Notes under the pieces: generated by a model | What the model saw: the letters and a program-made list of their open reading frames with translations, nothing else | What the model was told of the DNA's origin: nothing | The model's database searches: none | Source of the DNA: Sulfurimonas sp. | Lineage (GTDB): Bacteria; Campylobacterota; Campylobacteria; Campylobacterales; Sulfurimonadaceae | DNA: 34,891 nucleotides | NCBI GenBank assembly: GCA_027060825.1 | Contig: JALSWC010000216.1 | Span: 1 to 34,891 of the forward strand | Reading direction: 5' to 3' | Translations under genes and position numbers: made by a program | In this document: positions 1 to 34,891 of the stretch, in pieces | Layout: the number at the start of each line of letters is the position of its first letter | How positions within the stretch are numbered: the stretch's first letter is position 1

Positions 1-770
1 TGCAGTGACTTAAAATACTCAATATGGGCTTCACCAACCCGACCAACAATCACTGTCTGTGGCTCTAAAAATTTTGTAATAATTTCTATATCACCCGTCT
101 CTCTAGCTCCAGCTTCACAAACATAAACTTGAGTGTTTTCTTGAAGATTATTGTTCACATCAGCCACTATACCACCCAAAGTATTCACACTTCTTGGCGT
201 TGCATAGACGCTAAACTTCTCTGACAAAATTTGTGCTACAAAGTTTTTTATACTTGTTTTTCCGTAGCTTCCTGTTATGCAGATTATTTGTAAATCTTGC
301 ATACTTTGTAACTTTTTCTTTGCCTCTTTTTTATAGATAGTAAAAAGATACTTCTCTATAACTGTACTCCCAATGTAAGCAATAGCTAAAGGGAGTAAAA
401 CGCCATAGGTCGAACATCCCTCTTTTAAGGTACATAAAATATCTTGAAAAAGTGTAAGTGATACTAAAAGAATGAGAAAACGCTTGACACGCCAAGTAAG
501 TACAAGTTTTTTATCGAGTTTTTTATACCAGACAAAAATAGCAGGCAAAAAAGCAAAAATAAAAAAGATAATAAAATATTTTCCAGTAGTGTAGTAAGCA
601 ACAAATGGAATAATAAAGTAAAGAATATGCCAATAAGGTTTATGATGTTTAAAGATTACTCTCTCTATCTTATAGTCATACCACTGCAAATTGGTAATAA
701 GGTACCACCCAAGTAACATAACAAAGACAACATTTGTTACGAAGGAAGCAAGAAGTTGATAATTTTGCAT
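1..770 (-). CDS. murF: MurF, UDP-N-acetylmuramoyl-tripeptide--D-alanyl-D-alanine ligase, N-terminal part (3' end beyond window)
   Basis: The reading frame starts at the ATG complementary to 768-770 and stays open to the left edge, so only about 256 N-terminal residues are visible. Roughly the first 145 residues are hydrophobic with several predicted membrane segments. Around residues 166-172 comes the Mur ligase P-loop GSYGKTS, followed by SVNTLGG and EAGARETGDI, which are typical of MurF. MurF adds D-Ala-D-Ala to UDP-MurNAc-tripeptide in the cytoplasm. The long membrane extension is absent from E. coli MurF; I recall related extended versions in Campylobacterota. The start codon abuts the stop of the upstream hydrolase (TAGATG), with AGGAGAG just before it, indicating translational coupling. 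Its substrate, D-Ala-D-Ala, is made by Ddl two genes upstream. Another Mur ligase paralogue is the only real alternative. Confidence 0.88.
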   Translation of the reverse strand, partial: MQNYQLLASFVTNVVFVMLLGWYLITNLQWYDYKIERVIFKHHKPYWHILYFIIPFVAYYTTGKYFIIFFIFAFLPAIFVWYKKLDKKLVLTWRVKRFLILLVSLTLFQDILCTLKEGCSTYGVLLPLAIAYIGSTVIEKYLFTIYKKEAKKKLQSMQDLQIICITGSYGKTSIKNFVAQILSEKFSVYATPRSVNTLGGIVADVNNNLQENTQVYVCEAGARETGDIEIITKFLEPQTVIVGRVGEAHIEYFKSL

Positions 771-1502
771 CTACTCTCCTAAAGTGAAAAAAGTTTTTTC
801 TATTTTTTTTGCTATATCTTCTGCATTGTTCATAAAAAAGTAATGGTCTCCATCATAAACATAGAGCTCAGAATTTTTTATAAGCGAGTGAATTTTTTGT
901 GCCGAACTGAGTGGCGTAGCAGAATCTTCTCTTCCCCAAAAAAGCAAAGCTTCTCCAGAAAATGAGGCAAACTCTTGAGTAAAATCTTCATTCACCACAT
1001 TTTTAAAAGTTGTGTACATCTCTTCACTTAACTCTTTTGCATCATCAGCTACAAAAAGAGAGCGAAATTTACTTAAACCAAGAAGTTTAAGAAGTTTAAA
1101 CACAGCTATTTTTGTTTTTATGGTAAAACTCTTTGGCACATATATTCCAGCACTCGCTACAAGCACTAAAAGTTTTGGCTCTAACAACAGAGCAACCTTC
1201 CCACCAAAAGAGTGTCCTAGCACAATAGTAGAAGAAGCCTTTATCTCTTGCAAAAAAATTCTTACAATATCTGCCACATCTTTTGTCTGCATGGCACAAG
1301 AAGCAGTTGAATTTCCAAAGCCTGGTAAATCAATGTAAATATGTCTAAATCCTTTCATATAGGGAGAAAAAAACTGTTTCATAAGATTTTTATTGCTTCC
1401 CCAACCATGTAAGACAATAAAATCAAACTTCTCATTTGGATTGACAATTTCATAACTTATATCAATGTTATCTCCACAGTACACAATGGATTTTTGTGCC
1501 AT
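771..1502 (-). CDS. Alpha/beta-hydrolase family protein
   Basis: This 243-residue protein has the alpha/beta-hydrolase layout. There is an oxyanion HG (LHGWGS, residues 31-36), a DLPGFG turn (59-64), the nucleophile elbow GHSFGG with Ser98, an acid candidate in WGREDS (Asp192) and a catalytic His219 in DGDHYFF. The catalytic triad therefore looks intact. There is no signal peptide, so it is probably cytoplasmic. It lies between ddl and murF in one operon: ddl stops 2 bases upstream and murF starts directly after it. The matching position in C. jejuni is, as I recall, also occupied by a hydrolase (Cj0796c). The substrate cannot be read from the sequence. The location among peptidoglycan genes is suggestive only. 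Confidence 0.88.
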   Translation of the reverse strand: MAQKSIVYCGDNIDISYEIVNPNEKFDFIVLHGWGSNKNLMKQFFSPYMKGFRHIYIDLPGFGNSTASCAMQTKDVADIVRIFLQEIKASSTIVLGHSFGGKVALLLEPKLLVLVASAGIYVPKSFTIKTKIAVFKLLKLLGLSKFRSLFVADDAKELSEEMYTTFKNVVNEDFTQEFASFSGEALLFWGREDSATPLSSAQKIHSLIKNSELYVYDGDHYFFMNNAEDIAKKIEKTFFTLGE

Positions 1503-1504
1503 AT

Positions 1505-2542
1505 CTACTTCCCTTTCGCCTTAGAAATAGAGTGAATATACTCATAATTAGTTTTTATTTTTTCTCTTTTAGGGAGTGATTGAGAGAGTAATTCTATGGC
1601 TTGTGTAAAATCTTCAAAAAGATAATTTGCCATTGAGCCAGGAATGGGATTTATCTCATTAAGCAATACTTCATCATTATAAACAAAGAAGTCACAACGG
1701 ATTAATGCACCTTCAAAAAGATCTCTATAAACTTTTTGAAAATTTGATTTTAGCCGTGCTATAAGTTCCTCTCCTATATCAGCACTTAAAACCTGTTCAC
1801 TTCTTGAAAAGTCCATATATTTTTTTTCAAAATCTAAAAACTCCTCTTTGTGAGGTTCTTCTACTATTGAAAAATGCATTTTATCTTTTGCACAGTATCC
1901 CGCAAGATTGTACTCTTTGACACCCTCTAAAAATGGCTCAACTATTACGGTAGTATCAAACTCAAACGCAACATCTAAAGCATAATCAAGTTCACTCTCA
2001 TCTTTTACTATGCTCACACCAATAGAGCTTCCAAGACGAGAAGGTTTCACTATAATAGGATACGGAATCTCAATATTTGCCACATCATTTTTATGTAAAA
2101 CTTCATACTTCACACTTTTTATACCAATAGCATCACACAAATACTTTGTATATCTTTTATCATACGAAAAAGTACACGCATCTTTTCTCGGTCCAATATA
2201 GTCAATACCATAAAAATCTAATAATGCCGAAATAGTTCCATCTTCACCATCTGCACCATGAATAAGATTGAGTATTACGCTATTATATTCACTCTTTGAA
2301 AACATACCTTTTTGCATAAAGCACCCTTTTTCAAGAGTTAGTTGAGGCATTTTTTTATGCTCACCACTTGAGAATGTTTTTGCTTTCATTTTTGATGCAT
2401 CTATAAGATAAAACGAATGGTCTGTATCACAGAATATAAATGTTAAATCAAAAGAAGCAAGCTTCTCTTTAATCGTTATTGCACTGACAATGCTAATTTC
2501 ATGTTCAAAACTTGCACCACCAAATAATATAGTTAATTTCAA
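1505..2542 (-). CDS. ddl: D-alanine--D-alanine ligase
   Basis: This 345-residue ATP-grasp ligase joins two D-alanines for peptidoglycan precursors. Visible family signatures are the N-terminal LFGGASFEHEISIVSA (residues 6-21), the LIHGADGEDGT segment, the ATP-grasp lysine region PIIVKPSRLGSSIGV (about 161-175) and the metal-binding end LLNEINPIPGSM. Length is normal for Ddl of this phylum, slightly longer than E. coli DdlB. It begins 14 bases after ruvA and ends 2 bases before the hydrolase, so it is an internal operon gene. A ligase making D-Ala-D-lactate or D-Ala-D-Ser is not excluded by sequence alone, but the setting with murF supports the housekeeping enzyme. Confidence 0.95.
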   Translation of the reverse strand: MKLTILFGGASFEHEISIVSAITIKEKLASFDLTFIFCDTDHSFYLIDASKMKAKTFSSGEHKKMPQLTLEKGCFMQKGMFSKSEYNSVILNLIHGADGEDGTISALLDFYGIDYIGPRKDACTFSYDKRYTKYLCDAIGIKSVKYEVLHKNDVANIEIPYPIIVKPSRLGSSIGVSIVKDESELDYALDVAFEFDTTVIVEPFLEGVKEYNLAGYCAKDKMHFSIVEEPHKEEFLDFEKKYMDFSRSEQVLSADIGEELIARLKSNFQKVYRDLFEGALIRCDFFVYNDEVLLNEINPIPGSMANYLFEDFTQAIELLSQSLPKREKIKTNYEYIHSISKAKGK

Positions 2543-2556
2543 TATTTTTTTCCTTC

Positions 2557-3126
2557 TTAAATTGTTTGTAGTAGCTTTAATGCACCTTTAACAAGCGATG
2601 CTGTATCTTCGCCTTCACATGCACTCAATGCTTTTGATATTTTATCTTTTTTAAATCCTAACGCCTCTAATGCTTCACTTGCTTGACTATATGCCAAAGA
2701 GCCTGAAGAGGTCTCCCCTCCAGTAAGTATTTCGGCATCAAAGCCATTCAACTCTACTAAAATACGCCCTGCACTTTTAGGTCCAATTCCTGGAACTTTT
2801 TTTACACCGTTCATATCTTTATTGTTTATAACCGTTGCAAACTGTGTTGGTGTATAAGTAGAACAGATTGCCATAGCAACTTTAGGACCTACGCCACTTA
2901 TTTTTATAAGGCGTGCAAAGAGTTTTTTTTCACCCATCTCTAAAAATCCAAAAAGCAACTGTGCATCTTCACGGATAATATGCGTGGTATAAAGTGAAAC
3001 GCTCTCACTCTCAATCGCAGAAAAAGTATGCAATGAGATAAAAACCTCATAAACAACACCATGAACATCAATATGTACAAAAGATGGCTCTTTATATACT
3101 ATTTTTCCCTGTAACCCAACTATCAT
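2557..3126 (-). CDS. ruvA: Holliday junction branch migration protein RuvA
   Basis: This is a 189-residue protein of standard RuvA length. It starts with the OB-fold signature MIVGLQGKIVYKEPSFVHID. In the middle are two helix-hairpin-helix DNA-binding motifs, ISGVGPKVAMAI (about residues 73-84) and VPGIGPKSAGRILVEL (about 110-125). The C-terminal three-helix RuvB-contacting domain contains EALEALGFKKDKISKAL. RuvA binds four-way junctions as a tetramer and loads the RuvB motor; no ruvB is in the window. Its ATG overlaps the stop codon of the upstream fapA-like gene by four bases (ATGA), so it is translationally coupled to it. Confidence 0.96.
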   Translation of the reverse strand: MIVGLQGKIVYKEPSFVHIDVHGVVYEVFISLHTFSAIESESVSLYTTHIIREDAQLLFGFLEMGEKKLFARLIKISGVGPKVAMAICSTYTPTQFATVINNKDMNGVKKVPGIGPKSAGRILVELNGFDAEILTGGETSSGSLAYSQASEALEALGFKKDKISKALSACEGEDTASLVKGALKLLQTI

Positions 3127-5051
3127 TCTAACTCCTCTTTCATAGGACGAATTGCATATTCGTCATCATCAATTTGCACCAAACCAAATATATGTTCATT
3201 TGAATTTTCCATCGGTTTATAAACAAGTTCCATAGGGGGGTCAACAAGTCTAAATTTGATAACATTATACCCTTTCCATCGATCTCTCATTATAACTCTT
3301 GCATCAAAAATATTATCTTGAAAGGAGGCAGTCTTTGTTGTGAGCATATTTAATTTATCTTGCATTACATCACTTTGTTCTTTCAAATTTTTACGCCTTT
3401 CTTGCATCTTTTGAAACTGCTTATATTTTTTTACAAAACTCTCAGGTAATTTCACACCATTTTTTTTATAATGAATTAGACGCTTTTTTATTTCCATAAA
3501 GGCAGGCGTTCCTTCTTTAATAAAAATAGTATATTTTTTCAACTCTTTTTTTATACTTTTTAACTCCTGTTCTAAATCTTTTATCTGCTGTGTATTCTCT
3601 TCTAAATCCTCTTGTTCATCTTTTTTTAATAGAGGATCAATAGTAAAACTATTTTCACTTCCTACAAGCTGTTTTACTTCTATACGCCTTGAAGCTGTTA
3701 CATGAACATGTGATGCACAGACATCTATTGTTATATCTTTCGCACGGATGTGTCCACCTAAGGCTTGATCAATATGCACCTCATTTCCATCAATCTTTCC
3801 ATGTTCAAGACGATTAATAAGAATTTTTTTACCATAAGCCTTCCCCTTATGGACATGAATTTCTACATCATCAGCCCGTATCATAGCACTCTTATGAGTT
3901 TGTCCCCCAATCTTCGCTTTTTTAGCAATAACTTTTGCATTTGAACCAACATTCCCATCAATGTCAATTTCACTCACCTCAACAATCATACCAGGACCAA
4001 TAGCATCCTTAATAGCATCTGCTTCAGTTACAAAAATATTTACATCAGAATCAACACCACTTTCAATCGAACCAGTTGTCTTAAAACTTATCTCACCAAC
4101 ATCTACTTCTGTTTTTATCAAGTAAGTATTATTTTCAAAAGCTATATACCCATTTTCTTTTGCAATATATTGAATTGATTTATCATCTTCAACACTTCTA
4201 ATAGTCTCATCGACTTGAAAAGTAGGTTCATATTTAACTACAGGCTCTTCAGGATTCATAAACTTCCCACGACAATTACGCCCAGGTTTTCCAAGTTGTG
4301 GCTTAATATATTCAATAAGAATATCACCCTCTTTTACATTTTGAATAAATCCACGCGCTGCATAGTCTATTCTTGTATTTTCATCTATTTCATGATTTGT
4401 TTCATAATGAAGTATTATTTTATCATTTATGGTTACAGTAGGCTCAGGTGACTGGGCAATCAAATAAGTTTCATTTTTTGTAAAACCCAACTCTTCTGCC
4501 ACCTCTAACTGTGCAGAGAGTTTGGATATAAGAGAAGGAACCATCTCATCAAAAATATAGATTAAAATACCTGCTCGTACCTTCTTTTTATTAAGTATAT
4601 TTTCAAAATCATCTGCAAATTTTGAATATTGAAATAATTTTGAACCAGAAAGTACACTTAAGTAAACTTTACTCTTTGATCCATTTGCACCTACTACTGT
4701 TTTAAAATCACTACATGGAATAGAAGCATCTGGCTGTTTTAAAAATATTTCTACCTCATAAACCTGTTTTATTTGAAAATTAGGATTAAGTAATTGTGTA
4801 TTGGTATCAAGTTCATGTAATCTATCTGGCGATATTTCATTCCAATCTGTATCCCCAGAATGTCCATCAAGCAAAACACGAGTATATGTCTGTACATCAA
4901 AAAGATTAAAATCTAAAGTCTCAGGCTGAATCTCATACGATTTCGCTACTTTAAAAATTTCACTTGCAATATTTTGTGTACGAACTACCACTGGTCTTAC
5001 TTTTTTAACAACGGGTTGAGAACTCTTTTTTTTTGAAGAAAAAAATGCCAT
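3123..5051 (-). CDS. FapA/DUF342 family protein (flagellar assembly protein A-like)
   Basis: This 642-residue protein belongs by pattern to the DUF342/FapA family. The first 25 residues are rich in Lys and Ser (FFSSKKKSSQPVVKK). The middle (about residues 230-460) is the FapA-type right-handed beta-helix, recognisable from repeats such as GYIAFENNTYLIK, DVGEISFKTTGSIESG, DIDGNVGSNAKVIAKKAKIGGQ and GHIRAKDITIDVCASHVHVTA. Residues about 475-570 form a long charged coiled coil with many E, K and Q. In Vibrio, FapA affects polar flagellation through localisation of the HubP/SflA type; a comparable role here is inference. It is the first gene of the ruvA-ddl-murF operon and overlaps ruvA by four bases. 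The same order occurs in C. jejuni (Cj0800c, from memory). Confidence 0.85.
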   Translation of the reverse strand: MAFFSSKKKSSQPVVKKVRPVVVRTQNIASEIFKVAKSYEIQPETLDFNLFDVQTYTRVLLDGHSGDTDWNEISPDRLHELDTNTQLLNPNFQIKQVYEVEIFLKQPDASIPCSDFKTVVGANGSKSKVYLSVLSGSKLFQYSKFADDFENILNKKKVRAGILIYIFDEMVPSLISKLSAQLEVAEELGFTKNETYLIAQSPEPTVTINDKIILHYETNHEIDENTRIDYAARGFIQNVKEGDILIEYIKPQLGKPGRNCRGKFMNPEEPVVKYEPTFQVDETIRSVEDDKSIQYIAKENGYIAFENNTYLIKTEVDVGEISFKTTGSIESGVDSDVNIFVTEADAIKDAIGPGMIVEVSEIDIDGNVGSNAKVIAKKAKIGGQTHKSAMIRADDVEIHVHKGKAYGKKILINRLEHGKIDGNEVHIDQALGGHIRAKDITIDVCASHVHVTASRRIEVKQLVGSENSFTIDPLLKKDEQEDLEENTQQIKDLEQELKSIKKELKKYTIFIKEGTPAFMEIKKRLIHYKKNGVKLPESFVKKYKQFQKMQERRKNLKEQSDVMQDKLNMLTTKTASFQDNIFDARVIMRDRWKGYNVIKFRLVDPPMELVYKPMENSNEHIFGLVQIDDDEYAIRPMKEELE

Positions 5052-5142
5052 ATATTATGTACCAAACTTATTTTTTAATTTTATAGGGGATATTTTAACC
5101 AAACCTTTGTTAAAATTTCGTAAATCTACAAAAAAGAAGCCT
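5052..5142. promoter_or_regulatory. Divergent promoter region between the fapA-like gene and murJ
   Basis: These 91 bases separate two divergent transcription units, so promoters on both strands are expected here. On the minus strand TATAAA (complement of 5080-5085) is a plausible -10 for the fapA-like operon. An inverted repeat, TTTTAAC-N9-GTTAAAA at 5093-5115, could form a hairpin or bind a dimeric regulator, but it is AT-rich and may be chance. No good -35 was found on either strand. Confidence 0.35.
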
Positions 5143-6549
5143 ATGTTCAAAGCCATTTTTACCAATAGTTCAGGAATATTATTCTCAAGAGTTTTAGGAT
5201 TTATCAGAGATTTACTCACGGCATCTGCCCTTGGTGCAAATGTTTACAGTGACATATTTTTCATTGCCTTTAAGTTGCCAAATCTATTTCGTCGTATTTT
5301 TGCAGAGGGTGCATTTACGCAAGTTTTTATGCCTGCGTTTGCAAGAACAAAGCACAAAGCAGTATTTAGTGCAAATATATTTCTGCTTTTTCTCTCCATT
5401 ATTCTCATTATCACTCTACTTGTAAATCTTCTTCCTACACTCTTTACAAAAGCCATAGCCGTTGGCTTTAATGCCCAGACAATTCATCTTGCAGCCCCTT
5501 ATGTTGCCATAAATTTCTGGTATTTACCACTTATTTTCATAGTCACATTTTTAAGTTCTATTTTGCAATACAAAGGACATTTTGCCACTTCAGCATTCTC
5601 AACAGCACTCTTAAATCTCTCACTCATTTTTGCACTCCTACTCTCAAAAAACACAAATGAAAGTACTATAGTCTATTATTTAAGTTTTGGTGTTGTCATC
5701 GGTGGTTCTTTACAAGTAGGCGTACATCTTTTAACTCTTTATAAAATGGGACTTATGAAGTTGCTTTATGGAGGCTTTCAATATCTTACTCAAAAATCAA
5801 AACTTATAAAAGAAGATACCAGCAAATTTAAACGCAACTTTTTTCCTGCCATGTGGGGAAATTCTACGGCACAGGTCAGTGCCTTTTTAGACACTTTTTT
5901 AGCATCATTTTTGGCAACTGGATCCATCTCTTATCTCTACTATGCAAACCGTATTTTTCAGCTTCCCCTTGCTCTTTTTGCTATTGCCACCTCTGTAGCC
6001 CTCTTTCCAAAAATTTCACGCTACTTGAAAAACAATGATGAGAAAAAAGCCTTGGCAAACTTAGAAAAAGCCTTTTGGTTTTTAAGTGCATTACTCACAG
6101 CAAGCACCATCGGTGGCATTGTCCTCTCTACAGAAATTATAAAACTACTTTTTGAGCATGGGGCGTTTAGTGCTACTGACACTACAAATACAAGCGCTGT
6201 TTTACAAATGTATATGATAGGACTACTCCCCTTTGGCATACAAAAACTCTTTGTTCTTTGGCTCTATGCAAAAGAGATGCAGATGCATGCTGCTAAAATA
6301 GCCACTATTTCACTCCTTACTTACATTCTCTTAGCACTTACATTTATCTCCCCCTTTGGCACATCTGGACTAGCACTTGCAAGTACTCTTGGTGGATTTG
6401 TAAGTCTTTTTTTTACTATTAAAGTATTTGGCAAGGAGCGTTTTTTTGCTATACTTCTAAATAAAAAGCTTATTTATCTTATTGTAGGTGCCATTGCATT
6501 TACATTTTTACTTACACTATTAAAGGATTCTATCAGTGCATATATTTGA
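5143..6549 (+). CDS. murJ: MurJ (MviN), lipid II flippase
   Basis: This is a 468-residue multi-pass inner-membrane protein with roughly 14 hydrophobic segments that moves lipid II across the membrane. Family signatures are GILFSRVLGFIRDLL near the N-terminus, the SDIFFIAFKLPNLFRRIFAEGAF segment (cited in two parts: SDIFFIAFKLPNLFRR and IFAEGAF) with its conserved arginines, and YYANRIFQLPLALFAIA about residue 270. The frame extends to a TTG at 5107, but I chose ATG 5143. It gives MFKAIFTNSSG directly before the family's first helix, whereas the extra N-terminus (LKFRKSTKKKP) looks like leader sequence and the TTG has no Shine-Dalgarno. The last 14 bases overlap cysS. C. jejuni has the same murJ-cysS pair. 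Confidence 0.93.
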   Translation: MFKAIFTNSSGILFSRVLGFIRDLLTASALGANVYSDIFFIAFKLPNLFRRIFAEGAFTQVFMPAFARTKHKAVFSANIFLLFLSIILIITLLVNLLPTLFTKAIAVGFNAQTIHLAAPYVAINFWYLPLIFIVTFLSSILQYKGHFATSAFSTALLNLSLIFALLLSKNTNESTIVYYLSFGVVIGGSLQVGVHLLTLYKMGLMKLLYGGFQYLTQKSKLIKEDTSKFKRNFFPAMWGNSTAQVSAFLDTFLASFLATGSISYLYYANRIFQLPLALFAIATSVALFPKISRYLKNNDEKKALANLEKAFWFLSALLTASTIGGIVLSTEIIKLLFEHGAFSATDTTNTSAVLQMYMIGLLPFGIQKLFVLWLYAKEMQMHAAKIATISLLTYILLALTFISPFGTSGLALASTLGGFVSLFFTIKVFGKERFFAILLNKKLIYLIVGAIAFTFLLTLLKDSISAYI

Positions 6550-7936
6550 TTCTGTACAAAAAACAAAACGAAAATTTACACCTCTTAAAGAGGCAAATGC
6601 AACACTCTATGTTTGTGGACCTACGGTTTATGATGATGCCCATTTAGGACATGCAAAGTCAGCACTTGTTTTTGACCTGCTTACACGCGTGTTAGAAGCA
6701 AATGGCTACACCGTAACCTATGCTCGTAATATTACCGATATTGACGATAAAATCATAAAAAAAGCGATAGAACAGAAAAAAAATATAAAAGAGATTACCG
6801 ATTTCTATACAGATGCTTTTCATACAGAGATGCAAGCCATTGGAGTTAAACGCCCTACTTTAGAACCAAAAGCAACACAAAGTCTTGAAGCGATGTATGC
6901 ACTTATCCAACAACTCTTAGACAAAGGGCATGCTTACAAAACAGCTAATGGTGATGTCTATTTTGATACAGCAAGCGATGCAAAATACCTTAGCCTCTCA
7001 CATCGCATTCAAAATGAAGAAGATAAACAAGAACGCATAGAGAGTTCTTCGTTTAAACGCAATAGTGCTGATTTTGCTCTTTGGAAAAGTGTTAAAGATG
7101 ACTCTGTTACTTTTGATTCTCCTTTTGGAGCAGGTCGTCCTGGGTGGCATTTGGAGTGTTCTGCCATGATAGAGAAACATCTTGCTTATAAAAACAGAGA
7201 ATTTGCCATAGATATTCATGGTGGAGGAGCTGACCTGCTCTTTCCCCATCATGAAAATGAGGCAGCACAGACACGCTGTGCTACAAATCATGCTCTTGCA
7301 AACTACTGGATGCACAATGGTTTTGTAAATATTGACGGAGAGAAGATGAGTAAATCTTTAGGCAACAGTTTTTTTCTTAAAGATGCACTTAAAGAGCATG
7401 ATGGTGAGGTGTTGCGTTTTTATCTTTTAAGTACGCATTACCGTAGTGACTTTAACTTTAACACCGAAGATTTAATGCACTCAAAAAAGCGTCTTGATAG
7501 ACTCTACCGTCTCAAAAAACGCCTTTTTGGTCTTGCCAAAAATGAAGAAGATACTGCATTTACAAAATCTCTTCTCAAATCACTTAATGACGATATGAAT
7601 GTCTCAACTGCGCTAGCACTTATTGATGAAATGATAAGCAATGCAAATGAAACACTTGATACAGCAGGAAAACATAAACAACTGAAACGAGATACAATGG
7701 CGAACCTTACTTACATCGAAACACTACTCGGTTTTGGTCTAAAAAACCCGTATGAATATTTTCAATTTGGTGTAGATAGTGCCACAAAAGAGCAAATAGA
7801 CACACTTATAGCTAAACGAAACGAAGCAAAAAAAGCAAAAGATTTTGCTCTCTCAGATAGCATTCGTAATGAAATTTTAGCTTTTAATGTCAATCTTATG
7901 GACACTCCACAAGGTACTTTTTGGGAGAAAATTTAA
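6536..7936 (+). CDS. cysS: Cysteine--tRNA ligase
   Basis: This 466-residue class I aminoacyl-tRNA synthetase charges tRNA-Cys. It shows YVCGPTVYDDAHLGHAKSA with Cys27 as zinc ligand and HLGH (36-39) as the HIGH motif. Further on are the zinc-site segment GRPGWHLECSAM, GADLLFPHHENE and the signature loop GEKMSKSLGN. The start is GTG at 6536, supported by AAGGA about ten bases upstream inside murJ. No in-frame ATG lies between it and the conserved N-terminus. Overlap with murJ suggests coupled translation. After the stop, 118 bases of AT-rich sequence lead into the cytochrome bd operon. Confidence 0.97.
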   Translation: MHIFDSVQKTKRKFTPLKEANATLYVCGPTVYDDAHLGHAKSALVFDLLTRVLEANGYTVTYARNITDIDDKIIKKAIEQKKNIKEITDFYTDAFHTEMQAIGVKRPTLEPKATQSLEAMYALIQQLLDKGHAYKTANGDVYFDTASDAKYLSLSHRIQNEEDKQERIESSSFKRNSADFALWKSVKDDSVTFDSPFGAGRPGWHLECSAMIEKHLAYKNREFAIDIHGGGADLLFPHHENEAAQTRCATNHALANYWMHNGFVNIDGEKMSKSLGNSFFLKDALKEHDGEVLRFYLLSTHYRSDFNFNTEDLMHSKKRLDRLYRLKKRLFGLAKNEEDTAFTKSLLKSLNDDMNVSTALALIDEMISNANETLDTAGKHKQLKRDTMANLTYIETLLGFGLKNPYEYFQFGVDSATKEQIDTLIAKRNEAKKAKDFALSDSIRNEILAFNVNLMDTPQGTFWEKI

Positions 7937-8054
7937 GCGTGACAACACCTCAAAGGTTCTTAAATATTCATATTTAAATAAATATAGACATATATTATAA
8001 CATTAATTATTTTAATTTATTAATACCTAATATTTATTGCAATAACATTCTCTT
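7937..8054 (+). promoter_or_regulatory. Promoter/operator region of the cytochrome bd operon
   Basis: This gap precedes the cyd operon. At 7960-7977 it holds a perfect 8+8 inverted repeat, TTAAATAT-TC-ATATTTAA, shaped like an operator for a dimeric regulator. Downstream, around 7983-7995, ATATATTATAAC offers a -10-like TTATAA. No clear -35 is seen, which is common in this phylum. The leader just before ATG 8055 lacks a recognisable Shine-Dalgarno. Oxygen-responsive control is plausible for cytochrome bd but is inference. Confidence 0.4.
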
Positions 8055-8282
8055 ATGAAAACTAGAATAACACAGTTTTTCAAATCCGTTTACTACTTGT
8101 ACTACGATGGTTTTGTAAATATGAAGGTCGGAAAAACTCTTTGGCTACTCATAATTTTCAAACTATTCGTTATGTTTGCCATTCTTAAATGGCTATTTTT
8201 TCCAGATGTATTGCAAGAGAAGTTTCACACTGATCAAGAACGCAGCCAATACATCTTAAACCAACTCACAAAGGAGAACTAA
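8055..8282 (+). CDS. DUF4492 family small membrane protein of the cytochrome bd operon
   Basis: This 75-residue protein has a short amphipathic N-terminus (TQFFKSVYYLYYDGFVNM), a VGKTLW turn, one transmembrane helix (about residues 29-48, LWLLIIFKLFVMFAILKWLF) and a polar tail. The pattern FYxDGFxxMxxGKTLWxxIxIKLFxxFxxLKxxFFP is what I know as DUF4492, a family found upstream of cydA in Bacteroidota and Campylobacterota. Its function is unknown to me; an accessory role in oxidase assembly or stability is inference from position. The AAGGAG that serves cydA lies within its last codons, and cydA begins 3 bases after its stop, so the two are translationally coupled. Start choice is uncertain because ATG 8055 has no obvious ribosome binding site. 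Confidence 0.85.
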   Translation: MKTRITQFFKSVYYLYYDGFVNMKVGKTLWLLIIFKLFVMFAILKWLFFPDVLQEKFHTDQERSQYILNQLTKEN

Positions 8283-8285
8283 TTT

Positions 8286-9815
8286 ATGGAACACACTGCT
8301 TTACTCGTTGACTGGTCACGCGCGCAGTTTGCACTCACTGCACTCTACCACTGGCTATTCGTACCACTTACTTTAGGTTTGACATTTATAGTCGCAATTA
8401 TGGAGACTATATATGTAAAGACTGGAGATGAAAAGTGGAAAACTATTACAAGATACTGGATGGGGCTTTTAGCAATTAACTTTGCAATCGGTCTTGCTAC
8501 TGGTATTATTATGGAATTTCAATTTGGTACCAACTGGTCAAACTACTCTTGGATAGTTGGAGATATTTTTGGAGCACCACTTGCTATTGAAGGGCTTATG
8601 GCTTTCTTTATGGAGTCAACATTCTTCGCCGTTATGTTCTTTGGCTGGAATAAAGTAAGTAAAAAGATGCACCTTACTTCTACATGGCTTGTAGCTATTG
8701 GTTCAAATCTTTCTGCACTTTGGATTTTATTAGCAAATGGCTGGATGCAGCACCCTGTAGGGATGCAATTTAATCCAGATACTGCAAGAAATGAGATGCA
8801 CAATTTCTGGGAAATTCTTTTTAACCCAAATGGAGTGAGTAAATTTTTACACACTGTTAGTAGTGGTTATGTTCTCGCTTCCCTCTTTGTAATTGGTATT
8901 AGTGCTTGGTATCTTTTGAAAAAAAGAGATACAGAATTTGCAAGACGAAGCATCATTGTAGCTTCAAGTTTTGGTCTTCTTGCTTCTATGTACCTCATCA
9001 CAACAGGGGATCAATCTGCACACCAAGTAGCACTTAGTCAACCTATGAAACTTGCATCAATGGAAGGTCTCTATAAAGGTAAAGATAAAGCAGGAATTGT
9101 TGCTTTTGGTCTTTTAAACAATTCAAAAGAAATCGGTGATAAAAAAGAAACTTTTGACTTTAAAGTTGAAATTCCAGATGCACTTTCATTCTTAGCTTAC
9201 CATAACACAAATTCCTTTGTAGCAGGAATTGATGACCTAGTTTATGGAAATCCAAAACATAACATTATGTCAGTGCGTGAAAAAATGAAAATGGGCAAAG
9301 TAGCCGTTACTGCATTAGGCGAATATAAAACATATAAAAAAGAGCATGATAAAGTACATGCACAAGAAGCTCTTAAAACATTTCAAGCAAATGAAAAATA
9401 TATGGGCTATGGTTACTTAAAAAAACCTACTGATGCAGTACCAAGTGTCGCTCTTGTATTTTATAGCTTCCACACAATGGTTGGACTTGGTTCTTGGTTC
9501 TTAATTTTATTTATTATTACTCTTTACTATAGTATGAGAAATAAATTACATACAAAAAGATGGATTCAATATCTTGCACTTTTTACACTTCCATTTGGAT
9601 GGGTAGCACAAGAGACAGGATGGATTACAGCAGAAGCAGGTCGTCAACCTTGGGCTATTCAGGGTTTACTTCCAGTAGGTATGGCAACTTCAAATGTAGC
9701 TGCAACGAGCGTTATTATTACTTTTGGGCTCTTTGCTATTCTTTTTACATCACTTCTTATTGCAGAAGTCAGAATTATGCTCAAACAAATAAAAACCGGA
9801 CCGGAGGGACACTAA
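8286..9815 (+). CDS. cydA: Cytochrome bd quinol oxidase subunit I
   Basis: CydA is 509 residues with about nine membrane helices. It carries the haems and the quinol site of the bd oxidase, which reduces oxygen to water at high affinity. By alignment from memory to E. coli CydA, His22 (ALTALYHWLFVPLTLG) matches His19 for haem b595/d, His189 (KFLHTVSSGYV) matches His186 and Met398 (FHTMVGLG) matches Met393 for haem b558. Glu102 and Glu110 match the proton-path glutamates. In the Q-loop, Lys255 and Glu260 (QPMKLASMEG) match the quinol-binding pair, and EAGRQPW (450-456) is present. Every key residue checked is intact. It has a strong AAGGAG and is followed by cydB after one base. Confidence 0.97.
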   Translation: MEHTALLVDWSRAQFALTALYHWLFVPLTLGLTFIVAIMETIYVKTGDEKWKTITRYWMGLLAINFAIGLATGIIMEFQFGTNWSNYSWIVGDIFGAPLAIEGLMAFFMESTFFAVMFFGWNKVSKKMHLTSTWLVAIGSNLSALWILLANGWMQHPVGMQFNPDTARNEMHNFWEILFNPNGVSKFLHTVSSGYVLASLFVIGISAWYLLKKRDTEFARRSIIVASSFGLLASMYLITTGDQSAHQVALSQPMKLASMEGLYKGKDKAGIVAFGLLNNSKEIGDKKETFDFKVEIPDALSFLAYHNTNSFVAGIDDLVYGNPKHNIMSVREKMKMGKVAVTALGEYKTYKKEHDKVHAQEALKTFQANEKYMGYGYLKKPTDAVPSVALVFYSFHTMVGLGSWFLILFIITLYYSMRNKLHTKRWIQYLALFTLPFGWVAQETGWITAEAGRQPWAIQGLLPVGMATSNVAATSVIITFGLFAILFTSLLIAEVRIMLKQIKTGPEGH

Positions 9816-9816
9816 G

Positions 9817-10935
9817 ATGAATTTACTAACTTTACAAGAATACTGGTGGTTTTTAGTAAGCGTCATAGGCGCTCTATTTGTCTTTATGATGTTTGTACAA
9901 GGTGGTCAAACACTCCTTTATAGACTTGGACATACAGAAGATGAAAGAGACTTGATCATTAACTCTCTTGGACGAAAATGGGAGATTACTTTTACTATGC
10001 TCGTTATGTTTGGTGGTGCACTTTTTGCTGCATTCCCACTCTTTTATGCTGTAAGTTTTGGTGGTGCATATTTTGTTTGGATGGCAATTCTATTTTGTTT
10101 TATCATTCAAGCAGTTGCATACGAGTACAGAAAAAAAGCAGCTAACTTTTATGGAGAAAAATTTTATGAAACACTTCTCTATATCAATGGTTCACTTGGT
10201 ATTTTTCTTGTTGGTGTAGCCGTTGGAACACTTTTTACAGGTGGAAATTTTGTAGTAAATAGCTCACACCTTTCACACTGGACAATGCAAAGCTACGGTT
10301 TAGAAGCACTACTGAATCCTTTTAATGTTGCGTTTGGATTGATGCTTGTTTTTCTCTCTCGTATGCAAGCAGGGCTTTACTTTTTAAACTCTCTTGATGC
10401 TCCTGCAATTATAGACAGAATCAAAAAAGTAGTAACAGTAAACTTTATTATGTTTTTAATCTTATTTTTATTTGTTGTTGGGATGATTTTATTTCAAAAA
10501 GGTTTAGTTTATAATCCATTAACAGGTATTGTAAGTGTAAAAAGTATGAAATTTCTTCATAGCTTTTTAGATATGCCAATCTTGATTGTTTTTTTAGTTG
10601 TAGGTGTTGTTTCTTTACTTTGGGGTGTTTTCATCGCACTTGTAAAAAGCAATGATAAAGCTATTTGGTTTACAGGTTTTGGAGTTATTGTAACTGTCAC
10701 TGTTGTTTTTCTTATTTTAGGGCTTGACAACTCAGTTTACTATCCATCACTTGCAGATATGCAAAGTTCACTCACCATTGCAAACTCTTCAGGAAGTCAC
10801 TATACACTCAGCGTTATGGCTCTTGTATCAGTTCTTGTTCCTGTTGTTGCAGGGTATATTTTCTTTGTATGGCGTTCTATGGATAGAACAAAATTAACAA
10901 TCGATGAAATCAAATCTGATTCACATCACTACTAG
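9817..10935 (+). CDS. cydB: Cytochrome bd quinol oxidase subunit II
   Basis: This 372-residue protein has about nine hydrophobic helices and is the second core subunit of cytochrome bd. CydB-like segments are the N-terminal LQEYWWFLVSVIGALFVFM, QGGQTLLYRLGHTEDERDLI, the RKWEITFTMLVMFGGALFAAFP region and FLNSLDAPAI. Sequence identity to E. coli CydB appears modest, as expected for this phylum. It starts one base after the cydA stop, with a GGAGGG ribosome binding site in the end of cydA. Its own stop codon overlaps the AGGAG that serves the following small gene. Confidence 0.93.
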   Translation: MNLLTLQEYWWFLVSVIGALFVFMMFVQGGQTLLYRLGHTEDERDLIINSLGRKWEITFTMLVMFGGALFAAFPLFYAVSFGGAYFVWMAILFCFIIQAVAYEYRKKAANFYGEKFYETLLYINGSLGIFLVGVAVGTLFTGGNFVVNSSHLSHWTMQSYGLEALLNPFNVAFGLMLVFLSRMQAGLYFLNSLDAPAIIDRIKKVVTVNFIMFLILFLFVVGMILFQKGLVYNPLTGIVSVKSMKFLHSFLDMPILIVFLVVGVVSLLWGVFIALVKSNDKAIWFTGFGVIVTVTVVFLILGLDNSVYYPSLADMQSSLTIANSSGSHYTLSVMALVSVLVPVVAGYIFFVWRSMDRTKLTIDEIKSDSHHY

Positions 10936-10943
10936 GAGATTTT

Positions 10944-11099
10944 ATGGAATATTTATCTGAAATAATTTGGTATATAACTTGGCCTATTCTTATCTATGTT
11001 GGTTTGAAATTTGTCCAATTAAACATTGAACATTTCAAACAAATGGAACGCCTTGAAGAGCTTGAAGCTCTTTATGCAGCAGATCAACTGGGGAAATAA
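10944..11099 (+). CDS. CydX-like 51-residue single-helix protein of cytochrome bd
   Basis: The translation begins MEYLSEIIWYITWPILIYVG and is 51 residues long: one hydrophobic helix (about 8-26) and then a charged helix ending RLEELEALYAADQLGK. AGGAG at 10934-10938, overlapping the cydB stop, lies five bases before the ATG. E. coli CydX (37 residues, recalled) starts with WY-x-x-W and has Glu-His after its helix. Here WY at 9-10, W at 13 and Glu29-His30 give a similar arrangement, separated by 20 instead of 23 residues from the first Trp. CydX stabilises the haem environment of CydAB. Similarity this short could be convergent, but position, topology and ribosome binding site together make it a credible third subunit. 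Confidence 0.75.
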   Translation: MEYLSEIIWYITWPILIYVGLKFVQLNIEHFKQMERLEELEALYAADQLGK

Positions 11100-11106
11100 C
11101 TTCCCC
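11090..11106. terminator. Possible hairpin at the end of the cyd operon
   Basis: GGGGAA (11090-11095) and TTCCCC (11101-11106) can form a six-pair stem around a five-base loop spanning the stop codon of the CydX-like gene. No T-run follows on either strand, so a classic intrinsic terminator is not shown. It lies in the 18-base gap between convergent genes, where termination is expected. Confidence 0.3.
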
Positions 11107-11117
11107 CGTTTATCCAT

Positions 11118-11681
11118 TTAGTTGCAATAATTTGCTAAAAGTTCGCTTTTAATGGCGTTGGAACTCTCTTCGCCTTGAAGCTTTTTTACAATTTCAAGTG
11201 CAAAACAGATGGCAGTTGCAGGACCCCGAGAGGTCATAACATTTGCATCTTCTACCACCATCGTTTTGTCACCCATATAACCCTCTTTTCTTATCTCCTC
11301 TTCTACAGAAGGGTAACAAGTATATTTTTCTTTTAAAACACCCGCTTTATTAAGAGCAAACGGTGCAGCACAAATAGCGCCGATATTTTTACCTTTTGCA
11401 TCCATTTCACGCAAGATATTTTGCACATTTTTATCATCTGCGAGTGCATGCGTACCATCCCATCCTCCAGGAAGAACAATCATATCAAGTTCATCTGCAT
11501 TTATATCTTTTACCTCTACATCAGCCTCAATGCTAATACCATTTGCGCCTTTTACCAGCATTTTTTTATTTAAAGAAGCTACTATCACTTCTATCTCTGC
11601 GCGTCTGAGAACATCTATAATGCTTACCGCCTCTATCTCTTCAAATCCACTTGCGAGTGGTACTAAAACTTTTATACGCAT
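11118..11681 (-). CDS. DJ-1/PfpI family protein
   Basis: This 187-residue protein of the class I glutamine amidotransferase-like fold resembles YajL/ThiJ/DJ-1. It begins MRIKVLVPLASGFEEIEAVS with the conserved Glu17, has LPGGWDGTHAL (about 70-80), and carries the nucleophile elbow GAICAAPFAL with Cys104. TSRGPATAICFALEIV near the C-terminus is also typical. Family members act as chaperones, glyoxalase- or deglycase-type enzymes or oxidative stress sensors; which applies here cannot be read from sequence. It is a single gene convergent with the cyd operon and divergent from pyrD. Confidence 0.9.
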   Translation of the reverse strand: MRIKVLVPLASGFEEIEAVSIIDVLRRAEIEVIVASLNKKMLVKGANGISIEADVEVKDINADELDMIVLPGGWDGTHALADDKNVQNILREMDAKGKNIGAICAAPFALNKAGVLKEKYTCYPSVEEEIRKEGYMGDKTMVVEDANVMTSRGPATAICFALEIVKKLQGEESSNAIKSELLANYCN

Positions 11682-11753
11682 AACATATCCTTTATTTTTT
11701 AGCTATTTTACTACAAATTTAGCAAAATTAAAACTCTGTAACCTTTTTTTAAG

Positions 11754-11759
11754 TATAAT
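11754..11759 (+). promoter_or_regulatory. Predicted -10 element of pyrD
   Basis: TATAAT lies 27 bases before the pyrD start within AAGTATAATCAC, preceded by a run of seven T bases (11744-11750). T-rich sequence upstream of a good -10, without a clear -35, is the usual sigma-70 promoter form in this phylum. Confidence 0.55.
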
Positions 11760-11786
11760 CACTTAATTTTAATTAAATGGATAATT

Positions 11787-12845
11787 ATGCTAAATTATGA
11801 TTTTATAAAACCATATCTTTTTAAACTACAACCAGAAAATGCACACCATATTGCAGAGTGTGTGTTGCGTTTACCAAATATCTGTCAAATTCCTTTTAAT
11901 CCTTTTTTAGAGTCTCATTTTATAAAAGATGACTCTCTTCAACAAGAGATTTTTAGTCGTACATTTTACAATCCTATCGGACTCGGTGCAGGATTTGATA
12001 AAAATGCGACAATGATACGAGGCATCCAAATACTTGGATTTGGTTTTACAGAAATTGGAACCGTTACACCAAAGCCACAAGCGGGAAATCCAAAACCGAG
12101 GATGTTTCGTCATGTAGAAGAGCAAAGCATACAAAATGCAATGGGCTTTAATAATGATGGAGCCTACAAAGTTGTAAAACGCCTTAAAAAACGCTACCCT
12201 TTTACAACGCCTATTGGTGTAAACATCGGGAAGAACAAAATCACATCTGAAAAAGAGGCCATAAATGACTACACACATCTTATTAAAGCTTTTAATGGCT
12301 TAGGGGATTACTTCGTTATCAATATCTCTTCGCCAAACACCCCAGGCTTGCGTGATTTGCAAAATGAAGCATTTATCACTCAACTTTTTGCTGAAGCAAA
12401 AAAGCTAACAGATATGCCCATTTTACTTAAAATTGCTCCAGATATGGAAGTAGAAGATGCAGTAGCCCTTACAAAAATGGCAGTAGAAAAAGGAGCAGAT
12501 GGCATCATCGCTACAAATACAACCATAGACTACTCCCTTGTAAAACATCCTAAAAATATTGGTGGGCTTAGTGGTGCCGTGCTGAAAGAGAAGAGCTTTA
12601 AAATCTTCGATGCAATAGCAAAAGAGCTTTATGGAAAAACAGTGCTTATCTCCGTGGGTGGAATTGACTCTGCAAAAGAAGCATACCGACGCATAAAAGC
12701 AGGTGCAAACCTTGTGCAAATTCTCAGTGGAATGGTATTTCATGGACCAGATATGATAATGAATATAAACAAAGAGCTTATAGAACTCCTTAAAGCAGAT
12801 GGGTTTAAAAACATTACAGAGGCAATAGGAAGCGACAGAAAATAA
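11787..12845 (+). CDS. pyrD: Dihydroorotate dehydrogenase (quinone), class 2
   Basis: This 352-residue flavoenzyme oxidises dihydroorotate to orotate in pyrimidine synthesis and passes electrons to quinone. The N-terminal amphipathic membrane-binding region (FIKPYLFKLQPENAHHIAE) marks class 2. Further signatures are YNPIGLGAGFDKNA, EIGTVTPKPQAGNPKPRMFR, NISSPNTPGLRDLQ with the class 2 catalytic Ser in SSPNT, LLKIAPDM, ATNTTIDY and SVGGIDSAKEAYRRIKAGA. A start at ATG 11787 gives the expected N-terminus. The stop overlaps the next start by one base (TAATG). The pyrD-peptidase-dapA order matches C. jejuni. Confidence 0.97.
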   Translation: MLNYDFIKPYLFKLQPENAHHIAECVLRLPNICQIPFNPFLESHFIKDDSLQQEIFSRTFYNPIGLGAGFDKNATMIRGIQILGFGFTEIGTVTPKPQAGNPKPRMFRHVEEQSIQNAMGFNNDGAYKVVKRLKKRYPFTTPIGVNIGKNKITSEKEAINDYTHLIKAFNGLGDYFVINISSPNTPGLRDLQNEAFITQLFAEAKKLTDMPILLKIAPDMEVEDAVALTKMAVEKGADGIIATNTTIDYSLVKHPKNIGGLSGAVLKEKSFKIFDAIAKELYGKTVLISVGGIDSAKEAYRRIKAGANLVQILSGMVFHGPDMIMNINKELIELLKADGFKNITEAIGSDRK

Positions 12846-14137
12846 TGAAATTTTTTTTAACAATATTACTAATAACAGGAACACTCATGGCATCATCACT
12901 CCCAAAGTATGAAACAAAAACACTCAAAAATGGACTACAAATTGTAGTCATTCCCCTCCATAATCATTCAGATGTTATCTCAACAGACATCTTTTACAAA
13001 GTAGGAAGCCGTAATGAAGTAATGGGCAAAACAGGCATTGCACATATGCTTGAACATATGAACTTCAAAAGTACAAAAAATCTTAAAGCAGGTGAATTTG
13101 ACCGAGATGTAAAAAGTGTTGGTGGTGTAAATAATGCTTCAACAAGTTTTGATTATACACATTACTTTATAAAATCAAGCAGTGAAAATCTGAAAACTTC
13201 TGTCGATCTTTTTGCAGAACTTATGCAAAATCTTAGCCTAAAAGATAAAGAGTTCCAACCAGAAAGAAATGTCGTTATGGAAGAGAGACGATGGAGAACA
13301 GACAACTCACCACTTGGCTACTTGTACTTTAGACTCTTTAACAATGCCTACATCTACCACCCATACCACTGGACTCCTATTGGGTTTGCAAATGACATAA
13401 AAACATGGACAATTAACGACATAAGAAAATTCCATAAAACTTACTACCAACCACAAAATGCTGTTCTAATGGTAACAGGTGATGTTAATCCTAAAGATGT
13501 TTTTAAAGAAGCAAAAGCTGCGTTTGGGAAGATAAAAAATCATGGGAAAATTCCGAAAGTCAAATTTATTGAACCTAAACAAGATGGTGCAAAGAGAGTA
13601 ATAATCCATAAAGATAGCGAAGTTGAAATGCTTGCTATCACTTTTCATATTCCAAACTTTAAAGACCCAGACCAAGTGACATTGAGTGTCATTTCTGAGA
13701 TTTTATACTCTGGAAAAAGCTCACGCCTCTACAAAGACCTTGTAGATAAAAAACGCCTTGTAAACTCTATTTATGCTTATAATATGGAAAATACCGATCC
13801 AGGACTTTTTATATTTATGGCAACTTGTAATCCAGGGGTAAAAGCTGAGACAGTAGAAAAAGAGCTTATAAAAGAGATAAACAAAATGAAAACTACAAAA
13901 GTGACAAAAGCAGAGCTTGAAAAAGTAAAAATAAATACAAAATCTGACTTTATCTACTCCTTAGAGAGTTCAACTTCTGTGGCAAATCTCTTTGGAAGTT
14001 ATCTTGTTCGTGGTGATGTAAAGCCACTCTTAAACTATGAAGAGAATGTCAATAAAATCACACCAGAAAAAGTACAAGAGGTTGCAAATAAATATTTTGA
14101 TTTCAATACTTCAACTACGGTTATTTTGAAAAAATAA
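12845..14137 (+). CDS. M16 family zinc peptidase, exported
   Basis: This 430-residue protein has a signal peptide (FFLTILLITGTLMASS, residues 3-18), so it is probably periplasmic. The catalytic HxxEH is HMLEH, His67 to His71, with Glu70 as the base. A downstream glutamate in ERNVVMEERRWRTD is the likely third zinc ligand. The C-terminal half (GKSSRLYKDLVDKKRLVNSIY and later) is the inactive M16 repeat. Length fits single-chain two-domain bacterial M16B peptidases. The substrate is unknown. It is translationally coupled to pyrD by a TAATG overlap, although no functional link is evident. Confidence 0.93.
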   Translation: MKFFLTILLITGTLMASSLPKYETKTLKNGLQIVVIPLHNHSDVISTDIFYKVGSRNEVMGKTGIAHMLEHMNFKSTKNLKAGEFDRDVKSVGGVNNASTSFDYTHYFIKSSSENLKTSVDLFAELMQNLSLKDKEFQPERNVVMEERRWRTDNSPLGYLYFRLFNNAYIYHPYHWTPIGFANDIKTWTINDIRKFHKTYYQPQNAVLMVTGDVNPKDVFKEAKAAFGKIKNHGKIPKVKFIEPKQDGAKRVIIHKDSEVEMLAITFHIPNFKDPDQVTLSVISEILYSGKSSRLYKDLVDKKRLVNSIYAYNMENTDPGLFIFMATCNPGVKAETVEKELIKEINKMKTTKVTKAELEKVKINTKSDFIYSLESSTSVANLFGSYLVRGDVKPLLNYEENVNKITPEKVQEVANKYFDFNTSTTVILKK

Positions 14138-14148
14138 GATATTTCAGC

Positions 14149-14154
14149 TATAAT
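14149..14154 (+). promoter_or_regulatory. Predicted -10 element of dapA
   Basis: TATAAT within GCTATAATTACT ends 29 bases before the dapA start, just after the M16 gene. A ribosome binding site AAAGG follows at about 14170. No convincing -35 is present. Confidence 0.5.
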
Positions 14155-14183
14155 TACTCTTATTATTTTAAAGGCTAAACAAA

Positions 14184-15077
14184 ATGAATTTAGTTACAGG
14201 TTCTTCAACCGCACTTATAACTCCATTTAAAAATGGAAAACTCGATGAGCAGACTTACGCTGCTTTAATACAACGCCAAATTAACAATGGTATGGATGCA
14301 GTATGCCCTGTTGGAACAACTGGTGAGAGTGCTACACTCACACATGATGAGCATAAACGATGTATTGAAATAGCTGTAGAAGTTTGTAAAGGTACAAATA
14401 CAAAAGTTCTTGCAGGTGCAGGAAGCAATGCAACTCATGAGGCAATAGAGATAGCAAAACATGCACAAAGTTGTGGTGTTGATGCTATTTTTTCTGTTTC
14501 ACCATACTACAATAAACCTTCACAAGAGGGTCTTTACCAACACTACAAAGCAATCGCTGAGGCAGTGAGTGAACTTCCTTTTATGCTCTACAATGTCCCA
14601 GGTCGTACAGGTGTGGACATCTCAGCAGATACAACTATCCGTCTTTTTGATGATGTTAAAAATATTTATGGTGTTAAAGAGGCTACTGGAAGTTTAGAGC
14701 GTACAGTTGAGCTTTTATCTCGTCGTCCTGAACTAAAAGTCTTTTCTGGTGATGATGCCATTGACTACCCTATTTTAGCAAATGGTGGTGCTGGTGTTAC
14801 TTCTGTTACTTCAAACCTTATGCCAGACCTCAAATCAGCACTTGTAAAAAAAGCACTTAGTGGTGATTTTGAAGAAGCAAGAGAGATAAATAACAAACTC
14901 TACCCTCTTAACAAAGTAATGTTTTGTGAAGCGAATCCTATTCCTGTAAAAGCAGCAATGTACATAGCAGGATTAACTGAGACTTTAGAGTACAGACTTC
15001 CATTAGTTGCTCCAAGCACAGAAAATATGAAAAAAATTGAAGAAGTAATGAAAAACTACGAGATAAAAGGATTATAA
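14184..15077 (+). CDS. dapA: 4-hydroxy-tetrahydrodipicolinate synthase
   Basis: This 297-residue TIM-barrel enzyme condenses pyruvate and aspartate semialdehyde in the lysine/diaminopimelate pathway. It has GTTGESATLTHDEH (about 44-57), SPYYNKPSQEGLYQHY (106-121), the catalytic Tyr136 in LYNVPGRTG and the Schiff-base Lys165 in YGVKEATGS. All expected catalytic residues are present. Diaminopimelate feeds the tripeptide substrate of MurF. It starts after its own predicted promoter and is followed one base later by fabL, as in C. jejuni (Cj0806-Cj0807). Confidence 0.97.
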   Translation: MNLVTGSSTALITPFKNGKLDEQTYAALIQRQINNGMDAVCPVGTTGESATLTHDEHKRCIEIAVEVCKGTNTKVLAGAGSNATHEAIEIAKHAQSCGVDAIFSVSPYYNKPSQEGLYQHYKAIAEAVSELPFMLYNVPGRTGVDISADTTIRLFDDVKNIYGVKEATGSLERTVELLSRRPELKVFSGDDAIDYPILANGGAGVTSVTSNLMPDLKSALVKKALSGDFEEAREINNKLYPLNKVMFCEANPIPVKAAMYIAGLTETLEYRLPLVAPSTENMKKIEEVMKNYEIKGL

Positions 15078-15078
15078 T

Positions 15079-15855
15079 ATGACAGATATGAAAGGCAAAA
15101 CTCTATTTATTAGCGGTGGAACACGAGGCATTGGAAAAGCAATTGTTTATGCTTTTGCAAAAGAGGGATGCAATGTTGCGTTTACTTACGCTTCAAGTAC
15201 AGATACCGCAACGCAAATTATCGCAGATATTGAATCCACTTATGGGGTAAAGTGCCGTGCTTATAAACTTGACATATTAGAACCTACTACATATAAAGAT
15301 GTTTACAAAGAATTTGATGAAGATTTTGACAGACTTGACTACTTCATCTCAAACGCAATCATCTCTGGTCGTGCAGTTGTTGGTGGTTTTGGTCCATTTA
15401 TGCGTCTTAAACCTCGTGGACTTGACAACATCTACACTGCAACTGTTGATGCGTTTGTAGTGGGTGCTCAAGAGGCCGCAAAACGAATGGAAAAAGTTGG
15501 TGGTGGTTCTATCATCTCTATGAGTTCTACTGGAAATCTTGTTTACACTCCAAACTATGCGGGACATGGTACAAACAAAGCAGCAGTAGAAGCAATGGTA
15601 CGCTATGCTGCCGCTGAACTTGGTGAGAAAAACATTAGAGTAAACGCAGTGAGCGGTGGTCCAATAGACACAGACGCACTCAAAGCATTTCCTAATTATG
15701 AAGAGGTAAAATCTGAAGTAGTCCGTCGTTCACCACTCTCACGAATGGGCGTTCCTGAAGATTTAACAGGTGCTTGTAAATTTTTATGTTCTATGGAATG
15801 TTCTTGGCTAACAGGTCAAACAATCGTTGTTGATGGTGGCACTACTTTTCAGTAG
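15079..15855 (+). CDS. fabL: Enoyl-ACP reductase, FabL-type SDR
   Basis: This 258-residue short-chain dehydrogenase/reductase has the Rossmann motif SGGTRGIGKAI (about 12-22) and the active-site stretch SMSSTGNLVYTPNYAGHGTN followed by KAAVEAMVRY. The VNAVSGGPIDTDALKAFPN segment closely matches B. subtilis FabL (recalled as VNAVSGGAIDTDALKHFPN), as do the positions of the catalytic Tyr and Lys. FabL reduces enoyl-ACP with NADPH in the last step of each fatty acid elongation cycle. It differs from FabI and is less sensitive to triclosan in Bacillus; whether that holds here is unknown. Whether the genome also carries fabI cannot be seen. An SDR of other specificity is the alternative. Confidence 0.82.
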   Translation: MTDMKGKTLFISGGTRGIGKAIVYAFAKEGCNVAFTYASSTDTATQIIADIESTYGVKCRAYKLDILEPTTYKDVYKEFDEDFDRLDYFISNAIISGRAVVGGFGPFMRLKPRGLDNIYTATVDAFVVGAQEAAKRMEKVGGGSIISMSSTGNLVYTPNYAGHGTNKAAVEAMVRYAAAELGEKNIRVNAVSGGPIDTDALKAFPNYEEVKSEVVRRSPLSRMGVPEDLTGACKFLCSMECSWLTGQTIVVDGGTTFQ

Positions 15856-15876
15856 TCACGATTTTTTGATCCAACT

Positions 15877-15901
15877 TTCACAAGTACCTAATGCTTGTGA
15901 A
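15877..15901. repeat. Inverted repeat between convergent ends
   Basis: TTCACAAG (15877-15884) and CTTGTGAA (15894-15901) form a perfect eight-pair stem with a nine-base loop. It lies after fabL and overlaps the end of the 42-residue minus-strand ORF. There is no T-run after it on either strand, so a terminator role is possible but not proven. Confidence 0.4.
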
Positions 15902-16016
15902 GTCTCTCTTGGCATATAGACAATTTTTTCTCTAGTGTTTTCGCTTCTTGTTTTGTGATTATATGATGTACTAACGCATCTTCTACGGCTGATTTTGTAA
16001 GATAAGCATGTTTCAT
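15888..16016 (-). CDS. Small hypothetical ORF, 42 residues
   Basis: This frame starts at ATG (complement of 16014-16016), about six bases after AGGAAAA, and translates as MKHAYLTKSAVEDALVHHII then TKQEAKTLEKKLSICQERLHKH. It is short, charged, likely helical, and has no membrane segment. I do not recognise it. The good ribosome binding site and the 240-base gap with no other gene support it being real, but length alone gives little statistical weight. It could also be the surviving start of a longer gene. The inverted repeat at 15877-15901 overlaps its stop. Confidence 0.4.
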   Translation of the reverse strand: MKHAYLTKSAVEDALVHHIITKQEAKTLEKKLSICQERLHKH

Positions 16017-16095
16017 GATTTTTTCCTTATTTGTAATTTTTGATTATAAAATTATTACATATATAAAACAATGAAAATATAATGATAATCTTAAC

Positions 16096-16722
16096 TTATG
16101 AAAGAACTACTAATCTCTTCTCTATCTGTAACTTTTTAAAGTTATATGCTTTTTGAATATATTCAAATGTTTTTTCTGTATATAAAAAAACATGTGTAGG
16201 GTCATTTTTATAATACCACGATGCAAATTCAATCTTCTCATCATACATATCAGTCATCAAATAAAGCTTACCACCCTCTTTAAGCATATTTAGTAAAAGT
16301 GTAAACTCTTTTTTTGGATGGTAAAAGTGTTCTATTACTTCACATGAAGCAATGTAGTCGTACTTTTTTTCTAAAAGTTGTGGGTAGTTGTGAAAATAGG
16401 GGTCATATGAGGCTATGTCATATCCTCCTTCTTGCAGAATTTTTGTAATGATTTGAGAAGTCCCTGCTCCAAAATCCAGCCCTTTGGCTTCTGCTCTGAA
16501 ATCTTTTAAAATGTTGGATGTAATGGGAGAGACAAATTTTCTATATCCTTCATCTTCTGTATTATCGTCATGGAGTTCATAGCGTTCTTTTTCACTCTTT
16601 TCATCAGGAAGCTGTTCTTCAGCTACAAAGATAGCATGGCAATTTGGACATTTATAATAACGCTGATTACCTTCATAAAAAAGTTTCGATTCTGTTTCGC
16701 ATAATGGGCATATTTTTTTCAT
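16096..16722 (-). CDS. Class I SAM-dependent methyltransferase with N-terminal zinc ribbon
   Basis: This 208-residue protein begins with a zinc-ribbon-like segment (Cys5, Cys8, Cys25, Cys28 in ICPLC and KCPNC). A Methyltransf_23-like domain follows. LDFGAGTSQI is the SAM-binding motif I, YDPYFHNY the acidic loop region, YDYIASCEVIEHFYHPKKE (about 119-137) motif post-I, and GGKLYLMTDMYD motif III. This architecture (CxxC followed by a SAM methyltransferase) is common in proteins of unknown substrate that methylate small molecules or sugars. It is a lone gene facing away from pgsA, and no partner is visible. Confidence 0.82.
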   Translation of the reverse strand: MKKICPLCETESKLFYEGNQRYYKCPNCHAIFVAEEQLPDEKSEKERYELHDDNTEDEGYRKFVSPITSNILKDFRAEAKGLDFGAGTSQIITKILQEGGYDIASYDPYFHNYPQLLEKKYDYIASCEVIEHFYHPKKEFTLLLNMLKEGGKLYLMTDMYDEKIEFASWYYKNDPTHVFLYTEKTFEYIQKAYNFKKLQIEKRLVVLS

Positions 16723-16797
16723 AGCTAATCTTAGTCTATTAGGCTTTAATAAGCAATAAAAGGCTAAAATTTCGTTACTTTTGAAAAAGGAATTTTT

Positions 16798-17349
16798 TTG
16801 CTCAATTTACCAAATTTTTTGGCATCTCTTCGCATACTACTTGCACCTTTGCTGTTTTGGGTTATTTTAAATCCACAAGTTTTTACGCAAAATGGCTTTG
16901 ACATTACATGGAACTACTACTTTGCATCACTACTTTTTGTACTTGCTTCGGCAACAGACTTTTTTGATGGCTATATAGCACGGCAGTGGAATCAAATGAC
17001 AATGCTTGGGGCAATCCTAGACCCACTTGCAGATAAAATGCTTACACTCGCTGCCTTTTTAGGACTGATGGTTATGGGTGATGCTTCACCTTGGGCTATT
17101 TACATCATCATTGTCCGTGAACTTTTTATCACGGGGCTTCGCACTGTTGCAGTAAGTGAAAATCTTAGTGTAAAAGCATCTTGGGCAGGAAAAGTAAAAA
17201 CAGTTGGACAGATGATAGCCATCGGTTTTTTACTTATGCACTGGCCATTTGCTACAACCCTACTCTGGTTTGCAGTCATTCTTACTGTTTACTCTGGAGC
17301 AGAGTATCTTTGGGGATTTAAAAATGCCATCACAAGGGAGAGCAAATAA
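16798..17349 (+). CDS. pgsA: CDP-diacylglycerol--glycerol-3-phosphate 3-phosphatidyltransferase
   Basis: This 183-residue membrane enzyme makes phosphatidylglycerol phosphate. The CDP-alcohol phosphotransferase motif is complete: Asp54-x2-Asp57-Gly58-x2-Ala61-Arg62-x8-Gly71-x3-Asp75-x3-Asp79. Four to five hydrophobic helices surround it. The start is TTG at 16798, supported by AAAAAGGA at 16784-16791 and by the family N-terminus LNLPNFLASLRI directly after it; no ATG upstream in frame fits. The stop overlaps the rseP start by one base. The pgsA-rseP pair also occurs in C. jejuni (recalled as Cj1067-Cj1068). Confidence 0.95.
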   Translation: MLNLPNFLASLRILLAPLLFWVILNPQVFTQNGFDITWNYYFASLLFVLASATDFFDGYIARQWNQMTMLGAILDPLADKMLTLAAFLGLMVMGDASPWAIYIIIVRELFITGLRTVAVSENLSVKASWAGKVKTVGQMIAIGFLLMHWPFATTLLWFAVILTVYSGAEYLWGFKNAITRESK

Positions 17350-18404
17350 TGACAGGCTATCTTATTGCACTCCTCGTTCTCTCAGGGCTTATCTTCTTTC
17401 ATGAACTCGGTCACTTTACAGCTGCTCGTCTTATGGGCGTACATATAGAAGTCTTTAGCATAGGCTTTGGTAAACGCTTTTTTACTTTTCGTGCTTTTGA
17501 CACAGAGTGGAGTATTTCAGCCATTCCTCTTGGTGGCTATGTTCGCATGAAAGGGCAAGATGATTCAGACCCTAGCAAAAAAAATTATGATGCAGACAGC
17601 TACAATACAAAAACACCCTTACAAAGAATTTTCATACTTGTAGCAGGACCTTTAGCAAACTTTGTACTTGCGTTTATTCTCTACTTTGCCATTGCACTTG
17701 GTAATCCTAGCACTTTAGCACCAGTCATTGGTCAGGTGGTGAAAAATTCTCCTGCATTTGTAGCTGGTTTAGAATCAAACGACACCATCATTTCCATAAA
17801 TGGCAAGAAAATTGAGACATGGAAAAAGATGGCAAAGATGATCTCTTCTGCTTCAGGCAATATAGAGCTTGATGTAAATAGAGCAGGATACCTAAAACAA
17901 ATCACACTCAAACCAAAGCTTGAAGATGCAAAAGATATGTATGGTGAAAGTGTCAAACGCAAAATGATAGGAATTACTGCAGCAGGTGTTATGAAAAAAC
18001 AAGAACTTGGCATTGTAGAAAAATTCAAATATGCAACGGATCAGACTATTTTTGCTTCGACACTCATCTTTACAGGACTTAAAAAGCTTATAGTCGGTGA
18101 TGTACCAGCTTCAGAAATGGGAGGTGTCATCTCCATTGTGAAACTCACTTCCGATGCATCTGCTTCAGGTTGGATGAGTGTGCTTTTCTTTGCAGCACTC
18201 ATCTCTGTAAATCTCGGAGTCCTGAACCTTTTACCTATTCCAGCCTTAGATGGTGGACATATAATGTTTAATCTCTATGAGCTATTTTTTAGAAGAGAGG
18301 TAAATGAAAAAATCATTATAAACCTTACAATAGCAGGTTGGATAATTCTCGTTGGACTTATGGGACTTGGGGTTTTTAATGATATTAATAGACTCGTGGG
18401 ATAA
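17349..18404 (+). CDS. rseP: RIP metalloprotease RseP (site-2 protease family)
   Basis: This 351-residue inner-membrane zinc protease cleaves membrane-embedded substrates. HELGH (His18-His22) lies in the first membrane helix. GGYVRMKGQDD follows in the membrane-associated loop. A single PDZ domain is visible (VIGQVVKNSPAFVAGLESND then IISINGKKI, about 127-210), and LLPIPALDGGH near residue 300 supplies the third zinc ligand. Three to four membrane helices are seen. It has one PDZ domain where E. coli RseP has two, giving a shorter protein usual in this phylum. Substrates are unknown; no rseA-like gene is nearby. Its stop lies only 3 bases from the stop of the convergent fic gene. Confidence 0.94.
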   Translation: MTGYLIALLVLSGLIFFHELGHFTAARLMGVHIEVFSIGFGKRFFTFRAFDTEWSISAIPLGGYVRMKGQDDSDPSKKNYDADSYNTKTPLQRIFILVAGPLANFVLAFILYFAIALGNPSTLAPVIGQVVKNSPAFVAGLESNDTIISINGKKIETWKKMAKMISSASGNIELDVNRAGYLKQITLKPKLEDAKDMYGESVKRKMIGITAAGVMKKQELGIVEKFKYATDQTIFASTLIFTGLKKLIVGDVPASEMGGVISIVKLTSDASASGWMSVLFFAALISVNLGVLNLLPIPALDGGHIMFNLYELFFRREVNEKIIINLTIAGWIILVGLMGLGVFNDINRLVG

Positions 18405-18407
18405 GTG

Positions 18408-19535
18408 CTAAACACAAACTCTATATCTTACATTTCTACCTTGAGTTCCCTCTACATGCTCAATACACTTCAAATCTAACAGCTCATTTATATCTCTTGA
18501 AGCTGTACTTGGAGTCGTATCTGCAATTACAATATACTTCTTTTTACTCAAGTCACCCTTGAAGTTCTCAACTCCAATATCTAATATTTTATTTAAAACT
18601 TTTGTTTGTCTAGCATTGAGATTACTCTCTTTATGCTTATCCCAAAACTTTGTTTTTTCAGTAATGTATCTTAACTTATTTTTCGTATCCATAAGGGCAG
18701 AATAGAGTATCTCTAAAAACCACTCACACCAAATGGTAATATCTAAATGCTTATCACTCTTCCTAACATACCCTGTTGTACTCTCCAATGCTTTATAGTA
18801 TCCTTTTCTATCATTATTAATTGCATTTGACATAGAGTAGAGTTTTGAAATCTTGGAATTTTCTATTTTTGAGAGGACCAAATCAGTTATGGCTCTAGTA
18901 ATTCTACCATTTCCATCATCAAATGGATGAATAATTACAAACCATAAGTGTGCAATAGCTGCTTTTAGTAAACTTGTTTCACAATTATTAAACCATGTCA
19001 AAAAATTATCCATTTCATTTTCTAACATAACTCGTGGAGGAGCTTCATAGTATGTTGTTTCTCTTCCTGCCATACCTGAAACCACTTCCATTCTCTCTTC
19101 GCCTCTAAAAGTTGCCACATTGATTTTAACATAGCCACTGTAACCTTTTGGAAAAAGTGCATTATGCCAGCCAAAGAGTCTCTCTAGTGTTAAATCTTTT
19201 TCATAGTTTGTATTTGCATCAATTAATACTTCAATAAGGTAGTCTGTTGATGTATCTATTTTTGAATAATCAACATTTTGAAACCCTAGCTTCCTTTTTA
19301 TAGAAGCCTTCACACTATCACGATTTAATATCTCACCCTCTATCGCAGAAGTACTTATTGCTTCACTTTCTAATGCTTCTAATTGGCTTTGAGCAACACT
19401 ATCTTCACTCATAAAGTTACTCATAGCGATTAAATACCCCTGTTCAAGAGATATTTTATGTATCAGGATTTCTAATCTTTTTAAATCATAAGTAAAGTTT
19501 GGGTAATCTTCTTGCTCCCATATCCATCTTTTCAT
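18408..19535 (-). CDS. Fic family protein with DUF4172 N-terminus and C-terminal winged helix
   Basis: This 375-residue protein has three parts. The N-terminus (MKRWIWEQEDYPNFTYDLKR) is of the DUF4172 type and carries an inhibitory-helix motif Thr62-SAI-Glu66-Gly67 (S/TxxxEG/N), which marks a class II Fic protein. The Fic core has the complete active site HPFDDGNGR at 203-211 with catalytic His203. Residues about 310-375 form a winged helix (TPSTASRDINELLDLKCIEH). Fic proteins usually transfer AMP to hydroxyls of target proteins; the target here is unknown. No separate antitoxin is visible, consistent with built-in inhibition. It is a single gene inserted among housekeeping genes, so it is probably accessory. 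The DNA-binding end and promoter palindromes suggest autoregulation, which is inference. Confidence 0.92.
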   Translation of the reverse strand: MKRWIWEQEDYPNFTYDLKRLEILIHKISLEQGYLIAMSNFMSEDSVAQSQLEALESEAISTSAIEGEILNRDSVKASIKRKLGFQNVDYSKIDTSTDYLIEVLIDANTNYEKDLTLERLFGWHNALFPKGYSGYVKINVATFRGEERMEVVSGMAGRETTYYEAPPRVMLENEMDNFLTWFNNCETSLLKAAIAHLWFVIIHPFDDGNGRITRAITDLVLSKIENSKISKLYSMSNAINNDRKGYYKALESTTGYVRKSDKHLDITIWCEWFLEILYSALMDTKNKLRYITEKTKFWDKHKESNLNARQTKVLNKILDIGVENFKGDLSKKKYIVIADTTPSTASRDINELLDLKCIEHVEGTQGRNVRYRVCV

Positions 19536-19567
19536 ACTCTACCTTTATTCTTTTTCTCTAGTGAGGC

Positions 19568-19617
19568 GATTAATTTAGTTAATCATACCATATATGAAGT
19601 GATTATAACATATAATC
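19568..19617 (-). promoter_or_regulatory. Tandem GATTA-N7-TAATC operator-like palindromes over the fic promoter
   Basis: Two perfect palindromes lie 33-82 bases upstream of the fic start: GATTAATTTAGTTAATC at 19568-19584 and GATTATAACATATAATC at 19601-19617. They share the consensus GATTA-N7-TAATC, and their centres are 33 bases apart, about three helical turns. On the minus strand a perfect -10, TATAAT, lies inside the second (complement of 19602-19607), and TGGTATGAT, an extended -10, overlaps the first. This layout fits a repressor that covers the promoter. The regulator could be the Fic protein's own winged helix; that is inference. Confidence 0.6.
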
Positions 19618-19683
19618 GTTTCATTTTTTATTTTTAAATCTCTACAAGGTGCATTTATAAATACTCTTATTTTCAGCCACCAT

Positions 19684-19711
19684 TTGATACAATTGTATTA
19701 AATAATATATT
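19684..19711 (+). promoter_or_regulatory. Candidate sigma-70 promoter of yggS
   Basis: TTGATA at 19684-19689 and TATATT at 19706-19711 are spaced 16 bases apart, ending 21 bases before the yggS ATG. A 12-base perfect palindrome, ATACAATTGTAT (19687-19698), overlaps the -35. AGGA precedes the ATG at a normal distance. Confidence 0.45.
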
Positions 19712-19732
19712 AATAGATTAGTAGGATAAAAA

Positions 19733-20407
19733 ATGAATGAATTAGAATACAAGTTATATATAGATGATGTTATTAGGCGAGTTGAAACGGCTAGATTAAA
19801 AGTGAGTGAACATCATATTGTTAAAATCGTGGCAGTGAGTAAATACTCTACAAGTGAAGATATTGAAAAACTGTATAACATTGGACAGCGTGCTTTTGCT
19901 GAAAATAAGGTACAAGACCTTAAGGCAAAGACAAAAGAGCTTGAAGATTTACCTATTGAGTGGCACTTTATTGGAAACTTGCAGAAAAACAAAATAAATA
20001 ATCTTCTTACAATTAACCCTAGCCTTTTTCAGGCACTTGATTCGCTAGAATTGGCATATGAGTTACAAAAAAAGCTTGTAGCAAAAGATATGACGCTTGA
20101 TTGTCTGCTCCATATAAACGCAGCAAAAGAGGAAAGTAAACATGGGGTTATGCCAGAAGATGCCATCCATATTTACAATACAATTCACAAAGAGTGTCCA
20201 AATATTACCCTCAAAGGTATTATGAGCATTGGAGCGCATAGTCCAGATAAAGAAGTTGTTAAAGAGAGTTTTTTGACAGCATATAAAATTTATGAACAAC
20301 TAGAAAATGCTACCATCTGTTCCATGGGAATGAGTGGTGACTTTGAACTAGCGATTGAGTGTGGTTCAAACATGGTTCGCCTTGGTTCAATTATATTTCC
20401 AAAGTAG
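19733..20407 (+). CDS. YggS/PLPBP family pyridoxal phosphate homeostasis protein
   Basis: This 224-residue protein is a single-domain alanine-racemase-like TIM barrel of normal YggS length. The PLP lysine is Lys37 in VAVSKYST. FAENKVQDLKAK, LPIEWHFIGNLQKNKI, LLHINAAKEESKHG, LKGIMSIGAH, MGMSGDFELAIECGSNMVRLG and a short end are all family hallmarks. Members bind PLP without known catalysis and maintain free PLP and amino acid balance. PglE in the glycan locus is a PLP enzyme, but no specific link is implied. It has a plausible promoter of its own. Confidence 0.95.
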   Translation: MNELEYKLYIDDVIRRVETARLKVSEHHIVKIVAVSKYSTSEDIEKLYNIGQRAFAENKVQDLKAKTKELEDLPIEWHFIGNLQKNKINNLLTINPSLFQALDSLELAYELQKKLVAKDMTLDCLLHINAAKEESKHGVMPEDAIHIYNTIHKECPNITLKGIMSIGAHSPDKEVVKESFLTAYKIYEQLENATICSMGMSGDFELAIECGSNMVRLGSIIFPK

Positions 20408-20412
20408 TTTAA

Positions 20413-20459
20413 GCATATAATATTTTTATAATAAGCACAAGATATACTTCGCATATAAT
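20413..20459 (+). promoter_or_regulatory. Two -10-like elements upstream of the 20476 gene
   Basis: The nine-base string GCATATAAT occurs at 20413-20421 and again at 20451-20459, 38 bases apart. Each contains a perfect TATAAT. The upstream copy is the more likely -10, because the downstream copy would leave a leader of only about ten bases before ATG 20476. AAAAGGA at 20461-20467 is the ribosome binding site. Confidence 0.45.
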
Positions 20460-20475
20460 TTAAAAGGACACATAT

Positions 20476-20868
20476 ATGACAAAAACTATTTTAATGGACA
20501 AATACCCTATATTTTTTCTTAATATTGAGAAAAATGAGACTACCTATAAAAGTGTAGATGAAATTGTTACACATTTTCAGGCACTTATAGAGAAGCATCC
20601 CGTAGCAAAAGAGATAGCTATTTTTGACCATTATGAGCATACAAGTGCTATAAAAGACAATGTAATAGCTCCAGAGATAAAAGCTGCAAAAAATGTGGTG
20701 TTTTGTTTTGGAAAAATGCTCCCGACAAGTAAGATTTTGGCTGTTCGTCCTAGAAGTATTGGAATTTGTGAATTTGAAGATAGTTTTGAAATAAGTTTTT
20801 TAGAAGTACCAAATGAACAACTTCATCTCGTAACAGAAGAGTGGGCTAAATCAGTAGCAAACGCATAA
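20476..20868 (+). CDS. Conserved-looking hypothetical protein, 130 residues
   Basis: I do not recognise a characterised family. The protein is soluble, with no signal peptide or membrane segment, and appears alpha/beta. It contains IAIFDHYEHTSAI, a hydrophobic strand and lysine in AAKNVVFCFGKMLPTSKILA, and an acidic strand FEDSFEISFLEVP. The single Cys in FCFGKML and the preceding His-Tyr-Glu-His are the only obvious potential ligands or active residues. It has a strong AAAAGGA ribosome binding site and its own -10 elements. It is convergent with the DTW-domain gene with 8 bases between the stops. It is probably real, given coding-like composition and signals. Confidence 0.75.
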   Translation: MTKTILMDKYPIFFLNIEKNETTYKSVDEIVTHFQALIEKHPVAKEIAIFDHYEHTSAIKDNVIAPEIKAAKNVVFCFGKMLPTSKILAVRPRSIGICEFEDSFEISFLEVPNEQLHLVTEEWAKSVANA

Positions 20869-20876
20869 AAATTTAG

Positions 20877-21545
20877 CTAGAATGCGGTTTTATTTGATTT
20901 TGATTCCTTAAATCTCACAGCATTACTCTTTGGGTTTGCTATGAGATTTTTTTGATACGCTATCATCTCTTTAAAAGGGTTCAAAAATCCTTGAAGTTGC
21001 TTCTCCCCTACCTTTTCTATTCCCCATTTGTTTAACAACTCTAAAACAACTAAAGTAGATTCTATAGTTGAGAGATAATTTTCATTTGGTTGCTCTTTTA
21101 TCTCATATTGTGAAGTTTTTGTGGTTGTAAAGCTCATATGTTTAAGACAATTTAGATTTTTACTCTCGCAAAACATCTTTTTTGTACATGCCCATGTCGA
21201 ATCTATAAGAAAAATTGCCAGTGGTTTATCGCTTCGTTTAGGATACTCATTTGTAAGATTTACTGCGTTTGGAGAGGGAAAAAGAATGTAGCTATCGTGT
21301 GATGCAATAATTTCATTGATGCGTTTATGCTCTGAAAAATCAATGCCAACAAACAGCTCTGAATTTTTGAGGCTTTGATGAGTAAAGTGTCCTGTATTGT
21401 TTTTGACCTTTTTAAACTCTTTTGGATGCATCAAAATCACAAACTTTGTCTGCGTTTGAATATCTTCACAATGCCCACACATACACGAACTTTTTGGTCT
21501 ATAACAGTTGTAACACTTCTCTCTATCGCCATAATAAGTTTTCAT
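20877..21545 (-). CDS. DTW-domain protein, probable tRNA-uridine aminocarboxypropyltransferase
   Basis: This 222-residue protein carries the DTW signature as FLIDSTWACTKKM (about 121-133), where Asp-Ser-Thr-Trp is the D-x-T-W motif. A cysteine cluster at the N-terminus (KCYNCYRPKSSCMCGHC) probably binds zinc. KFVILMHPKEFKKVKNNTGH is the usual second block. Family members such as E. coli TapT (YfiP) put the 3-amino-3-carboxypropyl group of SAM onto tRNA uridine (acp3U47). That activity is inferred by family. It is divergent from the flavoprotein gene, with 26 bases between starts. Confidence 0.88.
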   Translation of the reverse strand: MKTYYGDREKCYNCYRPKSSCMCGHCEDIQTQTKFVILMHPKEFKKVKNNTGHFTHQSLKNSELFVGIDFSEHKRINEIIASHDSYILFPSPNAVNLTNEYPKRSDKPLAIFLIDSTWACTKKMFCESKNLNCLKHMSFTTTKTSQYEIKEQPNENYLSTIESTLVVLELLNKWGIEKVGEKQLQGFLNPFKEMIAYQKNLIANPKSNAVRFKESKSNKTAF

Positions 21546-21571
21546 TAATGCAATTATACTAAAATAACGGT

Positions 21572-22810
21572 ATGAATAGTAATAATTATGACCTTATTGT
21601 TGTAGGAAGTGGTGCAGCTGGAATAATAGCAGCACTAGTAGCGGCACGAAATGGAAAAAAAGTTTTACTTTTAGAGAAACTCTCTAAAATAGCTTCTAAG
21701 CTCAAAGCAACGGGTGGAGGTAGATGCAACCTTACAAATACTTTGAGCAATCAAGAGTTTATGGCACGATTTGGGCGTGATGGAAGATTTATGCAAGATG
21801 CACTCGCTGCGTTTGATAACAAAGCTCTTGTCACTTTTATGGATGAGATAGGCGTTGCAACCCATGCTCCTGATGGTTTTCGTGTTTTTCCAACTTCGCA
21901 CTCTTCTGCCACTATTATCGAAGCCCTCCAAAAAGAGATGCAAAGGGTAGGTATTACTACTATGTGCAACCAAAGAGTGGAACGACTTTTACTTATAGGC
22001 GAACATATTAGTGGTGTTAAGACGCAAGACAATATGCTAAATGCAGAGAATGTCATCATAGCAACAGGAGGTCTTGGATACCCTGTTTTAGGTGCTGAGG
22101 GAGATGGCTATAACCTTGCAAGTGAACTTGGACATAAAGTAACAGACCTCTCTCCTGCCATGATGCCCCTGCGTACAAAAGAGGCGTGGGTAAAAAACTG
22201 CCGTGCCGACACCATAGCAAAAGTGGAACTTCGAGTAGATTTGAAAAAGCATAAAAAGTTACGAGCAAAAGGGGATTTAATATTTACAAATCATGGCATA
22301 CGCGGACCCGTTGTACTTGACTTTGCAAGAGAGATTACACCACTCCTTAAAAAATATGGTGAAGTGCCACTGCTATTAAATCTTACAAAAGGCAAAAATG
22401 AAGAGGATATTCAAAAGCATTTTAAAAAAGAGTTAGCAAATAATCCCTCTTTAAATGCTATAGAACTTCTCTCTACCCTCCTTCCAGTAGCTCTTAGTAA
22501 AGAGATTTGTAATCTTGCAAAAATTGACACGACAATCAAATATAAAAAAATTGATGGAAAAAAACGCTCAAAACTCATTTCACTTCTCGCATGGACACCC
22601 CTAACTGTAAATGGACATGATGGTTTTAAAATGGCAATGATTACGCGAGGTGGCATCAGCCTCAAAGAGATAGACCCAAAAACGATGCAGAGCCGACTTA
22701 TAAAAGGACTCTACTTTTGTGGAGAAGTTATGAATCTTGATGGACCATGTGGAGGTTATAACTTACAATGGAGTTTTGCTTCTGGTTATTTAGCTGGAAA
22801 GCTTTTATAA
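21572..22810 (+). CDS. NAD(P)/FAD-dependent oxidoreductase, HI0933/YhiN family
   Basis: This 412-residue flavoprotein has the FAD-binding motif IVVGSGAAGIIAALVAARNG (about 9-28) and the family hallmark KLKATGGGRCNLTNT. An internal ATGGLGYPVLGAEGDGY segment and the C-terminal CGEVMNLDGPCGGYNLQWS complete the family pattern. Length and order match the HI0933-like (BaiN/YhiN) family. Its reaction in this organism is unknown; proposed functions in other species differ. No partner gene is evident. A gap of 106 bases then leads to tRNA-Asn, with nothing recognisable in it. Confidence 0.92.
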   Translation: MNSNNYDLIVVGSGAAGIIAALVAARNGKKVLLLEKLSKIASKLKATGGGRCNLTNTLSNQEFMARFGRDGRFMQDALAAFDNKALVTFMDEIGVATHAPDGFRVFPTSHSSATIIEALQKEMQRVGITTMCNQRVERLLLIGEHISGVKTQDNMLNAENVIIATGGLGYPVLGAEGDGYNLASELGHKVTDLSPAMMPLRTKEAWVKNCRADTIAKVELRVDLKKHKKLRAKGDLIFTNHGIRGPVVLDFAREITPLLKKYGEVPLLLNLTKGKNEEDIQKHFKKELANNPSLNAIELLSTLLPVALSKEICNLAKIDTTIKYKKIDGKKRSKLISLLAWTPLTVNGHDGFKMAMITRGGISLKEIDPKTMQSRLIKGLYFCGEVMNLDGPCGGYNLQWSFASGYLAGKLL

Positions 22811-22916
22811 ATTGTAGCTGGGATAATCCATTACCAAAAGTATATAGAAAAATGGAATTAGATTTTAATTTGAAAAATTATTTTAAATCTGTACTTGATT
22901 GAATTAAAGTTTGAAG

Positions 22917-22991
<75 letters not shown>

Positions 22992-23012
22992 ATGTGTAGT
23001 GAAATTTTAGCT

Positions 23013-23032
23013 AAAAAAGATTAAATAAATCT
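23013..23032 (-). terminator. Weak intrinsic terminator candidate after pglF
   Basis: Read on the minus strand, AGATT-TATTT-AATCT is followed directly by a T-run, 10-29 bases after the pglF stop. The stem is only five pairs with one G-C pair, so efficiency would be low, and chance is possible in such AT-rich sequence. Confidence 0.35.
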
Positions 23033-23041
23033 GAAATTTCT

Positions 23042-25889
<2,848 letters not shown>

Positions 25890-26489
25890 TTACCCTCTTA
25901 TTGTTTGTAAAATATATTTTATATCTTTTTTAAATGAATAGTTTTTTATATATTCTTTGTTTATCTTCACTTTATCTGGCCAAATAACATTATCATTGTA
26001 CCAAGTAGGATTCTTTTGCTTTGCTAAAATTTCCTCTTCATCTTTGTATTTTATACTTGCAGGACCCGTTATGCCTGGTCTTATGGAGAGAATTACTCTA
26101 TCTCCTCCCTTGAGTTTGTCAGCATAGCCCTCTACATCAGGACGAGGACCTACAAAACTCATATCGCCAACAAGTACATTAAAGAGTTGTGGAAGTTCAT
26201 CTATCTTCGTTCTACGAAAAAACATTCCACTTTTTGTAATTCTTACATCATTTACAGATGTTATAGTTGTATCTACTCCCGCAACTTTTTTCATACTTTT
26301 TATCTTAAATACAGAAAAGAGTTTTCCATCTTTACCAACTCTTTTTTGCACAAAAAAGCCATTACTTTTAGTTTCAAAAGAGGCGATTACCCAAGCTAAG
26401 AAAATAATCCACCAACAAAAGAGTAAGCCAAAGAGTGATACAACTATATCAAAGGCTCTTTTTATAAACTTCTCTCTAAATGTTAGCAT
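25890..26489 (-). CDS. pglC: PglC-type undecaprenyl phosphate sugar-1-phosphate transferase
   Basis: This 199-residue small monotopic phosphoglycosyl transferase moves a sugar-1-phosphate onto undecaprenyl phosphate, the first membrane step of glycan assembly. It has the N-terminal re-entrant hydrophobic segment (FDIVVSLFGLLFCWWIIFLA), KRVGKDGKLFSVFKIKSM and the catalytic dyad Asp97-Glu98 in KIDELPQLFNVLVGDMSFVG. PRPDVEGYADKL follows. Its length equals the catalytic core without the long membrane domain of WbaP-type enzymes. It begins directly after the pglB stop. Diacetyl-bacillosamine is the C. jejuni substrate; the exact sugar here is inference. Confidence 0.92.
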   Translation of the reverse strand: MLTFREKFIKRAFDIVVSLFGLLFCWWIIFLAWVIASFETKSNGFFVQKRVGKDGKLFSVFKIKSMKKVAGVDTTITSVNDVRITKSGMFFRRTKIDELPQLFNVLVGDMSFVGPRPDVEGYADKLKGGDRVILSIRPGITGPASIKYKDEEEILAKQKNPTWYNDNVIWPDKVKINKEYIKNYSFKKDIKYILQTIRG

Positions 26490-28598
26490 CTATATTTTAA
26501 GTTTATAAATTTTTGTATATGGTGAAGAGACTACTAACTGAAATAATTTCTTATCATAATGTCCCAACATAAACATCTGAACAAACATAGAATTATATGT
26601 TTTATTGTCCATGAGTATCATTCTATTATAACTTTTCAAATATACAAGACTATAAGAAGAATTTGGATGAAAGATATCTGACCTTACAATCGGCTGTGCA
26701 TTTTTACCTAACAGTGCTATATCAAAATGGTCAATAGCAACTTTTTGTCTTCCAAGTGTTGCTATCCCATGAGCCATATCAAGTTTTATACCATTAGATA
26801 AATATATTATAGCTCCTTTCTCTTTTACGGGTGCTGCGGGATAGAAAACAATATTTCTCTCTTTCTTTCCAGTTTCTAAATTTAAGTTTCCAAATACACC
26901 AACAGTAGGAAAGATATTTATCATACGAAATGGCATATAGAGATAAACATCTCTACTTTTTTTAGGTAACTTATAGTTTGGATTCTTTAAATCTTGCATA
27001 ACTTTATTTGGATTTTTACCTTTAAACATTCTCTTCGTTATGATGGAATAGTTAGAATCTACATAAGTTTCAACTGCTACTCTTGAAAGATTTGCTGCCT
27101 GCACAGGAGAGTCTGAAAATAAGATTTTAGAGATAATATAGTTATCATTCTGATGTTTACCACCATCAATAATAGTATCTGTATCACTATAATACCAAAT
27201 TGGATAGCCATAATCCCACCATGAAAGGGTATAGTCTTTATCATTAGAAATTTTATCTAAGGCTACTAGGTCTTTTACCTCTGCTTTATTAAAGACAGTT
27301 GGCACTTTATACCCTATAATATGTGTGATATTTGGATAAAGCATAAAAGCTGTTGCTAAGGCAATAAAGGCATATTTTACTTTTACATTCTTCACATATT
27401 CACCCAAAGCAAAAAAGAGGTAAATAGCACTCATAGCAGCTACAGGTACAGCATAAACGGTAAATCTCAGTCCTCCAAAGAGAGCAAAAGCACCAATACC
27501 AACTAAAGGAAGAGACAATAAAAATGCAGGTTTTTTAAATACTAAAACAATATAACCAATAATAGAAACAAAAAGACCTATTTCTGAACCACTAATACGA
27601 TTTGCAAAAGTAGAAAATGGAATATGTCCAGCTTCTCTTACTGTTTGAACTACAGCAAAAAAATGAAGACCACTTATTTCAGTACCTGTCCTGGTATAAG
27701 AATAAATTCTATGCCATATAAAAGTAATAACATCTCCAAATATCATAAAGGCTATAAAGAGAATTAAAGTAATAAGCATAAGTTTTTTCTCTTCTATTTC
27801 TCTTTTTACAAGTATAAAGTAGGCAATAAAAACAACACCTATATCAACAATATACTCTAAAGGAGAAGAGAGATGAAAAGGTATAAGAGCTAAAAAAACA
27901 AGAATTAAAGATTTATAAGTTACATCATTATTTCTATGGTAAAAAAGCATATACATAGTATATATAATTCCCATAGCATAAACAAGAGACTTCCCTGAAT
28001 CATATAAAAATGGATATATAGAGATAGCAATAGCTGCATATAAAGCACTTTTGAGTTTAAAATCTATGGTACTTTTCATAAGGAAATAGAGTATAAACAT
28101 AGGTGCCATAGCAGAGAACATATCGGTATCGTAATACCCAATCATAGTACGATTATAATAACTCCAAGCGATAGAACCTAAAAGTGCAGAGAAGAATCCC
28201 CAAATGCTCAACTTATATAATCGAGCAATTAAAATTATAGGAATAACCACAAGACTAGATATAACCGAAGGAAGATAAAATATAATAGTTTCCAAAGAAA
28301 ATGGTGTAATCTTTGCTAAAACAGTAGTAATAGCAACAAGTCCATACGACCAAAATTGTGGTACTCGTGGATTGTCAGCATGTAATCCAGACAGTGAATG
28401 CTGTGCACCTGATGCGAAAAAATAACCATCATTTGTATTTATCATAAACTGATGATTCCACATAAAACTATCAGTTCCATGAAACTGATAAACCCATATC
28501 ATTCTAATAGCAAAGCTAAACGCATAAGCAATAAGCATAAATAAAATCAAACGCTTCGTTGATATATTTTCCTCTTCTAACCAAAAAAACTCTTTCAT
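26490..28598 (-). CDS. pglB: PglB, bacterial oligosaccharyltransferase
   Basis: This 702-residue STT3-family enzyme transfers a lipid-linked glycan to asparagine in the periplasm. About 13 membrane helices are followed by a soluble domain. The motifs are intact: Asp57 in NTNDGYFFA; Asp157 and Asp159 in GYYDTDMF; Glu322 in VQTVREAG and the neighbouring RISGSE of external loop 5; Arg378 in GLRF; WWDYG at 460-464; and an MI motif Met559-x2-Ile562-x3-Val566. Comparison is with C. lari/C. jejuni PglB from memory. Loss of none of these suggests an active enzyme. A Shine-Dalgarno AAGGACGG precedes the start. It is followed directly by pglC. The acidic glutamate/arginine pattern fits a D/E-x-N-x-S/T sequon preference, an inference. 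Confidence 0.95.
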   Translation of the reverse strand: MKEFFWLEEENISTKRLILFMLIAYAFSFAIRMIWVYQFHGTDSFMWNHQFMINTNDGYFFASGAQHSLSGLHADNPRVPQFWSYGLVAITTVLAKITPFSLETIIFYLPSVISSLVVIPIILIARLYKLSIWGFFSALLGSIAWSYYNRTMIGYYDTDMFSAMAPMFILYFLMKSTIDFKLKSALYAAIAISIYPFLYDSGKSLVYAMGIIYTMYMLFYHRNNDVTYKSLILVFLALIPFHLSSPLEYIVDIGVVFIAYFILVKREIEEKKLMLITLILFIAFMIFGDVITFIWHRIYSYTRTGTEISGLHFFAVVQTVREAGHIPFSTFANRISGSEIGLFVSIIGYIVLVFKKPAFLLSLPLVGIGAFALFGGLRFTVYAVPVAAMSAIYLFFALGEYVKNVKVKYAFIALATAFMLYPNITHIIGYKVPTVFNKAEVKDLVALDKISNDKDYTLSWWDYGYPIWYYSDTDTIIDGGKHQNDNYIISKILFSDSPVQAANLSRVAVETYVDSNYSIITKRMFKGKNPNKVMQDLKNPNYKLPKKSRDVYLYMPFRMINIFPTVGVFGNLNLETGKKERNIVFYPAAPVKEKGAIIYLSNGIKLDMAHGIATLGRQKVAIDHFDIALLGKNAQPIVRSDIFHPNSSYSLVYLKSYNRMILMDNKTYNSMFVQMFMLGHYDKKLFQLVVSSPYTKIYKLKI

Positions 28599-28612
28599 TT
28601 TTCCGTCCTTTA

Positions 28613-28720
28613 TTAAATTTTTCTTTCAAGTAAAGCAGTTACACTCACTAAAATTTTTTCAAGTTCTTCTTTTGATTTAAAAATACTATTTAAAATATCT
28701 ATAGATAAATAATCTTTCAT
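28613..28720 (-). CDS. Small ORF of 35 residues coupled to the upstream GT2 and pglB
   Basis: The frame begins at an ATG overlapping the stop of the upstream glycosyltransferase (ATGA, 28717-28720). It translates as MKDYLSIDILNSIFKSKEEL then EKILVSVTALLERKI, and it stops 14 bases before pglB. Nothing similar is known to me. It is probably helical and has no membrane segment. The overlapped start gives real support that ribosomes read it. It may be a small functional peptide, a leader that couples pglB translation, or the remaining start of a decayed gene. Confidence 0.45.
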   Translation of the reverse strand: MKDYLSIDILNSIFKSKEELEKILVSVTALLERKI

Positions 28721-29529
28721 CTAAATCTCAAATAAAGAAATTTTTTAATCTTTGCTGGTGCGATATTAACCATAAATAGTGCTAATGCATAAAAATAAGA
28801 ACTATTATTATACCCTAAAGTTTTTATTACTTTCACTCTATCCTTAAAATCACTCCACGATTTCACAATACCACTTCTACGACCAAAAAATGCTTTACTT
28901 ACTCGTACTTTCACTAGTACTTCAGGAATATTTGCAAATTGACATCCTGTAGAAAATCCTTTTAACCAAAGTAGTGTATCTTCATTAGTAGGCGAAGTTG
29001 TAGGATATAATCCAGCTTTTTCAAAGAAAGAACGACGAAAGAATGTTGTAACATTAGCAAGTGGTACACGCTTTGAAAAAAAATGAAACATTTCATCATG
29101 AAAAAGTGGATATTTGACAATCTTACTATATTCAAAATCATCGCCAAATTCTTCAATATAACCACCTACAACATCAATACTCTGATATTCTTCCATAAAG
29201 TTATATTGCAATTCTATTCTATTTAATATTGCGATATCATCTGAATCCATTCTTGCAATATAAGTATATTCTTTTCTTAAAACTTCCGTAAACAATTCAT
29301 TATAAGATACTGCAATACCTCTATTGTCTGTACGCTTATTCAAATAAGCTATTTTACTTTTTTCAAAAGCCTCATCTAAATATTTTTCTACTTTTTTATC
29401 AATTATTCCATCTTGTTGCACAAATATATCTACAGTTTTTGTTTGCTGATATAAACTTTCCAATACAGGGATTAATGTTGATAATTTATCATTTTTATAT
29501 AAGCTTAATACCACAGCAATATTAGACAT
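28717..29529 (-). CDS. Glycosyltransferase family 2 (AmsE-like)
   Basis: This 270-residue protein is a GT-A fold inverting glycosyltransferase. MSNIAVVLSLYKNDKLSTLI starts the fold. The nucleotide-sugar site is in DIFVQQDG, with metal-binding DSDD in YIARMDSDDIAI (about 91-102). TSPTNEDTLLWLKGFSTG contains the acceptor-side acidic ED pair, and a basic, hydrophobic C-terminus (APAKIKKFLYLRFR) may touch the membrane. Sugar donor and linkage cannot be read. It follows licD by one base and overlaps the 35-residue ORF, placing it in the glycan operon. Confidence 0.87.
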   Translation of the reverse strand: MSNIAVVLSLYKNDKLSTLIPVLESLYQQTKTVDIFVQQDGIIDKKVEKYLDEAFEKSKIAYLNKRTDNRGIAVSYNELFTEVLRKEYTYIARMDSDDIAILNRIELQYNFMEEYQSIDVVGGYIEEFGDDFEYSKIVKYPLFHDEMFHFFSKRVPLANVTTFFRRSFFEKAGLYPTTSPTNEDTLLWLKGFSTGCQFANIPEVLVKVRVSKAFFGRRSGIVKSWSDFKDRVKVIKTLGYNNSSYFYALALFMVNIAPAKIKKFLYLRFR

Positions 29530-29530
29530 A

Positions 29531-30373
29531 TCAATCCTTCTCTATTTGTGTCAAATATTTTTTATAGCACCTATTTATATCCACAATATATGCATGTGAT
29601 GGATATTGTGCTTTCACTTCTTCTGATGGCATTTCCATATATTTTTCACCATAACGAACAGTTAAATATTCTTCAACTTTTTCAGGAACAGGTAGCTGTA
29701 AATGTTTAAATGCTACATACCTTTGTTTTCCTAAATAATTTGAAGGAAAAGATGTTTTAGAAAAAGGAGCTCTTCCAAAAAAGTGACCAACACAATCACT
29801 TTTTTTATGATTGAAACTTCTTACAATCTTTAAGAATGACTTTTTTATAAATCCATTTACACTATACTTAACAATTAAAAGTGCTACTTTTTTACTTTTA
29901 CTTTCAGTAATATAACCCTGCTCTGCCAAAGCTCTTGCACTTAATACTCTTGCTGAAAAATATTGACAATATCGTATAAATTTATTTTTACTAGTATTAT
30001 TTAAACACATAATATCTATATAGATACCATGATGTATATCTCTATCTTTAGTATCTTTTTCAATAAATGTTGTTCCATTCATTCGTATTTTAGAAAAATA
30101 TAATGGAAATTCTTCTGTATTTTCTTCTTGTAAATAAAATCGTTTTATATCTAATTTTTCTTCTGCAATTTTTAAAAATTTAATATAATTTTCTCTATCC
30201 ATAAATACATCAAAATCATCATCCCAAGGAATAAAGCCATGGTGTCTCATAGCTCCAAGTGCTGAGCCACCCATAAGATAATATATTATATTATTAACCT
30301 TACAAAATTCATCAAAATATTCAACAATCTCTAAAATTTTATTTTGTAATTTTACTAATGTTTCATCGGTCAT
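29531..30373 (-). CDS. LicD family phosphotransferase
   Basis: This 280-residue protein has the LicD nucleotidyltransferase-fold signature YYLMGGSALGAMRHHGFIPW followed by DDDFDVFMDR (residues 31-60). GSALG, the GFIPWDDD block and the two acidic pairs are complete. YIDIMCLNNTS and the end segment LQLPVPEKVEEYLTVRYG (about 232-249) are also family-like. LicD proteins transfer phosphocholine or similar groups from CDP-activated donors to glycans. The TagD-type cytidylyltransferase two genes upstream could supply such a donor; substrate identity is not readable. It has one-base spacing to its neighbours on both sides. Confidence 0.92.
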   Translation of the reverse strand: MTDETLVKLQNKILEIVEYFDEFCKVNNIIYYLMGGSALGAMRHHGFIPWDDDFDVFMDRENYIKFLKIAEEKLDIKRFYLQEENTEEFPLYFSKIRMNGTTFIEKDTKDRDIHHGIYIDIMCLNNTSKNKFIRYCQYFSARVLSARALAEQGYITESKSKKVALLIVKYSVNGFIKKSFLKIVRSFNHKKSDCVGHFFGRAPFSKTSFPSNYLGKQRYVAFKHLQLPVPEKVEEYLTVRYGEKYMEMPSEEVKAQYPSHAYIVDINRCYKKYLTQIEKD

Positions 30374-30374
30374 A

Positions 30375-31190
30375 TTATACTTTCTTAGCTAAATAATAAA
30401 ATCTAGACATTATTTTTTTAAAAAAAGCTACTTTCGCAAGCTTTTTTGCAATACTTCTTATTGTCTTAAAAAATATTATTTTAAAAATGAATTTTATTTT
30501 ATTACTTTCCCATCTATGTGGATGTGTGCTTAATATAATGTGATTACTATCTTTAATAGTTTGAATTATATTTTCACCTAATTCAATATCATCCATATAA
30601 GTTTTATCATTATCATATATATTAGATATTTTTTTAAATGTATATCCAGCATCTGATATATAAGTATAAGTACCTTTAAGTTTATTTGGCAAATGAACAA
30701 CAATATCTAAGATATTAGGAAAAAGCTTATTTACTTTTTCATTTCTAAAAAAATCTTTATTTGAAGACCAACCATCTCTATTTTTAATGGGATTACCATG
30801 TGGACATACTGTTTTTATTTCAAATCCAAATTTAGAAAATTCATCTATATAGTATTTAAATTCTGAAATAGCCTTTTTATAATCACCATTGCATGCGTCT
30901 AAAACATCATAATGATAAGCTATTTCATGCCCTAAAGATGCTATCTCTTTTAAATACTCTACATTATTTTTTAATAAATCAGCTTGAATATAGTAAGTTG
31001 CCTTTATACCGTACTTATTTTCAATTCTTGCTAAAGTAAGTGCTTTCAAGACATCCGTTTCAACATCATGCTTTACAACTAACCATTTCTCTGTTTCTAA
31101 ATTATTTAAAATTTCCTCTGCTTTTATAGTATAGAAGTTTTCAGACAATTCTTGACATAATTCATCCCAATACGAATAGATAAACATCAC
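30375..31190 (-). CDS. Polysaccharide deacetylase-like protein
   Basis: This 271-residue protein resembles the NodB/polysaccharide deacetylase superfamily. VVKHDVETDVLKAL (about 37-50) supplies the His-Asp block, KATYYIQADLL the next strand, LGHEIAYHYDVLDAC the GHE-x-x-x-H metal site, and ILSTHPHRW (about 218-226) the last catalytic strand. The motifs are variants of the standard HDVD and HS/TxxH pattern, so activity is plausible but the substrate could be an O- or N-acetyl sugar. The C-terminal 40 residues are basic and hydrophobic (IIFFKTIRSIAKKLAKVAFF). The frame allows GTG at 31188-31190, overlapping the tagD-like stop, or ATG at 31185-31187; the second is equally likely. No signal peptide is seen, so it is probably cytoplasmic. 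Confidence 0.82.
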   Translation of the reverse strand: MMFIYSYWDELCQELSENFYTIKAEEILNNLETEKWLVVKHDVETDVLKALTLARIENKYGIKATYYIQADLLKNNVEYLKEIASLGHEIAYHYDVLDACNGDYKKAISEFKYYIDEFSKFGFEIKTVCPHGNPIKNRDGWSSNKDFFRNEKVNKLFPNILDIVVHLPNKLKGTYTYISDAGYTFKKISNIYDNDKTYMDDIELGENIIQTIKDSNHIILSTHPHRWESNKIKFIFKIIFFKTIRSIAKKLAKVAFFKKIMSRFYYLAKKV

Positions 31191-31633
31191 TATTTAGCCA
31201 ATAATTCTGTATCATAAATATCTTGAAGTATCTCTCTAAACTTAGTTGATGAAACTTCTTTTGTATATGGAAAATACTCTATTCTTGCTTGATAAGGTTG
31301 AATCTGGCTTTCTAATGTATTAAATACATCAGAATTTTTCCAATCATCTCCAACAAATAATACATCGTATCCAATATCTAAAAAAGATTGAAATTTATCC
31401 CTGTGTGTTACTGCTATAACTTCATCAACAAATTTCAATGAAGAGACTATCTCAAGCCTATGCTCAAAGGGAATAATAGGAGTTTTTCCCTTATAACTTT
31501 GTACAAGTTCATCTGTACTAATCCCTACTATAAGATGATCACAACGATTTTTTGCCTTTTTCAAAAGATGCAAATGCCCTATATGGAACATATCATAAAC
31601 ACCTGTTGTATAACCTATTATTTTTTTAGACAT
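31190..31633 (-). CDS. TagD-type glycerol-3-phosphate (or related) cytidylyltransferase
   Basis: This 147-residue enzyme belongs to the cytidylyltransferase family with HxGH active site. YTTGVYDMFHIGHLHLL (8-24) contains HIGH-type His17-x2-His20, LIVGISTDELVQSYKGK follows, EHRLEIVSSLKFVDEVI is the ER/RY block and SSTKFREIL (about 129-137) replaces the usual ISTT-x-I. Such enzymes make CDP-glycerol from CTP and glycerol 3-phosphate; related proteins make CDP-ethanolamine, CDP-choline or ADP-heptose. The nearby LicD gene favours a CDP-activated decoration. The gene ends on the start of the deacetylase-like gene and begins 7 bases after the upstream GT2. Confidence 0.87.
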   Translation of the reverse strand: MSKKIIGYTTGVYDMFHIGHLHLLKKAKNRCDHLIVGISTDELVQSYKGKTPIIPFEHRLEIVSSLKFVDEVIAVTHRDKFQSFLDIGYDVLFVGDDWKNSDVFNTLESQIQPYQARIEYFPYTKEVSSTKFREILQDIYDTELLAK

Positions 31634-31640
31634 AAGAGTA

Positions 31641-32465
31641 TCATCCTTTTATTATTTTATGAAATTTAGAAAAAAATTTCTGTTTTATAATATTACTTAA
31701 AATATACTTTATAATAATTTTAATTTGCCGTTTAAGTGCATATTTAATACCTCTATGCTTCACAGTAATACTCCATGAATCTTTTAATATTTGCTTCAAA
31801 TTTTGTATAGAATCCACTTTAGAAGAGATACCTTCTAAGTTAAATGAACATAAAATAGTATCAACAAAAATATATCCACACCTATCTAACGCTTTAAATT
31901 TATAATCACTATCTGAACCTATCTTATAAGTTAAATTATATGATACTTTTTTATAGAATATCTTAGGAAAAAACATCGTTTGATGATTAGGCAATGCATT
32001 TTTTAACCAAATATCCATATTTTTAATATTATACTTTTCACTGGGGTATATCCATGAATCAATATTGTTATCCAATTTTGCTCTTGCAAAATATACTTTA
32101 TTTCTATTGTCCATATTATCCTTAACAATCGAAATAGAGTTAAGACTAAAAAATTTATCTCCACCATTCATAAAAACTATAAAATCCCCTGTAGCAATTT
32201 TTGAACCCTTATTCATAGCATCATAAATTCCACTATCTTTTTCACTAACCCAATAATTAATATTATCTTCATATTTTTTAATAATATCAACAGTTCCATC
32301 AGTAGAACCACCATCTATAATGATGTACTCTATATTTTCATAAGTCTGGTTGAACACACTTTGTATAGTCTCTTCCACAGACTCCTCACCATTATAGACT
32401 ACGGTCACTATAGAGATTAGTGGTTGTTCATCTATTATACTGTTTTTTAGGTTTTTTTTATCCAT
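31641..32465 (-). CDS. Glycosyltransferase family 2 (WcaA-like)
   Basis: This 274-residue GT-A enzyme has ISIVTVVYNGEESVEETIQS, the NTP-sugar site YIIIDGGSTDGTVDII, SEKDSGIYDAMNKGSKIATG and the metal motif FMNGGDKF, where the usual DxD is NGGD as in WcaA-like members. The later NHQTMFF (about 161-167) is a conserved acceptor block. The C-terminus is strongly basic with hydrophobic residues. Donor and linkage are unknown. It is the last intact gene before a segment of decayed sequence on its upstream side, and base composition is very AT-rich. Confidence 0.9.
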   Translation of the reverse strand: MDKKNLKNSIIDEQPLISIVTVVYNGEESVEETIQSVFNQTYENIEYIIIDGGSTDGTVDIIKKYEDNINYWVSEKDSGIYDAMNKGSKIATGDFIVFMNGGDKFFSLNSISIVKDNMDNRNKVYFARAKLDNNIDSWIYPSEKYNIKNMDIWLKNALPNHQTMFFPKIFYKKVSYNLTYKIGSDSDYKFKALDRCGYIFVDTILCSFNLEGISSKVDSIQNLKQILKDSWSITVKHRGIKYALKRQIKIIIKYILSNIIKQKFFSKFHKIIKG

Positions 32466-32474
32466 TAATTCTCT

Positions 32475-32662
32475 TTAAACACTTATCAATTCATCACTTT
32501 TTTCATAGATTAAATTTATATTAGCCACTACTTCATCTTGATTGAAGCTATCATATCTCATAGTTTTATTCCTTTAGCCATCGCTTCTTACTCAACAACC
32601 CTTGTTTCATCTTTTGAGATAATCACATCAATCTTTTGATCGCCGATTTTCTCTTTAACTCA
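32475..32662 (-). pseudogene. Decayed gene pair: nucleotidyltransferase-like tail and start of a second gene
   Basis: Between GT9 and GT2 there is no intact gene. On the minus strand one frame from 32659 to 32558 reads VKEKIGDQKIDVIISKDETR, then VVE-stop-EAMAKGIKL-stop, with TGA at 32660-32662 and an internal TAA at 32588-32590. The pattern IGDQKID followed by a short acidic stretch and GIKL resembles, from memory, the end of small MNT-domain nucleotidyltransferases. The final TGA overlaps an ATG (32558-32561) that opens a 28-codon frame, MRYDSFNQDEVVANINLIYE then KSDELISV, ending at 32475. ATGA overlap is typical of two-gene MNT/HEPN-like units. Both parts are too short to be functional in that family. 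The assignment is uncertain, the decay is well supported. Confidence 0.5.
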
Positions 32663-32669
32663 AAATCTA

Positions 32670-33824
32670 TTAATCGCAAATTAAAATCTCTTTATATATT
32701 TTGTTTTTAACTTCTTCTATTCCAATTTCACTAATATCCAAACTACTTCTAAACCCATAACTATTACTAAGTTTCTTATAATTATCTAAATCTTTTTCAA
32801 TCTGGGAATGATATATAGGATGATAACTACTACAAATCTCTTTTGGATAAGGGGTAAATCTTCCATAATGATTTCCGTTATAGATGACAAATACATTTGT
32901 CATCTCTAACGCAATAGCAAAATGAGGAGCTGAAGTCTCATTTGATATCATAAGATTTCCGTTATAGATGACATGGAGTAAATCTACCAAAGATGTTTTT
33001 CCTACTAAATCGATATAATCATATTTAGTATATTTTTTAAACTCTTTTGCATCTTCTTTATCTGATGGAGCACCACATAAAACTATATCATATCCATAAT
33101 TTTCTTTTAAAAACTCTCCTACTTTTACAAAATTTTGTATATCCCATTTTCTAAAACTCGCACTTGCCCCTATGAAAAGTATGGCATAGTCTTTTGGCAA
33201 TATAAAATCTAATTTTTTTGGCTCTAATTTTATCAAAGGCTTTTGTAAATCAAACTTTTCATCAAGTAAACTTTCAAAAAACTCTCTATGTCTATAAAAT
33301 TCAAACATTATATTATCTTTAGCAGGTATTAGTTTTGTGTAGTATTTATCACTCATATTTTTTTGCCATTTTTTAATATTACTCAAATCTCCAATACTGC
33401 CTATTTTTTCTTTTGCATTGACAATCTTAACTATGCTATCATCTGCAAAAAAACTTCTACTATAAGTAGGATTTAAAACTACTTCATAGCCACTTCTTAC
33501 TATCTCTTTTAATTTTTCATATCTATAAAAAGGATTCTTTTCAAACTTAGCTCTCTCTATCCAAATAAACTTATCTATAAGTTCACTCTCGAACTCTTGA
33601 GCTATACTTTTCCAAGCTATGTTCCCTACTAATGTAATTTTACAGTCTTTATATTTAGCACTATGTTTTAAAACTTCTATATAATTTCTAAAAAGTACAT
33701 AATCACCTATAGCATCAAGACGAATTAGTAAAAGAGTGTTATTTTCAATTTGCCTATTTTGTTTTGCTAAAAAATTTGTTATTAAGAATAATATATATTT
33801 TATTAAAATTTTTAGTTTATTCAA
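32670..33824 (-). CDS. Glycosyltransferase family 9 (heptosyltransferase-like)
   Basis: This 384-residue protein has the GT9 pattern: LLLIRLDAIGDYVLFRNYIE near the N-terminus (about 32-51), LVGNIAWKSIAQEFESELID, VLNPTYSRSFFADD, the C-terminal-domain start FIGASASFRKWDIQNFVKVG and VLCGAPSDKEDAKEF. The donor-site region is LMISNETSAPHFAIAL. ADP-heptose is the usual GT9 donor in LPS core, but the setting suggests a sugar of the lipid-linked glycan or surface glycan. The start is TTG (33822-33824), supported by AGGAG seven bases upstream; no in-frame ATG gives the family N-terminus. Confidence 0.88.
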   Translation of the reverse strand: MNKLKILIKYILFLITNFLAKQNRQIENNTLLLIRLDAIGDYVLFRNYIEVLKHSAKYKDCKITLVGNIAWKSIAQEFESELIDKFIWIERAKFEKNPFYRYEKLKEIVRSGYEVVLNPTYSRSFFADDSIVKIVNAKEKIGSIGDLSNIKKWQKNMSDKYYTKLIPAKDNIMFEFYRHREFFESLLDEKFDLQKPLIKLEPKKLDFILPKDYAILFIGASASFRKWDIQNFVKVGEFLKENYGYDIVLCGAPSDKEDAKEFKKYTKYDYIDLVGKTSLVDLLHVIYNGNLMISNETSAPHFAIALEMTNVFVIYNGNHYGRFTPYPKEICSSYHPIYHSQIEKDLDNYKKLSNSYGFRSSLDISEIGIEEVKNKIYKEILICD

Positions 33825-33834
33825 TCAATCACTC

Positions 33835-33909
33835 CTACTTTTTTTCTATTATACTGCTAATATTGCATAAAATCTCATTATCAGGTAATGGATATTTATC
33901 AAGCCTAGA
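33835..33909 (-). other. Short open segment, possible C-terminal remnant of a lost gene
   Basis: In the 101-base gap between GT4 and GT9, 24 codons stay open before a stop: SRLDKYPLPDNEILCNISSI then IEKK. It follows a stop codon (33910-33912) and has no start. The tail-like look (proline-containing turn, then a helix rich in Ile) resembles ends of glycan enzymes, but no family can be named. It may be chance. Confidence 0.2.
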
Positions 33910-33925
33910 TTATGAAGTTCATATT

Positions 33926-34891
33926 TTATAAATCCTTTTTTATCGCCTTTACCCATTTGTTAAAAATAACATCAATACTATAATTGTCTTCAATAAACTT
34001 TCTACCTTGTAATGACATTCTTCGAACCAAACTCTCATCCTGTACAAATTTTTCAATAGCTACTTCAATATCCTCAGTAGATTTTTGCCTACAAATTATA
34101 GCCTTATCTTTTACAACATAAGGCACGCCACCACAATCTGTAGTGATGAGTGGCATTCCACTTGTCATAGCCTCCATATTACCCATATGAAATGCTTCTG
34201 CTATATATTCCACTTCAAGCGGATGAGATATAAATAAGTCATATCCTTGTAGTCTTTTCATTAAATCATCATATTTTAAACTTCCTTTCAAAAATATATG
34301 ATTTTCTAAATTCATTTCTTTAATATATTTTTCTAATTTATCTTTTAGAGGGCCATTTCCATAAATATCTAAGGTTATATATGGATATTTTTCTATCAAT
34401 TTTTCTAAAGCTTGAAATATATAAATATATCCCTTTTCATAAACTAATCTACCAATAGAAACTATTTTACCATTAAACTTCTCTCTTTGGCAAAATTTTA
34501 TTTTATCAACATCAAGAGCATGTCCAACTACAGAATGCGGAAGTTTTATACCATATTTTTCATATAATAAAAACATTTTTTCATTAACACCAACTATATA
34601 CTTATTAAAAAATTTCTTATTAATTAAATTTGAATTTAATACTTTTATTCTTTCCTCTGCTGTTATCGTATCATTTATAATAAGAAGACCTTTATAATCA
34701 TCAAAATATGATAAAAATGGATAATGCAGTCCTTCTGTAATCACAATATCAAATTCATTAAAGCCAATAGCCCCATAATATGGTACTTTTATATAAGCTA
34801 TATTAAACAATTTTCTAACAACTCTTAATATAAAAGTTTGAATAGGTTTTACTTTTATATATCTATTCTCTACACCTTCAAATTTCACATT
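33926..34891 (-). CDS. Glycosyltransferase family 4 (5' end beyond window)
   Basis: The visible part is at least 320 residues of a GT-B fold retaining glycosyltransferase. GKIVSIGRLVYEKGYIYIFQ (about 140-159) begins the donor domain and is followed by LDIYGNGPLKDKLEKYI, HIFLKGSLKYDDLMKRLQG and ISHPLEVEYIAEAFHMGNME with AMTSGMPLITTDCGG. The E-x7-E motif region is EAFHMGNMEAM. The C-terminal helix DNYSIDVIFNKWVKAIK is typical. A GTG at 34886-34888 would permit a start, but the frame remains open to the window edge, and the protein lacks the usual first strands of the GT4 acceptor domain. The real start is therefore probably upstream, outside the window. Confidence 0.88.
   Translation of the reverse strand, partial: NVKFEGVENRYIKVKPIQTFILRVVRKLFNIAYIKVPYYGAIGFNEFDIVITEGLHYPFLSYFDDYKGLLIINDTITAEERIKVLNSNLINKKFFNKYIVGVNEKMFLLYEKYGIKLPHSVVGHALDVDKIKFCQREKFNGKIVSIGRLVYEKGYIYIFQALEKLIEKYPYITLDIYGNGPLKDKLEKYIKEMNLENHIFLKGSLKYDDLMKRLQGYDLFISHPLEVEYIAEAFHMGNMEAMTSGMPLITTDCGGVPYVVKDKAIICRQKSTEDIEVAIEKFVQDESLVRRMSLQGRKFIEDNYSIDVIFNKWVKAIKKDL

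What the first reader, a model, noticed from the sequence alone, without database searches (positions are those of the whole stretch)
19568..19617. Tandem GATTA-N7-TAATC operators covering the fic promoter
Two palindromes with identical half sites and identical spacing lie with centres 33 bases apart, and each overlaps a good -10 of the fic gene. Two matching half-site sets at a helical-phase distance are unlikely by chance even in AT-rich DNA. The Fic protein has a C-terminal winged helix, so direct autorepression by a Fic enzyme is a testable idea.
Basis: partly seen in the sequence, partly recalled or inferred. Interest (0 to 1): 0.6.

Follow-up and report, generated by a model that had tools for sequence, protein, structure and literature searches.

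The report
Fic enzyme's self-targeting tandem DNA operators
The two palindromes in front of this gene for a protein-modifying enzyme (Fic) are very probably the docking sites through which the enzyme's own DNA-binding tail shuts its gene down, and the same kind of site, with its letters changing in step with the tail, sits in front of related enzymes across several bacterial phyla and in some archaea.

Summary
The two GATTA-N7-TAATC palindromes are real, at the stated coordinates, but they are only the cores of a larger element. The unit is a 29-bp palindrome, TGNNNN-GATTA-N7-TAATC-NNNNCA. Two units (19562-19590, 19595-19623), 4 bp apart and 33 bp centre to centre, cover both candidate -10 boxes of fic. 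In the window's own genome no other place matches with fewer than two mismatches. The architecture recurs upstream of DUF4172-Fic-winged-helix genes: 62 of 94 distinct upstreams from several phyla, plasmids and phage contigs, against a mean of 2.5 in control windows (29 of 43 against 1.2 in a set not used to find it). The third base of the half-site follows residue 343, at the N-terminus of the predicted recognition helix: Asp-C, Ala/Pro/Leu/Ile-A, Thr-G, Met-T (150 of 152 genes; 44 of 44 half-sites in a follow-up set). This ties the sites to the Fic protein itself. Autorepression is the best reading. It has an experimental precedent in a distant relative (Yersinia CccR), but the operator differs, and I found no published operator for this subfamily. 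fic with its operators is a self-contained insert between rseP and yggS. Binding and repression were not tested.

The parts
19595..19623 (-). Operator unit 1 (upstream), TGAAAC-GATTA-TATGTTA-TAATC-ACTTCA on the minus strand
   Evidence: Perfect match to the family 29-bp pattern, one of two in the genome; conserved in the closest relatives
19562..19590 (-). Operator unit 2 (proximal), TGGTAT-GATTA-ACTAAAT-TAATC-GCCTCA on the minus strand
   Evidence: conserved in relatives
19602..19607 (-). Candidate extended -10 (TGT-TATAAT) inside unit 1
   Evidence: Sequence; a -10-like TATAAT sits at the same place in the unit in several Gastranaerophilales relatives
19582..19587 (-). Candidate extended -10 (TGG-TATGAT) inside unit 2, overlapping the outer half-site
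   Evidence: Sequence; conserved in many Campylobacterota orthologs
18408..19535 (-). fic gene, 375 aa: DUF4172 + Fic + C-terminal winged helix
   Evidence: AlphaFold2 mean pLDDT 91.6; best fold match 8CIL
19281..19526 (-). DUF4172 domain (residues 4-85)
   Evidence: PF13776, E 8.3e-25; holds the dimer interface in CbFic2 (PMC10628234)
19335..19352 (-). Inhibitory helix motif TSAIEG (residues 62-67), class II Fic
   Evidence: Sequence; I65 and E66 invariant in the alignments
18903..18929 (-). Fic motif HPFDDGNGR (residues 203-211), intact
18417..18626 (-). C-terminal winged helix (about residues 304-373)
   Evidence: Secondary structure of the model H308-320, H331-338, H342-354, E358-360, E371-373
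18474..18512 (-). Predicted recognition helix (residues 342-354); residue 343 tracks base 3 of the half-site
18405..19732 (.). Insert carrying fic and its operators between rseP and yggS
   Evidence: rseP and yggS lie about 6-20 bp apart in most same-genus genomes examined that show both genes

Best explanation
The palindromes are the operators of the fic gene, bound by the Fic protein's own C-terminal winged helix, so that the enzyme represses its own transcription. Proposed working: a Fic homodimer joined through DUF4172 spans one 29-bp unit. Its two recognition helices read the outer TGNNNN hexamers, whose centres lie about 22 bp (two helical turns, roughly 75 A) apart. The inner GATTA/TAATC positions are a less variable core. 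Two units 33 bp apart lie on nearly the same face of the helix, so two dimers could bind cooperatively and cover both extended -10 boxes. Shown here: the sequence element, its family-wide conservation, its fixed spacing, its covariation with recognition-helix residues, its near-absence elsewhere in the genome, and its travel with the gene. Inferred: physical binding, dimer geometry, repression, cooperativity.
For: Half-site spacing is sharply fixed: a facing gap of 7 bp in 41/42 Campylobacterota and 19/21 distant upstreams, with a diverging gap of 4 as second peak. Holdout of 43 upstreams not used to define it: span 29 in 29 against 1.2 expected, every other span 15-47 in at most 5. 62/94 against a mean of 2.5 (maximum 7) in random windows of the same loci. 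Second units recur at 33/34 bp and 52-55 bp, about two turns apart. Residue 343 against base 3: D-C 95/96, A-A 44/44, P-A 10/10, T-G 55/58 half-sites; 44/44 correct in the further fic loci where the rule makes a prediction; 150/152 genes concordant, with 5 changes of the predicted class and 5 of the base on the tree. Residue 343 is at the N-terminus of the predicted recognition helix. In five relatives most hits of the operator pattern lie directly upstream of fic genes, including a second diverged paralog. Precedents: CccR represses its own promoter through a palindromic site, shown by lacZ fusion, EMSA and footprint, with recognition helices 70.2 A apart (PMC9755527); CbFic2, the closest solved relative, binds DNA through this domain (PMC10628234).
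Against: No binding or expression data. The tree holds only about 5 independent changes of specificity, so the phylogenetically independent test cannot reach significance (best median p 0.125). 13 of 54 further loci had no standard unit, although several carry a 6-bp-gap variant. One plasmid gene (L153, Ala343) has TGCAGA half-sites against the rule. The window's own protein has Ser343, an ambiguous class (8 A, 10 G). CccR's published site (AGATAATCAT-N26-ATGATAATCT) has a different layout. The promoter has no good -35.
Confidence: 0.85

Rival explanations
1. A different regulator of the host, not the Fic protein, binds the palindromes.
For: Binding was not measured; palindromic sites with TG...CA ends are typical of many regulators.
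Against: Bases covary with the recognition helix of the adjacent fic gene. The element moves with fic across phyla, plasmids and phage contigs. No other place in the genome matches with fewer than two mismatches.
Confidence: 0.05
2. Fic binds the sites, but mainly to activate transcription or to hold the enzyme in one catalytic state on DNA, rather than to repress.
For: CbFic2 changes from AMPylation to deAMPylation on DNA (PMC10628234); the promoter has weak -35 elements, as activated promoters can.
Against: Both units sit on top of the -10 boxes, which is a repressor position; CccR represses (PMC9755527).
Confidence: 0.08
3. The palindromes act in RNA, as a hairpin in the fic leader or a terminator.
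For: Perfect arms could fold if transcribed.
Against: No terminator-like site was found; the units overlap the -10 boxes; the bases follow the DNA-binding helix rather than pairing alone.
Confidence: 0.01
4. Chance repeats in AT-rich DNA.
For: With one mismatch the short motif is at chance level in the window.
Against: Genome-wide rarity and family-wide conservation with fixed spacing.
Confidence: 0.01

Closest known systems
CccR of Yersinia pseudotuberculosis (PDB 7XUX; PMC9755527)
   Same: Class II Fic enzyme with C-terminal HTH that represses its own gene through a palindromic site near the -35/-10.
   Different: Remote in sequence (E 1.3e-7; 17-18% identity in the fold match). Its footprint is 46 nt with 10-bp boxes 26 bp apart, not tandem 29-bp units. 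It is a secreted T6SS effector; nothing here indicates secretion.
CbFic2 of Coxiella burnetii (PDB 8CIL; PMC10628234)
   Same: Closest solved relative (E 6.5e-95; rank 1 by fold, 41% identity): DUF4172, TSAIEG, HPFDDGNGR, winged helix, DNA binding shown.
   Different: Only random DNA was tested and no operator is given; it targets host histones. Its own upstream region was deliberately not read here.
SoFic of Shewanella (3EQX; anti-phage Sofic, PMC12249575)
   Same: Fic core with C-terminal winged helix, class II.
   Different: NCBIfam SoFic score 40 against a cut-off of 550. Sofic is countered by a small protein encoded downstream; in the window there is no room for one on that side (rseP ends 3 bp from the fic stop).

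Membership tests
DUF4172-Fic-winged-helix subfamily (CbFic2-like) | DUF4172 domain N-terminal to Fic | tested here: met
   PF13776 87.3 bits, cut-off 25
DUF4172-Fic-winged-helix subfamily (CbFic2-like) | Intact Fic motif and class II inhibitory motif | tested here: met
   HPFDDGNGR 203-211, TSAIEG 62-67
DUF4172-Fic-winged-helix subfamily (CbFic2-like) | C-terminal winged helix | tested here: met
   AlphaFold2 model and 8CIL match
DUF4172-Fic-winged-helix subfamily (CbFic2-like) | DNA-dependent change between AMPylation and deAMPylation | not testable with these tools
   Reported for CbFic2 only (PMC10628234)
Autorepressing Fic (works like CccR) | Palindromic site in its own promoter, matched to its own DNA-binding helix | tested here: met
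Autorepressing Fic (works like CccR) | Direct binding and repression | not testable with these tools
   Needs EMSA and reporter assay
Autorepressing Fic (works like CccR) | CccR operator AGATAATCAT-N26-ATGATAATCT | tested here: not met
   The window shows two 29-bp units with a different half-site
SoFic equivalog (NF046030) | Score above the curated cut-off | tested here: not met
   40 against 550
Class I Fic toxin-antitoxin module | Adjacent small antitoxin gene bearing the inhibitory helix | tested here: not met
   The inhibitory helix is in the protein itself; the neighbours are rseP, 3 bp away, and yggS

The most novel reading that the evidence does not exclude
The operator is an allosteric switch as well as a repressor site: a Fic dimer parked on its own promoter is held in the deAMPylating (silent) state, and enzyme in excess of the operators, or released from them, becomes an AMPylase. 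The promoter would then act as the antitoxin of a one-gene toxin-antitoxin module, with cognate operators defined by a short recognition code.
Probability: 0.2. Interest if true: 0.85.

Novelty: new variant of a known kind. Interest (0 to 1): 0.6.

Why it matters
The authors of the CbFic2 work left open whether this subfamily recognises a specific DNA sequence. The present result predicts one, a 29-bp palindrome, for the subfamily across several bacterial phyla and some archaea, gives a simple residue-to-base rule that can be tested with point mutants, and suggests that self-repression is the rule for these enzymes rather than a peculiarity of CccR. It also offers a ready DNA ligand for studying how DNA controls Fic catalysis, for which the CbFic2 study used only random DNA.

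Tried and rejected
The short GATTA-N7-TAATC motif as the specificity element: not specific with one mismatch, and GATTA is the less variable part. A general inverted-repeat scan without half-site anchoring gave broad, uninformative peaks, so the anchored spacing spectrum was used instead. The CccR operator as a template: different layout. A regulon beyond fic: no match with fewer than two mismatches elsewhere in the genome. The first run of the tree test used wrong helix indices and was replaced; the first holdout run failed to load the phage loci and was replaced. Two extra viral scans returned mostly contigs already held and were not analysed further.

Full report
Observation. They lie between fic (18408-19535, minus strand) and a divergent yggS-type gene (19733, plus strand). 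The short motif with one mismatch is at chance level in the window. Exact copies are rare in the 1.8-Mb genome (4, two of them here). Reading relatives showed that the palindrome runs further outward: TGNNNN-GATTA-N7-TAATC-NNNNCA, 29 bp. This longer pattern has two perfect places in the genome, both here, and no others with fewer than two mismatches.

The gene. The protein has DUF4172 (PF13776) and Fic domains, an intact HPFDDGNGR motif and the class II inhibitory motif TSAIEG. AlphaFold2 gives a confident model (mean pLDDT 91.6) with a C-terminal winged helix whose recognition helix is residues 342-354. Its nearest solved relative by sequence and by fold is CbFic2, 8CIL; CccR (7XUX) and SoFic are far more distant.

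Conservation. Upstream sequences of relatives were collected from 228 family genomes, GTDB contigs, plasmids and viral contigs. With a half-site TGNNNNGAWWA, the facing pair occurs at a gap of 7 bp in 41/42 Campylobacterota and 19/21 distant upstreams, and the diverging pair at a gap of 4. Because the half-site was read from those sequences, 43 further upstreams served as a holdout, scored only for TGNNNN and its complement at every span from 15 to 47: span 29 was found in 29, expected 1.2 in dinucleotide shuffles, and no other span in more than 5. Over all 94 distinct upstreams the figure is 62, against a mean of 2.5 and a maximum of 7 in random windows of the same loci. Second units recur 33-34 or 52-55 bp away, about two helical turns apart, which fits binding on one face of the helix (inference).

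Matching of site and protein. The base after TG differs between groups and follows residue 343, at the N-terminus of the recognition helix: Asp with C (95/96 half-sites), Ala and Pro with A (44/44, 10/10), Thr with G (55/58). The rule was then applied to 54 fic loci fetched afterwards, and the 44 half-sites for which it makes a prediction were all right; Met-T and Leu/Ile/Val-A appeared as new classes there. Most of these predictions were 'A', so this test is less varied than its size suggests. On a tree built without the winged helix, 150 of 152 genes are concordant for the A class, with five changes of predicted class and five of base, but so few independent changes cannot give a significant sign test; the Leu/Ile/Val and Met classes were added to the rule, so their agreement is descriptive. 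Ser343, which the window itself has, is ambiguous (8 A, 10 G half-sites). A finer correlation, His342-Asp343 with TGCGT against other Asp343 proteins without it (8/8 and 32/33 genes), rests on a single change in the tree. In five relatives most hits of the operator pattern lie at fic genes, including a second, 40% identical paralog with its own perfect palindrome TGATACGATTA-N7-TAATCGTATCA.

Mobility. In the same-genus genomes examined rseP and yggS are usually adjacent, within about 6-20 bp, for example in L122 with 96% identical RseP. The window therefore carries an insert of about 1.3 kb that brings the enzyme and its operators together.

Mechanism. The likeliest reading is autorepression by a Fic dimer. 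Bases 4 and 26 of the unit are 22 bp, roughly 75 A, apart (computed from B-DNA rise); the recognition helices of the CccR dimer are reported 70.2 A apart (PMC9755527). Both units cover extended -10 boxes. CccR is an experimental precedent for autorepression, and CbFic2 for DNA binding by this very architecture and for a change of catalytic direction on DNA (PMC10628234). Binding, repression, cooperativity and any effect on catalysis are inferred for the window.

Novelty. Autorepression by a Fic enzyme is known. A subfamily-wide 29-bp operator with a residue-to-base rule was not found in the papers searched (this library lacks most subscription journals), and the authors of the CbFic2 study name a specific binding sequence as an open question. 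I rate it a new variant of a known kind.

Noticed in passing
window 18405-19732; L122, L131, L148: fic is an insertion between rseP and yggS, which are adjacent in most same-genus relatives examined; its stop codon ends 3 bp from the rseP stop.
   Followed up: yes
L380 (G227:C168) and L006 (G227:C76): One genome holds two diverged DUF4172 fic genes with different operators (TGATAC against TGGAAT/TGAAAC half-sites), suggesting insulated, non-cross-regulating copies.
   Followed up: partly
L382-L411 (LATAKRD/IATAKRD group): A Campylobacterota subgroup uses a 6-bp gap (28-bp unit) with unlike arms TGATAC and TGAGCT, as if the unit had become asymmetric.
   Followed up: partly
L153 upstream of 1195: Bradyrhizobium plasmid fic with Gln342-Ala343 has TGCAGA half-sites, an exception to the Ala-A rule.
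   Followed up: no
G000:C55:5047-5075, C206:414-442, C187:31-59: Three similar two-mismatch palindromes elsewhere in the genome share the core GATTAAGATA and look like copies of one repeat rather than fic operators.
   Followed up: no
window 19684-19711: A sigma-70-like promoter (TTGATA-16-TATATT, plus strand) in front of yggS lies inside the inserted stretch, so the insertion may have given yggS a new promoter.
   Followed up: no
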